DNA of 64,000 bases from Holophagales bacterium (GTDB lineage Bacteria; Acidobacteriota; Thermoanaerobaculia; Multivoradales; Multivoraceae), in the NCBI GenBank assembly GCA_009845425.1, contig VXZQ01000014.1, positions 395,783 through 459,782 of the forward strand, in the 5' to 3' direction. Position numbers and translations under genes: made by a program. Every line of letters begins with the position of its first letter. Position 1 is the stretch's first letter. Under the pieces are notes generated by a model, which saw only the letters and a list, made by a program, of their open reading frames with translations, made no database searches and had not been told where the DNA came from. This document shows positions 1-64,000 of this stretch, piece after piece.

Positions 1-1469
1 ACTACCGGCCGATCGTGCGCACCGTGCAGGAAGTACTGGCCAGGCCCCGGGCACAGGCATCGATGGCGCTCCGGCCCGCCGGCAACCAGGTGCTGGGCAA
101 CGCGCAGCGGGTGTGCGATCTCGCCCGCCGCTACGAGCTCGCGGGGGGCCGCTCCTTCCGCGGTTTCGTCGAGCAGTTGGACGAGGAGGCCGAACGCCCG
201 GCGAGCACCCAGGCGCCGGTGGTCGAGGAGGACGCGGAGGGTGTGCGGATCATGACGGTCCACACGGCGAAGGGGCTGGAGTTCCCGGTCGTCATCCTCG
301 CCGATATGACGGCCGGCCTGTCCCGCGGCGCCGAACGGACCGTGCGCCCGGAGGACGGCTTGTGCGCGATGAGGCTCCTCGGCCTGTCGCCTCAGGAGTT
401 GCTGGACGCGAAGGAGATCGAGGACCGGCGAGAGGAGGCGGAGGGCGTACGGGTTGCCTACGTGGCGGCGACTCGTGCCCGCGACCTGCTGGTCGTCCCG
501 GCGGTGGGCGATGCGCAGCGGAAGGGCTGGGTCCAGTGCCTGAACGAGGCGGTCTACCCGCCGGCGGGGCAGTGGCGGCAGTCCGAGCCGGCGGAGGGCT
601 GCCCGGCGTTCGGCGAGCGCACTGTCGCCAGGCGTCCACACGACTACGAGAATCAGCCCGAGACGTCGGTCCGGCCGGGCCGCCACAGTTTCCCGGGCGT
701 CGCGGGCGAGGGCGGTGACACGGGCTACGACGTCGTCTGGTGGGACGCTGAACTGCTCGACGAAGAGCCGCCGGCGAGCTACGGCCTGCTCGGCGAGGAC
801 CTGCTGGTCGAGGCTGGCGACGACGCGAACCGCGAACGGTTCGAGCGTTGGCGGCGCCATGGCGAGGAGCTGGTCGCCCGGAGCTCGGAGCCGAGCGTGT
901 CGCCCGTAGCAGTCACCGAGCTTGAGTGCGAGCCGCCGGGAGAGCCCGTCGACGTTGCAATCGAAGAACTGGCTCGGTCAGGCCGTCGGCCCGGCGGGAA
1001 ACGCTTCGGCAGCCTCGTCCACACGGTGCTGCGCGACGCCTCGCTGTCCGGGGAAGCGAGCCGGATCAGTGAGCTGGCGCGGCTTCACGGTGCTCTGATC
1101 GGCTCGACGGCCGCCGAGGTGACGGCGGCGGAGGCCGCGGTGACGGCGGCGCTTGCCAGCCCGGCTGCTGAAGCGGCCCGGACGTCGCAACGAGTGCTGC
1201 GCGAGACACCTTTTCTCCTGCTCCTGGACGGCGAGGAGGAGCACCGGATCGTCGAGGGTGCGATCGACCTCGCCTACCTCGACGACGATGGTCGGTGGAT
1301 CGTCGTCGACTGGAAGACGGATCTCGGCGATCTCGACGCCCCCGCCGGCGTTTCCGGCGACGACGGCGTCACCCGCGGCGAGCGCTACCGCCGGCAGGTC
1401 CGCTGGTACTGCCATGCGCTGGAGCAGTTGACCGGCACGCCGGCTTCGGGCCGCCTGGTGTTGCTCTAG
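1..1469 (+). CDS. UvrD/RecB-family helicase-nuclease, C-terminal part (5' truncated by window edge)
   Basis: This is the C-terminal half of an AddA/RecB-like ATP-dependent helicase-nuclease that processes DNA double-strand ends for recombination. The frame is open to the first base, so the start and the Walker A half lie outside the window. Visible motifs are the UvrD C-terminal helicase motifs (MTVHTAKGLEFPVV at about nt 250-295 and VAYVAATRARDLL at about nt 450-490). A PD-(D/E)xK nuclease core near the C-terminus contains VDWKTD at about nt 1305-1322. An acidic, low-complexity linker separates the two. The pairing of helicase and nuclease motifs favours AddA or RecB over UvrD or PcrA. The AddB/RecC partner is not visible and may lie upstream. 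The gene faces the AI-2E transporter gene, with 7 bp between the stops. Confidence 0.85.
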   Translation, partial: YRPIVRTVQEVLARPRAQASMALRPAGNQVLGNAQRVCDLARRYELAGGRSFRGFVEQLDEEAERPASTQAPVVEEDAEGVRIMTVHTAKGLEFPVVILADMTAGLSRGAERTVRPEDGLCAMRLLGLSPQELLDAKEIEDRREEAEGVRVAYVAATRARDLLVVPAVGDAQRKGWVQCLNEAVYPPAGQWRQSEPAEGCPAFGERTVARRPHDYENQPETSVRPGRHSFPGVAGEGGDTGYDVVWWDAELLDEEPPASYGLLGEDLLVEAGDDANRERFERWRRHGEELVARSSEPSVSPVAVTELECEPPGEPVDVAIEELARSGRRPGGKRFGSLVHTVLRDASLSGEASRISELARLHGALIGSTAAEVTAAEAAVTAALASPAAEAARTSQRVLRETPFLLLLDGEEEHRIVEGAIDLAYLDDDGRWIVVDWKTDLGDLDAPAGVSGDDGVTRGERYRRQVRWYCHALEQLTGTPASGRLVLL

Positions 1470-1476
1470 CTGAGGA

Positions 1477-2610
1477 CTACACCACCTCGCCGATGTAGCG
1501 CTCCCGAGCCAGTCGCCAGAACACCACCAGGAAAGCCGTCAGTGGAATCGCCAGGATCATGCCGGCGATGCCGTTGAGCGCCGAGCCCCAGAAGAAGACG
1601 GCGACGATGATCGCCATCGGGTGGAGCCCGGTGCGGTCGCCCATGATCCGCGGCGTCAGCACGTAGGCCTCGATCAACTGGACGAGCGCGAAAACGACGA
1701 GCACCCAGATGACGAGGTTGAGCCCGCCGCCCTCCTGCCAGTAGCCGATCGGCAGCGCCACAGCGAGGCCGACGATGCTCCCGAGGTAGGGGATGATGTT
1801 CAGGAAGCCCAGCGCCAGACCGAGGACCAGTCCATAGCGCAGCCCGGCGATGGAGAAGCCGACGGCGAAGAGCGCGCCCTGGAGGAAGGCGACGACGAGC
1901 TGGCCGCGGAAGAAGGCGACCAGGATGTCGATGAACTCCTGAATCAGGTAGACGACGTCCTCGCGCGTTCTCGGCTTGAGGAAGGGGAAGAGGTGGTCGA
2001 GCTTGCGAAAGCGGTCGGGGTCGATGATCAGGAAGAAGCAGAGGTAGACCGGCAGGACGGCCCAGGCGAACAGGGACGCGAGAACCGCCCCGACTCTCTG
2101 GAGGACGTCCACGGTGGCGTCGCCGACGAGCCCGAAGCCTGGGAGCAGGCTCGCCGGGTCGAGATTCTCGATCGCTTCACGGACCCGGCTCGCGAACGGA
2201 ATCGTCTCGGTGAGTTCGTTGAGCGCCGGCAAGGTCTCGGTTACCCAGTCCACCACGCGGTCCGATGCGTCGGGCAACGCGTCGATCAATCCCGTCATCT
2301 GGGACGCGGCCAAGGCGCCGAAGAACCAGGCGAAGCCGGCCACGGGCAGCAGCAGCGACAGCAACACCGCGGCCACCGCCAGGATCCTGGGAAACCGCAG
2401 CCGCTCGTTCAGCAGTTCGTAGTAGGGCCGCAACACGAACGCGAGAACGGCCGCGACCGCCAGCGGCAGGAAGACGTTCGAGAAGGCCGCGAAGAAACTG
2501 CCGATGGCCCAGAACAGCGCCACGACCGCGGCCAGGATGACAGCGGCCGCGGCGATCGTCGCGGCGGCGGCAACCGTGGCGCGTTGGCGTTCGGAGAGTT
2601 CGATCTGCAC
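1477..2610 (-). CDS. AI-2E family (PerM/UPF0118) membrane transporter
   Basis: A 377-residue polytopic inner-membrane protein of the AI-2E transporter family. Members export or exchange small molecules, and the substrate cannot be read from the sequence. Two hydrophobic segments near residues 12-60, two more around 75-105, a long amphipathic central region (about 110-175) and a C-terminal block of several membrane spans (about 180-365) match the family layout. The C-terminal part holds conserved Gly/Pro-rich stretches such as NIIPYLGSIVG and ALVQLIEAYVLTPRIMG. The start is ATG, 65 bp from the divergent hisS start. The family is firm; a role in quorum-signal transport is not implied. Confidence 0.9.
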   Translation of the reverse strand: MQIELSERQRATVAAAATIAAAAVILAAVVALFWAIGSFFAAFSNVFLPLAVAAVLAFVLRPYYELLNERLRFPRILAVAAVLLSLLLPVAGFAWFFGALAASQMTGLIDALPDASDRVVDWVTETLPALNELTETIPFASRVREAIENLDPASLLPGFGLVGDATVDVLQRVGAVLASLFAWAVLPVYLCFFLIIDPDRFRKLDHLFPFLKPRTREDVVYLIQEFIDILVAFFRGQLVVAFLQGALFAVGFSIAGLRYGLVLGLALGFLNIIPYLGSIVGLAVALPIGYWQEGGGLNLVIWVLVVFALVQLIEAYVLTPRIMGDRTGLHPMAIIVAVFFWGSALNGIAGMILAIPLTAFLVVFWRLARERYIGEVV

Positions 2611-2675
2611 GGGCGGTTCGTCCCTGCCGGGACGCTACCACCGGGAATCGACTCCGGGGTGGATACCATCGCGGC

Positions 2676-3983
2676 ATGGCTGCGCAGCGACGATTCCAGA
2701 CCGTCAAGGGCATGCACGACCTGGGGGGCTGGAAGGCCTCTGCCTTTGTGTTCGTGGAGGAGAAGGCGCGAGAAGTGTTCTCCCTCTACGGGTACGACGA
2801 AGTGCGTACACCGATCGTCGAGGAGACGGAGCTGTTCGTGCGAGGTGTCGGCGAGGGCAGCGAGATCGTCGGCAAGCAGATGTACACCTTCGACGACAAG
2901 AAGGGGCGCAGCCTGACGCTGCGCCCGGAAGGCACGGCGCCGGTGGCGCGTGCCTACCTGCAGAACAACTGGGCGTCGGGGCCGCAGCCGGTCAAGGTCT
3001 TCTACATGGGGCCCTACTTTCGCTACGAGCGTCCCCAGGAGGGCCGCTACCGTCAGTTCCACCAGATCGGCGCGGAGCTGATTGGGGATCCCGGACCCTA
3101 CAGCGACGTCGAGCTGCTGGTCATGCTGGTGCGCTTCCTGCAGGAACTCGGGTTCGAGGACCTGGAGGTGGGCCTCAACTCGGTCGGCGATGTCGAGTGC
3201 AGGAAGCGCTACTCCCAGCGTCTGCGGGAGTACCTCGCACCGTACCGTGACGAACTGGGCGCGGACAGCCGGCGACGGCTGGAGACGAATCCCCTCCGCA
3301 TCCTGGACACGAAGGCGCCCAGGGAGCGGGAACTGCTCGAGAATGCGCCGCGGCTGTTCGATGACCTGGGCGGTCGGGCTCACGACCACTTCCAGGAGGT
3401 ACGGGAGCAACTGGTCCAGGCCGATGTCGCCCACCGGATCGAGGACAAGCTGGTGCGCGGCCTCGACTACTACACCCGGACCGTGTTCGAGATCACGTCT
3501 ACCGCTCTGGGCGCCCAGAACGCGATCCTGGGCGGCGGGCGCTACGACGGTCTGATCGCCGAACTCGGCGGTCCGAGTGTGCCCGGCATCGGTTTCGCGA
3601 TCGGTCAGGACCGGCTGGTCGACCTGGTCCTGAAGATTCCCGGAGCCCGTCAGCGTCTGAACGCCGAGGCCCATCGTCGAAGGCCCGTGTGCGTGATTCC
3701 GATTGGCGGTTCGTACCGTCGGCATGGCATGGAACTGGCGCAGGAGCTGCGCGCCGCCGGTATCCCCGCGATCTGTGAATTCGATTCTCTCCGGCCGCTC
3801 AAGGCTCGCCTGAAACAGGCGGCCCGGCACGACTGCCGGTGGGTCGTTCTCTTTGGCGAGGAGGAAGAGAAGAACCGGGAGGTCGTCCTGAGAGACTTCC
3901 AGGACCGCAGCCAGGAGACGATTCCGCGGGACGGTTTCGCTGCCGCGGTTGCAGCGAAGATACGCCCTGACGAGCAGCCCTGA
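2676..3983 (+). CDS. hisS: Histidyl-tRNA synthetase
   Basis: Class II aminoacyl-tRNA synthetase that charges tRNA-His with histidine in the cytoplasm. The 435-residue length is usual. Visible family features are the N-terminal GMHDL motif, class II motif 2 around MGPYFRYERPQEGRYRQFHQ, the histidine-binding signature LVRGLDYYTRTVFE and motif 3 with GGGRYDGL and GIGFAIGQDRL. The C-terminal about 95 residues form the anticodon-binding alpha/beta domain. ATG at 2676 is preceded by the short divergent region shared with the transporter gene. aspS follows in the same direction, so the two synthetase genes may be co-transcribed. Confidence 0.97.
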   Translation: MAAQRRFQTVKGMHDLGGWKASAFVFVEEKAREVFSLYGYDEVRTPIVEETELFVRGVGEGSEIVGKQMYTFDDKKGRSLTLRPEGTAPVARAYLQNNWASGPQPVKVFYMGPYFRYERPQEGRYRQFHQIGAELIGDPGPYSDVELLVMLVRFLQELGFEDLEVGLNSVGDVECRKRYSQRLREYLAPYRDELGADSRRRLETNPLRILDTKAPRERELLENAPRLFDDLGGRAHDHFQEVREQLVQADVAHRIEDKLVRGLDYYTRTVFEITSTALGAQNAILGGGRYDGLIAELGGPSVPGIGFAIGQDRLVDLVLKIPGARQRLNAEAHRRRPVCVIPIGGSYRRHGMELAQELRAAGIPAICEFDSLRPLKARLKQAARHDCRWVVLFGEEEEKNREVVLRDFQDRSQETIPRDGFAAAVAAKIRPDEQP

Positions 3984-4072
3984 TTGTGCGAGGATCGGGG
4001 GCTTCGCGAGCCGGCGTCCGATCGACGGGCGACCGGCGCGAAGGCAGACAGACAGACGAGACGGATACGCAC

Positions 4073-5833
4073 GTGGAGAGAACGCAGGCAGGAACCCTGA
4101 CCGCCGAACAGGTCGGCCGGCAGACAAAGGTCCAGGGCTGGGTCCATCGCCGCCGCGATCACGGCGGCGTCATCTTCCTCGACGTCCGCGATCGGAGCGG
4201 CGTCGTTCAGGCGGTCGTTCATCCTGAAACCACGCCGGAGGCGGCCGAGGCTCTCCAGCCCGCGCGCCTGGAGTGGGTCGTCGAGGTCGAGGGCGAGGTG
4301 GTCCGCCGGGATCCCGACAAGGTGAACCCGAAGATGGCCACCGGCGAGATCGAGATCCAGGTCGCGAGCGGTCGCGTGCTGGGCCGCTCGGAGCCGATGC
4401 CGTTCGGCGTGGAGGGCGCGCAGGACGCCAGTGAGGAGACCAGGCTCAAGTACCGCTTCCTCGACCTCCGCCGGAACGCGCTGCAGAGCAACCTGCGGCT
4501 GCGCTCCGACTTCACGATCGAGTCTCTCGCCTACTTCCGCGAGCAGGGGTTCGTGAATGTCGAGACGCCGATGCTCACCCGCTCGACGCCGGAAGGCGCC
4601 CGCGACTATCTCGTGCCGAGCCGCCTGAACCACGGCAGCTTCTACGCGCTGCCGCAGTCGCCCCAGTTGTTCAAGCAGATCCTGATGGTCAGCGGACTCG
4701 AGCGCTACGTCCAGTTCGCCCGCTGTTTCCGCGACGAGGACCTGCGCGCCGATCGCCAGCCCGAGTTCACGCAGATCGATGTGGAGATGTCCTTCGTCGA
4801 CGAAGAGGACGTGTACCGCCTGGTCGAGGGGCTGTTCGCCCGGGTCTTCCCGCTGGCCGGAATCGAGCCTCCCGCGTCGTACCCGCGCCTCTCCTACGAC
4901 GACGCGGTACTCCGCTACGGTAACGATCGTCCCGATCTGCGGGTCGATCTCGAGATCGAGGACGTGACGGACTGCCTGCGCGAGACGGGGTTTCGAGCCT
5001 TCCAGGCCGCGATCGCTTCGGGCGGCGTCGTGCGTGGAGTCCACATTCCGGGAGCCGCTTCCTCCAGCCGTCGCCAGGTCGACGAGTACGCCGACATCGC
5101 GCGCCGCCACGGCGCCGCGGGTGTCCTCTGGGTCAAGCGGGACGGCGGCGTCCCCTCGTTCCTGGTCAAGGGCGCGCTGACGGACGGGCAGGTCGAAACC
5201 CTGGCCGATCGTCTCGGTGTGGAGGAAGGCGGTCTGGGCCTGCTGGTCGCCGGACCCGCGCCGACGGCGGCGGCGGCGCTCGGCGCCCTGCGGGTCGAGG
5301 TCGGACGGCGCTTCGGGCACATGCGGGAGGACGCGCACGAGTTCCTTTGGGTCCACGACTTCCCGCTAGTGACCTGGAACGGCGACGAAGGACGATGGAA
5401 CGCGACGCACCATCCGTTCACCTCGCCGCGAATGGAGCACCTCGACCGGTTGGAGAGCGACCCGGGATCGGTTCTCTCGCGTGCCTACGACGTGGTGCTG
5501 AACGGCAACGAGATCGGCGGCGGTTCCATCCGGATCCATGACCGGGACGTCCAGAAGCGCGTGCTGGCCGTGCTCGGGATCGACGCCGCGGAGGCCGAGC
5601 GTCGCTTCGGCTTCCTGTTCGAGGCCCTGAGCTACGGCGCGCCGCCTCACGGCGGGATCGCCCTCGGCGTCGACCGGATCGTCATGCTGATGGCCGGCGC
5701 CGCCTCGTTGCGCGACGTGATCGCCTTTCCGAAGACGGCCTCGGCCGTGTGTTTGATGACGGAGGCGCCGTCGACGGTGGACCAGGAACAGTTGCTGGAA
5801 CTCGGGCTGCGCGTTCGCCCGCGCGGCGGCTAG
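4073..5833 (+). CDS. aspS: Aspartyl-tRNA synthetase (bacterial type)
   Basis: Class II synthetase charging tRNA-Asp (or Asp and Asn in non-discriminating forms; the sequence alone does not decide). An N-terminal OB-fold (VQGWVHRRRDHGGVIFLDVRD) is followed by the class II core with motif 2 (FRDEDLRADRQPEFTQIDVE), the bacterial GAD insertion domain (about residues 290-400), and motif 3 (GGIALGVDRIVMLM). The open frame extends upstream to GTG 3986, but the extra 29 residues are Arg-rich and unlike AspRS. GTG 4073 gives a 586-residue protein of normal size beginning VERTQAG, so I chose it. It lies 89 bp after hisS. The C-terminal end shows the usual catalytic-domain tail. Confidence 0.95.
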   Translation: MERTQAGTLTAEQVGRQTKVQGWVHRRRDHGGVIFLDVRDRSGVVQAVVHPETTPEAAEALQPARLEWVVEVEGEVVRRDPDKVNPKMATGEIEIQVASGRVLGRSEPMPFGVEGAQDASEETRLKYRFLDLRRNALQSNLRLRSDFTIESLAYFREQGFVNVETPMLTRSTPEGARDYLVPSRLNHGSFYALPQSPQLFKQILMVSGLERYVQFARCFRDEDLRADRQPEFTQIDVEMSFVDEEDVYRLVEGLFARVFPLAGIEPPASYPRLSYDDAVLRYGNDRPDLRVDLEIEDVTDCLRETGFRAFQAAIASGGVVRGVHIPGAASSSRRQVDEYADIARRHGAAGVLWVKRDGGVPSFLVKGALTDGQVETLADRLGVEEGGLGLLVAGPAPTAAAALGALRVEVGRRFGHMREDAHEFLWVHDFPLVTWNGDEGRWNATHHPFTSPRMEHLDRLESDPGSVLSRAYDVVLNGNEIGGGSIRIHDRDVQKRVLAVLGIDAAEAERRFGFLFEALSYGAPPHGGIALGVDRIVMLMAGAASLRDVIAFPKTASAVCLMTEAPSTVDQEQLLELGLRVRPRGG

Positions 5834-5851
5834 GGCCCTGGCGGGGTCAGC

Positions 5852-7021
5852 ATGGTGGACTCCGTTCCGGACGCGCCGCGTCGCCTGACCCTCGCGCACC
5901 CGCGCGGCGTGAGCGACATCCTGGTCGGGCCGGGGCTTCTGGCATCGTCCGGCCGCGGCGCACTGGGCGAAGTGGTGGAGTGGTGCCGGGGTCGGACCGT
6001 GTTTCTGGTGACGAGCGAGGTGCCGGACCGGCACTGCGGCGCCGCGGCGAGGAAGCTGCTCGAGCCCGCCGCGCGGGTCGAGACGCTCGAGGTGCCGGAC
6101 GGTGAGGCGGCGAAGACCGTGGAGTGCGCCGCCTCCGTCTGGCAGCGGATGCTCGATCGCGGCGGCAAGCGGGACAGCCGTCTCGTCACGCTCGGCGGCG
6201 GCGCCATCGGCGATCTCGGCGGCTTCGCCGCGGCGTCGTTCTTGCGTGGCATCCACTACATGCAGATCCCGACGACGCTGCTGGCACAGGTCGATGCGTC
6301 GGTCGGCGGGAAGACGGGGGTCGACCTGGCCGGCGGAAAGAACACGGTCGGGGCCTTCCACCATCCGCGCTTCGTGCTCGCGGACATCGATTGCCTGCGG
6401 AGCCTGCCTTCCGGGGAGCTTCGGGCCGGTTTGTTCGAAGTGGTCAAGATGGCGGCTCTGCTGGACCTCGAGCTGCTGGCGCTGGTGGAGGAGTCGCTGG
6501 ATGGCCTGCTCGCCGCGGACGCCGAGGCGTTGACTCCGGTCGTTGCGGCTTCCATCCAGGCCAAGCTGGACGTGGTCGAGGCCGACCTCGAGGAAGGGGA
6601 CCGCCGCCGTCTGCTCAACTTCGGACACACACTGGGACATGCGATCGAGTCGGAGTTCGGCTACCGCGGACTGCGCCACGGCGATGCGGTCGGCCACGGG
6701 ATGCGGTTCGCCCTGCGCCTGGCTCGGAGGCGCGGACTGGATCCGGAGTTCGCGGCGCGGCTGCGTCGCCTGGTTGATCGGCTCGGGCCGCCGGCGCTCG
6801 AGGACGTCGAGCGGGAGCTTGGCGTGCGCCTCGACGCGGACCGCCTGATCGAGGCGATGGGCCGGGACAAGAAGGCCCGCGAGAGCGGTCTGGTGTGGGT
6901 TTTGCCGGCGGCGCCCGGACGGGGCGAGATCGTCTCCGGTCTCGATCCGGCGTTGGTGCGGAGCGAACTCGAGACCTTCCTCGACGCTTCGCGCGCTCCG
7001 GCGAGCGGGGGTTCGCCATGA
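5852..7021 (+). CDS. aroB: 3-dehydroquinate synthase
   Basis: Second step of the shikimate pathway: an NAD- and divalent-metal-dependent enzyme that converts DAHP to 3-dehydroquinate. At 389 residues it is slightly longer than usual because of C-terminal Ala/Gly/Ser-rich residues. Diagnostic motifs are GGGAIGDLGGFAAASFLRG, PTTLLAQVDASVGGKTG and GGKNTVGAFHHP, then the metal-site segment NFGHTLGHAIE and the later H in GDAVGHGM. The ATG start is 18 nt after aspS. The stop codon overlaps the ftsY start in an ATGA quartet, so aroB, ftsY and ribD are probably translated in series. Confidence 0.96.
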   Translation: MVDSVPDAPRRLTLAHPRGVSDILVGPGLLASSGRGALGEVVEWCRGRTVFLVTSEVPDRHCGAAARKLLEPAARVETLEVPDGEAAKTVECAASVWQRMLDRGGKRDSRLVTLGGGAIGDLGGFAAASFLRGIHYMQIPTTLLAQVDASVGGKTGVDLAGGKNTVGAFHHPRFVLADIDCLRSLPSGELRAGLFEVVKMAALLDLELLALVEESLDGLLAADAEALTPVVAASIQAKLDVVEADLEEGDRRRLLNFGHTLGHAIESEFGYRGLRHGDAVGHGMRFALRLARRRGLDPEFAARLRRLVDRLGPPALEDVERELGVRLDADRLIEAMGRDKKARESGLVWVLPAAPGRGEIVSGLDPALVRSELETFLDASRAPASGGSP

Positions 7022-8004
7022 GCGCGAACTTTGGCGGCGGAACAGCCCTGCAGGCGTCCGGGGACGAGCTTCGATCGGGCGGGCTGTGGAATCGGCTGCG
7101 CCGGGGTCTCGGCCGTACCCGGAAGGGGCTTTCCGGCCGGATCGGCGCCGTGCTCGGGAACGACCAGCGGATCGACGAGGGCGTCCTGGAGCAACTCGAG
7201 GAGACCCTGATCGAGGCCGACCTCGGGGTCGAGACATCGCTCGAGCTGGTCGAGCGCCTCCGGTCCGCGGTGCGCTCCGGATCCGTCGCGCGTGGCGATG
7301 AGGTCGGGCTCCGGCAGTTGCTGGTCGACGAGGTGGCGGTCCTGCTCCTCGACGCGCCGCGGGCCGAGTGGCCGCGGCCGCCGCGGATCACCCTGATGGT
7401 CGGCGTCAACGGCTCGGGCAAGACGACCTCCGCAGCCAAGCTGGCCCACGCGTCGCTGGCGCGCGGCGAGCGGGTGCTGTTTGCGGCGGCGGACACCTTC
7501 CGGGCGGCCGCGGCGGAACAGCTCCAGGTCTGGGGCGAGCGGCTCGGAGTCGAGGTCGTGCGCCGTCCGTCGGGAGGCGATCCGGCAGCGCTCGTGTTCG
7601 ATGCCGTGCAGGCTGCCGGGGCCCGCGGCACGGACCACCTGATCGTCGATACGGCCGGCCGGCTTCACACCCGCGGCCAACTGATGGACGAGCTGGCGAA
7701 GGTGCATCGGGTGGCGCGGCGGGCGTCGGCGGAAGCCGAGGGCCGGAGCTGGCGGGTGAACAACCTCCTCGTCGTCGACGCGGGAACCGGGCACAACGCC
7801 CTGGTGCAGGCGCGTGAGTTCGGCGCCGCCGCCCCGCTCGACGCCGTCTTCCTGGCCAAGATCGACGGCACCGCCAAGGGCGGCATGGCGGTGGCGATCG
7901 CGCGCGATCTGCGTCTGCCCGTTGCCTGGCTGGGCGTAGGCGAGGCGGTCGAGGACATGGTCGCCTTCGATCCGCGGTCCTTTGCGGCCGCTCTCTTCGG
8001 ATGA
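7018..8004 (+). CDS. ftsY: Signal recognition particle receptor FtsY
   Basis: SRP-receptor GTPase that docks ribosome-SRP complexes at the inner membrane. The 328-residue protein has a short Gly/Arg-rich N-terminus in place of the long acidic A domain, then the NG core. The P-loop is GVNGSGKTT (residues 129-137), followed by DTFRAAA, DTAGR (211-215) and KIDGTAKGG (from K281). The frame is open further upstream to a GTG at 6895 inside aroB, but ATG 7018 makes the ATGA overlap with the aroB stop and gives a normal N-terminus. The last codon overlaps the ribD start, also as ATGA. Confidence 0.95.
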   Translation: MSANFGGGTALQASGDELRSGGLWNRLRRGLGRTRKGLSGRIGAVLGNDQRIDEGVLEQLEETLIEADLGVETSLELVERLRSAVRSGSVARGDEVGLRQLLVDEVAVLLLDAPRAEWPRPPRITLMVGVNGSGKTTSAAKLAHASLARGERVLFAAADTFRAAAAEQLQVWGERLGVEVVRRPSGGDPAALVFDAVQAAGARGTDHLIVDTAGRLHTRGQLMDELAKVHRVARRASAEAEGRSWRVNNLLVVDAGTGHNALVQAREFGAAAPLDAVFLAKIDGTAKGGMAVAIARDLRLPVAWLGVGEAVEDMVAFDPRSFAAALFG

Positions 8005-9170
8005 GCGAGGGGCCGGGTTTCAGTCAGGGCGATGAGCGGGCGATGGCCCGCGCGCTGACTCTGGCGCGCCGCGGCCGCTACACCGTGGCGCCGAACCCGA
8101 TGGTCGGGGCGGTCGTCACGAACGGCGGTACGATCGTCGGCGAGGGTTGGCACCGCCAGGCGGGCGGAGAACACGCGGAGGCGGCGGCGCTGCGAGTCGC
8201 TGGAAACGCGGCGTTGGACGGCACGCTCTACGTGACCCTCGAACCCTGCAACCATCACGGGCGCACGCCGCCCTGCGCTGACCGGGTCATCGAGTCCGGC
8301 GTCAAGCGCGTGGTCTTCGCCCACCGCGATCCGAACCCGGAGGTGACGGGCGGCGGCGGGAACCGGCTACGCGCCGTGGGCGTTCGGGTCGAGGGCGGCT
8401 TGCTTGCCGGGCAGGCGGTGGAGATGAACGTTCCGTTCCTGACCCGGGTCGTGCATCGGCGGCCGGCGGTGACCCTCAAGTGGGCAATGAGCCTGGACGG
8501 ACGGATCGCGACGGCAACCGGCGACAGCCAGTGGATCTCGTCAGAGCAGGGCAGGAAGTGGGCACTCGACCTGCGGGAGGAACACCAGGCGATCGTCGTC
8601 GGCAGCGGTACCGCGCTGGCCGACGATCCACGGCTGAACCGGAGGCTGCGTCGGGCCGAGGGGCCGATCCTGCGGGTGGTGCTCGATCGGCGGCTGCGAG
8701 TGTCGCCCGCGGCGCGGATGTTCGAGGTCGAGGGGCCCGTCGTCATCTATACCGCGGCTCCGCGGGAGATCGGCTCCTCGACGTCGGCGGACGCTCGGGA
8801 TTGGGCGACGCGGCGCGATCGGCTACGTAGCGCCGGCGCCGAGGTGGTGGGTCTTTCCGCCGTGGAGCCGGCCGATGTGCTGGAGGACCTCTTCGACCGT
8901 GGGGTCTCCAACGTGCTGGTCGAGGGTGGCGGGGAAGTGCTCGCCGCCTTTTCCGGTTCCGGGCTGTGGGACCGAGCGGCAGTGTGCTGCGCGCCCGTTC
9001 TGATCGGCGGCGCGGCGGCGCCCGGTCCTCTGGGCGGCGAGGGACCGCGGCGGCTGGCCGACGCCTTGCACCTGGACGAACTGCGAGTCAGCAGGCGCGG
9101 ACCGGACGTGATTCTCTTAGGCTACAGGCAGGGATGTTTACCGGAATTGTCACGGAGCGTGGGCGGGTAG
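8001..9170 (+). CDS. ribD: Bifunctional diaminohydroxyphosphoribosylaminopyrimidine deaminase / reductase
   Basis: Two consecutive steps of riboflavin synthesis: zinc-dependent deamination, then NADPH-dependent reduction of the pyrimidine intermediate. The N-terminal deaminase domain (about 1-145) shows the zinc motifs HAEAAAL and EPCNHHGRTPPC. The C-terminal reductase domain has KWAMSLDGRIAT, GSGTALADDPRLN and NVLVEGGGEVLAAF. Length (389) is close to the family norm. ATG 8001 overlaps the ftsY stop by 4 nt. The 3' end overlaps ribE by 37 nt. The only other riboflavin gene here is ribE, and I see no FMN-riboswitch-like leader. Confidence 0.95.
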   Translation: MSEGPGFSQGDERAMARALTLARRGRYTVAPNPMVGAVVTNGGTIVGEGWHRQAGGEHAEAAALRVAGNAALDGTLYVTLEPCNHHGRTPPCADRVIESGVKRVVFAHRDPNPEVTGGGGNRLRAVGVRVEGGLLAGQAVEMNVPFLTRVVHRRPAVTLKWAMSLDGRIATATGDSQWISSEQGRKWALDLREEHQAIVVGSGTALADDPRLNRRLRRAEGPILRVVLDRRLRVSPAARMFEVEGPVVIYTAAPREIGSSTSADARDWATRRDRLRSAGAEVVGLSAVEPADVLEDLFDRGVSNVLVEGGGEVLAAFSGSGLWDRAAVCCAPVLIGGAAAPGPLGGEGPRRLADALHLDELRVSRRGPDVILLGYRQGCLPELSRSVGG

Positions 9171-9769
9171 TCGAGGCGCCCGGGGTGTCCGACCGGGGGG
9201 GTGCGCGCCTGGTCGTCGGACACTCGGCGGCGCTGGCCGCGAAGCTCGATCTGGGCGCCAGCATCGCCATAGCGGGCGTGTGCCTGACCGTGGTGGAGCA
9301 GGACGAGGTTGATGGAGCCGCGCGAACCGTGTTCGATCTGTCCCCGGAGACGCTGAGCCGAACGACGCTCGGCGCGCTGCGCGCCGGCGACGACGTGAAT
9401 CTCGAGCCGCCGCTCTCGGCCGGGGACCCGTTGGGCGGCCACTGGGTCCAGGGGCACGTCGACACGACGACCCGGGTAACGCGCGTGGAGGAGCAGGGGG
9501 ACCACCGCGTCGTCACGTTCCACGTTCCGGCCGGACTGGAGACGGGCGTCGTGCTCAAGGGCAGCATTACGATCGACGGTGTGAGCCTGACCGTCGCGGC
9601 GCTCGACGAACGGACCTTCGACGTGGCGCTGATCCCGCACACCCTCGAGGTGACGACCCTTGGCGGTCTGAAGCCGGGCGACCGGGTGAACGTGGAGGGA
9701 GACGTCCTCGCCCGCTACGTCCAGAAGGCGGTGGAGGCCGCGGTTGCGGCCGCGCTCGAGTCGAAGTAG
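9134..9769 (+). CDS. ribE: Riboflavin synthase (alpha subunit)
   Basis: Dismutates two 6,7-dimethyl-8-ribityllumazine molecules to riboflavin and the pyrimidine precursor. The 211-residue protein has the diagnostic start MFTGIVTERG and two homologous lumazine-binding barrels (about 1-97 and 98-195). Repeated motifs are CLTVV / SLTVA and FDLSPETL / FDVALIPHTL. The segment GGHWVQGHVD opens the second barrel. The open frame reaches back to 8966 inside ribD, but only ATG 9134 gives the conserved N-terminus. It overlaps the ribD 3' end by 37 nt. The gene is often called ribC or ribE depending on the species. Confidence 0.95.
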   Translation: MFTGIVTERGRVVEAPGVSDRGGARLVVGHSAALAAKLDLGASIAIAGVCLTVVEQDEVDGAARTVFDLSPETLSRTTLGALRAGDDVNLEPPLSAGDPLGGHWVQGHVDTTTRVTRVEEQGDHRVVTFHVPAGLETGVVLKGSITIDGVSLTVAALDERTFDVALIPHTLEVTTLGGLKPGDRVNVEGDVLARYVQKAVEAAVAAALESK

Positions 9770-9773
9770 TCAA

Positions 9774-10847
9774 GTGACGTCCCTCACGCTTCGGGAACAC
9801 GTCGCCGAACCCGCGAACCTCTGGATTCGTCACAGCTTCTCCCGCTGGCCGCTGGTCGGGGACGACGGACGGCTGTGCTGCGATTTCGCCACCGGCGGAT
9901 TACGGACCGCGGACACCGGACCGGCGCCGGCCGCCTCCGACGTTTGGCGACTCGTCCGCAGGGCCGCCGACGTCGTCTACGTTCCCCCGCTCCCGGCCGA
10001 CTCCGCTCCGCTCCGCGCAGCGATCGTCGATGCCGCGGCCGCTGCCGGCGCGCCCCTCGTTCTGCACGTCGTGGCGGGAGGCGTTTCGGTCGCGCTGGCC
10101 GCCGGTTGGCAATGGCTGCGGCAGTACGCCCCTCATTCGCCGCAGCCCGCGTCCGGCGTCAGCCCCCTCAGCCCCGTTGTCGTCGCGGCCGCCGAGCTTC
10201 CCGAAAACGCCATCGTCGCTGTCGACCTGCTTGACTGCCTGGTTGCGGAGGCGGCCCTGCTGCAGGAGAAGCTACTCGAGGGTCCCCAGCCCGACCTGCC
10301 ATTCGCGCCAGTCCCGGCCCGGCACGCCACTCTCGTCTGGCCCCTCGTCGGTGGCTGGACGGACCGACCGGGGGTCCTGGAGACGGCCATGCCCCGGCTC
10401 GTGGCCGCCGGGGCGCGTCGCGTCGTGCCTTGCGCGATGACGTTCGATGCCCGCGAGCGCCACCTCCTCGCCGAACGTCTGGAACGGACGTGGCCCGAGG
10501 CCTTCGACGCCGTGTTTCACGGTGACGATTCGCCCCCGGACGAGTCGGCCTTCCGAACTGCCGCCGAAGCCGCCGGTCTCGAACATCGCCTGCCGCGGCC
10601 GCTGCCCGCGCCACCGCTGCCTGCAAGACTCCGCCTCGCCCGCGAACTCGCGGGCCACCTGATCGAGCTCGGCGACGTCGCCGTCACCGGCGGCGACGCC
10701 TACTACCGGGCCGCACGTTTCCTCGACCGGGACGAAATCGAGATCGAAGCCGCCGCCCGCGAGGGCAACCTCGGCGTCCTGCCGTGGCTCGAGGATCCGG
10801 CCAGGCGGGCGGTGGAGCAGTGGCTTACCGCACGGCGGGAAGACTGA
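9774..10847 (+). CDS. Protein of unknown function
   Basis: I do not recognise this 357-residue protein. It is Ala/Pro/Arg-rich and apparently soluble, with no clear signal peptide and no metal-binding Cys cluster. The second half has an alternating strand/helix look (LVWPLVGGWTDRPG, then RRVVPCAMTFDARERHLLAERL, then FDAVFHGDD) and a helical C-terminus containing GGDAYYRAARFLDRDE. GTG 9774 lies 4 nt after the ribE stop and gives a compact N-terminus (VTSLTLREHV); a TTG at 9744 would overlap ribE. It is co-directional with ribD/ribE and 6 nt before the HAD gene, so it may be co-transcribed with them. That is the only functional hint. Confidence 0.7.
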   Translation: MTSLTLREHVAEPANLWIRHSFSRWPLVGDDGRLCCDFATGGLRTADTGPAPAASDVWRLVRRAADVVYVPPLPADSAPLRAAIVDAAAAAGAPLVLHVVAGGVSVALAAGWQWLRQYAPHSPQPASGVSPLSPVVVAAAELPENAIVAVDLLDCLVAEAALLQEKLLEGPQPDLPFAPVPARHATLVWPLVGGWTDRPGVLETAMPRLVAAGARRVVPCAMTFDARERHLLAERLERTWPEAFDAVFHGDDSPPDESAFRTAAEAAGLEHRLPRPLPAPPLPARLRLARELAGHLIELGDVAVTGGDAYYRAARFLDRDEIEIEAAAREGNLGVLPWLEDPARRAVEQWLTARRED

Positions 10848-11505
10848 CACCCGATGCACCTGGTCGTCTTCGACGTGGACGGAACACTGGTCGAGTCCGA
10901 GGACTTCGACGGCTTTCTCTACGCCCGGGCGATCAGGAACGCGCTGAAGATCGATGTCGACGAGGACTGGGCCGGGTATCGGCACCAAACGGACAGCGGC
11001 ATCCTGAACGAGGTCCTGGATCGCAACGGAGCCGGAGGCGACCGCTCCCAGGCTCACGTTTCCGTCAAGCGGGAGTTCATCGCCCTCGTAGCCGGCTACC
11101 TCGCTGCCCGCGGTGACCGGCTGCCGGAAGTCCCAGGCGCCCGCGCCTTCGTGAACCGGCTCGCCGCCCGCCCAAACGTCGCTGTCGCGATCGCCACCGG
11201 CGGCTGGAAGGACACCGCCGCGATGAAGCTCCGGGCCATCGGCCTCGATCCGGACACGCTGAACCTCGCCTCCGGTTCGGACGCCGTAAGCCGCGTCGAG
11301 ATCATGCGGATCGCGGCCAAACGCGCGCTGGGCGGCAGATCAGCCGCCCGCAAGACCTACTTCGGCAACCGGCCGTGGGACCGGGAAGCCAGCCGCCGGT
11401 TGAGCTGGCACTTCATCGGCATCGGCCCGGACGTTGAGCACAGCACCCGGTTCGACGACCTTCTGGACCAGGAGTCCCTCGACGGCGCCTTGGCTCTAAC
11501 GGCTC

Positions 11506-12993
<1,488 letters not shown>

Positions 12994-12996
12994 GGC

Positions 12997-13869
12997 TCAG
13001 CTCGACTCCACGTTCCAGAACGCCTCGTCCGCGAACAGGTCGGAGATGAGGCGGGCCACGCCGCCGGAGGCTCTGCCGCCGATCCGCAGCACGTCCTGGT
13101 GGTCGACCGCTTCGTCCACGAGCCCCACGCCCATGTTCGTGACCAGGGAGAAGCCGAGCGCGCGGAGTCCCATGTGGCGGGCGGCGATCACTTCGAGCAC
13201 GGTCGACATGCCGACCAGGTCGGCTCCCAGGGTGCGGTAGGCGCGGATCTCGGCGGGGGTTTCGAAGGACGGTCCGAGCAGCCCGGCGTAGACGCCCTCG
13301 CCGACGGGGATTCCGGCCTGTGTCCCGAGGTCCGCGAACCGGCGGCGCAGGCCGGGGTCGTAGGCATCCGCCAGGTCGGGGAACTGCGGCCCCCAGGCGG
13401 CCGGCAGCCGGCCTCTCAGCGGGTTCAGGCCGGTCAGGTTGATGTGGTCGGCAATGGCCACGATCGAGCCGGGCGGCAGGTCCGCACGCAGCGAACCGGC
13501 GGCGTTCGTGACGACCAGCGACCGCGCGCCGAGCAGGGCGCTGAGCCGCACCAGGTAGACGACCTGGGCCGGCGTGTAGCCCTGGTAGGCGTGCAGCCGG
13601 CCGCGGCTGTAGAGCACCAGTCTGCCGTTGCCCGTCCGCACGAGTTCTGCGGTCACTGCGTGGCCCTCGATCGCCTCGACCTCGAAGGGGAACAGGTCGG
13701 AGAACGGCCACGGGCCCGCCGCCGGCTCACCGAGGTCCAGGCTCAGGCCGGAGCCGGTGACGAGGAGGGCCTCCGGGATTGGGATCCCCGACTCCAGCCA
13801 GCGGCGCCGGCTCTCCTCGAGTTCGGCCGCGAGACTCCTGTCCGGGCCGGTATCCTTGTGTCCATTCAC
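12997..13869 (-). CDS. punA: Purine-nucleoside phosphorylase (trimeric PNP family)
   Basis: Phosphorolysis of guanosine/inosine-type nucleosides to free base and ribose-1-phosphate. Signature features are the phosphate-binding GSGLS near the N-terminus, RLHAYQGYTPAQV, VVTNAAGSLR, the purine-site segment GLLGPSFETPAEIRAY and VGMSTVLEVIAARHMG. A start at GTG 13869 gives 290 residues (VNGHKDTG), similar to family size. An in-frame ATG at 13917 would add 16 residues, and I cannot exclude it. The gene is divergent from hpt and 3 nt upstream of lysS. With hpt, apt, mtnP and the pyrimidine phosphorylase it forms part of a scattered nucleoside-salvage set. Confidence 0.92.
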   Translation of the reverse strand: MNGHKDTGPDRSLAAELEESRRRWLESGIPIPEALLVTGSGLSLDLGEPAAGPWPFSDLFPFEVEAIEGHAVTAELVRTGNGRLVLYSRGRLHAYQGYTPAQVVYLVRLSALLGARSLVVTNAAGSLRADLPPGSIVAIADHINLTGLNPLRGRLPAAWGPQFPDLADAYDPGLRRRFADLGTQAGIPVGEGVYAGLLGPSFETPAEIRAYRTLGADLVGMSTVLEVIAARHMGLRALGFSLVTNMGVGLVDEAVDHQDVLRIGGRASGGVARLISDLFADEAFWNVESS

Positions 13870-13932
13870 GGCGTTCTCTCGCGTCGCCCGCTCCAGGCTT
13901 GGAGTGCGGCAGACCATATCCTGAGGAGTTCG

Positions 13933-14472
13933 ATGACCGAAGACGGCATGCCGCGCGAGTTGATATCGAGGGAAGTGCTCGACCGACGGGTCGACGAACT
14001 GGCCGCCGAGATCGAGAGGGACTACGCCGACAGCGAGGAGCTGCTCTGCGTCGGTGTGCTGAAGGGGTCCGTCTTTTTCATGTCCGACCTCCTGCAGCGT
14101 CTGTCCCGGCCGCTCGTGGTCGACTTCTTCCAGACTTCGAGCTACCGGGGTGAGACGACGTCGCCCGGTGAGGTGCGGATCCGCCGGGACCTCGATCACT
14201 CCCTGGCCGGGCGCGACGTCCTGCTCATCGAGGACATCGTGGACACCGGCTACACGATGCGGACGATCATGGCGCTGATGGGGTTCAGGGGGGCGCGCTC
14301 CGTCCGGCTCTGCGTGCTGCTCGACAAGGCCTGCAAGCGGGAGACGCCGGTGCAGATCCACTACCGCGGCTTCGAGGTGGACGACGTGTTCGTCGTCGGC
14401 TACGGCCTGGACTACGACGACCGCTACCGCAACCTGCCGTACATCGGCGTGCTGGAGGGCGCTTCGGAGTAG
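13933..14472 (+). CDS. hpt: Hypoxanthine(-guanine) phosphoribosyltransferase
   Basis: Purine salvage enzyme converting hypoxanthine or guanine with PRPP to IMP or GMP. The 179-residue length is typical. The PRPP-binding loop EDIVDTGYT begins at about residue 100. Other family segments are GVLKGSVFFMSDL, the flexible-loop region FFQTSSYRGETTS, and YGLDYDDRYRNLPYIG at the C-terminus. A clear Shine-Dalgarno (TGAGGAG, 13922-13928) decides ATG 13933 over a much longer upstream open frame. The gene is divergent from punA, 63 bp apart, and 12 nt before the LolC-like gene. Confidence 0.96.
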   Translation: MTEDGMPRELISREVLDRRVDELAAEIERDYADSEELLCVGVLKGSVFFMSDLLQRLSRPLVVDFFQTSSYRGETTSPGEVRIRRDLDHSLAGRDVLLIEDIVDTGYTMRTIMALMGFRGARSVRLCVLLDKACKRETPVQIHYRGFEVDDVFVVGYGLDYDDRYRNLPYIGVLEGASE

Positions 14473-14484
14473 CCTCACGTCGCC

Positions 14485-15698
14485 GTGGGGTTCGTCTGGC
14501 ACATAGCCGTCAGGTACTTCCGCTCCACCCGAGCGGACGCGCACATCCGGGCGTTGTCCACCCTGACGGCGGGCGGTCTGGCGGTGGGTACGGCGGCGCT
14601 GGTGCTGGCGCTGGCGGCGCTCGCCGGCTTCCAGAACCTCCTGCTGGAAGACCTGGCGCGGCATACGCCGGCCCTCCAGATCGAGCTCGGCGGCGGGAGC
14701 GTTTCCGGAAGTGCCCTCCAAGGCGCGGCAACGACGGAGCCGGTGCGGGGCCTCGCCGCATTGGCGGCCGCGACGAACGGCGTCGACGGCGTCCAGGAGC
14801 TGCTCTATGCGCGAGGCTGGCTGGCCGATGACGACCGTCCGATCGCGGTCGAGGTGCTGGGTTACGAGAAGACACCGCCGCCGTGGATCCCGGTCCGGGG
14901 GGAGGCGACGCCCGGGCTGATCGTGCCCGTCTCCGTGGCGCTGCGGATGGGGCTCGCCGTGGGCGACATGGTTCGCGTCGTCTCTCCTCGCCCCGGCCTC
15001 ACGCCGGTCGGGCCCCAACCACGGACGCGGATGCTACCGGTCGACCTGATCTACAGGTCGGACCGGGCCGAGGACACGGACGATCCAGTGCTGGTGCCGC
15101 TCGAGCAGGCTTCCGCCCTGTTCGCACGGGGCGACAGGCGACTGGACCTGACGCTTGCCCCGGAGGCGGATCCGGAGCAGGTCGGCGACTTCCTGCGGCA
15201 GGGGATCGATCCGACCGTGGCGACGGTGACGACCTGGAGGCAGGCCAACCGGGCGCTTCTGTTCGTGCTGCGCCTCGAGAAAGGCCTTGTCTTCTCCGCG
15301 GTAGCGCTGATCGTGGCCGTCGCCTCGTTCGCCCTGCTCGCGGCTTTGTCGATGGTGCTCTCGAGCAAGCGCGCCGAGGTCGGCGTGCTGGCGGCGATGG
15401 GTGCGCCGCCTGCCCGGTTGCAGCGGGTGTTCCTGCTACTCGGCGCGCTGCTGTCGGTGGGCGGCGCCGGCTTCGGAGGCGCGGCTGGTGCGGGGCTCGC
15501 CGCCTTCCTCGACCGTTACCGCGTGATCTCCACGCCGTCGGACGTGTACGTCGTGGATTACGTGCCTTTCCTGGTCCGGGGCACGGACGTGCTCGTCGTG
15601 CTGCTTGTGACTGTCGTGTTCACTGCCGCGGCCGCCGTGATCGGGGCGCGCAAGGCGAGCCTTCTTCACCCGGTCGAGGCGATGCGGAGTGCGCGCAC

Positions 15699-15702
<4 letters not shown>
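14485..15702 (+). CDS. LolC/LolE-type ABC transporter permease
   Basis: Membrane subunit of a MacB/FtsX-type ABC system that, with the ATPase encoded next to it, would release lipoproteins from the inner membrane for transport to the outer membrane. The 405-residue layout fits LolC/E: a cytoplasmic N-terminus (VWHIAVRYFRSTRADA), one span at about 25-48, a periplasmic domain of about 220 residues, then three spans (about 268-295, 315-345, 370-392). The FtsX core includes SFALLAALSMVLSSKRAEVGVLAAMGA. The start is GTG 14485. It has a GTGA overlap with the ATPase gene. A single permease gene, not a LolC/LolE pair, suggests a homodimeric (LolF-like) or related exporter. Confidence 0.87.
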
Positions 15703-16373
<671 letters not shown>

Positions 16374-16383
16374 ACTCCGGTCC

Positions 16384-18834
16384 GTGTTCGAGAAGTACAA
16401 CGAGAAGTCGCGCCGAGCGCTCTTCTTCGCCCGCTACGAGGCGAGCAAGCTGGGCAGTCGGGTCATCGAGTCGGAGCACATCCTGCTCGGCATCCTGCGC
16501 GAGGGAGAGGAGTCGATCATCGAACTCCTCCAGCGCCTCCAGGTCAAGCCGGAGGATCTGCGCCGCGAGATAGAGGGCGAGCGGGTGTTCGTCGAGCGAA
16601 TCTCGTCGACCGCCGAACTGCCGTTGTCGGAGGAGTCGAAGAGGATCCTGGCCCACGCCTCGCACGAGGCAGAGAGCATGGTTCATGCCGCGGTCGGCTC
16701 CGAGCATCTGTTGATCGGCATCATGCGGGTCGACGGCTGTCTGGCCCAGCGCGTTCTCGCGGAGCGCGGACTCGAGGTTGCGACGGTGCGCGAAGAGGTC
16801 GCGACCATCGCTCGCGAGCGCGCCAGCAGGCGCGGCAAACAGGAGTTGCCCTTCCTGACGGAGTTCGGCCGCGACCTGACCGCGCTCGCGCAGCAGGACC
16901 AGTTCGACCCCCTGATCGGCCGCGAACAGGAAGTCGGTCGCATCGTCCAGATCCTCGCGCGACGGACGAAGAACAACCCGATCCTGCTCGGGGAGCCGGG
17001 GGTGGGCAAGACGGCCATCGTCGAGGGGCTGGCGCAGCGGGTGTCCCACGGCCGGGTTCCGAAGTTCCTTGCGCGCAAGCGAATCGTCGCGCTCGACCTG
17101 TCCCTGATCGTCGCGGGCACGAAGTACAGGGGTCAGTTCGAGGAGCGCCTGAAGGGCATCCTCAAGGAGCTCGAGGAAGGTGAGGACGTGCTCGTCTTCA
17201 TCGACGAGATCCACGCTCTGGTCGGGGCCGGTTCGGCTGAGGGTTCGCTCGACGCAGCGAACATCCTGAAACCGGCCCTGTCGCGGGGCGAGATCGCGTG
17301 CATCGGCGCCACGACCCAGCGGGAGTACCGCAGGCACATCGAGAAGGACCGCTCGCTGCTGCGGCGATTCCAGGCGGTTCAGATCAAGCCGCCTTCCGCG
17401 GACGAGACCTACGACATCCTGGTCGGCCTGAAGGAGCGTTACCAGGGCTTCCACAACGTCGCCTACGACGATGCCGCGCTGCGCGCCGCGATCGCCGGTT
17501 CCAACCGCTACATCACCGATCGTCATCAGCCCGACAAGTCGATCGACGTGATCGACGAGGCCGGCGCCCGGGTCAAGCTGCGTCGGGTACGGGATACGCG
17601 GCAGGCGCGGCGGATCGAGCAGGAAATCCGGGAAGTGGTGGCCGAGATGAAGGCGGCGATCTCGGACAAGGACTTCGACCGCGCCGTTCGTTTCCGCGAA
17701 CGCGAGATCGAACTCCGGGAAGATCTCGAGAGCATCGAGCAGTTGCATGATCAGGACGTTGAGGATCAGGTCGTGACCACTCGGGACGTGGAGGAGGTGA
17801 TCGCCTCCTGGACAGGGGTGCCGGTGGCTGCCGTACGTGGTGACGAGGCGAAGCGGTTGATGAAGATGGAGGACGTTCTGCGACGCCGGATCGTCGGACA
17901 GGATCGGGCGATCCGGTCGATCAGCCGCGCGATTCGCCGGTCGCGGCTCGGCGTTTCCGATCCCCGCCGTCCGGTCGGTTCGTTCGTTTTCCTGGGCCCG
18001 AGCGGTGTCGGCAAGACGGAGGTCGCCAGGCGCCTTGCCGAGTTCCTGTTCGGCAGCCAGACCGCTCTCATGCGTTTCGACATGAGCGAGTACATGGAGA
18101 AGTACTCGGCTTCCAAGCTGATCGGTTCCCCGCCGGGCTACGTGGGCTTCGAGGAGGGCGGCCAGTTGACGGAGCGGGTTCGGCGGCAACCGTACTCCCT
18201 GATCCTCTTCGACGAGATCGAGAAGGCGCACCCGGACATCATGAACCTGCTGCTTCAGATCCTGGAGGAAGGGAGCCTGACGGATGCCTACGGCAACTAT
18301 GTCGACTTCCGCCATGCCCTGGTGCTGCTGACCTCGAACCTGGGCAGCAAGCTGGTGCTCAAGGGCGGGCGCATGGGCTTCGGCGGGCTGTCCTCGGAAG
18401 AGGACTTCGGCCGCATCAGGGAGGAGATCGAAGCCGAACTCCGCCGCAGCTTCAGCCCCGAGTTCATCAACCGCATCGACGAGACGATCGTGTTCAATCC
18501 GCTGGGTCGGGAGGAGTTGCGCGCGATCACCTGCCTCCTGCTCTCCGATGTGAACGAGACGCTTGCCGACCGGGGTCTGGCCGTCGAAGTCACGAGTGAG
18601 GCGCGGGAATGGCTCCTGGAGCAGGCGGGCATCGATCCGTCGACCGGAGCCCGTCCGTTGCGGCGCACGATCCAGCGTCACGTTCAGGATGCGGTGTCAG
18701 ACTTGCTGATCCAGCGCCCCGACGATTCCGTCGAACGCATCCGCGTGGATCTGGCCCAGGAGGAACTGGTCCTGGAGATCGTTCAAGGCGCCGCCCCTAC
18801 CGTTGAGGAGGAACCTGCTCTTGCGGAATCCTGA
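16384..18834 (+). CDS. clpC: ClpC-type AAA+ protease chaperone
   Basis: Hsp100 unfoldase that feeds substrates to ClpP. The 816-residue order is: two Clp-N repeats (about 1-145), AAA-1 with Walker A GEPGVGKT (203-210) and FIDEIHALVGAG, a UVR motif in the middle domain (about 410-450), and AAA-2 with Walker A GPSGVGKT (538-545). The D2-small domain includes FINRIDETIVF. The UVR motif and short middle domain point to ClpC, not ClpB. A GYVGFEEGGQLTE pore loop is present. GTG 16384 gives the canonical N-terminus (FEKYNEKSRRALFFA). No clpP or McsAB-type adaptor gene is in the window. The 3' end overlaps bamA by 14 nt. Confidence 0.94.
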   Translation: MFEKYNEKSRRALFFARYEASKLGSRVIESEHILLGILREGEESIIELLQRLQVKPEDLRREIEGERVFVERISSTAELPLSEESKRILAHASHEAESMVHAAVGSEHLLIGIMRVDGCLAQRVLAERGLEVATVREEVATIARERASRRGKQELPFLTEFGRDLTALAQQDQFDPLIGREQEVGRIVQILARRTKNNPILLGEPGVGKTAIVEGLAQRVSHGRVPKFLARKRIVALDLSLIVAGTKYRGQFEERLKGILKELEEGEDVLVFIDEIHALVGAGSAEGSLDAANILKPALSRGEIACIGATTQREYRRHIEKDRSLLRRFQAVQIKPPSADETYDILVGLKERYQGFHNVAYDDAALRAAIAGSNRYITDRHQPDKSIDVIDEAGARVKLRRVRDTRQARRIEQEIREVVAEMKAAISDKDFDRAVRFREREIELREDLESIEQLHDQDVEDQVVTTRDVEEVIASWTGVPVAAVRGDEAKRLMKMEDVLRRRIVGQDRAIRSISRAIRRSRLGVSDPRRPVGSFVFLGPSGVGKTEVARRLAEFLFGSQTALMRFDMSEYMEKYSASKLIGSPPGYVGFEEGGQLTERVRRQPYSLILFDEIEKAHPDIMNLLLQILEEGSLTDAYGNYVDFRHALVLLTSNLGSKLVLKGGRMGFGGLSSEEDFGRIREEIEAELRRSFSPEFINRIDETIVFNPLGREELRAITCLLLSDVNETLADRGLAVEVTSEAREWLLEQAGIDPSTGARPLRRTIQRHVQDAVSDLLIQRPDDSVERIRVDLAQEELVLEIVQGAAPTVEEEPALAES

Positions 18835-21280
18835 TCGAAAGCTCCTTCGACGGCTGGCATGGCCGGGCGCGCTGCTCGCCGCCTTCGTGCTGGCCGTACC
18901 GGCCGCCGGCCAGTTGCTGGTCGGCCGGCCGATCGTGTGGGTCGAGTACGCCGGCGTCGAGACGCTGAGCGAAGACAGCCTGAACTACTACCTGGACATC
19001 GAGGCCGGAAAGCCCTGGGATCCCGGCCGCGTGAACGAGCGGATCAAGGACCTCTGGGAGCGCAAGCTGATCGATGACATCTCGATCGCAGCCGAGGCGC
19101 AGGGCGATGGGGTTCTGGTCCGTGTGACGCTCACGGAAAGACCGCTCCTGGTCTCGCTCGAGTACGACGGTCTCAAGAAAGTGAAGCGGAGCGACATCGG
19201 CGACATGACGGACCGGGAGCGGATCTCGGTCTTCGAGGGATTGCCGCTGGACCTGGGCGAGCTGGCGCGTCTCGAAGAGGCGATCAAGAAGCTCTACGAG
19301 GAGCGCGGCTTCCGGTTCGCGGGCATCCACGTCGAGATCCAGGACGCGGGCCTGGGCGAGAAGCGGGTGCTGATCACGGTCGACGAAGGCGGGAGAGTCA
19401 AGATCGGCCAGGTCGACTTCGAGGGCAACGAGGTGTTCTCGGCCGGCCGCCTCCGGCGGCAGATGGAGAAGACGAAGAAGTCGAACCTCCTGACCCGGAT
19501 CCGGAAGCGCGACGTGTTCAACTCGGCCACGGTCCAGGAGGATCTCGACAAGGTCAAGGGTCTTTACCGCCAGTTCGGCTACAAGGACGTCGAGGTCGGC
19601 GAGCCCGAACTCGACGTGATCGAGCGGAAGCCGAACGCCGAACGCATCGAGGACCGCAAACGGCAGCTCGCCCTGGTGATTCCGATCGAGGAGGGTCCGC
19701 GCTGGAAGCTGGGCGAGGTCCAGGTCGAGGGCGCCGAGGTTCTGCCCGAGGGCCTGCTGGTTGCCATGTTCAAGGATCCCAAGGGCGGCTGGCTGCGCTC
19801 GGACATCCTCGATGAGGGTGTCGAGCAGATCGGGGAGCTGTATCGGAACAGCGGCTACATCTTCGCCGACGTGAAGATGGAGATCGTCGAGCGCGAGGAC
19901 CTGGTTGCCGACATCCTGGTGACCGTCGAGGAGAACGACCAGTTCAGGATCGGACGGATGGAGTTCACCGGCAACGACCGGACCCGCGACCGGGTGCTCC
20001 GCCGCCAGATGTTGCTCAAGGAAGGCGACGTCTTCAACTCGGGCATGCTGCGCACCAGCCTGCTGCGGCTCAGCCAGCTCGAGTACTACGTCGTCAACGA
20101 GGACGATCCGGTCGAGGTCGACTACGACACGGACGACAAGCAGGTCGACATCACCGTCAAGGGCACGGAAACCGGCCAGACCGAGGTTCAGTTCGGCGGC
20201 GGTTACAGCGAACTCGACGGCTTCTTCGTCCAGTCGGCGTTGCGCACCCGGAACTTCCTCGGCCGCGGCGAGACCGTTGGCGTGTCGATCCAGACGGGCC
20301 GCTACCGAGACATCTTCGACGTCTCGTACTACATGCCCTGGGTCAAGGACCGTCCCCAGAACTTCGGGATTCAGCTCTTCAACCGGGACACGGACTTCGA
20401 CCTCCTGATCGACCAGCGCTACCGAAGCAAGGAGGCCGGCGGCGTCCTCAGCTACGGCCGCTCGTTCCGTCGCTGGGAACTCGTGCAGTTGGCCTACAGC
20501 AACATGGACATCGAGAGCTACCAGTCGCAGACGTTCTACTTCTTCGACAACCCGGAACAGAGCGACGACCCGACGAGCGACACATTCGAGCAGGCGTTCG
20601 AGTTCAACCGCCGCTCGGTCACGGCCACCTACCAGTACGACAGTCACAACAGCCGCCTCGAGCCGACCCAGGGCAGGCGCCTGGTCGCATCCCTCGAGTA
20701 TGCGGGCGGCCCCCTTGGCGGCGAGTCCTTCTTCATCCGCCCGTCGCTGAACGCGGCGATTACCGTGCCGCTGACGAACCGCGGGCTGCGGACGGTGGGG
20801 CGGGCGAACATCCAGCTCGGCTACATCGAGCCGTTCGGGGAGGACGGCGCCGGCAACCTGCGCGAGCTGTTCTTCCTGGACCGCTACCTTCTGGGCGGCG
20901 AGAACAGCCTCCGCGGCTTCGCGTTCCGTTCCATCTGGGTGCGTGATCCGGAAACCGGCCGCACCCTTCTCGACCGGAACGGCTTCCCCCAGGGCGGCAA
21001 CAAGAGCGTGGTGATCAACCTCGAGCACCACACCCTGGTCAACGGTCCTTTCCGCGTCGTGACCTTCTTCGACGCCGGCAACGTCTACGGCGACGACCAG
21101 GACGTCGACTTCAACCACATGCGAATGTCGGCCGGCATCGAGCTTCGGGTCAACGTGCCCATCCTTGGAGCTCCGCTCCGCTTCATCTACGCTACGAACC
21201 TGAATCCGCTGGACAACCTCGGAGGCGTCGACCGGGAGCGGTTCGACAGCTTCGACTTCAGCATCGGAACCAGCTTCTGA
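18821..21280 (+). CDS. bamA: Outer-membrane protein assembly factor BamA
   Basis: Omp85-family core of the machine that inserts beta-barrel proteins into the outer membrane. TTG 18821 is chosen over TTG 18803 because AGGAGG (18807-18812) sits 8 nt upstream. The 819-residue product has a signal peptide (LLRRLAWPGALLAAFVLAVPAAGQ), five POTRA-like repeats (about 25-415; repeated patterns such as VDFEGNEVFS, VQVEGAEVLP and MEFTGNDRTRDRV) and a C-terminal 16-strand barrel ending in Phe. VRGF-like motif: SLRGFAFR. The 5' end overlaps clpC by 14 nt, in another frame. Next is ompH, as in the classic bamA-skp-lpxD-fabZ-lpxA order. Confidence 0.93.
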   Translation: MRNPDRKLLRRLAWPGALLAAFVLAVPAAGQLLVGRPIVWVEYAGVETLSEDSLNYYLDIEAGKPWDPGRVNERIKDLWERKLIDDISIAAEAQGDGVLVRVTLTERPLLVSLEYDGLKKVKRSDIGDMTDRERISVFEGLPLDLGELARLEEAIKKLYEERGFRFAGIHVEIQDAGLGEKRVLITVDEGGRVKIGQVDFEGNEVFSAGRLRRQMEKTKKSNLLTRIRKRDVFNSATVQEDLDKVKGLYRQFGYKDVEVGEPELDVIERKPNAERIEDRKRQLALVIPIEEGPRWKLGEVQVEGAEVLPEGLLVAMFKDPKGGWLRSDILDEGVEQIGELYRNSGYIFADVKMEIVEREDLVADILVTVEENDQFRIGRMEFTGNDRTRDRVLRRQMLLKEGDVFNSGMLRTSLLRLSQLEYYVVNEDDPVEVDYDTDDKQVDITVKGTETGQTEVQFGGGYSELDGFFVQSALRTRNFLGRGETVGVSIQTGRYRDIFDVSYYMPWVKDRPQNFGIQLFNRDTDFDLLIDQRYRSKEAGGVLSYGRSFRRWELVQLAYSNMDIESYQSQTFYFFDNPEQSDDPTSDTFEQAFEFNRRSVTATYQYDSHNSRLEPTQGRRLVASLEYAGGPLGGESFFIRPSLNAAITVPLTNRGLRTVGRANIQLGYIEPFGEDGAGNLRELFFLDRYLLGGENSLRGFAFRSIWVRDPETGRTLLDRNGFPQGGNKSVVINLEHHTLVNGPFRVVTFFDAGNVYGDDQDVDFNHMRMSAGIELRVNVPILGAPLRFIYATNLNPLDNLGGVDRERFDSFDFSIGTSF

Positions 21281-21302
21281 CGCCTCACGGAGAACTACGA
21301 AG

Positions 21303-21857
21303 ATGAACGTCAAACCCACTGGATTCCGCGTCGCGGCGTCGACCGCCGCCATCATCGCCGGTGTCCTCATGGCCGGGGGGCCGGTCCTGGCCCAGAGCAA
21401 GATCGCCGTCGTCGAGGTCGAACGCCTGCTGCAAGAGTCGGCGCGCGGCCAGATCGCGGTTCAGGAGCTCACACGACTCCGGGACGAGAAGCAGGCGGAG
21501 CTCACCACCAGGCAGGAGCAATTGGCCGCGCTGCAGAAGCAGTACAACGACGGCAGGCTGACGCTGGCGGAGGACCGCCTGGCCGAACTCGAGAAGCAGC
21601 TCGAGGACATGACGATCGACCTGCGCCGCGCCCAGGACGACGCGAACCGCGAAATGCAGAAGGTGCAGGGGGAGAGGTTCGGCGAGATCGAACAGGCGGT
21701 GCTGCCGATCATCTCCCAGGTCGGCCGGGAGTTCGGTTACACGGCGATCTTCAACAAGTTCCAGGGCGGCCTGCTGTTCGCGGCCGACGCCGCGGACATC
21801 ACGAACCTCATCATCGAGCGCTACAACGCGGCGTACCCGGCGACTCCCGCGGAGTAG
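21303..21857 (+). CDS. OmpH/Skp-family periplasmic chaperone
   Basis: A small exported chaperone that holds unfolded outer-membrane proteins for BamA. The 184-residue precursor has a Sec signal peptide (about 1-29, ending VLAQS) and a conserved first strand KIAVVEVERLLQES. A long charged helical hairpin follows (about 48-125; REEQL-like heptads such as ARLAELEKQLEDM), then a C-terminal strand/helix with YTAIFNKFQGGLLFA. The length and tentacle-like helix content match Skp/OmpH. It lies 22 nt after bamA with a GGAG Shine-Dalgarno. It is the last gene before the palindromic element and the divergent propeller gene. Confidence 0.9.
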   Translation: MNVKPTGFRVAASTAAIIAGVLMAGGPVLAQSKIAVVEVERLLQESARGQIAVQELTRLRDEKQAELTTRQEQLAALQKQYNDGRLTLAEDRLAELEKQLEDMTIDLRRAQDDANREMQKVQGERFGEIEQAVLPIISQVGREFGYTAIFNKFQGGLLFAADAADITNLIIERYNAAYPATPAE

Positions 21858-21954
21858 CGCGGCAACTGTCGGTGCGCGGGCCCTCTGGCCCGCTGCCGCC
21901 GCAGGCGGCCACGGAGCGCGTCGGCCGTCAGGCCGACTCCTTGCCGTTGCCGCG
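21858..21954. repeat. Cloverleaf-like palindromic element between convergent genes
   Basis: The whole 97-nt gap between the ompH stop and the convergent PQQ gene folds on paper into a cloverleaf. A perfect 9-bp outer stem is CGCGGCAAC (21858-21866) with GTTGCCGCG (21946-21954). Inside are three perfect hairpins: GCGGGCC/GGCCCGC (21876-21882, 21887-21893), GCCGCC/GGCGGC (21895-21900, 21904-21909) and GTCGGCC/GGCCGAC (21920-21926, 21931-21937). There is no long T-tract, so this is not a textbook terminator. It could be a bidirectional terminator, a REP/BIME-like dispersed repeat or a structured RNA; a genome-wide copy count would separate these. Confidence 0.7.
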
Positions 21955-23340
21955 TTACTCCGGGTTACGGATGCTGTAGAGCTTCGACCGGGTGCGAATC
22001 AGCAGCCGGTCGCCAGCGACCGCCGGTGACGCCATCGCCATCTCGTCGAGGCTGTTCGTGTGGAGTACCTCGTACTCCGAGCCGGCGCGGATCACGTAGG
22101 TATCGCCCTGCTCGCTCAGCGCGAACACGCGGTCGTTGTAGGCCCAGGGAGATGAGGTGAAGCTGGCGCCGCCGCGGGGCGCTACGCGCTTCCGGCCGTA
22201 CACCGGTTCGCCGGTCAGCGCGTCGTACGCCTCGAAGAAGCCGCGGTCCAGCAGGCTGTAGTAGACGCCCTTGTAGACCAGCGGCGACGTGTTGTAGTTG
22301 CCGGCCTTGGGCTGGTGCCAGGCGACGAACTCGCTCTCCGTCGCGTCCCCTTCCAGGGTGATGTCGCCGAGCGCGCCCGGACGGATGGCGAAGACCGGCC
22401 GGCGCTGGTCCTGGAAGTAGCCGGAGTTGACGTAGACCATGTCGTGAGCCGCGAACGGCGTGGCGATGGCCGCCCAGGACATGCGGCCGTCCATCTCCCA
22501 CAGCAGTTGACCGTCCAGGTCGTACGAGCGGATCCGGTTCTTGCCGCTGGTGACGATCTCGGTGCGGGCTTCGTTCGGCCAGACGAACGGCGTCGCCCAG
22601 CTCGACACCTCTTCCCGGGCGGTGCGCCAGCGCTGTTCGCCGGTGTGCTTGTCGAGGGCGGCGATCCAGGACTCCTCCTCGTTGTCGTAGAGGATGATCA
22701 GCAGATCGTCGTGCAACACAGGCGAGGAGGCGGAGCCGTAGTCCCACATGGTCGAGCGGTAGGGCGTATCGAAGCTCCACACGGACTCGCCCTCCGTCGT
22801 GAAGGCGTACACGCCGAGGTCGCCGAAGCGCGCGTAGACGCGTTCGCCGTCGGTGGTCGGGGTCTCCGAGGCGTAGGTCTGCTTCTGGTGGCGCGGGAAC
22901 TCGGGTACACCGGCCTTGACCGAGCGCTCCCACAACACCTCGCCCGTGGCGAGATCCAGGCAGTACACGCGCCAGTCGTGCCGCGCCTGCGGCGGTTCAC
23001 TGCGCCCGCGGGCGGCGTAGAGACCGGCCTGAGGGCGTTCGAACTCGCCTTCTGAAACCGCGGTCGTCAGGAACACTCGATTGTCCCAGACGATCGGGCT
23101 GGACCAGCCGAGCCCGGGGATCTCGGCGATCCACTCGACATTCTCCGTCTGGTTCCACCGATCCGGCAGGGCGGGATTGTCGGATACGGCCGGGTTCATG
23201 CCGGGGCCACGGAACTGGGGCCAGTTGTCGGACGCGGCAGCCGTGCCGGCGCAGAGCGCGGCGCAAGCGAAGGCGGTGAGGATGGCGGCGCCACTGGGCC
23301 TGTGGTGGAAACGGTGCGGTTGTGATGTCACGTTGCTCAT
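21955..23340 (-). CDS. Secreted PQQ-like beta-propeller repeat protein
   Basis: A 461-residue exported protein of the outer-membrane-assembly/PQQ-like propeller superfamily. It has an N-terminal signal peptide (hydrophobic stretch about 18-36, ending GTAAAS) followed at once by the family tag DNWPQFRGPG. Propeller blades repeat the pattern A/LDxxTGExxW (CLDLATGEVLWER, ALDKHTGEQRWR, AYDALTGEPVYG). The C-terminal blade ends in LLIRTRSKLYSIRNP. No catalytic PQQ-dehydrogenase residues can be assigned, so a binding or scaffold role is as likely as an enzyme. It is divergent from lpxD and convergent with ompH, splitting the envelope operon. A related gene lies at 56339. Confidence 0.85.
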   Translation of the reverse strand: MSNVTSQPHRFHHRPSGAAILTAFACAALCAGTAAASDNWPQFRGPGMNPAVSDNPALPDRWNQTENVEWIAEIPGLGWSSPIVWDNRVFLTTAVSEGEFERPQAGLYAARGRSEPPQARHDWRVYCLDLATGEVLWERSVKAGVPEFPRHQKQTYASETPTTDGERVYARFGDLGVYAFTTEGESVWSFDTPYRSTMWDYGSASSPVLHDDLLIILYDNEEESWIAALDKHTGEQRWRTAREEVSSWATPFVWPNEARTEIVTSGKNRIRSYDLDGQLLWEMDGRMSWAAIATPFAAHDMVYVNSGYFQDQRRPVFAIRPGALGDITLEGDATESEFVAWHQPKAGNYNTSPLVYKGVYYSLLDRGFFEAYDALTGEPVYGRKRVAPRGGASFTSSPWAYNDRVFALSEQGDTYVIRAGSEYEVLHTNSLDEMAMASPAVAGDRLLIRTRSKLYSIRNPE

Positions 23341-23389
23341 CGAGATCGGATCTCCCGTTCACTGGAAGGAGTCAGACGCTGGGGTCGTG

Positions 23390-23404
23390 CCGGATCGTAT
23401 CCGG
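23390..23404. promoter_or_regulatory. Inverted repeat just upstream of lpxD
   Basis: CCGGAT-CGT-ATCCGG is a perfect 6+3+6 inverted repeat ending 12 nt before the lpxD GTG, in the 76-bp divergent region shared with the PQQ gene. A second one, GAGATC-G-GATCTC (23342-23354), abuts the PQQ gene start. Either could be an operator or an mRNA hairpin; no known regulator consensus is matched. Confidence 0.35.
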
Positions 23405-23416
23405 TAGGCTCGCTCC

Positions 23417-24508
23417 GTGACCCACCGCCTCGCCGATCTTGCCGCGATGGTTGGAGCTGACCTCGAGGGCGATCCGGATCGGCCGATCGACGGCATCGCC
23501 ACCCTCATGGCCGCGGGCCCTGGAGATCTCTCCTTTCTGACCAACCCCCGGTACCGCGATCAGGCGCTGGCTTCGAAGGCCGGCGCGCTGCTGGTGTCCA
23601 GGGATCTGTCTCGCGAAACGCTCGCCGAACTCCGCGCCGACCTGGTGTTCTGCGACGACGCCTACCGGGCCCTGGCCGACCTGATGACGGCGCTCTTTCC
23701 GGTCCCCGAGGTGGAACCAGGCGTTCACGAAACAGCCTGTGTCGACGCTTCCGCCAACGTGGACCCCACCGCCCGCGTCGACGCTTTCGCCGTGGTCGGC
23801 GAGGGCGCGACGCTCGGTCCGGGCGTGGTCGTCGGCGCCCACTCGGTGGTAGGCCGCGGCTGCAGTCTGGGCGCCGGCACCGTGATCCATCCCCATGTCG
23901 TGATCTACGACGGCGCCCGCATCGGCGAGCGGGTGGTCGTCCACTCCGGTGTCGTTCTGGGCGCGGACGGTTTCGGGTTCGCGGAAGCCGCGGAAGCAGC
24001 TTTCCAGGTCAAGTTGCCCCAGGTTGGGGTCGTCGTGATCGAGGACGACGTGGAGATCGGCGCCAACTCCGCGGTGGACCGGGCCACTTTCGACACCACG
24101 ACGATCGGTCGCGGAACGAAGATCGACAACCTGGTGCAGATCGGCCACAACGCGCAGATCGGCCAGGGATGCATCCTCTGCGGTCAGGCGGGCGTCTCGG
24201 GCAGCAGCCGCATCGGCGATCGGGTGCTTCTGGCGGGGCAAGTGGGCGTCGCCGGCCACTTCAGGATCGGCGACGGCGTGCAGGTGGCGGCCAAGTCGGC
24301 GGTGTTCCAGGAGGTCGAGGAGGATCAGCGAGTCGCGGGCATACCCGCCGTACCGATCGCGGCCTGGCGCCGGCGGAACGCGCTACAGTCGCGCCTGCCG
24401 GCAATGCGCAGTGCGCTCAGGGCTCTCGAGCGACGCGTGGACAGAATCGAATCGGGAGGCCGCGGTGGCCGCGACGATCCGGCGGCGGACGGGGGAGACG
24501 AGACGTGA
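23417..24508 (+). CDS. lpxD: UDP-3-O-acyl-glucosamine N-acyltransferase
   Basis: Third step of lipid A synthesis: N-acylation of UDP-3-O-acyl-GlcN from acyl-ACP. The 363-residue protein has the LpxD N-terminal uridine-binding domain (about 1-100; DLSFLTNPRYRDQ) and a left-handed beta-helix of hexapeptide repeats (about 108-320). The catalytic-His region is IGHNAQIGQGC, followed by QAGVSGSSRIG. The C-terminal helix carries EVEEDQRVAGIPAVP, then LERRVDRIE. The start is GTG 23417. It has a GTGA overlap with fabZ. It continues the bam-lpx locus beyond the inserted propeller gene. Confidence 0.95.
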   Translation: MTHRLADLAAMVGADLEGDPDRPIDGIATLMAAGPGDLSFLTNPRYRDQALASKAGALLVSRDLSRETLAELRADLVFCDDAYRALADLMTALFPVPEVEPGVHETACVDASANVDPTARVDAFAVVGEGATLGPGVVVGAHSVVGRGCSLGAGTVIHPHVVIYDGARIGERVVVHSGVVLGADGFGFAEAAEAAFQVKLPQVGVVVIEDDVEIGANSAVDRATFDTTTIGRGTKIDNLVQIGHNAQIGQGCILCGQAGVSGSSRIGDRVLLAGQVGVAGHFRIGDGVQVAAKSAVFQEVEEDQRVAGIPAVPIAAWRRRNALQSRLPAMRSALRALERRVDRIESGGRGGRDDPAADGGDET

Positions 24509-24990
24509 GCAGGGAACGGGAGGAAGCTGAGAGCGCCGCCGTGAGTGCGCCGCTCGGACCGTTCGACTCGCGCTGGATCGCGAGCGTGCTGCCGCACCGC
24601 TACCCGATCCTCCTGGTCGACCGGGTGCTGGAGTTGGTGCCGGGGAAGCGGGTGGTGGCGATCAAGAACGTGACCCGCAACGAGCCGTTCTTCGACGGCC
24701 ACTTCCCGGGCAATCCGATCATGCCCGGAGTCCTCGTGATCGAGGCGATGGCGCAGAGCGCCGGGCTGCTGCTGCTGCACGAGATCGAGGATCGGGACCG
24801 CCGGGTTCTCTTCTTTTCCGGCATCGAGAAGGCTCGTTTTCGCCGTCCCGTCGTTCCCGGCGATCAACTGCGGATGGAGGTGGAGTCGCTGCGCCTGCGC
24901 ACCGTCCACTCCCGCTTCCGGGGCCGGGCCACGGTCGACGGGGAGCTGGCGGTGGAGGCGGTCTGCACGTCCACCATGGTGGCGCCCTGA
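24505..24990 (+). CDS. fabZ: 3-hydroxyacyl-ACP dehydratase FabZ
   Basis: Dehydrates 3-hydroxyacyl-ACP in type II fatty-acid elongation and competes with LpxA/LpxD for the same substrate pool. The 161-residue hot-dog-fold protein has the catalytic His segment LPHRYPILLVDR and the Glu segment GHFPGNPIMPGVLVIEAMAQ. The GTG start overlaps the lpxD stop as GTGA and adds a charged N-terminal tail of about 20 residues (SREREEAESAAV). This is somewhat longer than the usual 145-150 residues, so a downstream GTG at 24541 (VSAPLGPF) is an alternative. lpxA follows after 25 nt. Confidence 0.94.
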   Translation: MSREREEAESAAVSAPLGPFDSRWIASVLPHRYPILLVDRVLELVPGKRVVAIKNVTRNEPFFDGHFPGNPIMPGVLVIEAMAQSAGLLLLHEIEDRDRRVLFFSGIEKARFRRPVVPGDQLRMEVESLRLRTVHSRFRGRATVDGELAVEAVCTSTMVAP

Positions 24991-25015
24991 AGGACCGCGG
25001 ATCGCGGCGCGGCTC

Positions 25016-25828
<813 letters not shown>

Positions 25829-25844
25829 AGGACGGGGGTTCGCC

Positions 25845-26831
25845 CTGAGCACGGAAGCTCCGGTTCGGGCCGCCGTGGTCGGCGCCGGCGCGATGGGACG
25901 TCACCATGTGCGTCTGCTGTCCCGCCTGCTGGGACCCGATTCGGTGCTCGTGGTCGACGCGGATCCGGCGCGGGCCGAAGAAGCCGCGCTCGAGCATGGC
26001 GCGTCGGTTGCGGCCGGGATCGACGAGATTCTGAACGCTGCGGACGTCGCCGTTGTCGCGGTGCCGACGGTCGATCACCTGGAGGTGTCGGCGCGCCTGA
26101 TCGAGGCCGGCATTCACGTGCTGGTGGAGAAGCCGATCGCGGCGGACCTCGACCTGGCGGATGCCCTGATCGCGGCGGCCGGGGCCCGGGGCGTCGTCCT
26201 GGCGGTGGGGCATGTCGAGTTCTACAATCCGGCCGTCCAGGAAGTGCTCGCGCTGGGGCTGGTGCCCCGCTTCGTCGAAGTCGAACGGATGTCGCCATTC
26301 AGCCCGCGCAGTCTGGACGTCGATGTCGTTCTCGACCTGATGATTCACGACCTGCAGATCCTCCACGCCCTCGACCCGAGTCCGGTGCGAGAGGTGCGGG
26401 CGGTCGGAATCGACGTCCTGTCGGACCGGATCGACATCGCCGACGCGCGGATCGAACTCGAGTCCGGTTGCGTGGCGAACCTGACGGCGTCCCGGGTCTC
26501 GGCCGAACGCGTGCGCCAGTTGCGGGTCTTCTTCGAGGATCGGTACTTCTCGCTCGACTACCAGAAGCAGACGGTACGAGGGGCGCGGCGCGTGCGCGGC
26601 GAAGAGGAGGCTCCCGGCGGCGACTCCGTGTCCGCCGGCGGGCCGGCGGGCCGGATTCTGGCCGCCGATCTCGAGGTCGAGGGCGGCGAGCCGCTGCGGC
26701 TCGAACTCGAGGCGTTTCTCGACCGCTGCGCCGGGGGCGGTGCGTTGTTCGTCGACGGCGCGGCCGGCCGGCGCGCGCTGGAGACGGCCCTGCTCGTCAA
26801 CTCGACGATAGCCGGGAGCGCCCGTGCATGA
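25845..26831 (+). CDS. Gfo/Idh/MocA-family oxidoreductase, GnnA-like position
   Basis: An NAD(P)-dependent sugar oxidoreductase with a Rossmann fold (VVGAGAMGRHH), the EKPIA motif and a C-terminal alpha/beta domain with GHVEFYNPAV and DLMIHDLQILHAL. The first ATG/GTG/TTG in frame (GTG 25875) would cut off the first beta strand, so translation probably begins at CTG 25845 (LSTEAPVRAAVVGAG; 328 residues), 16 nt after the lpxA stop. In some bacteria GnnA, from this family, sits beside lpxA and oxidises UDP-GlcNAc at C3 for 3-amino lipid A. The partner aminotransferase GnnB is not here, so that role is a hypothesis. ATGA overlap with mtnP. Confidence 0.82.
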   Translation: MSTEAPVRAAVVGAGAMGRHHVRLLSRLLGPDSVLVVDADPARAEEAALEHGASVAAGIDEILNAADVAVVAVPTVDHLEVSARLIEAGIHVLVEKPIAADLDLADALIAAAGARGVVLAVGHVEFYNPAVQEVLALGLVPRFVEVERMSPFSPRSLDVDVVLDLMIHDLQILHALDPSPVREVRAVGIDVLSDRIDIADARIELESGCVANLTASRVSAERVRQLRVFFEDRYFSLDYQKQTVRGARRVRGEEEAPGGDSVSAGGPAGRILAADLEVEGGEPLRLELEAFLDRCAGGGALFVDGAAGRRALETALLVNSTIAGSARA

Positions 26832-27721
26832 GCGTTGACGCCTGTCCGATAGGAATCATCGGCGGCTCCGGCCTCTACGGCATGGAGGAGCTTGAGGTCC
26901 ATGAGGAACGGGCGATCGCGACGCCGTTCGGAAGCCCCTCGGAGGTCTTCGTGCTGGGGGAACTCAGGGGCCGGCCCGTCGCTTTTCTGGCCCGGCACGG
27001 CCGTGGTCACCGCATCCTGCCCAGCGAACTGAACTTCCGCGCCAACATTTACGCGTTCAAGAGCCTGGGGGTGGAGCGGCTCATCTCGCTTTCCGCGGTC
27101 GGCTCGCTACGGCGGCGCTACCAGCCGACCCACATCGTGGTGCCGGACCAGTTCATCGACCGCACGCGGCACCGTCCGGATACCTTCTTCGGCAACGGGC
27201 TGGCGGCCCACGTCGCCTTCGCCGATCCGATCTGTCCGCTGCTGATGGAGGTCTGCGCGGACCAGGCGGCCGCGGCCGGCGCGGTGGTCCATCGCGGCGG
27301 CGTCTACGTGTGCATGGAGGGGCCCCAGTTCTCGACCCGCGCCGAGTCGTTCATGCACAGGAGTTGGGGCGCGGACGTGATCGGCATGACGAACCTGCAG
27401 GAGGCGAAGCTCGCCCGCGAGGCGGAGATCTGCTACGCGACCCTGGCCCTGATCACGGACTACGACTGCTGGCACGAGGAGGAAGAGGACGTGACGGTCG
27501 AGGCCGTGCTCGCGGTCCTGCGCCAGAACGCCCGCACCGCCCAGGCCGCGGTGGCCCGAATCGTGGAGTCGTTGCCGGGTGAGCGCCGGTCCGGAGCGTG
27601 TCCCTGCGTCAATGCGCTGGAGCACGCCCTGATCACCGATCCGGCGGTCGTACCCGCGTCGGTGTTGCGTGATCTGGCGCCGATCGTCGGTCGCCTCCTG
27701 GGCGACGGTGGCAACCGATGA
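26828..27721 (+). CDS. mtnP: S-methyl-5'-thioadenosine phosphorylase
   Basis: Cleaves methylthioadenosine (from polyamine or quorum-signal synthesis) to adenine and methylthioribose-1-phosphate. The 297-residue PNP/MTAP-family protein has GIIGGSGLYGM at the phosphate site. Other segments are RHGRGHRILPSELNFRAN, YVCMEGPQFSTRAES and VIGMTNLQEAKLAREAEICYA, and then DYDCWHEEE, typical of MTAP as opposed to PNP. ATG 26828 overlaps the oxidoreductase stop as ATGA; a long upstream extension of the frame is rejected. It also overlaps surE by 4 nt. The adenine it releases could be salvaged by apt at 29206. Confidence 0.92.
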   Translation: MSVDACPIGIIGGSGLYGMEELEVHEERAIATPFGSPSEVFVLGELRGRPVAFLARHGRGHRILPSELNFRANIYAFKSLGVERLISLSAVGSLRRRYQPTHIVVPDQFIDRTRHRPDTFFGNGLAAHVAFADPICPLLMEVCADQAAAAGAVVHRGGVYVCMEGPQFSTRAESFMHRSWGADVIGMTNLQEAKLAREAEICYATLALITDYDCWHEEEEDVTVEAVLAVLRQNARTAQAAVARIVESLPGERRSGACPCVNALEHALITDPAVVPASVLRDLAPIVGRLLGDGGNR

Positions 27722-28500
27722 ATGTCACCAGACTGCTGCTGACGAATGACGATGGCGTAGCGGCGCCGGGTCTGCGCTGTCTCGCCGCGGCCCTCGACGG
27801 AGTGTCGACCGCCAGAGGGCCGATCACCTACGACGTAGTGGCCCCGGAGCACGAGCAGAGCGGTTGCAGCCAGGCGCTGACCCTGTTTCGGCCGTTGCGC
27901 GCGAAGCGGGTGCGGGAAGGTTGGTTCGCGGTGGACGGCACGCCCTCCGACTGCGTCAACCTGGCGGTCCATTCGCTGCTGGACCATCGTCCCGATCTGC
28001 TCGTTTCGGGGGTCAACATGGGGGTCAACCTGGGTGACGACGTGACCCACAGCGGCACGGTGGGCGCGGCGCTCGAGGGACGGCTGCTCGGCGTGCCGGC
28101 GGTCGCGTTCTCCCAGGAGTACCGGAAGGCAAGGCGCGCCGACATGGAACGTGCGGCGGCGCTGGCGGCCCGCGCGATCGTCTCGCTCGTCGAGCAGGGG
28201 ATTCCCGAGCGGATGCTGCTCAACGTGAACTTCCCGTTCGACCCGCCCCGCGGGGTCAGGGTCGCGCGACTCGGCCGGCGGCCCTACCGCAACACGATCG
28301 TCGAACAGGAGGATCCGCGGGGCGGCACGATGTACTGGATCGTCGGCAAGCCGGACCCGGAGCGCCTCCACGACACGGATGCGGCTGCGATCAGGGACGG
28401 CCTCATCTCGATCACGCCGCTCACTGCCGACCTGACCGACGGAGAGTCCCTCGACGCCAGCGACGGGGTCCTGCCCGGGCTCGCGGGAGCATTGGGTTGA
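27718..28500 (+). CDS. surE: 5'/3'-nucleotidase SurE
   Basis: Metal-dependent survival-protein nucleotidase acting on nucleoside monophosphates. The 260-residue protein has the N-terminal metal motif LLTNDDGVAAPG, followed by VVAPEHEQSGCSQALT, the NxGxNxGDDVTHSGTVGAALEG signature, and NVNFPFDP. ATG 27718 overlaps mtnP (ATGA), and the stop overlaps pcm (TTGA). The surE-pcm pair is a well-known conserved linkage tied to stationary-phase survival. Confidence 0.95.
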   Translation: MNVTRLLLTNDDGVAAPGLRCLAAALDGVSTARGPITYDVVAPEHEQSGCSQALTLFRPLRAKRVREGWFAVDGTPSDCVNLAVHSLLDHRPDLLVSGVNMGVNLGDDVTHSGTVGAALEGRLLGVPAVAFSQEYRKARRADMERAAALAARAIVSLVEQGIPERMLLNVNFPFDPPRGVRVARLGRRPYRNTIVEQEDPRGGTMYWIVGKPDPERLHDTDAAAIRDGLISITPLTADLTDGESLDASDGVLPGLAGALG

Positions 28501-29186
28501 AGACGCAGCCCGCCGGTCCGGGGAGCGGGTATCCCTACGCTCGTCGCCGCATGGTGGCGAACCTGGTCGAACGGGGTGGTCTGCGGGACGAGCGTGTGAT
28601 CGCCGCATTGGAGCAGGTGCCGCGCCACCTGTTCGTGCCCGAGCATCTGGTCAATGATGCGTACGGCGACCACGCGCTGCCGATTGGTTGCGAGCAAACG
28701 ATCTCCCAGCCCTACGTCGTGGCGCGCATGACCGAGGATCTGGGCGTGCGAGAGGAGGACTCCGTGCTGGAAATCGGCACCGGCTCCGGCTACCAGACGG
28801 CGATCCTCGCACTGCTGGCACATCGGGTCTACAGCATCGAGCGCGTCGGCCGGTTGGCGCGGGAGGCGATCGGTCGGATCCAGGCCCTCGAACTGCCGAA
28901 CGTCAAGGTCCAGGTCTTCGACGGCACGGTTGGCTGGAGCGCCGAAGCCCCGTTCGACCGGATCCTCGTGGCCGCCGCCGCGCCGCGGGTTCCCGACTCG
29001 CTCCTCGGACAGTTGGGGCCGGGCGGCCGTCTTGTCATCCCTGAGGGCGATCGCCACGAACAGCGCCTCGTCGCTTACCAGAAGCACAAGAACGGAACGG
29101 TCTCTCGCCAGCTCGGCGAGGCGGTGCGCTTCGTGCCGCTGATCGGCCGTCACGGTTGGAAGCCGAAGGCCGAGGCGGCCCCATGA
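28497..29186 (+). CDS. pcm: Protein-L-isoaspartate O-methyltransferase
   Basis: SAM-dependent repair enzyme that methylates isoaspartyl residues in aged proteins. The 229-residue protein has the substrate loop [20 protein letters not shown] and the SAM motif [15 protein letters not shown]. Post-motif segments are [25 protein letters not shown] and GGRLVIPEG. The TTG start overlaps the surE stop (TTGA), consistent with coupled translation. The C-terminus is close to family length. apt follows 19 nt later. Confidence 0.94.
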
Positions 29187-29205
29187 GCGCGGAGGCGACT
29201 CTCTG

Positions 29206-29739
29206 ATGGCGGAGGGAGGGGACCAGTGGCTGAAGGAGCGGATCCGCGAGGTTCCCGACTTTCCGAAACCGGGGATCCTGTACAAGGACATCACGACGCT
29301 GCTCAAGGATCCGGCGGCACTGCGCGAGACGGCCGACCGGCTCGCGGAGCGGTTCGCCGGCCGGCGCATCGAGCAGGTGGTGGGAATCGAGGCGAGGGGC
29401 TTCATTTTCGGTCCGCTGGTGGCGAACCGGCTGAACGTGGGTTTCGTGCCGGTGCGCAAACCGGGGAAGCTGCCGGCAGAGACGGCCTCGCGCAGCTACG
29501 AGCTCGAGTACGGCCGCGACACCCTGGAGATGCATCTGGACGGCGTCGCCGCGGGCGAGCGCGTCGTCCTGGTCGACGACCTGCTGGCGACGGGCGGCAC
29601 CGCGAAGGCGGCCGCGGACCTGATCGAGTCCGTCGGCGGGACGGTCGACGCGATCGGATTCGTCGTCGAGCTGACCTACCTGGACGGCCGCCGCCGGCTC
29701 GACGGCTACGACGTGGTTGAATCCCTGGTCCGTTACTGA
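29206..29739 (+). CDS. apt: Adenine phosphoribosyltransferase
   Basis: Salvages adenine to AMP using PRPP. The 177-residue protein has [18 protein letters not shown] at the N-terminus, [10 protein letters not shown], the RKPGKLP flexible-loop segment and the PRPP loop [14 protein letters not shown]. The start is ATG 29206, preceded by a weak purine-rich stretch. With mtnP upstream it can close an adenine-recycling route. A short hairpin (ACGCCG-CGT-CGGCGT, 29753-29767) followed by TTTA may act as a weak terminator before the tRNA. Confidence 0.95.
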
Positions 29740-29752
29740 GATCCTTCGACGG

Positions 29753-29770
29753 ACGCCGCGTCGGCGTTTA
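29753..29770 (+). terminator. Possible weak terminator after apt
   Basis: A perfect 6-bp stem ACGCCG/CGGCGT with a 3-nt loop, followed by TTTA, lies 14-31 nt after the apt stop and before the tRNA. The T-run is short, so termination would be partial at best. Confidence 0.3.
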
Positions 29771-29794
29771 CCGTCGCGGCCACGGCATCTGAGG

Positions 29795-29871
29795 GCGCCC
29801 GTAGCTCAGCAGGATAGAGCGGCGGATTCCTAATCCGCAGGTCGGGGGTTCGAGTCCCTCCGGGCGCACCA
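29795..29871 (+). tRNA. tRNA-Arg (anticodon CCT)
   Basis: A complete 77-nt cloverleaf. The acceptor stem GCGCCCG/CGGGCGC is perfect, the D-stem is GCTC/GAGC, the anticodon stem GCGGA/TCCGC has loop TTCCTAA, and the T-arm is GGGGG-TTCGAGT-CCCTC with one G-T pair. CCA is encoded. Anticodon CCT reads AGG, arginine. It sits between apt and the convergent tatA gene, with 21 nt to tatA. Confidence 0.97.
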
Positions 29872-29892
29872 CGGGCCAGGCGCCACGCCTCG

Positions 29893-30078
29893 CTACTCTT
29901 CGATCTCGCGCTTGGGCTTGTCTTCGTCCTCGTCCTCGTCCGGTCCCTTCAGGCCCTGCTTGAAGTTGCGGATGCCGCTGCCCAGACCGCCCGCCAGCTT
30001 CGGAATGCGGCTGGCGCCGAAGATCAGGACGACGATCGCGAGGACGATCAGAAGTTCGCCGAATCCCAGGGTGGGCAT
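29893..30078 (-). CDS. tatA: Twin-arginine translocase subunit TatA/TatE
   Basis: Pore-forming subunit of the Tat pathway, which exports folded proteins. The 61-residue product [17 protein letters not shown]... has one membrane span (about 7-22), the conserved FG before the amphipathic helix ([28 protein letters not shown]), and a highly acidic/basic tail ([15 protein letters not shown]). ATG 30078 is chosen because GGAG lies 8 nt upstream and it gives the canonical N-terminus; the open frame extends 23 codons further without homology. No tatB or tatC is seen nearby. Confidence 0.92.
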
Positions 30079-30214
30079 CTTGGGTGCTCCAGTGGTTGGC
30101 GTGGCGGGTCGGTAGGGCCGGTTAGCCCCGGTAGCCAAGTCTGCCACACGGTCGACCGAGTCGCGGGCGGGCCGTTTCGACTGCTAGGGTTCGCCGCGTC
30201 GGAGGAGATGCGGA

Positions 30215-31054
30215 ATGAGCCGTTTGACACGAGACGAGATACGGCGCGACGAGGTTCGGGAGGCTGTCTTCTCGGCTTCCACGTGGTTCGCGGAGCACGT
30301 TCGACAGATCCTGATGGGTGTCGTCGCGGTGATCGCGGTGGTCGTCGGAGCCGTGCTGTTTCTGAACTACCAGGATGGCCGGGAGAAGGAGGCCAGCTAC
30401 CAGCTCAGTGCGGCTCTGAAGGTCTATCGGGCGCCGATCGACGCGCCGGCGACGGACGCGATCGACGACCTGTTCGGCACGCCTCCCGACAGCGCCCCGG
30501 AGGAAAGCGCCGTGGAAGAGGCGGAGGCGCTGGAAGCCGGGAGCGAAACCGGCGGCGACGGCTTGAGCTTCGCCTCGGAGGCGGAGCGGCGCTCGGCGGC
30601 GAGGACGGAACTCGAGGCCGTGAGGGAGAGCTACGGCTCGACCTCGTCCGGCCGGCTGGCTTCCGTCTACCTCGGGCAGATCGCGGCGGCTGAAGGGGAT
30701 ACCGCGAAGGCGCGGGAGTTGTGGACGAGCTATCTGGAAGCAGCCGGCCGCGATCACGCGATGGCCATCGGCGTACAGTTGAACCTCTACAGCCTGGATC
30801 GGGCCGAGGGGCGGGGCGAGGAACTGGCCGCCACGCTGCGCGGCGCGGTGGCGGCCGAATCGTCGCCGCTGCCGAAGGACGCCCTGCTGTTCGAGTTGGC
30901 CGCCACCCTGGCGCAACTCGGCGACGAAGAGGGTGCCCGGGAGACCTTCCAGCGGGTGGTCAACGAGTTCCCGGACAGCGGCTACGCGATCCGCGCCCGG
31001 CAGCAGCTCGGTCCCGAAGCGGCGGCCGCGTCGCCGTTCACGTTCGGCGGCTAG
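30215..31054 (+). CDS. Membrane-anchored TPR protein, YfgM-like
   Basis: A 279-residue protein with a cytoplasmic N-terminus (MSRLTRDEIRRDEVREA), one membrane span at about residues 33-52, and a periplasmic part with an acidic linker. Helical repeats follow (residues about 145-275; YLGQIAAAEGDTAKARELW, ELAATLAQLGDEEGARETFQRVV). This is the layout of YfgM/TPR_21 proteins, which accompany SecYEG and periplasmic chaperones in E. coli; here the function is inferred only from architecture. GGAGGAG (30201-30207) lies 7 nt before ATG 30215. The pyrimidine phosphorylase gene follows after 14 nt. Confidence 0.75.
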   Translation: MSRLTRDEIRRDEVREAVFSASTWFAEHVRQILMGVVAVIAVVVGAVLFLNYQDGREKEASYQLSAALKVYRAPIDAPATDAIDDLFGTPPDSAPEESAVEEAEALEAGSETGGDGLSFASEAERRSAARTELEAVRESYGSTSSGRLASVYLGQIAAAEGDTAKARELWTSYLEAAGRDHAMAIGVQLNLYSLDRAEGRGEELAATLRGAVAAESSPLPKDALLFELAATLAQLGDEEGARETFQRVVNEFPDSGYAIRARQQLGPEAAAASPFTFGG

Positions 31055-31068
31055 CGCCGCCAAACCCG

Positions 31069-32334
31069 ATGGCAACGCCCTTCGACATCCTGAACCGGAT
31101 GCGGGAGGGGCGGACACTGACCGCGGCGGAAGTGCGGTCGGTGGTCGACGGTGCGGCCTCCGGTAGCTGGACCGACGTCCAGCTCGCCGCCTTCCTGATG
31201 GCCGCCGCGATGCGGGGGCTCGACCGGGATGAAACGCGGGAATTGACCCTGGCGATGCTCGAATCCGGCGACCAGTGGGCCCTGGCGAAGGACTTCGGTC
31301 ACTTGGTCGACAAGCACTCCACCGGCGGCGTCGGGGACACGGTGAGTCTGATCGCGTTGCCGTTGCTGGCCTCCTGCGGCGTACCGGTCGCGAAACTCAC
31401 GGGCCGCTCACTGGGCCACAGCGGCGGCACGGCGGACAAGCTGGAGAGCATCCCCGGCGTCCGCCTGGAACTCGACCGCGCCGGCACCCTCGACCTGCTG
31501 GACCGCTTCGGCATGGCGATCGGCATCGCCACCGCCGGCATCGCACCCGCCGACAAACGTCTTTACGGCCTGCGGGATCGCACGTCGACCGTGAGTTCGA
31601 TTCCGCTCGTCGTGGGCAGCATTCTGTCCAAGAAACTTGCGCTCGGAGCGTCCGGGATCGTGTTTGACGTGAAGATCGGCAACGGAGCCTTCTTCCCCGA
31701 CGCGCGCGACACCCGCTCGCTGGCGTCGAGCCTCGTCGAGATCAGCGCCGCCTGCGGCACGCCTGCCGACTACGTCCTGAGCGACATGAACCAGCCCCTG
31801 GGTCGCTGGGTCGGCCACGCGGCCGAAGTGCGGGAAGCGCTGGACTGTCTCGTCGGCGACGGCGACCCACGGCTGCTGGAGGTCGTCGCTGCCATCTGCC
31901 GCAAGGCCGCCCGCCTGGTGGGACGGGAACTCTCGCGGCGGGACATCGACTCGGCAATCGGGTCCGGCGCCGCCCGGCAGAAACTCGTCGACTGGGCCGA
32001 CGCCCAGGGCGCCGAACCCGGTTGGGCTGACGCCCTCGACCTGGCGCCGGTCGAAGCCGTGGTCACGGCCTCCGAGTCGGGATTCCTCGAAGCCGTCGAC
32101 TGTCGCCGGATCGGCAACGCCTTCGCCGACGCCTGCCGCCCGGACCGGGAGCCGCACCGGATCGACCACGCCGTCGCACTCCGCTACGACGTCCGCCTGG
32201 GCCAGCAAGTCGAACGCGGCCAGGAGCTGGCACGTCTCTACGTGCGCCGCGATCCGGAACCGCTGCAGCGCGAGGTCGCCGCTGCGCTCGTCATCGGCGA
32301 GGAAACCGAGCCGCCGCCAGCCGTGATGGAGTAA
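31069..32334 (+). CDS. Thymidine/pyrimidine-nucleoside phosphorylase
   Basis: Reversible phosphorolysis of thymidine, uridine or deoxyuridine to base and (deoxy)ribose-1-phosphate. The 421-residue length matches the family. Motifs are [18 protein letters not shown], the phosphate site [35 protein letters not shown]-type signature, and [12 protein letters not shown]. The C-terminal domain has [17 protein letters not shown] cannot decide between DeoA and Pdp. ATG 31069 begins 14 nt after the YfgM-like stop. The 3' end marks the left boundary of the accessory island. Confidence 0.92.
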
Positions 32335-32369
32335 CGCGGGCCGAACGAAGGCAACGGTTGGAAGCGACG

Positions 32370-32627
32370 ATGACCCTGAGCATCAGGAACGAAGAGGCCT
32401 GTCGTCTCGCGCGCGAACTGGCCTGGCTGACCGGGGAGACCGTGACGGACGCCATCACCGTGGCGCTGCGGGAACGACTCGCGCGTGAGGAACGTCGGCG
32501 CGAGCTAGATGCGCGGGTGGAGGAGTTACTCGCCATCGGCCGTCGCTGCGCTAAGTCGCTGCAGCCGGGCCCTTCGGCCATCGAGCACGGCGACGTGCTT
32601 CACGACGAGCGCGGTTTGCCGAGGTGA
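32370..32627 (+). CDS. Orphan VapB-type antitoxin (Rv0623-like family)
   Basis: An 85-residue antitoxin-like protein. The N-terminal ribbon-helix-helix region [22 protein letters not shown] and the segment [16 protein letters not shown] are typical of the Rv0623/PSK family. The C-terminus [11 protein letters not shown] is the toxin-binding tail with the usual ending. In intact operons a vapC toxin starts across this stop codon (GTGA here, 32624-32627), but the frame beginning GTG ATT GTT stops resembling a PIN protein after three residues. ATG 32370 is preferred over TTG 32358. It probably has no partner left unless another toxin in the genome fits it. Confidence 0.8.
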
Positions 32628-32715
32628 TTGTTCGGCCGCCGGATGCAGCGCAGGTTGGCGAGTTGAATCAGGTAGCGGATTGCCATTTGCGTGGTAGAGG
32701 GAGGTCGATAGGACG
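32624..32715 (+). pseudogene. Remnant of vapC toxin start and island junction
   Basis: The reading frame that overlaps the antitoxin stop starts V-I-V, as PIN toxins of this class do, but continues RPPDAAQ with none of the expected VDTSAL motif. I read it as a toxin gene cut after about three codons by the insertion that brought in the McrBC genes. No terminal inverted repeat or target duplication is evident. The rest of the 88-nt gap holds a purine-rich ribosome-binding stretch (GGGAGG, 32699-32704) before mcrB. Confidence 0.45.
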
Positions 32716-34314
32716 ATGGAAGCGCAGCAGCAGCGGGTTCGGATGTGGGTTCAGGATCGAGAGGCTGATCCTGATTGGGCGCACTACCTGAACAAGAGGC
32801 GGGAGTCTGAGCCTGAGCGGGCTCCTCGGTTGCGTCAAGCCGTTGGTGCATTCGCCAACGGCGGCGGACTCGGAGAGTTCGCGGCCAGCTACATCGGCTC
32901 AGCCCCGTTCGGGAGGGGTTGGGATCGGTTGCTGCTGAAGGACTTGGCTGAGAATTGCGGTGACGATGCTGAGGTCGCGGCTCAGCTTCGGCGCTTCGTG
33001 CCAGTTCCAGACGATGATGACGATGCTCGGGTGCGGATCGATCGGTTTGCCGACCTGATCGCTTTGAAGGTGCAGGAGGGAACCTTGCACCCGAAGAAGT
33101 CCTTGCCGGCGTTCGCACCGAATGTCCTGTCTGCCTGCTGGCACGTCCAGGAAGGGGGTGGTTGGTTCCCCTACACCAAGGTGGGCATTGACCGACTCCG
33201 GAAGCTCGTTCCGTCGATCTTCGGGAAGTACGAGAGAGGGAGTACGCACGGTGACCTGTGCGTGCAGTTTCGTCAGGTGCTCCGCGAAGCTGCGGGCGTT
33301 GCAGAGGTAGAACCGTGGGACTTGGCCCTGAAGCTACCGGGGAAGCCCTCTCCAAAGCGCCGTCTGGATCCGGTCCCGCAACCTGAAGCCAATCCCTCTA
33401 CCCGTCGGCGTTCGCCGGATCCGGGGTTGGCGAGGTACGGCCTCAAGGAAGCCGCCGCTGACATCTTCCTCGACCGGGCCGACATCGAGCGCCTGCTCTC
33501 CCAGCTCACGCGCAAGAAGGCCCTCGTGCTCCAAGGCCCGCCCGGCACCGGCAAGACCTTTATCGCGCAGCGGCTGGCGTGGCTATTGGCGGAAGAGCAG
33601 TCGATGGAGCGCATCGAGGCCGTGCAGTTCCACCAGTCCTACGGCTACGAGGACTTCGTCCGCGGCTACCGGCCAACGGAAGATGGCGGCTTCGTGCTCC
33701 GCGACGGGCCGTTCCTCGACTTCTGCAAGCGTGCGCGGGAGGACCATGACCGGCCCTACGTGCTGTTGATCGACGAGATCAACCGAGGCAATCTGAGCGG
33801 CATCTTCGGCGAGTTACTGATGCTCGTCGAGGCGGACAAGCGGTCGGAGGAATGGGCGGTACGGCTCGCCTACCCGCGAGGCGCCGGCGAACGGTTCCAT
33901 GTGCCGGAGAACCTCTATCTGATCGGGACGATGAACACGGCAGATCGTTCGCTGGCGTTGGTCGACTACGCACTCCGCCGGCGATTCGCCTTCTTCACGG
34001 TCGAGCCGGCGTTCGGGCACCCCCAGTTCCGCCGTCACCTGGAGGATCGACGCGTCCCGGCGTCATTTCGCACGCGCATTGGCGAGAGGCTCGCTGCCTT
34101 GAACGAGACGATCGCCGGGGACTCGGACCTGGGAGCCGGCTTCCGTATCGGTCACAGCTACTTCTGCGACCCTCCCCCAGGAGAGTCGCCAGACCACGGT
34201 CGTTGGTTCGAGGAGGTGGTCAGCTTCGACATCGCGCCGCTGCTCGATGAGTACTGGTTCGACCGGCCGGAGAAAGCTCCGGAAGCCGTAGCGAACCTGC
34301 TTGCCAGCGACTGA
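32716..34314 (+). CDS. McrB-type AAA+ GTPase of a modification-dependent restriction system
   Basis: Motor subunit of an McrBC-like endonuclease that cuts modified (often methylcytosine) DNA. The 532-residue protein has an unrecognised N-terminal domain (about 1-230), likely for target recognition, then the McrB AAA+ core. Walker A is GPPGTGKT (274-281), Walker B is LIDEINRGN (351-359), the GTPase signature is MNTADRS (406-412), and the arginine finger LRRRF is at 420-424. VQFHQSYGYEDFVRGYRP is a typical McrB stretch. The nucleotide sequence of the N-terminal half is visibly less GC-rich than its surroundings. The stop is 11 nt before mcrC. No DNA methyltransferase gene is nearby, which fits a type IV system. 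Confidence 0.9.
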   Translation: MEAQQQRVRMWVQDREADPDWAHYLNKRRESEPERAPRLRQAVGAFANGGGLGEFAASYIGSAPFGRGWDRLLLKDLAENCGDDAEVAAQLRRFVPVPDDDDDARVRIDRFADLIALKVQEGTLHPKKSLPAFAPNVLSACWHVQEGGGWFPYTKVGIDRLRKLVPSIFGKYERGSTHGDLCVQFRQVLREAAGVAEVEPWDLALKLPGKPSPKRRLDPVPQPEANPSTRRRSPDPGLARYGLKEAAADIFLDRADIERLLSQLTRKKALVLQGPPGTGKTFIAQRLAWLLAEEQSMERIEAVQFHQSYGYEDFVRGYRPTEDGGFVLRDGPFLDFCKRAREDHDRPYVLLIDEINRGNLSGIFGELLMLVEADKRSEEWAVRLAYPRGAGERFHVPENLYLIGTMNTADRSLALVDYALRRRFAFFTVEPAFGHPQFRRHLEDRRVPASFRTRIGERLAALNETIAGDSDLGAGFRIGHSYFCDPPPGESPDHGRWFEEVVSFDIAPLLDEYWFDRPEKAPEAVANLLASD

Positions 34315-34325
34315 TCCGAGTCGGG

Positions 34326-35420
34326 ATGAAGATTCCGGCCCACACTCTCTACGTCGTTCTCTGCTACGCGTGGGAGCGGTACGACGAGCATCTGGACTCG
34401 GCGGCAGCGAGAGAACACGCCTCGGTCCCCGATGATCTGCCGCAGAACCTCCTGGCACGCCTGCTCCGTGACAGCTTCCGGCGGCTGTGGCGGCGTGGCC
34501 TCGACCGCGGCTACCTGGAGCGCGCCGAGGACGCGCGGCGGCCGAAGGGGAAGATCGACATGGCGCGAACGGTTGCCCGGGCGCTTCGTTCCCGCGCCCG
34601 CGTGGCGGTGCGCTACGAGGAACTGACACGCAACGTGTTGCCCAATCGCCTCGTCAAGTCGACGATGCTGCGGTTGGCGTCACTGCCAGCGAACGACCTG
34701 GACCACGGATTGCGCCATGACCTGCTGCGCCTGGCGCGTTTGCTCCCCGAAGTCGATGAAGTCGAGCTACGGGGCGAGTTCTTCCACGGCGTGCAGCTCC
34801 ACCGCAACAACTCGGACTACGGCTTCCTGCTCAGCGTCTGCCGGCTGGTTGCAGGCCGCCTGGTTCCGGAGGGCCGGTACGGCCGCTACCGGTTCCGGGG
34901 ATTCGCGGCCAGCGACACGGAGATGGGCAACTTGTTCGAGGCTTTCGTACGCGGCTTCCTGAAGCGGGAGCGGCCAGAGCTTGGGGTTTGGCCGAGGAAC
35001 AGGCAGATCTCCTTCGGCACGGTCGCACCCATCGCAGCGCCGGCCGTGCCGGCTATGTTCGCCGACATCTTCGTCCCCTCCCGCCGCGCCTCGGAGCGGA
35101 GCCGGAGCGTGATCGTGGAGACGAAGTGCGTAAACGAACCCTTCGCCCGCGAAGGGAAGCTCCGCTCGGATCACCTCTACCAGCTTTGGGCCTACCTGAC
35201 AAACTACTCCCGAACCAACCCTACGGGTCGTTCGCCTGCCGGCATGTTGCTCTACGCTACGGACGGCCATTCGTTCCGCCACGCGTACGGCTTTCCTGGC
35301 CACCCGATCGAGGTCCGTTCGCTCGACTTGGGCCAGGCTTGGCCTGACCTTCGCCGCGACCTTCACGACCTCGCCAACGACATGGCCGAGCTTGGCGGCG
35401 CAAGCGCGTCAGCCGCTTGA
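34326..35420 (+). CDS. McrC-type nuclease subunit
   Basis: Nuclease partner of the McrB-like GTPase. The 364-residue protein has an N-terminal adaptor part (LYVVLCYAWERYDEH; RRPKGKIDMARTV) and a C-terminal PD-(D/E)xK nuclease. Visible catalytic pattern: E205 (LFEAFV), D247 (FADIFV), E265-T-K267 (VIVETKC) and Q286 (YQLWAY). All key residues are present, so the nuclease looks functional. ATG 34326 lies 11 nt after mcrB. The gene runs tail-to-tail into the PIN toxin gene (14-bp gap). Confidence 0.9.
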   Translation: MKIPAHTLYVVLCYAWERYDEHLDSAAAREHASVPDDLPQNLLARLLRDSFRRLWRRGLDRGYLERAEDARRPKGKIDMARTVARALRSRARVAVRYEELTRNVLPNRLVKSTMLRLASLPANDLDHGLRHDLLRLARLLPEVDEVELRGEFFHGVQLHRNNSDYGFLLSVCRLVAGRLVPEGRYGRYRFRGFAASDTEMGNLFEAFVRGFLKRERPELGVWPRNRQISFGTVAPIAAPAVPAMFADIFVPSRRASERSRSVIVETKCVNEPFAREGKLRSDHLYQLWAYLTNYSRTNPTGRSPAGMLLYATDGHSFRHAYGFPGHPIEVRSLDLGQAWPDLRRDLHDLANDMAELGGASASAA

Positions 35421-35434
35421 GCCCTGGGGAGCGG

Positions 35435-35926
35435 TCAACGGGGTTCGTTCAACTCGTCACCCTTGGCGACCGATGGCCAGCTCAACCGTTCTTGGGGCTC
35501 CGCGGCGTGGGGGAGCCGCTGCATGGCCGCGTCGAAGGTGTAGACGCCGTCCAGCAGTTCGCCGTCGCTCGCCGCGGTCCGGAGCGCCTTGAACACGATC
35601 AGCTCGTCTGCGAATCCGACGAGCTTGGCCGACGCCGTTGCTTCGGTCGCTCCGTCGCTGCGGTAAGCGTGGAGCGCTCGCCATACGACCTCGTCGTCCT
35701 CGAAACGGATGCTCGGCTCGCTGAACAGCCGTTCGAGGACGGCCACCAGTTGAGCCTTCGGCAGTCGATACTTCCTGCCGGAGAGTGTCCAGAGCGTTTC
35801 CACCAGGACAACGTCGGTGATCAGGATCGTCTCGCCGGCAGCAAAGACCTTGGCGGCACGTGCCGCCTGCTCCTCGTCGTCCTGGAGCAGGTAGCGGAGT
35901 AGGACGCTCGTGTCGACCGCGATCAA
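35435..35926 (-). CDS. PIN-domain (VapC-like) toxin
   Basis: A 163-residue PIN ribonuclease, the toxin of the type II module completed by the AbrB-type antitoxin. Catalytic acids: VDTSVLLRYL near the N-terminus (Asp5), LVETLWTL (Glu), and the late acidic pair around FADELIVFKA and YTFDAAM. The translation ends with a long low-complexity tail. A TTG start at 35926 overlaps the antitoxin stop (TTGA), the usual antitoxin-first coupling. It is encoded tail-to-tail with mcrC, so it is not part of the mcrBC transcript. Confidence 0.87.
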   Translation of the reverse strand: MIAVDTSVLLRYLLQDDEEQAARAAKVFAAGETILITDVVLVETLWTLSGRKYRLPKAQLVAVLERLFSEPSIRFEDDEVVWRALHAYRSDGATEATASAKLVGFADELIVFKALRTAASDGELLDGVYTFDAAMQRLPHAAEPQERLSWPSVAKGDELNEPR

Positions 35927-36150
35927 GGCCTCGACACGTCGAGTGCGCTCTGAAGCGACTCGTCGTCACTCATCGCCGGGTCGCCGGTGACGTGCCGCAG
36001 ACAGCCCTTGGCCGCGCCGGCCTCCTTCCGCACGATCGTGATGCGGCCGTCGGCAACGAAACAGCGGTACTCGTCGCCGGGTTCGATTCCGGCTTCTCTG
36101 CATTGAGCGATGGGGAGCGTGATCTGGCGTTTGGCGCTCACTCGCGGCAT
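35923..36150 (-). CDS. AbrB/MazE-type antitoxin
   Basis: A 75-residue swapped-hairpin DNA-binding antitoxin (SpoVT-AbrB domain): MPRVSAKRQITLPIAQCREAGIEPGDEYRCF is the classic N-terminal layout. A variable tail (about 45-75) would bind the PIN toxin. Such proteins also repress their own promoter. The Shine-Dalgarno AAGGA lies 7 nt before the ATG (36150). A candidate promoter is listed separately. The pair is complete, unlike the vapB remnant on the left side of mcrBC. Confidence 0.87.
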   Translation of the reverse strand: MPRVSAKRQITLPIAQCREAGIEPGDEYRCFVADGRITIVRKEAGAAKGCLRHVTGDPAMSDDESLQSALDVSRP

Positions 36151-36185
36151 TGTGTCGTTCCTTCCCGGGTCGTCGGTGCGAGCGA

Positions 36186-36260
36186 AGACTAGCCGTGTTC
36201 TTTACTCTGGGTCAAGACGTAAAGACGCCGGCGGACCCAGGGTGTGGCGGTGTCTTGACC
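36186..36260 (-). promoter_or_regulatory. Candidate promoter and inverted repeat upstream of the toxin-antitoxin operon
   Basis: On the minus strand TTGACC (36215-36210) and TAGTCT (36191-36186) are 18 nt apart, a reasonable sigma-70 promoter ending about 36 nt before the antitoxin ATG. The -35 box is inside a 9-bp perfect inverted repeat (GGTCAAGAC 36210-36218, GTCTTGACC 36252-36260). A second, mutually exclusive pairing exists, CTGGGTC (36207-36213) with GACCCAG (36234-36240). An autoregulatory operator for the AbrB antitoxin is plausible but unproven; the repeat also precedes cinA. Confidence 0.4.
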
Positions 36261-36296
36261 ATGCACGGGTGCAAGCCGCCTCGCTACACTGCGCCG

Positions 36297-37619
36297 GTGA
36301 AGGCTTCGATTCTCGCGGTCGGCGACGAGTTGCTCGGTACGGATCGGCTCGACACGAACTCGCTGGCGCTGACGGAGGTGCTCAGGCGGCGGGGCGTGGA
36401 ACTCGTATCGAAGGCGGTCGTGGGTGACGATGTCGTGGTGATCGCCGAGGCCCTCGACGCGCTCCGGGAGCGGGCGGAGCTACTGCTCGTGACCGGGGGA
36501 CTGGGTCCGACCCGGGACGATCTGACGCGGGAGGGTGTTGCCCGGCTGCTCGGGCGTTCGGTAGCGGTCGACGAGGCCGAGTGGGACCGGATCGAGCGCG
36601 GTTTCCGCAAGCTCGGGCGACGGATTCCCCGGGTCAACCGGAAGCAGGCGGAGCGTGTCGAGGGGGCGGAGATGCTGCCGAACCGCGCCGGCGTGGCTCC
36701 GGGTCAGCGGATCGAGGATGCCGCGCCGTCGCCACGAGGCACGACGTACTTTCTGTTCCCCGGCGTGCCGCGGGAGCTTCACGCCCTCCTCGAGGACGCC
36801 CTCGATCCGTGGCTGGCGGCGCGGGCCGAGGACGGCGCGGGGTTCGATCAGGTCGAGATGCGCGTCGCCTGTCTGCCGGAGTCGGTGGTCGAGGAGAGGA
36901 TCGCACAGGTCTACGAGCACTTCGGGGACGGGAACGTCTCGGTCCTGGCACGACCGGGCGAGATCCGGCTGCGCCTGCGTGCCGGCGGCGCCGTGGAAGG
37001 CCGGGCGCCGCGTTTGGCCGAGATGGAGGCGGCGGTTCGGGATGCTCTGGGTGACGCGGTGTTCTACGTCGGACCGATCGAGGACGGTGTTGAGTTCGAG
37101 GGGGCGGTCGGCGGGCTGCTGGCGGCGCGTGGCGAGACGGTCGCCGTCGCCGAGTCGTGCACGGGCGGCTTGCTCGGCCAGCGGTTGACGGCCACCGCGG
37201 GGAGCAGTGCCTGGTTCGTGGGCGGGTACCTCACGTACTCGAACCGGCTGAAGAAGCGCTTGCTCGGCGTGCCTCGGGAGACGCTCGTGGAGTACGGCGC
37301 CGTGTCGAAACCGACGGCGCTGGCGATGGCCGCGGGAGCCCGGGAGCGTTGCGGCAGCGACTACGGCATCGGGATCACGGGCGTCGCGGGCCCGGGCGGC
37401 GGCAGCGAGTCGCGGCCGGTGGGCACGGTCCATATCGCCGTCGCCGGACCAGCGGACTCGCGCTCGCACTTCGAGGCCCGGTTCCCTGGGGATCGGGCGC
37501 GCGTCAGGCAGCTCTCGACCCAGTTCGCACTCGAGATGTTGCGGCGGATGCTGCTGTCCGGAGAAGGGCCGGCTGACGCCTTGCCCTGGGCGGCGCCCTC
37601 GCGGATGGGTCCGCCGTGA
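36297..37619 (+). CDS. cinA: CinA-family protein (competence/damage-inducible, nicotinamide-nucleotide amidase)
   Basis: A 440-residue two-domain CinA. The N-terminal MoCF-biosynthesis/ADP-ribose-pyrophosphatase-type domain (ASILAVGDELL; LVTGGLGPTRDDLTREG) is followed by the C-terminal PncC-type NMN deamidase domain (AESCTGGLLGQRLTATAGSS; GIGITGVAGPGGGS). GTG 36297 gives the canonical start; an in-frame ATG at 36261 would add 12 residues without homology. It begins the chain cinA-plsY-gpsA-guaA, linked by 4-nt overlaps. It is the first housekeeping gene to the right of the island. Confidence 0.93.
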   Translation: MKASILAVGDELLGTDRLDTNSLALTEVLRRRGVELVSKAVVGDDVVVIAEALDALRERAELLLVTGGLGPTRDDLTREGVARLLGRSVAVDEAEWDRIERGFRKLGRRIPRVNRKQAERVEGAEMLPNRAGVAPGQRIEDAAPSPRGTTYFLFPGVPRELHALLEDALDPWLAARAEDGAGFDQVEMRVACLPESVVEERIAQVYEHFGDGNVSVLARPGEIRLRLRAGGAVEGRAPRLAEMEAAVRDALGDAVFYVGPIEDGVEFEGAVGGLLAARGETVAVAESCTGGLLGQRLTATAGSSAWFVGGYLTYSNRLKKRLLGVPRETLVEYGAVSKPTALAMAAGARERCGSDYGIGITGVAGPGGGSESRPVGTVHIAVAGPADSRSHFEARFPGDRARVRQLSTQFALEMLRRMLLSGEGPADALPWAAPSRMGPP

Positions 37620-38269
37620 CGGCAGCAGGCCCGGTTGCGGTCGTCCTGGCGTATCTGTTGGGCTCCCTGCCCTGGAGCTATCTCATCGTGCGCCTCCACC
37701 GGGGCATCGACGTGCGCACGATCGGCAGCCGCAGCGCCGGCGCGACGAACGTGCTGCGGGCTTCGGGCAAGTGGGCGGCTCTGCTCGCGCTGCTGCTGGA
37801 CGCCGCCAAGGGCGCCGGGGCGGTCGTCCTGGCGCGTTCTCTCGAGGTCGGCTCCTGGTGGCTGGCGGCGGCCGCGGTCGCGGCGGTCGCCGGGCACGTC
37901 TTCCCCCTGTTTCTCGGGTTCCGGGGCGGCAAGGGAGTGGCGACCGCCGCCGGCGTCCTGGCGCTGCTGGTGCCCGAGGCGGCGCTCGGAGCGCTGGTCG
38001 TGTTCGTCGTGATGGTGGCGTGGAAGCGTTACGTCTCCCTGGGCTCCATCTCGGCGGCCGTAGCGCTGCCACTGCTGGTCGGCGTCTACTGGTCGAGTGG
38101 CGCCTTTCGAGTTGAGTACGGGGTCGGTTCGGGGCCCGCTCTGCTCGCGGGGACGGCGGCGATCGCCGTTCTCGTCATCGCCAAGCACCGGGCCAACCTG
38201 GTCCGGCTGCGAGCCGGAACGGAATCGCGGCTCGGTACTTCGCCGCCCGCGCCGGAGGGCTCCGGTTGA
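37616..38269 (+). CDS. plsY: Acyl-phosphate:glycerol-3-phosphate acyltransferase PlsY
   Basis: First acylation of glycerol-3-phosphate in phospholipid synthesis, using acyl-phosphate from PlsX (not in the window). The 217-residue inner-membrane protein has several hydrophobic spans and the three PlsY motifs: LLGSLPWSYLIVR, RSAGATNVLRASGKW, and FRGGKGVATAAG, followed by KHRANLVRLRAG. The start overlaps the cinA stop (GTGA) and the stop overlaps gpsA (TTGA). The plsY-gpsA pairing is functionally sensible, because GpsA makes the substrate. Confidence 0.95.
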   Translation: MTAAGPVAVVLAYLLGSLPWSYLIVRLHRGIDVRTIGSRSAGATNVLRASGKWAALLALLLDAAKGAGAVVLARSLEVGSWWLAAAAVAAVAGHVFPLFLGFRGGKGVATAAGVLALLVPEAALGALVVFVVMVAWKRYVSLGSISAAVALPLLVGVYWSSGAFRVEYGVGSGPALLAGTAAIAVLVIAKHRANLVRLRAGTESRLGTSPPAPEGSG

Positions 38270-39327
38270 GCGGCGCCGGAGCCGGCGCTGGCATCGCCGT
38301 GCTCGGAGCGGGCGCGTGGGGTACGGCGCTGGCCATTCACGCGGCCCGGGCAGGTACGCCGGTGCTGCTGTGGGTCCGCTCGGCCGAGTTCGGCGTGAAG
38401 CTGGCTTCCGAACGGGTGAACGAGCGCTACCTGCCGGGCGTCGAGCTGCCGGCCGAGGTCCGCGTCACCTGGGACCTGCGACAGGCCACCGCCAGCGGCA
38501 CGGTGCTAGTCGTCGTTCCCTCCCATGGCTTCCGCGCGGTGGTTCGCTCTTTTCTCGAGGCGCGCGCCAACCTGGGCGATTCCGCCCCGCTGCCCGAGCG
38601 GCTGACCCTGGTTTCGGGTGCCAAGGGGATCGAGTCCGATCACCGGGGCCGCTTCCGACGGATGAGCGATGTCTGTGCGGAGGAGGCCTCTGCGGCGGCG
38701 GTCGCAATCGACTTCGCGACGATCAGCGGTCCGTCGTTCGCCGCCGAGCTGGCCGCCGAGCTGCCGACCGCCTGCGTCGTCGCGTCGGAGGAAACCGACG
38801 TTGCGGAGCGGCTGCAGGCCCAACTCTCGTGCGGGGCGCTGCGGCTCTACACCTCGACCGACGTGGTGGGCGTGGAGATAGGCGCCGCGGCGAAGAACGT
38901 GATCGCGATAGCCGCCGGCGTGCTGGACGGTCTGGGCTATGGCTCGAACACGCGCGCAGCGCTGATCACTCGCGGTCTGCACGAGATGATGCGCCTGGGG
39001 CTCGCCTGCGGCGGTCGGCCGGCGACCTTCGCCGGACTTGGTGGCCTGGGTGACCTGGTGCTGACCTGCACCGGCGGTCTGTCACGTAACCGGAACACGG
39101 GGATCGAACTGGGGCGCGGCCGGACCCTGGAGGAAATCGAGACGGGCCGCGCCGGCGTCGCCGAGGGTGTGCGGAACTCGCTCGCGCTGCTCGAACTGGC
39201 GACGGAGAAGCAGGTCGAGCTGCCGATCACCGAACAGATGGTCGAGATCCTCTATCGGGGCAAGGAACCGGCGGCGGCGATCCGCGATCTGATGGGCCGG
39301 AAACTCAAGGTAGAGTCCGCTTTGTGA
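38266..39327 (+). CDS. gpsA: Glycerol-3-phosphate dehydrogenase [NAD(P)+]
   Basis: Reduces dihydroxyacetone phosphate to glycerol-3-phosphate for phospholipids. The 353-residue protein has the Rossmann motif VLGAGAWGTALAIHAA, ISGPSFAAELAAELPTA, the catalytic-Lys segment AAAKNVIAIAAG, YGSNTRAALITRGL, and a C-terminal helical domain ending KLKVESAL. The TTG start overlaps the plsY stop. The guaA start overlaps its stop (GTGA). Confidence 0.95.
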   Translation: MSGAGAGAGIAVLGAGAWGTALAIHAARAGTPVLLWVRSAEFGVKLASERVNERYLPGVELPAEVRVTWDLRQATASGTVLVVVPSHGFRAVVRSFLEARANLGDSAPLPERLTLVSGAKGIESDHRGRFRRMSDVCAEEASAAAVAIDFATISGPSFAAELAAELPTACVVASEETDVAERLQAQLSCGALRLYTSTDVVGVEIGAAAKNVIAIAAGVLDGLGYGSNTRAALITRGLHEMMRLGLACGGRPATFAGLGGLGDLVLTCTGGLSRNRNTGIELGRGRTLEEIETGRAGVAEGVRNSLALLELATEKQVELPITEQMVEILYRGKEPAAAIRDLMGRKLKVESAL

Positions 39328-40889
39328 CCGAGCACGAGACCGTTCTCGTCCTCGACTTCGGCGGTCAGTACACCCAGTTGATCGCACGACGGGTGCGGGA
39401 ACTCCGGGTCTACTGCGAGATCCACGCCTTCGACCTGTCCGTGGACGAGGTTCGGGTGCGGAAACCGGTCGGCATCGTGCTCTCGGGCGGGCCGGACAGT
39501 GTCTACGAGGAGAATGCGCCTCAGGCCGATCCGGAGCTCCTGCGGCTGGGCGTTCCGATCCTCGGCATCTGCTACGGCATGCAGTGGATGTCCCAGGTGC
39601 TCGGCGGCCGGGTCGTGGCATCGGGCATGCGCGAGTACGGCCGCACGGAGATCACCCTGTCCGTCCGGGACGGCGGCCTGTTCTCGGGGCTCGAGGCGGA
39701 GCAGAGGGTGTGGATGTCGCACGGCGACCGGGTCGACGAGGTGCCGCCGGGCTTCGAAGCGACGGCTTCCGCGCCGACCGTGCCGGTGGTGGCCGTTCAG
39801 GACCGGGAACGGGCCCTGTTCGGGATCCAGTTTCACCCCGAGGTCACCCATACGGGCGGCGGCCGCGAGATGCTCGGGAACTTCCTCTACGGCGCCTGTT
39901 CCGCTTCCGGCGCGTGGCGGATGGCGTCCTACGCCGAGGAGGCCACGGCGGCGATCGCGGACCAGGTTGGGCCGACGGATCGGGTTCTCTGCGCCCTGTC
40001 GGGCGGCGTCGATTCGGCGGTGGCGGCGAGCCTGGTGCAACGGGCGGTCGGGGATCGCCTGACCGCGGTGTTCGTGGACAACGGCCTGCTGCGCAAGAAC
40101 GAACGGACGACCGTGGAGAGGAGTCTCAGCTCCGGTCTCGACCTGCGGCTGGTGGTCGTCGACGCGGCGAGCGACTTCCTCGGAGAACTCGCGGGAATCA
40201 CCGATCCTGAAGAGAAGCGGCGCACGATCGGCCGGGTCTTCATCGAAGTGTTTCAGCGCGAGGCGAAGAGACTGGAGAGGACGGGAGACGGCGGCAGGAT
40301 CCGCTATCTGGTCCAGGGTACGCTCTACCCGGACGTGATCGAGTCGGTGTCGGCCTTCGGCCCGTCGGCGATGATCAAGAGCCACCACAACGTGGGCGGC
40401 CTGCCGGAACAGTTGGGTTTCGAGCTGATCGAGCCGCTCCGTTTCCTGTTCAAGGACGAGGTGCGAAAGCTGGGCCGGGAACTCGGTCTCGGCTCGGAGT
40501 TCGTGGGGCGGCACCCCTTTCCAGGTCCGGGGCTCGGGGTGCGCATCCTGGGAGACGTCACCGCCGACCGCGTGGCCGTGCTCCAGGAGGCGGACGCGAT
40601 CTTCATCGACGAGCTGCGCGCGGCCAGGCTCTACGACCGGGTGAGCCAGGCGTTGGCCGTGCTGCTGCCGGTGCAGAGCGTCGGCGTGATGGGAGACGGT
40701 CGCAGCTACGAGAACGTGGTCGCGCTGCGGTCGGTCGAGACCGAGGACTTCATGACGGCGGACTGGAGCCAGTTGCCGCACGAGTTTCTGGGCCGCGTCG
40801 CGGGTCGGATCGTGAACGAAGTCGCCGGTGTAAATCGGGTGGTCTACGACCTGACCAGCAAGCCGCCCGGCACGATCGAGTGGGAGTGA
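39324..40889 (+). CDS. guaA: GMP synthase (glutamine-hydrolysing)
   Basis: Converts XMP to GMP using ATP and glutamine. The 521-residue protein has an N-terminal class I amidotransferase domain (nucleophile Cys in GICYGMQWMS; His/Glu in FHPEVTHT), the ATP-pyrophosphatase core with the P-loop ALSGGVDSAVAA, and the C-terminal dimerisation domain. Later segments include IKSHHNVGGLPE, HPFPGPGLGVRI and YDLTSKPPGTIEWE. GTG 39324 overlaps gpsA by 4 nt. It is convergent with the DHH-phosphoesterase gene, 12 nt away. Confidence 0.96.
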   Translation: MTEHETVLVLDFGGQYTQLIARRVRELRVYCEIHAFDLSVDEVRVRKPVGIVLSGGPDSVYEENAPQADPELLRLGVPILGICYGMQWMSQVLGGRVVASGMREYGRTEITLSVRDGGLFSGLEAEQRVWMSHGDRVDEVPPGFEATASAPTVPVVAVQDRERALFGIQFHPEVTHTGGGREMLGNFLYGACSASGAWRMASYAEEATAAIADQVGPTDRVLCALSGGVDSAVAASLVQRAVGDRLTAVFVDNGLLRKNERTTVERSLSSGLDLRLVVVDAASDFLGELAGITDPEEKRRTIGRVFIEVFQREAKRLERTGDGGRIRYLVQGTLYPDVIESVSAFGPSAMIKSHHNVGGLPEQLGFELIEPLRFLFKDEVRKLGRELGLGSEFVGRHPFPGPGLGVRILGDVTADRVAVLQEADAIFIDELRAARLYDRVSQALAVLLPVQSVGVMGDGRSYENVVALRSVETEDFMTADWSQLPHEFLGRVAGRIVNEVAGVNRVVYDLTSKPPGTIEWE

Positions 40890-40901
40890 GGCGGTCCGCG
40901 C

Positions 40902-41951
40902 TCAGGCGCGGGTGAAGGGCGCGATCCGACTCGGGTCTTTGCGCAGGAGTTTGGCCAGCCTGGCTGCCAGCCGGTCCTGCTGGCGGCGCACTGCCTCCTC
41001 GCCTCCCCTTGCCTTGGGAATCCAGCCGCCGGCGATCATGCCGTGGCCGCCGCCGCGGCCGTCGCGTCCGACCAGGCGGCGCATGATCCGGGAGGCGTCG
41101 GCTCGGGGATTCGTGGTGCGGATCGAGCAGTACAGACGGTCCTCGTGGAGACCGCTGCACATCGACCAGGTACAACCCTCCAGGCGCAGCAGCAAGTCGG
41201 CGATCTCGGGAACGATGTCGGGTTGGGCCACCGGGCCGAGCCGGCTCAGGATCAGTGTGTCAACGCCGTAGAGATTGTCCAGGGCTTCGCGCAGGGTCTC
41301 GAAGTAGTCGAGCGGCAGCCTGGGGTTCTGGATCCGGCCCAGAAGCCGCGGCAGGGCCTGGGTGTTGAAGTGGTCGTGGATCGCGCGGTCCGCGTCGCTG
41401 GAGCCGCGGCAGAAGTCGAGGGTCTCGCTCCGGATCGCGTAGACGATCGCCGTGGCTTCGCGGCGGGTGGCCGGCACGCCGGAGGCGAGCAGGTACTCGG
41501 CGGCGATCGTGGCGGCGGCGGCATAGTCGGTTCTGACGTCGTGGAAGGGCGTCGCGGCCGTGCTTGGACGGGCCGGGTGGTGATCGATCACGACCTCGGG
41601 CATCCGTTCCGCCGGCAGCGGGCTGTTGCCGGTCGCCGGCTGGCAGTCGACCAACGCCACGTAGCGGTAGCTGGCGAGCTTCAGTCGGCGCGCCTGGCTG
41701 AAGTCGAGATCGAGCGAGCGAACCATCTCCTGGTTCTCGGCCCGGCCGATGATGCCGCCGTAAGCCGGCGTGGCGCGGCGCCGAAACCCGGAACGCAGGA
41801 CCTTTGCCAGGGCGGCCGCGCTGGCGAGGGCATCGGGGTCCGGGTTGTTGTGGGTCAGGACGAGCCAGCGCGCCCGCGGATCCGTGGTCTCGACGTACTC
41901 GCGGAACGCGGCGAAGCGGCTCTGAGCCAGTTCGCTCAGCATCCCGTTCAT
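40902..41951 (-). CDS. DHH/DHHA1 phosphoesterase (NrnA-like)
   Basis: A 349-residue soluble phosphoesterase of the nanoRNase/pAp-phosphatase group. Motifs are NNPDPDALASAAAL (DHH motif I), DCQPATG, VIDHHPAR (the DHH motif itself), and the DHHA1 domain ending GGGHGMIAGG. The protein could degrade very short oligonucleotides or pAp. A cyclic-dinucleotide phosphodiesterase (GdpP-like) is less likely because no PAS/GGDEF part is present. It is convergent with guaA and divergent from lgt (35 bp). Confidence 0.87.
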   Translation of the reverse strand: MNGMLSELAQSRFAAFREYVETTDPRARWLVLTHNNPDPDALASAAALAKVLRSGFRRRATPAYGGIIGRAENQEMVRSLDLDFSQARRLKLASYRYVALVDCQPATGNSPLPAERMPEVVIDHHPARPSTAATPFHDVRTDYAAAATIAAEYLLASGVPATRREATAIVYAIRSETLDFCRGSSDADRAIHDHFNTQALPRLLGRIQNPRLPLDYFETLREALDNLYGVDTLILSRLGPVAQPDIVPEIADLLLRLEGCTWSMCSGLHEDRLYCSIRTTNPRADASRIMRRLVGRDGRGGGHGMIAGGWIPKARGGEEAVRRQQDRLAARLAKLLRKDPSRIAPFTRA

Positions 41952-41986
41952 GCTAACGCCGCGAGGTTCGCCGGTAGGATCGGCCC

Positions 41987-42787
41987 GTGATCTCGGAGCT
42001 GTTCCACATCGGCCCGCTCTCCGTTTCGCCCTTCGGCGCGATGCTGGTGGCGGCGCTGTTCGCGGCCAGTCTCCAGTTGCGTTGGGGTCTCCGGCAGGTG
42101 GGCTCGAGCGCTTCCCGCGCCGCGGACGACGCGGCCGCTCTGCTGCTGGCGGGCGCGGTTGGCGGCATCGTCGGCGGCAAGGCGTACTACGCGCTGCTCT
42201 ATGGGGACTGGCACCTGCTCTACAGCCGTGCCGGTCTGGTCTGGTACGGCGGGTTCCTGGTCGGTGCCGCCGCGGTGCTGCTGGTCATCCGGCGCCGGCG
42301 GATGCCGCTCTGGCAGTCCGCCGACGCCACCGCGCCCGCCCTGGCGCTCGGCTACGGCGTCGGCCGCATCGGTTGCCTGCTGGTCGGCGACGACTACGGC
42401 GTGCCCACCGACCTGCCCTGGGGCATGACCTTCCCGGAGGGCCCCATTCCCACGGTGGCGAGTGCGCTGGAGCGGGAGTTCGGGGTCGACCTGCCGCCGG
42501 ACGTTGCCGCCGACGCCCTGGTCGCGGTGCATCCCACCCAGATCTATGAGACCGTTACCGCGCTGCTGATCTTCTGGTTCGGCAGGTCGTTGCTAGCGCG
42601 CGGAACGGTGCCGGGCGGCGTGGCGCTTTCGGTGATGGGCCTGCTGTCGCTGGAGCGGTTCCTGGTCGAGTTCCTGCGTGCCAAGGACGATCGGTTCTTC
42701 GGCGTTCTGACGCTGGCTCAGTTGATCGCGGCTGCCATCCTGCTCCTGGTCGTTTCGCTATGGCTGCACCGCCGCCGCGCGTCCTGA
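41987..42787 (+). CDS. lgt: Prolipoprotein diacylglyceryl transferase
   Basis: Transfers diacylglycerol from phosphatidylglycerol to the lipobox Cys of prolipoproteins. The 266-residue membrane protein has about seven hydrophobic spans. Conserved segments are GLVWYGGFLVGA, GYGVGRIGCLLVGDDYG (the Lgt signature Arg) and VHPTQIYE. The start is GTG 41987. thiD starts inside its last 28 nt. With the LolCD-like exporter and the lipobox-bearing hydrolase at 58960 it supports a working lipoprotein pathway. Confidence 0.93.
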   Translation: MISELFHIGPLSVSPFGAMLVAALFAASLQLRWGLRQVGSSASRAADDAAALLLAGAVGGIVGGKAYYALLYGDWHLLYSRAGLVWYGGFLVGAAAVLLVIRRRRMPLWQSADATAPALALGYGVGRIGCLLVGDDYGVPTDLPWGMTFPEGPIPTVASALEREFGVDLPPDVAADALVAVHPTQIYETVTALLIFWFGRSLLARGTVPGGVALSVMGLLSLERFLVEFLRAKDDRFFGVLTLAQLIAAAILLLVVSLWLHRRRAS

Positions 42788-43581
42788 CGATTGCCGGTTC
42801 GGACTCCGGCGGCTGCTCGGGGGCGCCCGCGGACCTGAGGACCTTCGCCGCCTACGGCGTTCACGGCCTCTGCGCCCTGACCGCGGTCACCGCCCAGTCG
42901 GCGGCCGAGGTGCGTGCCGTTGAACCTCTGGGACCCGAGCTCGTGCGCCAGCAGTTGGAGACGGCCGAGGAGATTGGCCTGGATGCGATCAAGATCGGCA
43001 TGCTCTCCGACGCGGCGACCGTGGAAGTGGTGGCACGCTGGCTGGAGCGGCTGCCGCCGACGCCGGCGGTGCTGGACCCGGTGCTCCGATCGACTTCGGG
43101 AACGGCGCTGCTCGACGCGGAGGCGATGCCCGTGCTCGTGGAGCGGCTGCTTCCACAGCTCCTGCTCGTGACGCCGAATCTGTTCGAGGCGGAGCGCCTG
43201 AGCGGGATGACGATCACCGGCCTGGAGGAGGCTCGCGACGCGGCCCGCCGGATCGAGCGGATGGGACCGAGCGTGCTGGTCACGGGAGGCCATGGCGGCG
43301 GCACCGGCAAGCCCGGTGGCGAGGTGACCGATCTCCTGTTCGACGGCAACCGCTTCGAGGCTTTCGTCCACCCGAGGATACGGACGCGCTGGCGGCGGGG
43401 CACGGGCTGCACGCTTTCGGCCGCGGTCGCCGCAGGGCTGGGCTGGCATCTGCCGCTGCAGGAAGCCGTGCGGCGGGCGGTGGCCTTCGTCGAGCGCGCC
43501 CTGAGGGGTTCCTACCCGTTGGGACGGAGCGGCGGCCAGGGCACGCTCGATCCGATGGCGGGCCGCCGCGGCCGTCGCTGA
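42760..43581 (+). CDS. thiD: Hydroxymethylpyrimidine (phosphate) kinase
   Basis: Phosphorylates HMP and HMP-P for thiamine synthesis. The 273-residue ribokinase-fold protein has GSDSGGCSGAPADLRTFAAYG at the N-terminus, a shortened HMP-binding site, IKIGMLSD, LDPVLRSTSG, LVTPNLFEAERLSG, and the anion-hole/catalytic segment GTGCTLSAAVAA. The usual GGGAGIQAD motif is altered to GGCSGAPAD, but the fold is clear. The 5' end overlaps lgt by 28 nt. No other thi genes or TPP-riboswitch-like leader are seen. Confidence 0.9.
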   Translation: MAAPPPRVLTIAGSDSGGCSGAPADLRTFAAYGVHGLCALTAVTAQSAAEVRAVEPLGPELVRQQLETAEEIGLDAIKIGMLSDAATVEVVARWLERLPPTPAVLDPVLRSTSGTALLDAEAMPVLVERLLPQLLLVTPNLFEAERLSGMTITGLEEARDAARRIERMGPSVLVTGGHGGGTGKPGGEVTDLLFDGNRFEAFVHPRIRTRWRRGTGCTLSAAVAAGLGWHLPLQEAVRRAVAFVERALRGSYPLGRSGGQGTLDPMAGRRGRR

Positions 43582-43635
43582 CGTGAGGCGGCCGGAATGC
43601 GGCGGCCAGCGTCGATGTTTGCCGGTTCGGTCCCC

Positions 43636-43650
43636 TATAATCGACTATCC
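43636..43650 (+). promoter_or_regulatory. Perfect -10 box directly before the VWA gene (probable leaderless promoter)
   Basis: TATAAT (43636-43641) occurs 9 nt before ATG 43651, striking in DNA this GC-rich. Transcription would start about 43648, leaving a 5' leader of only a few nt. There is no Shine-Dalgarno in the remaining bases, so the mRNA is probably leaderless. A matching -35 (TTGACA-like) at 16-18 nt is not evident, so an extended or activator-dependent promoter is possible. Confidence 0.5.
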
Positions 43651-45423
43651 ATGACCGGCACGTCCTTACTCCGATCGTTCGCGTTCGCTTCGATACTGCT
43701 CGCCGTGCCGATGCTGATCGCGCCGGTTCCTGTGGACGCCCAGGAGACGCCTGCCAGGTCGCCTCGCGCCACCTTCGAGGACGCGGTCCACGTCAAGGTG
43801 ATCAACGTCCAGGTCTTCGTCCGTGACCGGGATGGCAATCCCGTGACCGGTCTGACCAAGGATGACTTCGTCCTGCTAGAGGAGAAGCGTCCGGTACCGA
43901 TCACGAACTTCTACGAAGTCCACGAACGGGTCAAGGTCGGCGCGGTTGCCGGCCTGGTGCCGGGCGAGCCGGAGGTTCACATCATCGATCGTCCCGGGCT
44001 CGCCCGCCGGAACTACATCGTGCCCGAGGACGAGCGCCTGAACCTGATCGTCTACGTCGACCACCACAACATCCGCCCCCAGAACCGGAACCGCTTCTTC
44101 CGCTACGTCCGGGAGTTCCTGCGCCAGCACGTGACCCGCGACGACCGCGTCATGCTCCTGACCTACAACCGTTCGGTGAAGGTGGAGCGCGAGTTCACCA
44201 GCGACCCCCAGTTGATCGCCAACGCCCTCTACGACCTGGAGAAGCACACCGGCGGCCGGACGATGTGGGACTCGGACCGGGCCGACCTCATCCGCGACAT
44301 CGGTGAGGAAGACCGTGACTACTTCTTCGTGCAGGGACGCGTGCGGATCTACTCGCAGCAGATCTACAACGACATGCAGTTCACGCTCGACGGCCTCAAG
44401 GACTCGGTCATCTCGCTGGCGGGCCTGCCCGGTCGCAAGGCCTTCCTTTATGTCTCGGACGGTCTGCCGATGCGGGCCGGAGCGGACATGTGGGAGGCGC
44501 TCGACCAGCGCGGCCGCTCGGTCGACTCGATCGAGTACGACTCGAACTTCTACCTCGATTCGCTGCAGTACGACTCGAGCCGGCGCTTCACCGATCTCGT
44601 CGACACGGCGAATGCGAACGAGGTCTCCTTCTACACCGTCGACGCCTCGGGGCCGATGGGCATCAACTCCCGCGATGCCTCGATGCAGGGCATGGCCTTC
44701 TCGTCGAACATCGACTCCGTCGCCCGGGACAACATGCACTCGTCGGTCATGTACATGGCCGAGGAGACGGGCGGCCAGTACATCGTCAACACGAACAACT
44801 TCCGTGACGGCCTGAACCGGATCGCCCTCGACTTCGCCAGCTACTACTCGCTCGGCTTCCAACCCGGTCACGCGGGTACGGGCCGGCGCTACAGGATCGA
44901 TGTAGACCTCACGAAGGAGGCGAAGGAACGGCTCGGCCTCAAGCGCGAGCGCTTCGTTCGGCACCGCCAGAGCTACCGGGACAAGTCGGTCGACACGGAG
45001 ATGACCGAAGGAACGCTGGCGGCGCTCAAGCTCGGCTACGAGAAGAACGACCTGGAGATCTCGTTGGTCAAGGCCGACGAGATACGCCGCGAGGAGCGAG
45101 GGCTTTACACGGTTCACGTCGACGTCCAGGTTCCGATCGGCGAGATGACCCTGGTGCCGGTGGGGACCGAGGGCGAACACCTCCTGCGTGCCCGTATCTG
45201 GGTGCAGGCATTGGCTTCGAACGGCGACATCTCTCCGCCCCAGGTCGAGCCGTTCGAACTCACGATCCCGGCCGAGGATCTGCAGCGCGCCATGGAGAGC
45301 TACTACACGTACACGCTGCCGTTGATCATGAAGGAGGGCGACCAGCGCCTGACGGTGGCGGTGCGGGACGAGGTGGCGGGAGCAACTTCCTTCGTCACGC
45401 GGACCCTGCGTGTCGGCGTCTGA
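43651..45423 (+). CDS. Secreted VWA-domain protein (acidobacterial VWFA-related type)
   Basis: A 590-residue exported protein. A signal peptide (about 1-33, ending PVDAQ) is followed by a beta-rich region with VRDRDGNPVTGLTKDDFVLLEEKRPVPI, the typical opening of VWFA-related proteins common in Acidobacteriota. The VWA domain (about 130-420) starts LNLIVYVDHHNIRPQNRNRFF. The MIDAS DxSxS is replaced by DHH, so metal-dependent adhesion is doubtful. A C-terminal beta domain (about 455-590) follows. I chose ATG 43651 because it begins the signal peptide. Function unknown; possibly an envelope or matrix component. Confidence 0.85.
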   Translation: MTGTSLLRSFAFASILLAVPMLIAPVPVDAQETPARSPRATFEDAVHVKVINVQVFVRDRDGNPVTGLTKDDFVLLEEKRPVPITNFYEVHERVKVGAVAGLVPGEPEVHIIDRPGLARRNYIVPEDERLNLIVYVDHHNIRPQNRNRFFRYVREFLRQHVTRDDRVMLLTYNRSVKVEREFTSDPQLIANALYDLEKHTGGRTMWDSDRADLIRDIGEEDRDYFFVQGRVRIYSQQIYNDMQFTLDGLKDSVISLAGLPGRKAFLYVSDGLPMRAGADMWEALDQRGRSVDSIEYDSNFYLDSLQYDSSRRFTDLVDTANANEVSFYTVDASGPMGINSRDASMQGMAFSSNIDSVARDNMHSSVMYMAEETGGQYIVNTNNFRDGLNRIALDFASYYSLGFQPGHAGTGRRYRIDVDLTKEAKERLGLKRERFVRHRQSYRDKSVDTEMTEGTLAALKLGYEKNDLEISLVKADEIRREERGLYTVHVDVQVPIGEMTLVPVGTEGEHLLRARIWVQALASNGDISPPQVEPFELTIPAEDLQRAMESYYTYTLPLIMKEGDQRLTVAVRDEVAGATSFVTRTLRVGV

Positions 45424-45485
45424 ACGACGCCTGAACTCCGCCCGGCGATGAAGCCGGCCGCGGCCGTCCTGAGGCCTCTGCCCCA

Positions 45486-45959
45486 ATGACCACGAAGATC
45501 ATCGAGGCTCTCGCGACACTGAGCGGACTTGGAAGTTCGCTGGCGCGGTCGGCCGCGGCGCTGCTGGAGGCCGAAGCCGAACAACTGCGTTTCGACCTGG
45601 CGCGGAACTGGGCTCGTTTCCTCCGCCTGGTCCTGCTCGCCGCCTTCGTGTTCGGTGCCGTGTTCTGGGCGCTCGGTGCCCTGCTGTTCGCGGCCGGTGC
45701 GGGTCTCGCCAGGGTACTGCCGGTGTGGGCGGCGGCGCTCGCGGTGGCCGGTGGCCTTCTGGTGCTGGCGTTCATTCTGATTCGGGTCGTTCGGGCGCGG
45801 GCGCGCCGGCTCGAGTCGCCGGTGGGCACGGTCAGGCGGCGCGTCGCCAGCCACCTTGCCTTCTGGCAGGGCGTGCTGGACGACGAGGCCGTCCGCGGCG
45901 GTACGGCGCCGGGGCCGGACGAAAGCGACGAGGGCGACGCACCTGGGGGAACGTCGTGA
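45486..45959 (+). CDS. Small membrane protein, phage-holin-3_6-like
   Basis: A 157-residue protein with two hydrophobic spans (about 46-70 and 76-100) between a helical N-terminus (IIEALATLSGLGSSLARSAAALLEAEAEQLRFDLAR) and a charged C-terminus rich in Asp/Glu/Gly. This is the layout of the holin-3_6/YqjE-type membrane proteins found in many non-phage loci; lytic function is not implied. Its stop overlaps the next small ORF by 4 nt (GTGA). Confidence 0.6.
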   Translation: MTTKIIEALATLSGLGSSLARSAAALLEAEAEQLRFDLARNWARFLRLVLLAAFVFGAVFWALGALLFAAGAGLARVLPVWAAALAVAGGLLVLAFILIRVVRARARRLESPVGTVRRRVASHLAFWQGVLDDEAVRGGTAPGPDESDEGDAPGGTS

Positions 45960-46177
45960 GCCGGCAGTCGGAAGCGCGGGCCCGGGCGGCGGCGTTGGCG
46001 CGCCGTCGCGACGACGTCCGCGAGGCGGTGGCGGAGGTGAGAAGTGCGCTCGATCGAGCGGGCGGCCCTCGCCTGGCGGCGTTTCCCGGAAAGGGTCGGG
46101 CCTGGGTTCTGCCGATTGCTGCCGGTGCTCTCGGCATCGCCATCGCGTGGTCGCTGCGGCGACTTCGGAACCGGTGA
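45956..46177 (+). CDS. Small membrane-anchored protein of unknown function
   Basis: A 73-residue protein: an Arg/Ala-rich helical N-terminus (about 1-48; ARARAAALARRRDDVREAV) and one C-terminal membrane span (WVLPIAAGALGIAIAWSL) ending RRLRNR. GTG 45956 overlaps the holin-like gene, and the stop overlaps the DUF2064 gene (GTGA). The pair with the previous gene recalls YqjE/YqjK or DUF883-type small envelope pairs. I do not recognise the family. Confidence 0.55.
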   Translation: MSRQSEARARAAALARRRDDVREAVAEVRSALDRAGGPRLAAFPGKGRAWVLPIAAGALGIAIAWSLRRLRNR

Positions 46178-46842
46178 GCACGCGACGCCTGCTCCTCTTT
46201 GCCAGGGCGCCGGTCCCGGGCCGGGTGAAGACGAGGCTGGTGGCGCCCGGAGGGCTCACGGCGGCCGGCGCCGCTTCGCTCCAGCGCGCGCTTGTCGCGG
46301 ACCTGGGACACCGCCTGAGCACTGGTCCCTGGGAACTCGTCCTCATGTGGGCGTTGACGCCGGATGCCCAGCCTCCCGCGGAACTGGTGCCGGCCGGTGT
46401 GCCGTGGCGTTGTCAGGAGGGGCGGGATCTGGGAGAGCGTCTCTACCACGGGCTCCGCTGGGCGGCCGACGGCGCCGACCACGTGGCCGCGGTGGGCAGC
46501 GACCACCCTGATCTCGATTCCGTGCGGGTGGAGGAGGCATTCGAAGCGCTGGACGCCGGCCGGGAGGCCGTGCTCGGCCCGGCGGCGGACGGCGGCTACT
46601 ACCTGATCGCGCTGCGGCGGGAAGCGCTTCACCCGCGCCTGTTCGAGGGCATCGCCTGGAGTGCTCCGTCGGTGCTCGCGACGACTCTCTCGCGCCTTGC
46701 CGAGCTCGGCCTGGGCGCGGCGCTCCTGCCTGAAGAGCACGATCTCGACACGGTGGCCGACCTCGCGCGCTTCCGCGAGCGACTCGAGCGCCGGGCCGAG
46801 TTGCGTTCGCTCTGCCCGCGCACCGCCGAGGTCCTTCTGTGA
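46174..46842 (+). CDS. DUF2064 / TIGR04282-family glycosyltransferase-like protein
   Basis: A 222-residue protein with nucleotide-diphospho-sugar-transferase features: LLLFARAPVPGRVKTRL at the N-terminus, VGSDHPDLDS (the metal-binding DxD-like region) and VLGPAADGGYYLIAL. The family is annotated in some genomes as an arsenosugar-biosynthesis transferase, but here there are no arsenic genes beside it, so the substrate is open. The GTG start overlaps the small membrane gene, and the stop overlaps nnrD/E (GTGA). Confidence 0.82.
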   Translation: MSTRRLLLFARAPVPGRVKTRLVAPGGLTAAGAASLQRALVADLGHRLSTGPWELVLMWALTPDAQPPAELVPAGVPWRCQEGRDLGERLYHGLRWAADGADHVAAVGSDHPDLDSVRVEEAFEALDAGREAVLGPAADGGYYLIALRREALHPRLFEGIAWSAPSVLATTLSRLAELGLGAALLPEEHDLDTVADLARFRERLERRAELRSLCPRTAEVLL

Positions 46843-48386
46843 GGGTCGTCACGTCAGAGGAAATGCGCGAGGTGGAGGCCGCGGCGATCGAGAGCCTCGG
46901 CGTGCCGGCGATCGTCCTGATGGAGAACGCCGCGCGCGCGACCGCCGATGCGATGGTCGAGTGTTATCCGCGCGCCCGCCGGATCGCCATCGCCTGCGGC
47001 CGGGGCAACAACGGCGGCGACGGTCTCGCGTTGCTCCGCGATCTGACGACCCGGGGCTACGAGGCGACCGCCTTCGTCGCCGGTCCGCTCGACCGGTTGA
47101 GCGCCGACGCGACCAGGCAGTTCGTGTCGTGCGAACAGCTCGGGCTTTCGCCCCGGTCGGTGCCGGAGCCGGACGCGGACAACGAAGTGAACGAGGACTA
47201 CGACGTCTGGGTCGACGCCTTGCTCGGCACGGGCCTGAACCGACCCGTCGAGGGACCGGTGGCGAACTGGGTCGACTGGCTCGCAAGGCGCCGCGGCGAC
47301 GCGCCGCTGGTCTCGGTCGATGTGCCGACAGGCGTCGACGCGTCGGCGGCGATGCCCCCGGGTCCGCATGTGGCGGCCGATCTGACCGTGGCGTTGGGTT
47401 TCCCCAAGATCGCCAACGTGTTGGCGCCGGCCGCGGATGCCGGCGGGCGGCTGTGGATCGGCGATCTCGGCGTTCCGTTGCCCGAACCGCCGCCGGGACC
47501 GGACGCTCTCTACCAGTCGCGGCGGGAGGATCTGGGCGGTTGCCTGCGCATTCGGCAGCGCGACGCGCACAAGGGGACCTTCGGCCACGTCGTCGTCGCG
47601 GGCGGATCGACCGGCTATAGCGGCGCGGTAGTGCTGGCCGCGCGCGCGGCGGTCAGGGGCGGTGCCGGCCTGGTGACGGCGGCCGTGCCCGAGCATCTCG
47701 TTCAGGTGGTCGACGCGGGTTCGATCGAGTCGATGACCCTGGGGCTGCCGAAGCAGGGGAAGGGGTGGTCGCGTGACGCCGTCGAACCCCTGCTGCAGGT
47801 GATCGTCGAGCGAGCTTCGCGCGGTGCGCTGGCTCTCGGCCCGGGCCTCGGCCTTTCCGACGATGCCGGGGTGCTGGCGCGACAGCTCGTTGCCCGGAGC
47901 GCGGCGCCGGTCGTGCTCGACGCGGACGGCATCTCCGCCTTCGCGGGCGACGCGAAGGCCCTCCTCGTGCGCGACTCGGACCTGGTGATTACGCCCCATC
48001 CCGGAGAACTTGCCCGGCTCCTCGGCGTATCCGCTTCGGCGGTTGTCGAGAACCGCTGGGAGCATGCGAGGCAGGCAGCCCGCGAGACCGGCGCGGTCGT
48101 CGTGCTCAAGGGTCGTCAGACTCTGATTTCGGATCCGGCCCTGGGCACCTGGGTCAACCCGACGGGCAACCCGGGCATGGCGTCGGGCGGCAGCGGCGAC
48201 GTGCTGACCGGCGTGATCGCGGCGCTCCTGGCACAGGGACTCGATCCGCCCTCGGCGGCCCGGCTGGGCGTTTACGCTCATGGGCTGTCCGGCGATCTGG
48301 CTGCGGAGCGCTGGGGAGAGATCTCGATGGCAGCTTGCGACCTGGTGGACGAACTGGGAGCGGCGTTCCAGTCACTCGAGCCATGA
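46839..48386 (+). CDS. nnr: Bifunctional NAD(P)H-hydrate epimerase / ADP-dependent dehydratase
   Basis: Repairs damaged NADHX/NADPHX. The 515-residue fusion has an N-terminal epimerase domain (about 1-215; GRGNNGGDGLALLRDL, VDALLGTGLNRP, VDVPTGVDAS) and a C-terminal ADP-dependent dehydratase of ribokinase-like fold (about 230-510). The latter shows HKGTFGHVVVAGGSTGYSGA, VITPHPGELARLLG, and NPTGNPGMASGGSGDVLTG. The GTG start overlaps the DUF2064 gene. ATGA overlap with tsaE, a common neighbour of this gene. Confidence 0.95.
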   Translation: MRVVTSEEMREVEAAAIESLGVPAIVLMENAARATADAMVECYPRARRIAIACGRGNNGGDGLALLRDLTTRGYEATAFVAGPLDRLSADATRQFVSCEQLGLSPRSVPEPDADNEVNEDYDVWVDALLGTGLNRPVEGPVANWVDWLARRRGDAPLVSVDVPTGVDASAAMPPGPHVAADLTVALGFPKIANVLAPAADAGGRLWIGDLGVPLPEPPPGPDALYQSRREDLGGCLRIRQRDAHKGTFGHVVVAGGSTGYSGAVVLAARAAVRGGAGLVTAAVPEHLVQVVDAGSIESMTLGLPKQGKGWSRDAVEPLLQVIVERASRGALALGPGLGLSDDAGVLARQLVARSAAPVVLDADGISAFAGDAKALLVRDSDLVITPHPGELARLLGVSASAVVENRWEHARQAARETGAVVVLKGRQTLISDPALGTWVNPTGNPGMASGGSGDVLTGVIAALLAQGLDPPSAARLGVYAHGLSGDLAAERWGEISMAACDLVDELGAAFQSLEP

Positions 48387-48811
48387 TCGTTCGCACGACC
48401 AGCGCGGATGAGACGCGGGAACTCGGTCTTCAACTGGCGGCACGGCTCCGGCCGGACGGGACGGCGCTCCTGTTCGGCGACCTCGGATCCGGCAAGACGG
48501 TCCTGACACAGGGCATCGCCGAGGGCCTCGGCCTGGACCCGGCCCTGGTCCAGTCGCCGACATTCACGCTGATTCACGAGTACGACCGGGGCCCCAGGTC
48601 CGTCCCGGGTCCCGTGCGCCTTGTCCACGTTGACCTCTATCGCCTGAAGCCGGAAGAGGTGGAGGCGATCGGCGTCGAGGAGTTCCTGGCCGGGGACGGC
48701 GTCAAGGTCGTGGAGTGGGCTGAGCGGCTGCCCCAGCCGCCGTCCGCCATCGAGGTGCGGCTGCGAATGGGCGCCGCGCCGGAAGAACGTGAGGTCGAGA
48801 TCAACTGTTAG
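48383..48811 (+). CDS. tsaE: tRNA threonylcarbamoyladenosine biosynthesis ATPase TsaE
   Basis: Small P-loop ATPase that helps TsaB/TsaD make t6A at position 37 of ANN-reading tRNAs. The 142-residue protein has LFGDLGSGKTVLTQGIAEGLG (Walker A), VQSPTFTLIHEY, and VHVDLYRLKPEEVEAIG. ATG 48383 overlaps nnr by 4 nt. No tsaB or tsaD is nearby. The acyl-CoA dehydrogenase-type gene at 48869 follows after 57 nt with its own GGGG ribosome-binding stretch. Confidence 0.92.
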   Translation: MIVRTTSADETRELGLQLAARLRPDGTALLFGDLGSGKTVLTQGIAEGLGLDPALVQSPTFTLIHEYDRGPRSVPGPVRLVHVDLYRLKPEEVEAIGVEEFLAGDGVKVVEWAERLPQPPSAIEVRLRMGAAPEEREVEINC

Positions 48812-48868
48812 GGTGCCGCCTCTGTCCGCTGAGGCACCGCGAAACTTGACGAAGGGGACCAAGTACCG

Positions 48869-49720
48869 ATGGAAGTGCAACGCGTAGGGTTGGTCGGTTG
48901 CGGTCTGATGGGCCGGGGAATCTCGGAGATCTGCGCACGGGCCGGTATCCCGGTCACGGTGCGCGAGATCAACCAGGACGTGCTCGACAAGGGGCTGGGC
49001 GCGGTGCGCGCGTCGCTGGCCAAGAGCCTCGAGCGGCGGCGCATCGATGTCGAGGAACACGACCGGGCGCTGGCGAACCTGACCGGCACCGTCGAACTGT
49101 CCGATCTCGCCGGCTCCGATCTGGTTGTCGAGGCGATCGTCGAGGACCTGGAGACGAAGCGCGAGTTGTTCGTCGCGCTGGACGGCATCGTCGGCGACGC
49201 CTGTATCTTTGCCAGTAACACGTCCTCGCTGACCTTGACCCAGCTCGCCGCGTCGACGGCGCGGCCCGACCGGTTCGTCGGTCTCCACTTCTTCAATCCG
49301 GTGCCGGCGATGCGGCTGGTCGAAGTGGTGCGGACCCTGATGACCTCGGACGAGGCCTACGACGCCTGCTGGAGCCTCGCCGAGCGGGTCGGCAAGACGC
49401 CGGTAGCCTGCGGCGACAACTCCGGATTCATCGTCAACCGGTTGCTGATCCCGTATCTGCTCGATGCCGTCCGCGCGTACGAGAACGGCGTCGGCAGCAT
49501 GGAGGACATCGATACCGCGATGAAGCTTGGCTGCGGCTACCCGATGGGGCCGTTCACACTGAGCGATTTCATTGGGCTGGACACGATGTACTCCGTCGCC
49601 AACATCATGTTCGACGAGTACCGGGAGACGCGCTTCGCACCGCCGACGTTGCTGAAGCAACTGGTTCAGGCGGGACATCTGGGGCGCAAGACGGGCAAGG
49701 GCTTCTTTGACTACAGCTGA
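48869..49720 (+). CDS. hbd: 3-hydroxybutyryl-CoA dehydrogenase
   Basis: NAD(H)-dependent oxidation of 3-hydroxyacyl-CoA in butyrate/short-chain fatty-acid metabolism. The 283-residue protein has the Rossmann motif GLVGCGLMGRGISEICARAG, SNTSSLTLTQLA, the catalytic-His segment GLHFFNPVPAMRLVEVV and NSGFIVNRLLIPYLLDA, then the dimerising C-terminal domain with GPFTLSDFIGLDT and GRKTGKGFFDY. Length is typical of Hbd. The phoH start lies within its last 14 nt. The specific chain length is not decided by sequence. Confidence 0.92.
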   Translation: MEVQRVGLVGCGLMGRGISEICARAGIPVTVREINQDVLDKGLGAVRASLAKSLERRRIDVEEHDRALANLTGTVELSDLAGSDLVVEAIVEDLETKRELFVALDGIVGDACIFASNTSSLTLTQLAASTARPDRFVGLHFFNPVPAMRLVEVVRTLMTSDEAYDACWSLAERVGKTPVACGDNSGFIVNRLLIPYLLDAVRAYENGVGSMEDIDTAMKLGCGYPMGPFTLSDFIGLDTMYSVANIMFDEYRETRFAPPTLLKQLVQAGHLGRKTGKGFFDYS

Positions 49721-50729
49721 GCCGGCAGCGCAGGCCAGGGCGCAGGTGACACTGCCCGAGGAATCGGTGCAGGCCATCTGCGGCGCCCACGACGAGAACC
49801 TGCGACGCGTGGAGAAGGCTCTCGAGGTCACGCTCGGCGTGCGCGGTTCCGCCGTGCAGATCAAGGGCGCGGCGGCGGCGGTCGGGGCGGCCGAGCGGCT
49901 GCTGACCGATCTGGGCGCCCTGGCGGCGACAGGCCGCCGTCTCCGTTCCGACGATCTGGCCACGGCCTTGCGGGTGGTGGCGGAGGAGCCGGCGACTTCC
50001 CTGGTCGACTTCTTCCGGACGGGCGCCCTGATTCAGGCTTCCCGGCGCCTGGTCGCGCCTCGCAGCCTGAACCAGAAGCGTTACCTCCGCGCTATGCTGG
50101 ACCACGAACTGGTCGTTTCGACGGGGCCGGCCGGCACCGGAAAGACCTACCTGGCGGTGGCGGTCGCGGCATCGGCGCTGAAGGAGCAGAAGGTGCGGCG
50201 CATCGTGCTGGCGAGGCCCGCGGTCGAGGCGGGCGAGAAGCTCGGCTTTCTGCCCGGTGACCTGGCGGAGAAGGTGAACCCCTACCTGCGCCCGCTCTAC
50301 GATGCCCTGTTCGACATCATTGGCTTCGACAAGGTGTCCCGGATGCTGGAGCGAGAGGTGATCGAGGTGGCGCCCCTCGCCTTCATGCGCGGTCGATCGC
50401 TCAACGACAGCTTCATCATCCTCGACGAGGCGCAGAACACGACGCCGGAGCAGATGAAGATGTTCCTGACGCGCATCGGTTTCAACTCGAAGGCGGTGGT
50501 CAACGGCGACATCACCCAGATCGACCTTCCGCCCGGTCAGCAGTCAGGTCTGAAGCACGCGCTCCAGGTGCTCCGGGGCGAAGAGGGCATCGCGTTCGTG
50601 CGTTTCGGGCAGTCCGACGTCGTTCGGCACGAGCTCGTGCAGCGGATCGTCGGCGCGTACGACCGCTGGGAGGCCCGTCACGGCACCCGGCCGCGGGAGG
50701 CTGGATCCCCGGAGAGGGGCAGCCGGTGA
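49707..50729 (+). CDS. PhoH-like P-loop NTPase
   Basis: A 340-residue cytoplasmic ATPase of the PhoH/YbeZ family. It has an N-terminal KH-like region (about 20-70; GAHDENLRRVEKALEV), then the nucleotide-binding core with Walker A GPAGTGKTYLAVAVA, Walker B FIILDEAQNTTPEQMKMFLTR and INGDITQIDLP-like VVNGDITQIDLP. Relatives act with YbeY in RNA processing, and here the YbeY domain is two genes downstream. The TTG start (49707) overlaps hbd, and the stop overlaps the 7TM-HD gene (GTGA). Confidence 0.92.
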   Translation: MTTAEPAAQARAQVTLPEESVQAICGAHDENLRRVEKALEVTLGVRGSAVQIKGAAAAVGAAERLLTDLGALAATGRRLRSDDLATALRVVAEEPATSLVDFFRTGALIQASRRLVAPRSLNQKRYLRAMLDHELVVSTGPAGTGKTYLAVAVAASALKEQKVRRIVLARPAVEAGEKLGFLPGDLAEKVNPYLRPLYDALFDIIGFDKVSRMLEREVIEVAPLAFMRGRSLNDSFIILDEAQNTTPEQMKMFLTRIGFNSKAVVNGDITQIDLPPGQQSGLKHALQVLRGEEGIAFVRFGQSDVVRHELVQRIVGAYDRWEARHGTRPREAGSPERGSR

Positions 50730-53143
50730 CCGCCGCGGTCAAGGCGCCGAAGCGCCGCCGATCGGACCGCAGGCGGGAGGCTCGCAAGCGGCTGCGCCGC
50801 AGCATGTACCGCCGCCACGGCGACCGGCTGACCGTTGCCGGCCTGTGGCACTACGCGCTGGAACGCGACATCGTCTGGGTCGTAGTCATGGTCCTGGCCG
50901 GCGTCTGGATCATGGCGCCGCCCGGCGTGTTCTTCCGGCCGGATCTGCGCCAGGGAGACATTGCGAACCGCGACTACCACGCGACCCGGGACGTGCTGCT
51001 TCTCGACGAGGAGACCTCGGAGGAGCTGAAGGAGCGGGCCCGCGCCGACGTCCGTCCGCTCTACGACTTCGACGCCGTTCAGGCGGACGAAGTCGAGACG
51101 CGGATCGCGAACCTCCTCGAGATCGAACGGGGCTTCGACGAAGTGGCCGAGCTCCTGCCCGAGGAGGACGTGGCCGAGGAACGACTGCGACGGCTGAGGA
51201 TCGGCAGCGGCCTGCGGGTCGATGAACGTCACGCGGACCTGCTGGCGGACCGCGTAGGCGGCGAGGACGGCGGCGCGGAGCTGGAGGAACGCCTGACCCG
51301 CCTCGTGGGGCTGCTGCTCCGGGCCGGGATCGTGGAGAACAAGGAGACCTTGCTCCAGAATCGTCTGGAGGGCGTCACGCTGCACAACATGCAGACCGGC
51401 GAGGAGTCGGTCGAGTTCGACCTCTTCGGCTATCGCGGCTATCCGGTCGAGGTGGAGACCTACCTGGAGGCGGAGGTCGGCCGCTGGGCGGGGTGGTCGC
51501 GGGCCGAGCGGGAAACGGTCGTCGACTTCCTGATGGTCAACCTGGCGCCCAACGTCTACCTGAACCTGAACGAGACCCAGGAACGCCGGAACGCCGCCGC
51601 GGAGGACGTCGGGCCGGTGTTCAACCAGATTCAGGCCGGTCAGGTCATCGTGCGCAAGGGCGACGAGGTCGACCTGGAGTCAATGCGTCTGCTGCGCGAG
51701 ATGACGGGCAGCGAAAGCAGTCTGATCCTCCTTCGCTCGCCGCTGGCGTCGGCTCTGGTGCTCGGCCTCGCCGCGGCGTTCCTGTGGGTCGCCTTCCGCC
51801 GCAAGCGCCTGGTCGCGGTGGAGGGCCGCGACTTCGGCAGCGTCGTCCTGATTCTCATCCTGGGCCTCGCGGCTACCCGCGTCGGATTCCTGGTCGCGGA
51901 TGCGCTTGCCGCCTCTTTCCCGATCGAAGCGCTGAGTTCGGCGCGGAGCTACGTGTTCGCGATCCCCTTCGCGGCGGTGGCGCTGCTCGTGTCGGTGCTC
52001 TACGGTCGCGGCGCCGGCCTGCTTGCCGGCGTCGTCTTCTCGGTCCTGGTCGGCCGGCTGGGCTGGGTCGAGGCGGCGAACGCGGAGCTCGGGCTGGCCG
52101 GCGGCACGATGCTCTACTGTCTGACCGGCAGCCTCGCCGCGGTGTTCGCGCTCGATCAGTTGAAGCAGCGGTCCGCAGTGACGAGAGCCGGCCTGCTGGT
52201 CGGACTCGTCAACGTCGCCTCGGTGACGATGCTGACGCTGCTCGGGGATGGCTCGACGGTGGCCGTCTGGGGGTTCGAGGTGCTTTGCGGGTTCCTGGGC
52301 GGCCTGACGGTGGCCGCGGCGGTCAGCTTTGCCGTTCCGGTGTTCGAGGCGGTGCTGTTCAGGACCACCGACATTAAACTGCTGGAGCTTTCGGATACGA
52401 ACCTGCCGCTGCTGCAACGCCTGGCCTTCGAGGCGCCGGGGACGTTCCAGCACTCCCTGATGGTTGCGCACCTGGCGAAGGCCTGCTGTGAGGCGGTGGG
52501 CGGGAATCCGACCCTCGCCTATGTCGGCGGTCTCTACCACGACATCGGCAAGGTGCTGCGGCCGCAGTACTTCGTCGAGAATCAACGTGAGGGCGACAAT
52601 CCGCACGACAGCCTCTCGCCCTCGATGTCCTCCCTGATCATCATCGATCATGTGAAGGAGGGAGTCCGGCTGGCGCGCGAGAACCGGCTTCCGCAGCCGA
52701 TCGTCGACGCGATCGAGCAGCACCATGGCACGCGCAGGTTGAACTACTTCCTGGCCAAGGCGAAGGAACAGGCGGAACCGGGCGACGAGGTCAGTGAACG
52801 CCAGTACCGCTACCCGGGCCCGATGCCAAAGAGCAAGACGCTTGCCGCGCTGATGGTCGCCGACACCGTCGAGGCCGCGAGCCGTACCCTCGGGGACTTC
52901 TCCGAGGAGTCGATCCGTGGGCTGGTCGAACGCCTGCTGAACGACATCCTCGAGGACGATCAGTTCAGTCAGACGGACCTGACGCTGGCCGACCTGCGGC
53001 GGATGCGCTATACCCTGCAGAACGTCCTGAAGACGGTTCATCATCATCGGGTGGACTACCCGGGATTCGAGTTCGGGCGTGGCGGTCGTGGGTCGTTGCG
53101 GGTACTGCCCGGCGGCGCCGGCAGCGGGCCGGTCACCGACTGA
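50726..53143 (+). CDS. 7TM-HD membrane phosphohydrolase (PgpH-like)
   Basis: A large 805-residue protein: short cytoplasmic Arg-rich start, one N-terminal span (about 50-70), an extracytoplasmic domain (about 75-330), a block of seven membrane spans (about 335-545) and a cytoplasmic HD domain (about 560-780). HD residues include FQHSLMVAHLAK, YHDIGKVLRPQYF, and HH in IEQHHGT. PgpH proteins of this architecture hydrolyse c-di-AMP; the domain order matches, but the substrate is inferred. The GTG start overlaps phoH by 4 nt. The order phoH-7TM-HD-ybeY-era is a conserved cluster. Confidence 0.9.
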   Translation: MTAAVKAPKRRRSDRRREARKRLRRSMYRRHGDRLTVAGLWHYALERDIVWVVVMVLAGVWIMAPPGVFFRPDLRQGDIANRDYHATRDVLLLDEETSEELKERARADVRPLYDFDAVQADEVETRIANLLEIERGFDEVAELLPEEDVAEERLRRLRIGSGLRVDERHADLLADRVGGEDGGAELEERLTRLVGLLLRAGIVENKETLLQNRLEGVTLHNMQTGEESVEFDLFGYRGYPVEVETYLEAEVGRWAGWSRAERETVVDFLMVNLAPNVYLNLNETQERRNAAAEDVGPVFNQIQAGQVIVRKGDEVDLESMRLLREMTGSESSLILLRSPLASALVLGLAAAFLWVAFRRKRLVAVEGRDFGSVVLILILGLAATRVGFLVADALAASFPIEALSSARSYVFAIPFAAVALLVSVLYGRGAGLLAGVVFSVLVGRLGWVEAANAELGLAGGTMLYCLTGSLAAVFALDQLKQRSAVTRAGLLVGLVNVASVTMLTLLGDGSTVAVWGFEVLCGFLGGLTVAAAVSFAVPVFEAVLFRTTDIKLLELSDTNLPLLQRLAFEAPGTFQHSLMVAHLAKACCEAVGGNPTLAYVGGLYHDIGKVLRPQYFVENQREGDNPHDSLSPSMSSLIIIDHVKEGVRLARENRLPQPIVDAIEQHHGTRRLNYFLAKAKEQAEPGDEVSERQYRYPGPMPKSKTLAALMVADTVEAASRTLGDFSEESIRGLVERLLNDILEDDQFSQTDLTLADLRRMRYTLQNVLKTVHHHRVDYPGFEFGRGGRGSLRVLPGGAGSGPVTD

Positions 53144-53151
53144 CGAAGGCG

Positions 53152-54477
53152 GTGGCGACCATCGACCTGCAGGTCGCGGCCGCGGTGGAGGCCCGGTGCC
53201 GCGAGTGTCTCCCGGGGCTGCGCGCGGTGGCGGGCGAGGTGGTTGCCGAGCTGGCACCGGCGCCGGCGACGCTCACCCTGCGGCTGGTCGACGACGCTGA
53301 GATACGCGAACTGAACCGCGACTATCGGCAGATCGACTCGGCGACGGACGTGCTGTCCTTCCCGGGCGAGGAGACACCGGAGGGCCGGCACCTGGGCGAC
53401 ATTGTCATCTCGGTCGAGACGGCCGCGGCCGTTGGCGACCCGCCCCTCGAGCGGGAACTCAAGATCCTGGCGTTGCACGGCCTTCTGCACTGCCTGGGCT
53501 ACGACCACGAAACCGATGACGGCGAGATGGAGGCCCTGGAAGCACGGCTGCGGGATCGCTTCCTCGGGCCGTCCGAGGTTCCGGGAACCAGAAGGGCCGG
53601 CGTCGTGGCCCTCGTGGGCCGACCCAACGCTGGCAAGTCGACGTTGATGAACCGCATGCTGGGGGAGAAGCTGGCGATCGTCTCGGACAAGCCGCAGACC
53701 ACCCGCCATCGCCTGATCGGCATCCTGAGCACGGAGCGTGGCCAGATGGTGTTTCACGACACGCCCGGCCTGCACCGGCCGCTGCACCGCCTGAACCGGC
53801 GCATGGTTCACGCCGCCGCGGCGGCGCTGAAGGAGGCAGACGTGGTCTGTCTGCTCCGGGACGTGGCGGCCCCGTTCGGGCGAGGCGACGCCTACGCCCT
53901 CGACCTCGTCGGCGCGGCGGCGGCGGAGAGCAGCCGGCCGATGCTCTGCCTGTTGAACAAGATCGACCTGATCTCCAAACCCCGATTGCTGCCCGAGATC
54001 GAGCGCTACGCGGGCCGCGCGCTGTTCGAGGAGATCGTTCCGGTCTCGGCGCTCACCGGCGACGGTGTCGACGACGTGCTCCAACTCCTCTGGCGGCACC
54101 TGCCGCCCGGGGAGCCGCGGCACGACCCGGAACTGCTGACGGTCCACACCGAGCGCTTCCTCGTTGCGGAGCTGATCCGCGAGAAGGTCCTGGAGCAGAC
54201 ACGCGACGAACTGCCGTTCACGACCGCGGTCGTCATCGAGGCCTGGGAGGACGGCGAGAAGCGGACGGACCTGTTTGCCAGCATCCTGGTCGACCGGGAA
54301 AGCCACAAGGGGATCGTCGTCGGCCGGGGCGGAAGGCGGATCAAGGAGATCGGCACGGCGGCGCGCCGGGATCTGGAGGAGTTCCTGGAGCGGCGGGTCT
54401 ACCTTGAGTTACGGGTACGGACGGAGCCTGGCTGGCGCGAGGACGCCGCCGTCCTGAGCCGCCTGGAGACCGGCTAG
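53152..54477 (+). CDS. YbeY-Era fusion: rRNA-maturation endoribonuclease joined to Era GTPase
   Basis: A single 441-residue frame joins two ribosome-maturation proteins. Residues 1-about 137 are YbeY, with the zinc motif HGLLHCLGYDH (H109, H113, H119). Residues about 148-441 are Era: G1 GRPNAGKST (from 156), G2 KPQTTRHRLIGI, G3 DTPGLH, G4 NKID, G5 SALTG. A KH domain at the end contains GIVVGRGGRRIKEIG. The linker of about 10 residues is short. An internal GTG (53605) with an AGAAGG 8 nt before it could allow separate Era synthesis, though it would clip the first strand. The start is GTG 53152, 8 nt after the 7TM-HD gene. Normally these are separate genes. Confidence 0.93.
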   Translation: MATIDLQVAAAVEARCRECLPGLRAVAGEVVAELAPAPATLTLRLVDDAEIRELNRDYRQIDSATDVLSFPGEETPEGRHLGDIVISVETAAAVGDPPLERELKILALHGLLHCLGYDHETDDGEMEALEARLRDRFLGPSEVPGTRRAGVVALVGRPNAGKSTLMNRMLGEKLAIVSDKPQTTRHRLIGILSTERGQMVFHDTPGLHRPLHRLNRRMVHAAAAALKEADVVCLLRDVAAPFGRGDAYALDLVGAAAAESSRPMLCLLNKIDLISKPRLLPEIERYAGRALFEEIVPVSALTGDGVDDVLQLLWRHLPPGEPRHDPELLTVHTERFLVAELIREKVLEQTRDELPFTTAVVIEAWEDGEKRTDLFASILVDRESHKGIVVGRGGRRIKEIGTAARRDLEEFLERRVYLELRVRTEPGWREDAAVLSRLETG

Positions 54478-54601
54478 ACGCTACAGAAACGTTGGATCCC
54501 CGGGTCCGCGGACGACATGGTTGTCGCATCGGCGGGGCGCGCGGGGCCGTCGGGACGGTTCGTTCGCAGTGCGGAGCATCGTTCTTCCAAAGACACCGGT
54601 T
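54478..54601. other. Upstream part of the glnA control region, no gene seen
   Basis: The 304-bp gap between ybeY-era and glnA begins here. I see no convincing ORF (a 69-codon frame at 54492 is Arg/Ala-rich with no ribosome-binding site) and no clear terminator. Small palindromes such as GTCCGCGGAC (54505-54514) occur. No NtrC-like dyad was recognised by eye, though enhancer sites for a sigma-54 promoter would be expected in this stretch. Confidence 0.6.
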
Positions 54602-54617
54602 GGGCATGGACGTTGCT
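54602..54617 (+). promoter_or_regulatory. Sigma-54 (-24/-12) promoter candidate for glnA
   Basis: GGGCATGGACGTTGCT matches the sigma-54 consensus TGGCACGNNNNTTGCW at 10 of 12 defined positions, including the essential GG (54603-54604) and GC (54615-54616) with the exact 10-nt gap. Transcription would start about 54628, giving a leader of about 150 nt. Sigma-54/NtrC control of glnA is classic in other phyla, so position and target agree. An rpoN gene and activator sites are not visible in the window. Confidence 0.6.
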
Positions 54618-54659
54618 AGTAAGACCCGCAGCGTCCGGCCCGTGGCTTGCCTAGTTCAT

Positions 54660-54683
54660 GGCCGCGCTGATAGACACGCGGCC
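54660..54683 (+). promoter_or_regulatory. Hairpin in the glnA leader
   Basis: A perfect 7-bp stem GGCCGCG (54660-54666) / CGCGGCC (54677-54683) with a 10-nt loop lies in the predicted 5' leader, about 100 nt before the glnA start. It could influence mRNA stability or translation; no known riboswitch class is recognised. Confidence 0.35.
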
Positions 54684-54781
54684 TTGGCGATTCGTGTTTG
54701 AGCGTGCGGCCGGGCGGTGTCTCGGCCACAACAGATTTGGCGCGGCTCGGTCCGCAGCAAGGAACAGCAAAGGAGAACTTC

Positions 54782-56203
54782 ATGTCAGGAGCAAGCCCCA
54801 AGTCGATTCTCGATCGGATCCGCGATGAGGGGGTCCAGATCGTCGATTTCCGGTTCACCGACTTTCCCGGCTTGTGGCAGCACTTCTCGGTGCCGGCGCG
54901 CGAGGTCGACGAGGGCACCTTCGAGGACGGGCTCGGGTTCGACGGCTCGAGCATCCGCGGCTGGCAGGTGATCAACGAGTCGGACATGCTGGTCGTCCCC
55001 GACGCGGACACCGCCTTCATCGATCCGTTCTACGAGCACAAGACGCTCGTCATGACCTGCAACATCGTCGATCCGATCACGCGGGAGAGCTACGGCCGCG
55101 ACCCGCGCGGCGTCGCCCGGGCGGCCGAGGCCTACGTGCAGTCGACCGGTCTGGCGGACACGGCCTACTTCGGTCCGGAGGCCGAGTTCTTCATCTTCGA
55201 CGACGTGCGCTTCGACGGCGGTCCGAACTTCGGCTTCTACGAGGTCGACTCGATCGAGGGCCGCTGGAACAGCGGGGCCGACGAAGGTCCGAACCTCGGC
55301 TACAAGCCGCGCTACAAGGAGGGCTACTTCCCGGTGCCGCCGACCGACAAGCACCAGGACATGCGGAGCGAGATGATCCTGTTGATGGAGGATCTCGGTC
55401 TCAATCCCGAGTGCCAGCACCACGAGGTCGGGACGGGCGGTCAGGCCGAGATCGACCTCCGGTTCGCGCCGCTGGTCGAGATGGCGGACGCGATGATGCT
55501 CTACAAGTACATCATCAAGAACACCGCCGCGAAGTACGGCAAGACCGTCACGTTCATGCCGAAGCCCCTGTTCGAGGACAACGGCAGCGGCATGCACACC
55601 CACCTCTCGCTCTGGAAGGACGGGGTGCCCCTGTTCGCGGGCGACGGGTACGCCGGCCTCTCGGACATGGCGATGCACGCCATCGGCGGCCTGCTGAAGC
55701 ACGCGCCGGCGCTGCTCGCCTTCACCAACCCGACGACGAACAGCTACAAGCGGCTGGTGCCGGGCTTCGAGGCGCCGGTGAACCTGGTGTACTCGCAGCG
55801 CAACCGGAGCGCCGCGGTGCGGATCCCGATGTACTCGCCGTCGCCGAAGGCCAAGCGGGTCGAGTTCCGTTGCCCCGATCCGAGCTGCAACCCCTATCTC
55901 GCCTTCGCGGCCCTGCTGATGGCGGCGATTGACGGCATCCAGAACGAGATCGACCCGGGCAGTTCGCTCGACGTCGACATCTACGATCTGTCGCCGGAGG
56001 AGAGCCAGGGCGTTCCGACCACGCCGGCGACGCTGGAGGAGGCGCTCGACGCGCTCGAAGACGACCACGAGTTCCTGACCGCGGGCGGCGTGTTCGACGA
56101 GGACGTGATCGAGAACCACATCTCGTACAAGCGTGAGAGCGAGTGCCAGGAGGTGGCGTTGAGGCCGCACCCGCACGAGTTCGCGCTGTACTACGACATC
56201 TAG
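54782..56203 (+). CDS. glnA: Glutamine synthetase, type I (GlnA)
   Basis: Makes glutamine from glutamate, ammonia and ATP in the cytoplasm. The 473-residue, dodecameric GS-I type has the N-terminal beta-grasp region with [12 protein letters not shown], the metal/substrate motif [11 protein letters not shown], the ATP-site segment [18 protein letters not shown], and [10 protein letters not shown]. The adenylylation loop DIYDLSPEE is present with Tyr401, so control by a GlnE-type enzyme is plausible. AGGAG (54771-54775) lies 6 nt before ATG 54782; the open frame extends upstream without homology. A strong terminator follows. Confidence 0.96.
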
Positions 56204-56231
56204 AGATCCCGAAGCGGACTTCAGTCCCGCT

Positions 56232-56268
56232 AGCCGGCCGCGCATCGCTGCGTGGCCGGCTTTCTTTC
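56232..56268 (+). terminator. Intrinsic terminator after glnA
   Basis: A 13-bp stem (AGCCGGCCGCGCA / TGCGTGGCCGGCT, one G-T pair) with a TCGC loop is followed by TTCTTTC. It begins 28 nt after the glnA stop and is the best Rho-independent terminator in the window, which makes glnA a single-gene transcript. Confidence 0.85.
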
Positions 56269-56338
56269 GTGCGGAGGCGGCCCTGGTCGCGTCTGCTGCT
56301 ACCGTTGCGCCTCCACTTTGGAGCAGGAGGTCCCTTCC

Positions 56339-57685
56339 GTGCAAGCCTCAGTGATTCGCACCCTTGGCATCGTGCTGGGGTTGACGTTGACCGCGCCGGC
56401 GATGGCCGACGACTGGCCGCAGTGGCGGGGCGCCGACCGCTCCGGCGTATGGCATGAGGACGGCATTCTGGAGCGTTTCCCCGAGGGGGGCCTCCAGGCG
56501 GTGTGGCGGGTCCCCATCCGCGGCGGCTACTCGGGGCCGGTGGTGGCGGACGGCCGCGTCTTCGTGACCGACTGGCAGCGCGTTGAGGGAACACGCGCCA
56601 TCATGGGCAAGGAACGCGTCCTGGCGCTCGACGAGGAGACCGGCGAGGAGCTCTGGAGTCACGAGTGGGACGTGAACTACTCGGCGTTGCAGCAGAGCTA
56701 CGCGATCGGTCCGCGTTCGACGCCCGCCGTCGATGGCAACACGCTCTACGTGATCGGCGCCGTCGGCCATCTGGTCGCGCTCGAAGCCGAGACCGGCGAG
56801 GTGAGCTGGAGCTACGACTCCGTGGAGCAGGGCAATGCCAGCATCACGATCTGGGGCTTCACGAGCTCGCCGCTCGTTCACGGCGACCTCCTGATCCAGA
56901 TCGTGGGCGCCGAACCGGACGGCAAGGTGATGGCCTTCAACAAGCACACGGGCGAAGAGGTCTGGAGGTCGCTGTCCTCGAACTGGGAGATGGGCTACGG
57001 ACAGCCGATGATCTTTGATCGCGGCGGCGTCGAGCAGCTCATCATCTGGGAACCGCAGGCGGTCAACTCGCTGAATCCGGCAACCGGTGAGGTCTACTGG
57101 AGCGTTCCCTGGGAAGTCGCCTCGGGGATGACGGTGACCACCCCGGTGATCGACGGCGACCGGTTGCTCTTCAGTCAGTTCTACCGGGGTTCGCTGCTGC
57201 TCGAGTTCGACTCCGAGAAGCCCGAGGTGCGGGAACTGTGGCGCGGACAGAGCCGGAGCGAGATGCCGGAGGAGACGCAGGGACTCCACTCCCTGATCAC
57301 GACGCCGATCCTCGAGGGCGACACGATCTACGGCGTCTGCAGCTACGGTCAGCTCCGGGGTCTCAACGCCACCGACGGCTCGCGGCTCTGGGAGAGCGAC
57401 AAGATGACTCGCCAGGGCCGCTGGGGCGCGGCCTTCATGGTGAAGCACGGCGACCGCTGGTTCGTCAACAACGATCTCGGCGACCTGATCATCGCCCGCT
57501 TCTCACGGGAGGGCTACCAGGAGATTGATCGCACCAGGCTGATCGAACCGACGACGCGGTCCGGTTTCGGTCCGCGCAGGCTCTTTGACGCGATGGTCAA
57601 CTGGACGCACCCGGCCTATGCCAACCGCCATGTCATTGCGAGGAACGACGAGGAGATCATCCGTGTCTCCCTGGCCGCCGAATAG
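56339..57685 (+). CDS. Secreted PQQ-like beta-propeller repeat protein
   Basis: A 448-residue exported propeller protein. GTG 56339 is chosen because AGGAGG (56325-56330) lies 8 nt upstream; a longer frame to 56252 overlaps the glnA terminator. The signal peptide (VQASVIRTLGIVLGLTLTAPAMA) leads into DDWPQWRGADRSG, the same tag as in the 21955 protein. Blades carry LDEETGEELWSHEW, ALEAETGEVSW, AFNKHTGEEVW, SLNPATGEVYW and LNATDGSRLW. No enzyme active site can be assigned. It overlaps the sialidase-like gene by 23 nt and heads a run of four exported proteins. Confidence 0.87.
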   Translation: MQASVIRTLGIVLGLTLTAPAMADDWPQWRGADRSGVWHEDGILERFPEGGLQAVWRVPIRGGYSGPVVADGRVFVTDWQRVEGTRAIMGKERVLALDEETGEELWSHEWDVNYSALQQSYAIGPRSTPAVDGNTLYVIGAVGHLVALEAETGEVSWSYDSVEQGNASITIWGFTSSPLVHGDLLIQIVGAEPDGKVMAFNKHTGEEVWRSLSSNWEMGYGQPMIFDRGGVEQLIIWEPQAVNSLNPATGEVYWSVPWEVASGMTVTTPVIDGDRLLFSQFYRGSLLLEFDSEKPEVRELWRGQSRSEMPEETQGLHSLITTPILEGDTIYGVCSYGQLRGLNATDGSRLWESDKMTRQGRWGAAFMVKHGDRWFVNNDLGDLIIARFSREGYQEIDRTRLIEPTTRSGFGPRRLFDAMVNWTHPAYANRHVIARNDEEIIRVSLAAE

Positions 57686-58946
57686 ATCTGCCCGGATCGG
57701 CCGCTGTGCCGCGCGCGGGGCCCTGCTGCTCGCCTTCGCGACCGTGCCGGCCGCCGGCCAGGGTCCGGCAGGCGAGCTGATCTTTCCGCTGGAGCACTGG
57801 CACAACCACGGTTCCTCCGTCGTCGAACTCCCGAACGGCGACCTGCTCGCCGCCTGGTTCCATGGATCGGGCGAGCGCAGATCGGACGACGTGCGGATCA
57901 TGGGTGCCCGGCTGCGGGCCGGCGCGGCTTCCTGGAGCGAGCCGTTCCTGCTCGCGGACACTCCGGGCTTTCCCGACACGAACTGCACCCTGCTGCTCGA
58001 GCCGGTGAGCGCGGGCGGCCACCGGCTGTGGCTGTTCTGGCCGACGATCCAGGCGAATCTCTGGGAGAGCGCCCTGATGAAGGTCAAGGTCTCGACCGAC
58101 TTCGACAGGCCCGGGCCGCCGGTGTGGCAGTGGCAGGACGTGCTCCACATGAAGCCGGGCGAGGGCTTTCACGACCTGGTGGCGGAGAGGACGGACGAGT
58201 ACTTCCGGAGCCTGGGTTTCGCGGACGCCAGGGATCCGGCCCTGCCTGAGCGCTCTCGGGCCTGGGCGGCGCGCAACCTGGAGCAGGCTGCCGACAAGCT
58301 GACCCGGCGGCTCGGCTGGTTCACGCGCGCGCATCCGGTCGTCCTGGCGCTGCCCGAGGGCGGTCAGCGGCTGCTCCTGGGGCTCTACTCGGACGGCTTC
58401 AGCTTCGCTTCCGCCACGTACAGCGACGACGGCGGCCACACCTGGACGATGAGCGAGCCGATCATCGGCGGCGGCAACATCCAGCCCACGTTCGCGCTCC
58501 GCGACGACGGCACGCTGCTCGCCTTCATGCGCGACAACGGCCCGCCGCCGAAGCGGGCTCACGTTGCCGAGTCGTCCGATCTGGGCGCCACGTGGACGAT
58601 CGCCCGCGACCATCCCGACCTGGTCGAGACCGGTGCCGGGCTCGAGGTCCTGAGGCTCGCGAGCGGCCGCTGGATCGTCGTCCACAACGACATTCCCGAC
58701 GGTCGTTACCAGCTCGCGGTCTCCGTCTCAGAGGACGAGGGCACGACCTTCAGGCGGCGGCGCTACATCGAGCGCGAGGAGCAGGGCGTCGGCCGCTACC
58801 ACTACCCGTCCGTCATCCAGGCACGGGACGGCCGCATCCACGTGACCTACAGCTACCACGTTGCCGGTGCGCTCGACGACGGTGGTCAGGGCAAGAGCAT
58901 CAAGCACGTGAGCTTCGATGAAGCCTGGCTGCTCGGCAACGACTGA
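57663..58946 (+). CDS. Secreted sialidase-like (BNR/Asp-box) protein
   Basis: A 427-residue exported six-bladed-propeller-type protein. Signal peptide about 1-35 (ending PAAGQ). Asp-box repeats SDDGGHTWT and SSDLGATWT, with SEDEGTTFR as a third variant. Sialidase-like features are VVELPNGDLLAAWFHGSGE near the start and GRIHVTYSYH near the end. Exo-alpha-sialidases and other glycan-active or non-enzymatic propellers share these repeats, so activity is uncertain. GTG 57663 overlaps the PQQ gene by 23 nt. The lipoprotein-hydrolase start follows after 13 nt. Confidence 0.82.
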   Translation: MSPWPPNRSARIGRCAARGALLLAFATVPAAGQGPAGELIFPLEHWHNHGSSVVELPNGDLLAAWFHGSGERRSDDVRIMGARLRAGAASWSEPFLLADTPGFPDTNCTLLLEPVSAGGHRLWLFWPTIQANLWESALMKVKVSTDFDRPGPPVWQWQDVLHMKPGEGFHDLVAERTDEYFRSLGFADARDPALPERSRAWAARNLEQAADKLTRRLGWFTRAHPVVLALPEGGQRLLLGLYSDGFSFASATYSDDGGHTWTMSEPIIGGGNIQPTFALRDDGTLLAFMRDNGPPPKRAHVAESSDLGATWTIARDHPDLVETGAGLEVLRLASGRWIVVHNDIPDGRYQLAVSVSEDEGTTFRRRRYIEREEQGVGRYHYPSVIQARDGRIHVTYSYHVAGALDDGGQGKSIKHVSFDEAWLLGND

Positions 58947-58959
58947 GAGAGGAAACCCC

Positions 58960-60306
58960 ATGCGTCAACGACGAATCTTCACTGTCATTCTCGCGGCTTC
59001 ACTCGGCTGCGTTCTGTTCGCGGCCTGCGCGCCCCAGGAATCGGGTGGCGCGGCCGGCGCCGGCGAGACCTTCGCCGGCCTTCCGCGCGTCGCGCCCGAG
59101 ACCGCCGGCATGTCGAGCGAACGGCTCGACCGCATCCGGCCGGCCTTCGAGAGCTACGTGACGGACGGCAAGCTGTCCGGTGTGGTTACCGTGGTCAGCC
59201 GCGGCGGTCAGGTCGTTCACGTCGAAGCCAGCGGCCACCAGGACGTCGAAGCGGGCGAACCGATGGCCGAGGACACGATCTTCCGCATGTACTCGATGAC
59301 CAAGCCGGTCGCCTCGGCGGCGCTGATGATCCTCTGGGAGGAGGGCCACTTCCTGCTATCGACGCCGCTGGCGCAGGTCCTTCCCGAGTTCGCCGACACG
59401 CAGGTCTACGTCTCTGGCGAGGGCGACGACATGGAGACCGAAACGCCGCGGCGCCCGATCGTCATCCGCGACCTGATGACCCACACCTCCGGGCTGACGT
59501 ACACGTTCATCCCCAGTCCGGTCGCCGCCAGCTACGCGGCCGCGGGACTCGAGGGCTCGGCGGACGCCGTGCCGCACGACGACCTGGAGCACTACGTGCA
59601 GGAGTTGGCGAAGCAGCCCCTGCTGGCTCATCCCGGCACCGCCTGGAACTACAGCGTCGGCCTCGAGGTCGCGGGCCGCGTGGTCGAGGTCGTCTCCGGG
59701 CAGAGCTTCCGGGACTTCCTGAAGGAGCGCATCTTCGACCCGCTGGGCATGGTCGACACGGATTTCTACGTCCCGGACGAGAAGCTCGACCGTCTGGCCG
59801 TGAACTACGCGCCGACGCCGGAGGGCGGCATCGTCGTCTTCGACGATCCCGAGACCAGCGCTTACCGCAAGCCGCCGAAGGTCGAGATGGGCGGTTCCGG
59901 CCTGGTCGCCACCGCCGGCGACTACCTGCGCTTCGCCCAGATGCTGGCGAACGGCGGCGAGCTCGACGGGGTGCGGATCCTGGGGACGCAGACGGTGGCC
60001 CTGATGACGGACAACCACCTGGGGTCGGCCTACGGGCCATCACCCATGTCGAGCCTCAACCTCGACATGGGGATGAGCGAGGGGATGGGCTACGGCCTGG
60101 GCGGCTACTCGATCACCGACACCGGGCTGACCGGTCTGCCGGCCTCGCCCGGCACGTACGGCTGGGGCGGCGCCGCTTCGACCGACTTCCTCGTCGACAC
60201 CGAGGAGGACCTCGTCGCCATGGTGCTGACCCAGTTGCTGCCCACCGGCACCTATCCGCTGCGTCCGACGATGGAAGTGCTGACCTACCAGGCGATCGTG
60301 GAGTAG
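58960..60306 (+). CDS. Class C beta-lactamase-family serine hydrolase, probable lipoprotein
   Basis: A 448-residue exported serine hydrolase of the class C beta-lactamase/EstB/DD-peptidase-like group. N-terminal signal with a candidate lipobox (VLFAAC, Cys23). The catalytic S112-x-x-K115 (YSMTKP) and Y231 (WNYSVGLE) are present; the late HxG/KTG-type motif is likely GWGGAAST. Substrates of the family range from esters to peptides, so antibiotic hydrolysis must not be assumed. ATG 58960 has GAGAGGA upstream. Confidence 0.88.
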   Translation: MRQRRIFTVILAASLGCVLFAACAPQESGGAAGAGETFAGLPRVAPETAGMSSERLDRIRPAFESYVTDGKLSGVVTVVSRGGQVVHVEASGHQDVEAGEPMAEDTIFRMYSMTKPVASAALMILWEEGHFLLSTPLAQVLPEFADTQVYVSGEGDDMETETPRRPIVIRDLMTHTSGLTYTFIPSPVAASYAAAGLEGSADAVPHDDLEHYVQELAKQPLLAHPGTAWNYSVGLEVAGRVVEVVSGQSFRDFLKERIFDPLGMVDTDFYVPDEKLDRLAVNYAPTPEGGIVVFDDPETSAYRKPPKVEMGGSGLVATAGDYLRFAQMLANGGELDGVRILGTQTVALMTDNHLGSAYGPSPMSSLNLDMGMSEGMGYGLGGYSITDTGLTGLPASPGTYGWGGAASTDFLVDTEEDLVAMVLTQLLPTGTYPLRPTMEVLTYQAIVE

Positions 60307-60316
60307 GCGCGAGAAG

Positions 60317-61147
60317 ATGAAGATGCGCAAGCTCAGGGCCGCGGGTCTCGGCGCCGCGTCGCTGCTGATCCTGGCCGGAGCGTCTCTCGCCCAGGAACGT
60401 GGCTTCTACGCCGGCTACACCGTCTCGGCCGAGCAGTTCGACGCCACCTTCTCGAAGAGCGTCGACAACACGGATCCGGACACCCTGGTGCCCGAGCCGC
60501 GGCGCGGCATGGTCTTCCACGACCAGGACTCCGCCGACACGGTCGATATCGCGGCCGGCTTCGTCGTCGGCTACCGCACGGCCCCCGGCGACGGCGACGC
60601 GTACCTCAGTACGGAACTCGACGTCATGTTCCACAGCGGCGAGCCGGACGGCCGGCTTGCCGGCGTGGGCACGTCGCCCGACCGCAAGCAACTGGGCGAG
60701 AGCTGGCCGGATGCGTGGTCCCTCGACAAGAAGCGCAGCTATGGTCTGACCCTGCGGCTCGGCTTCCTGCCGGATTCGCTCCGGTCCCGCGACATGAGCG
60801 TCTACCTGCTCGGCGGCGTTCGGCTCTTCAAGTCGCGCTTCAGCACGACCTTCGAAGGGTGCCTGAACGCGGACCCGTGTTCGCCGTCCGAGTTCGTCTC
60901 GGGTACCGATGGCCGCGACGTGGATCCGGTCGCCACCACCTGGGGCCTCGGCCTGGAGAAGCGGTTCGGCAGCGGCGAGTACGCCCGCCGGATCGCGCTC
61001 CGCTTCGAGGCGACCTACAGCGAGTATGGAGACGAGTCCTGGGTCGCCGACTTCCCGGACGTCCGGGTCACCGTGCCGTCGACGGTGGAGGCGGAGGGGA
61101 TCGGCGTGACGGTCAGCATGGTACGACTGTTCGGCGCCGCGGACTAG
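60317..61147 (+). CDS. Exported beta-barrel-like protein of unknown function
   Basis: A 276-residue protein with a signal peptide (about 1-25, ending SLAQE) and alternating amphipathic strands (YAGYTVSAEQF, VDIAAGFVVGYRT, YLSTELDVMF, YGLTLRLGFLP, IALRFEATYSEY). The last strand GIGVTVSMVRLFGAAD resembles an outer-membrane barrel end but lacks the terminal aromatic. It includes a short CLNADPC loop that may form a disulfide. It begins 10 nt after the hydrolase gene. Function unknown. Confidence 0.7.
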   Translation: MKMRKLRAAGLGAASLLILAGASLAQERGFYAGYTVSAEQFDATFSKSVDNTDPDTLVPEPRRGMVFHDQDSADTVDIAAGFVVGYRTAPGDGDAYLSTELDVMFHSGEPDGRLAGVGTSPDRKQLGESWPDAWSLDKKRSYGLTLRLGFLPDSLRSRDMSVYLLGGVRLFKSRFSTTFEGCLNADPCSPSEFVSGTDGRDVDPVATTWGLGLEKRFGSGEYARRIALRFEATYSEYGDESWVADFPDVRVTVPSTVEAEGIGVTVSMVRLFGAAD

Positions 61148-61156
61148 GGCGTCCCC

Positions 61157-62209
61157 TCAGCCGTACATCACCGCCGCGGCCTCTTCACGCAGCGCCGTTG
61201 GATTCCCCAGCATCTGCCGGTCGTAGCCGGCGCGCTTGTAGAAGATGTGCATGTCGCACTCGTGGGTGAAGCCCATGCCGCCGAAGACCTGGGTGGTCAT
61301 CGTCACGGCGTTGCTGGCGACGTCGGTGGCGTGAGCCTTCAACAGGGGGGCGAGGTGGTCGATCTCGTCGGAGCCGCCGTCCCAGGCGTCGGCGGCGTGC
61401 CAGAGCAGGGACTGGACCGGATCGACTTCGGCCAGGACCTCGGCGCAGATGTGCTTGACGGCCTGGAAGGAGCCGATGATGCGGTCGAACTGCTTTCGCT
61501 CCCTGGCGTACTCGACCGAGATGTGAAGGCCCTTCTGGGCGGCGCCGAGGGCGTCGGCGGCGAGGGCGATCTGGGCCGCCTGGACGGCGCGGCGGGTGTT
61601 CTCGGCGCTGCCGCCGAGGCTCTCGGCCGCTCCCAGGTCGATGCCGGAAAAGGTGACCTCGGCGACTCGACGGGTGTCGTCGACGGTCTCGAGCGGTGTG
61701 ATGCCGATGCCGGAGACCGAAGCGTCGACCAGGTAGAGGCTGCCCGACGTCTCGAGCAGGAAGGCATCGGACCATGCCGCATCGGGGACGTAGAGGACGG
61801 TACCCTCGATCCGTCCGTCGTCGACCGGCGCCTCGAGGATCGGAGTGATCAGCAAGCTGCCCTCGGCGATCCCTTTGAGCAGGGTACTCTTCCGATCTCC
61901 GGCGTCTGCGCCGGCGAGCATCAGCGGCGCCAGCACGTAGGCTGAGTGGAAGTTGACGGGTGCCGCGGCCCGGCCGAGCTCCTGCGCGGCGATCGCTGCC
62001 TCCTGCATTCCGAGTTCCGAACCGCCGAGGTCCATGTCGATCAGGAGCCCCGTGATCCCCTGGTCGCCGAGCTGGCCGTGAATCGCCTCGTCGCGGCCCG
62101 ACTCGGAGTCCATCACGCGGCGGACCCGCTCGATGCCCACGTCCTGGGCAAGAAAACGGGCGATCGAGTCTCGGAGCAGCTCCTGCGGCTGCGTCAGTCC
62201 AAAGTCCAT
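61157..62209 (-). CDS. Acyl-CoA dehydrogenase, small subunit of a likely heteromeric pair
   Basis: A 350-residue FAD-dependent acyl-CoA dehydrogenase. It shows MDFGLTQPQELLRDSIARFL at the N-terminus, a shortened middle beta-domain, the helix SVEYARERKQFDRIIGSFQA, and the late segment TQVFGGMGFTHECDMHIFYKR, which contains a Glu at the position of the catalytic base in many relatives. It is downstream of the larger dehydrogenase gene on the same strand, 34 bp apart. Paired genes of this kind often encode alpha2beta2 enzymes for bulky acyl-CoAs such as steroid side chains. Confidence 0.88.
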   Translation of the reverse strand: MDFGLTQPQELLRDSIARFLAQDVGIERVRRVMDSESGRDEAIHGQLGDQGITGLLIDMDLGGSELGMQEAAIAAQELGRAAAPVNFHSAYVLAPLMLAGADAGDRKSTLLKGIAEGSLLITPILEAPVDDGRIEGTVLYVPDAAWSDAFLLETSGSLYLVDASVSGIGITPLETVDDTRRVAEVTFSGIDLGAAESLGGSAENTRRAVQAAQIALAADALGAAQKGLHISVEYARERKQFDRIIGSFQAVKHICAEVLAEVDPVQSLLWHAADAWDGGSDEIDHLAPLLKAHATDVASNAVTMTTQVFGGMGFTHECDMHIFYKRAGYDRQMLGNPTALREEAAAVMYG

Positions 62210-62243
62210 GCTGGACTCCTTCTCTCTAGGGGACCGTGCGGGG

Positions 62244-63437
62244 TCAGGCCGCTGCCGGCTTCGGCTCCCGCGGAAGGCCGAGGCCCCGCTCGCCGATGAT
62301 GTTCTTCTGGATCTGGGCGGTGCCGCCGCCGATGATCAGGCCGAGCGCGTACATGTAGTTGCGTTGCCAGTTGCCGTAGTCGCGCACATGCTTGGAACCG
62401 CGCTTCAGGACCCCGCGCTCGGCCATTCCGTCGATGGCGAGCGCGCAGATGTCGTAGTTCAACTGGCAGTTGTTCAGCTTGACGATCAGACCGCCGGCGC
62501 CCGAATCGCGCTTCTTCAGCATGTCGGTCAGCAGGCGCAACTGGTGGTACTTCATCGCCTGCACCCTGCCTTCGAGCTTCAGCAGGCGGTCACGGTAGAC
62601 GGGGGATTCGATCAGGCCGGTTTCGCGCAGGATGTCCACGCAGCCGTCGAAGTAGTTCTCCGTCGCGTTCGAGCGGCCGAGCATGTTCCGCTCGTAGCGC
62701 AGCGTGTAGGTGCCGACCTCCCAGCCCTGGCCGGGGCGACCGACGACGTTCGTCGCCGGCACGCGCACGTCGGTGAAGAAGACCTCGTTGAAGGAGGCGT
62801 CGCCGGTCATCGTCATCAGCGGCCGGATGTCGATGCCGGGCGTGTCCATCGACAGGACGATGTAGCTGATGCCTCCGTGCTTCCCGGCGTCGGCCTCGGT
62901 GCGGATCAGGGCGAACATCATGTCGGCTTCGCGGGCGCCGCTGGTCCAGATCTTCTGGCCGTTGATCACGTACTCGTCGCCGTCGAGCACCGCGGAAGTG
63001 CGCAGCGACGCCAGGTCCGAGCCGGATCCCGGCTCGCTGTACCCCTGGCACCAGATCAGTTCGCCGCGCATCGTGGGCCGGATCAGCTCCTGCTTCTGGT
63101 CCTCGCGACCGAAGTGCAGCAGCGTCGGGACGAACATGCCGGTACCCTGGCTTTCCATCCCGAGGGAGATCCCGGCGCTCTGGAACTCCTCCTCGATCAC
63201 CAGGCTCGCGAGGGCGTCGGGCTCGTGGCCGGCGCCGCCGTAGCGCTTCGGGATCGTGCGGCCCGCGTAGCCGGCATCGAAGAGCCGCTTCTGCCACTCC
63301 AGGGTTCTTTCGCGGACTTGCGACGCGTCACCGCCGAAGCCGGGGCCGGCCGGGACGGCAACGTCCTCGTTGGCGGTGAGGAAGGCGCGGACCTCCTCGC
63401 GGAGGGAGTCGTATTCGGAGCCGATCGAGGTGTCCAT
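62244..63437 (-). CDS. Acyl-CoA dehydrogenase, large subunit of a likely heteromeric pair
   Basis: A 397-residue FAD-dependent acyl-CoA dehydrogenase. N-terminal helical domain, the FAD/substrate segment WCQGYSEPGSGSDLASLRT, VINGQKIWTSGAREADMM, and a C-terminal helical domain with YERNMLGRSNATENYFDG and IGGGTAQIQKNIIGERGLGLP. ATG 63437 is chosen; the frame runs further upstream without homology into the divergent gap. The two dehydrogenases differ in length and sequence, which favours a heterotetramer over two separate homotetramers. Confidence 0.9.
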   Translation of the reverse strand: MDTSIGSEYDSLREEVRAFLTANEDVAVPAGPGFGGDASQVRERTLEWQKRLFDAGYAGRTIPKRYGGAGHEPDALASLVIEEEFQSAGISLGMESQGTGMFVPTLLHFGREDQKQELIRPTMRGELIWCQGYSEPGSGSDLASLRTSAVLDGDEYVINGQKIWTSGAREADMMFALIRTEADAGKHGGISYIVLSMDTPGIDIRPLMTMTGDASFNEVFFTDVRVPATNVVGRPGQGWEVGTYTLRYERNMLGRSNATENYFDGCVDILRETGLIESPVYRDRLLKLEGRVQAMKYHQLRLLTDMLKKRDSGAGGLIVKLNNCQLNYDICALAIDGMAERGVLKRGSKHVRDYGNWQRNYMYALGLIIGGGTAQIQKNIIGERGLGLPREPKPAAA

Positions 63438-63507
63438 GGTGGGCGCGACTCTATCCTGCGCGGGGACCTTCGTCAGCGCGCCCGGGCGTTCGGAGTAAGC
63501 TGTCGGG

Positions 63508-63524
63508 TTCGACACTCCGTCGAA
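63508..63524. promoter_or_regulatory. Inverted repeat in the divergent dehydrogenase/peptidase control region
   Basis: TTCGAC-ACTCC-GTCGAA is a perfect 6+5+6 inverted repeat in the 118-bp gap between the dehydrogenase operon and the M24 gene. It could be an operator for a dimeric regulator, for example of the TetR type often found at fatty-acid genes; no regulator gene is in view. Confidence 0.35.
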
Positions 63525-63555
63525 GGACAACCTCGGGAAGGGTGGCGACGACAAG

Positions 63556-64000
63556 ATGGGCGACGACGCGGTGGAAGAAGGGCTGGCGACAGAGAGCGAG
63601 GACGCCGGCGCAGCGGGACACTCGAGCCGCGATGCCGTGCGTCTCGAGCAATTGCGGCAGGCCGCGGCTTCGTCCGGCGCCGACGCCGTGGTGCTGACGC
63701 CGGGAGCTACGTTGAGATGGCTCCTGGGCCACCACTTCGACGGGCACGAGCGGCTCTTCCTGCTCGTCGTGCCGACCGCCGACGCTCCCGTGGCCATCGT
63801 GCCCGCGCTGGAGGAGGCGAACTTCCGGAGCGTCGCGCCGGCGGTCGAGTCGGTGCATCTTTGGGACGACGCGGATGGTCCGGAGAAGGCCGCGGCCGCG
63901 GCCTTCAAGGATCTCGGGAAGGCGTCGCGGGTGGCGGTGGAACCCCTCAGCCTGCGCTACATGGAGGCCCAGCATCTGGCCCGCGAGCTGCCGAAGGCGA
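63556..64000 (+). CDS. M24 (X-Pro aminopeptidase / creatinase-like) protein, N-terminal part
   Basis: The 3' end is cut by the window. From ATG 63556 the frame stays open to the last base (about 148 codons). After an acidic, low-complexity start (DDAVEEGLATESEDAGAAGHSS) it shows RLEQLRQAAASSGADAVVLTPGATLRWLLGHHF, ERLFLLVVPTADAPVAIVPALEEANFR, and VHLWDDADG, which is the creatinase/prolidase N-terminal domain. The metal-binding catalytic domain would lie beyond the window. PepP/PepQ-like function is likely but the exact type is open. Divergent from the dehydrogenase pair. Confidence 0.8.
   Translation, partial: MGDDAVEEGLATESEDAGAAGHSSRDAVRLEQLRQAAASSGADAVVLTPGATLRWLLGHHFDGHERLFLLVVPTADAPVAIVPALEEANFRSVAPAVESVHLWDDADGPEKAAAAAFKDLGKASRVAVEPLSLRYMEAQHLARELPKA

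Follow-up and report, generated by a model that had tools for sequence, protein, structure and literature searches.

REP/RAYT systems are known mainly from Proteobacteria, in which the repeats carry a GTAG tag. In Escherichia coli and Pseudomonas, these repeats (REPs, BIMEs or REPINs) are short, palindromic and extragenic, are present in dozens of copies as both singlets and inverted doublets, and co-diverge with a single copy-flanked Y1 HUH transposase, the RAYT (TnpA-REP). The account in PMC6006769 places a GT[AG]G tetranucleotide beside the hairpin of known REPs, and gives a search rule that required a GTAG or GTGG tag 0–2 nt from the hairpin foot; an alternative ‘clover’ fold is mentioned for REPINs (PMC3116915). 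RAYT-like genes have also been described in Acidobacteria (Koribacter, Terriglobus and others), as the TIRYT/TIRtron elements, which are flanked by non-GTAG repeats, some of them forming repeat families (PMC3733652). Repeats lacking GT[AG]G are likewise described for TnpAY1 subclass 2.6 and class 3, the latter occurring in Acidobacteria at high copy numbers (PMC6006769).

Here we describe an element of Acidobacteriota that shares the above features of the E. coli and Pseudomonas systems, but whose foot is GGTRC (CTGGGTRC), with no GT[AG]G tetranucleotide, and whose unit comprises three hairpins in a row rather than one. It lies in a 64-kb stretch of DNA (hereafter, the window) from a Holophagales bacterium (GCA_009845425.1, contig VXZQ01000014.1; genome G000). 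Because this is a multi-copy repeat found throughout the genus, because the genome encodes a RAYT flanked by copies, and because the site is filled in a scattered manner among relatives, we conclude with high confidence that the element is a REP, the non-autonomous mobile repeat of a REP/RAYT system whose partner is the genome's single RAYT.

The system resembles the TIRYTs in its RAYT-like gene, its acidobacterial host and its flanking non-GTAG repeats; the TIRYTs are set apart by their description in PMC3733652, which gives them long terminal inverted repeats, some with GGGGWSAS, in contrast to hairpin REPs with a CTGGG[AT]NC foot. As characterized in PMC6006769, TnpAY1 class 3 combines a Y----Q motif with a foot of the form CnGA (Y..NP and GGTRC here), subclass 2.6 is mostly from Bacteroidetes and has an atypical, weaker structure, and subclass 2.7, which looks nearest by motif (NHVH, YIRQNP, about 212 aa), has repeats that carry GT[AG]G. 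The Pseudomonas putida REPs (TGTGGGAGCGGGC..GCCCGC), as reported in PMC2817692, are similar in their G+C-rich perfect stem and in the make-up of their foot (GTGGGAGC, compared with CTGGG[AT]NC), although GTGG is present there, whereas the first base of that tetranucleotide is C here.

The element occupies an intergenic gap of exactly 97 nt (21858–21954) between two convergent genes, presumed to be Skp/OmpH-like and PQQ-repeat-like, the former lying downstream of a presumed BamA-like gene (Table 1). The initial annotation had described a 9-bp outer stem enclosing perfect hairpins of 7, 6 and 7 bp, far more structure than a normal terminator; the stem and the three hairpins are confirmed. In a scan of the window, this was the only place with three perfect hairpins of at least 6 bp within 97 nt. 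No intrinsic terminator (a G+C hairpin followed by a T run) was found between 21700 and 22100.

Table 1. Features at the convergent junction (window positions).
Feature	Position	Strand	Remarks
Presumed Skp/OmpH-like gene, 184 aa	21303–21857	+	TAG stop at 21857; downstream of BamA-like gene
Outer stem, left arm	21858–21866		CGCGGCAAC; extended arm 21850–21866 includes TAG stop of Skp-like gene
Probable REP unit	21868–21942	+	Matched over its full length by covariance model R1 (79.1 bits, E 6.5e-15)
Foot GGTGC	21871–21875	+	Abuts hairpin 1 on its 5′ side; complete head CTGTCGGTGC; occupies the place of GT[AG]G in known REPs
Hairpin 1	21876–21893	+	Perfect 7 bp, loop CTCT; paired in 100% of copies, with double-sided changes at 4/7 pairs
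Hairpin 2	21895–21909	+	Perfect 6 bp, loop GCA; nearly invariant, but most of it fixed by the copy-selecting pattern
Hairpin 3	21920–21937	+	Perfect 7 bp, loop GTCA; 5/7 pairs changed on both sides, but pairing demanded in copy selection
Outer stem, right arm	21946–21954		GTTGCCGCG; extended arm 21946–21962 includes stop codon of PQQ-repeat-like gene
Presumed PQQ-repeat-like protein gene	21955–23340	−	Convergent neighbor; stop at 21955

The region is very G+C-rich (GC 0.8), as would suit the outcome that the initial annotation had named as refuting its proposal, namely chance structure in such DNA. The probability of this explanation is negligible. The segment 21848–21964 has a folding z-score of −5.73 as DNA and −5.80 as RNA, with none of 200 shuffles equally stable in either case; mononucleotide shuffling of the 97 nt produced three hairpins in 4 of 20,000 trials and the outer stem in 1 of 20,000; and a BLAST search with the 97 nt found at least 41 matches in the same genome (the best 40 of 197 candidates being scored). 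It is these copies that refute chance.

The search for copies was extended with a covariance model (R1) built from 61 copies (alignment A2; 13 of 74 selected copies were left out). R1 has at least 64 matches in the genome at E<1e-5, and at least 115 at E≤0.01 (best 150 of 14,098 candidates scored). The window contains no second match with E below 0.1, so that its copy is a singlet. Among 60 relatives, all 21 genomes of the genus were matched, with 16 to at least 81 matches each; outside the genus, R1 matched none of the 3 genomes that represent other genera of the family, and just one of the 36 from elsewhere in the order, which had a single marginal match. Weak BLAST matches in 7 of these 36 were not confirmed by R1, whose marginal match was in a different genome. 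The element is thus a dispersed, multi-copy, genus-restricted repeat.

In the 61-copy alignment, pairing holds in 99.6% of pair cells, and both partners have changed in 9 of 20 pairs. Copies were selected by requiring hairpin 3 to pair, and with a pattern that left little of hairpin 2 free, so that the clean evidence for conserved structure is the compensatory change in hairpin 1 (Table 1), whose pairing was not demanded.

Copies are mostly extragenic. Of 64 copies, with inverted doublets counted twice, a home-made gene caller places 52 in the spaces between genes, 11 inside ORFs and 1 at the edge of a contig, whereas 1834 of 2120 positions drawn at random fall in ORFs. The 81 matches at E≤0.001 include nine inverted doublets (partners on opposite strands and no more than 150 bp apart) like those of BIMEs and REPINs; contigs C3, C7 and C10 hold 51 of the 81. 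Two copies from different species (L037, G000:C12:50000–50260, and L046, G002:C30) have the same left flank and so probably represent one site; the L037 copy has lost its third hairpin.

The outer stem requires separate treatment. The initial annotation was correct that a perfect 9-bp stem (21858–21866 with 21946–21954) lies at the gap edges, but its ends are not the gap boundaries: pairing continues across both stop codons (21850–21866 with 21946–21962), with 16 of 17 pairs Watson-Crick and the remaining one G-T. Nor does this stem belong to the repeat. The subtype of the element found in genome G006 has further copies in 21 genomes, all of the genus, and most among the matches listed start at 7–12 and end at 85–90 of its 99 positions; since they match inside the stem only, the stem is outside the mobile unit. 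When 75 copies are considered together with their flanks, a strong outer stem is seen in just 7, mismatched flanks giving an expectation of 0.9. A permutation test for such a stem is positive on average, with none of 5000 permutations reaching the observed mean, yet the result is carried by these seven copies, and we rejected the stem as a general part of the element. As the arms are common to the other filled sites at this junction and absent from the mobile unit, they belong to the gene junction, where short gaps are often palindromic themselves (e.g., CACGGAGTAG-CGCTACTCCGTG in G001 and G016). The reading that best suits the cloverleaf is therefore that two gene ends make a small palindrome and that the window copy, a three-hairpin REP, sits in what would be its loop. 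The 10-mer GGAACTGGCC is found 66 times in the genome (18 for its reversed control), and makes the outer stem in a few copies from several genomes; empty GGAACTGGCC palindromes, considered as a prior target, were found in none of 21 genomes (exact pattern, 2–32 nt gap).

The orthologous junction can be followed across the genus. The Skp/OmpH-like gene has orthologs in all 21 genomes, with the same convergent neighbor in each, and the junction is filled in six (G000, G006, G007, G010, G011 and G012); of the 15 without the element, all but G019 show only a short gap, and the 250 nt found there in G019 look unrelated. The element had been placed at the point where a bam-lpx operon is split; the junction being unchanged without it, the element did not split these genes. 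Filled tips are scattered over the site tree and have unfilled sisters (G000/G005, G007/G014, G011/G013). Two distant members of the genus, G006 (L240, G006:C15:139165–139263) and G007 (L242, G007:C182:18957–19056), have the same element at this junction (94% identity over 99 nt), but in G007 it is reverse-complemented relative to G006 within unchanged outer arms; this reversal could reflect an in-place flip between the inverted arms or two insertions. At this junction the element is either mobile or, at a minimum, present in some lineages and gone from others, gain and loss fitting alike. As the outer arms are common to filled sites in deep clades, the pattern suggests either a site that was filled long ago and has since been emptied repeatedly, or one that is preferred and has been filled on more than one occasion.

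These deep-clade arms, together with a position between convergent stop codons that are both spanned by the outer stem, would also fit a site-specific structured RNA or DNA element, such as a 3′ UTR structure or bidirectional transcription barrier, conserved at the junction for a function of its own. The distribution of copies bears on this as well: among the 52 extragenic copies, 25 lie at tandem, 21 at convergent and 6 at divergent junctions, compared with 7 convergent among 53 junctions in the window. However, 85 of 273 random non-coding positions in the copies' loci are already convergent, so that the preference is only modest. Fifteen genomes of the genus do without the element here, copies are scattered over the genome, and no U-run terminator is present; Rfam, at the gathering threshold, matched only a tRNA at 29795 in the window and not the element. 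We consider a junction-specific function unlikely, and the separate structured-RNA role that was suggested initially finds no support here.

The initial annotation's suggestion of a mobile REP-like element is supported by both of the searches that it called for, the one for copies in the genome (above) and the one for a RAYT, which yielded a single gene. The genome has one match to the Y1_Tnp family (G000:C10:4986–5207; 34.4 bits, cut-off 23), in a protein of 212 aa that also passes the NCBIfam model NF047646 (REP_Tyr_transpos) with 81.4 bits against a cut-off of 80, a margin of 1.4 bits. The HUH and Y..NP motifs are kept, and H126, H128, Y184 and N188 are invariant in 15 sequences. For a relative with 89% identity (L140), the predicted fold (pLDDT 84.5) has as its first match 4er8, the E. 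coli RAYT bound to a REP hairpin (Z 16.5, rmsd 2.2, 137 residues aligned), followed by IS608 (Z 12.2). A PDB search by sequence was weak, returning the ISDra2 transposase alone (E about 0.009), so that identity was settled by fold; the IS200-like gene of this genome is a RAYT according to NCBIfam, and according to the predicted fold in the case of its relative.

The shared fold of RAYTs and IS200 transposases (IS608 chains, Z 11–12), and their common use of hairpins, raise the question of whether the repeats might instead be a MITE of some other transposase, or the termini of an ordinary insertion sequence of the IS200/IS605 type. We disfavor this as very improbable: the NCBIfam IS200 model scores 21.5 bits, below its cut-off of 55, the best structural match is to a RAYT, and a search for the Y1 family finds one transposase in the genome as against dozens of repeats.

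Repeats and RAYT are physically linked. The RAYT lies on another contig than the window, between two copies of the repeat (C10:4760–4836 and 5594–5667), and inverted doublets are also present at this locus. A close RAYT was found in 12 of the 21 genomes, and all 13 RAYT loci in these 12 have a GGTRC-footed hairpin within 450 bp. In the other 9 genomes, no RAYT was found at E≤1e-10, but 16 to at least 81 repeats are present, including 28 in the single-contig genome G019; this argues against a simple one-to-one link, and points to gene loss or missing assembly. The four lowest repeat counts (16–34) are those of G019, G020, G015 and G012, all without a detected RAYT, giving only a hint that low counts accompany RAYT absence; elsewhere counts reach at least 81.

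The abundance of repeats in these nine genomes would also fit an old repeat family kept by gene conversion or replication slippage, with no transposition and the RAYT a bystander, and the reversed G007 element could, in this case, be due to an in-place flip within the same arms. Weighing against it are the linkage at 13 of 13 genus loci, the presence of different repeats beside the RAYTs of another family of the order, and a foot type that tracks RAYT descent: on a RAYT tree of 60 loci, foot type changes 19 times, compared with a mean of 36.7 and a minimum of 32 in 300 shuffles, a low number to which close relatives in the tree contribute. A bystander RAYT thus appears improbable, about as much so as a junction-specific function.

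Taken as a REP/RAYT system, the proposed mobile unit of about 75–85 bp would consist of the short foot (GGTGC) and the three hairpins. By analogy with E. coli, the RAYT may bind hairpin and foot in single-stranded DNA, cut at the foot, and then transfer the unit, or a copy of it, to further extragenic locations, a mode of action drawn from the work on E. coli and on Marinomonas/Stenotrophomonas (PMC8266576). We infer both that this RAYT moves the repeats and the manner in which it does so.

In the genus repeats, the foot reads either GGTGC or GGTAC and usually forms part of CTGGGTGC or GTCGGTGC. GTAG or GTGG at 0–2 nt from the hairpin foot is absent from all 61 heads in A2, the copies of which were picked by a GGTRCG pattern. 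Hairpins beside genus RAYTs that were picked without a foot rule have GGTRC in 45 of 152 cases and GTRG in 7 of 152; both strands were read, so that about half is the highest fraction to expect.

Similar feet are present beside related RAYTs. The 80 closest RAYT loci in named genomes come first from MAGs of Acidobacteria, Thermoanaerobaculia and Holophagales, the rest from Chloroflexi, Verrucomicrobia, Planctomycetes, Bacteroidales, Proteobacteria and Armatimonadetes; 5 of the 80 had no ORF by the motif used, and 15 of the remaining 75 had no GGNNC foot, leaving the 60 loci of the above tree. At the 75 loci, 164 of the 515 hairpins at distances up to 400 bp have a GGNNC foot, as do 22 of the 159 that lie more than 800 bp away; with a wider cut, GGNNC accounts for 201 of 634 hairpins and GTRG for 13 of 634. 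In 80 distinct GGNNC stems, positions −8 to −6 are C (54), T (46) and G (52), position −3 is A or T in 76, and the stem starts with GC in most (77 G, 77 C). The repeats are therefore of a REP type whose foot is CTGGG[AT]NC rather than GT[AG]G, and feet of this kind accompany related RAYTs in several phyla.

It may be, with chances that we judge about even, that one RAYT lineage spanning Acidobacteria, Verrucomicrobia, Planctomycetes, Bacteroidetes, Chloroflexi, Armatimonadetes and Proteobacteria uses REPs with this foot, that its foot recognition has been rewired, and that the three-hairpin unit of the present genus is its most elaborate form. Of the 75 RAYTs, 27 have Met, 12 have Ala and 6 have Gln as the residue after a conserved Trp, with 21 unmatched by the Trp pattern; by position, rather than by alignment, this residue would correspond to Q95 of the E. 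coli protein. A replacement of the Gln that follows Trp in GTAG-type RAYTs, mostly by Met or Ala, could underlie the rewiring, a proposal that we hold with the same evenly divided confidence. Among the sources accessible to us, we found no earlier report of a CTGGG[AT]NC foot, and Bertels et al. (2017) may describe one.

If such a class exists, descriptors demanding GTAG or GTGG will miss it, and a foot that is tied to its transposase and changes with it would provide natural material on how RAYTs choose their cutting site. For annotation of Acidobacteriota, palindromes between convergent genes can be mobile repeats rather than terminators.

Two genomes from another family of the order encode RAYTs that are 41–44% identical to that of the present genome over most of its length, beside palindromes that differ from the genus repeats and have the foot GGAAC. 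RAYT loci of another family of the order lie inside palindrome arrays, with a spacing of about 173 bp at L077 (G032) and 115 bp at L076 (G024). At L071:1501–2091 (G014), a RAYT with Gly after its HUH motif (HVHG) is adjoined by a row of nearly identical palindrome units.
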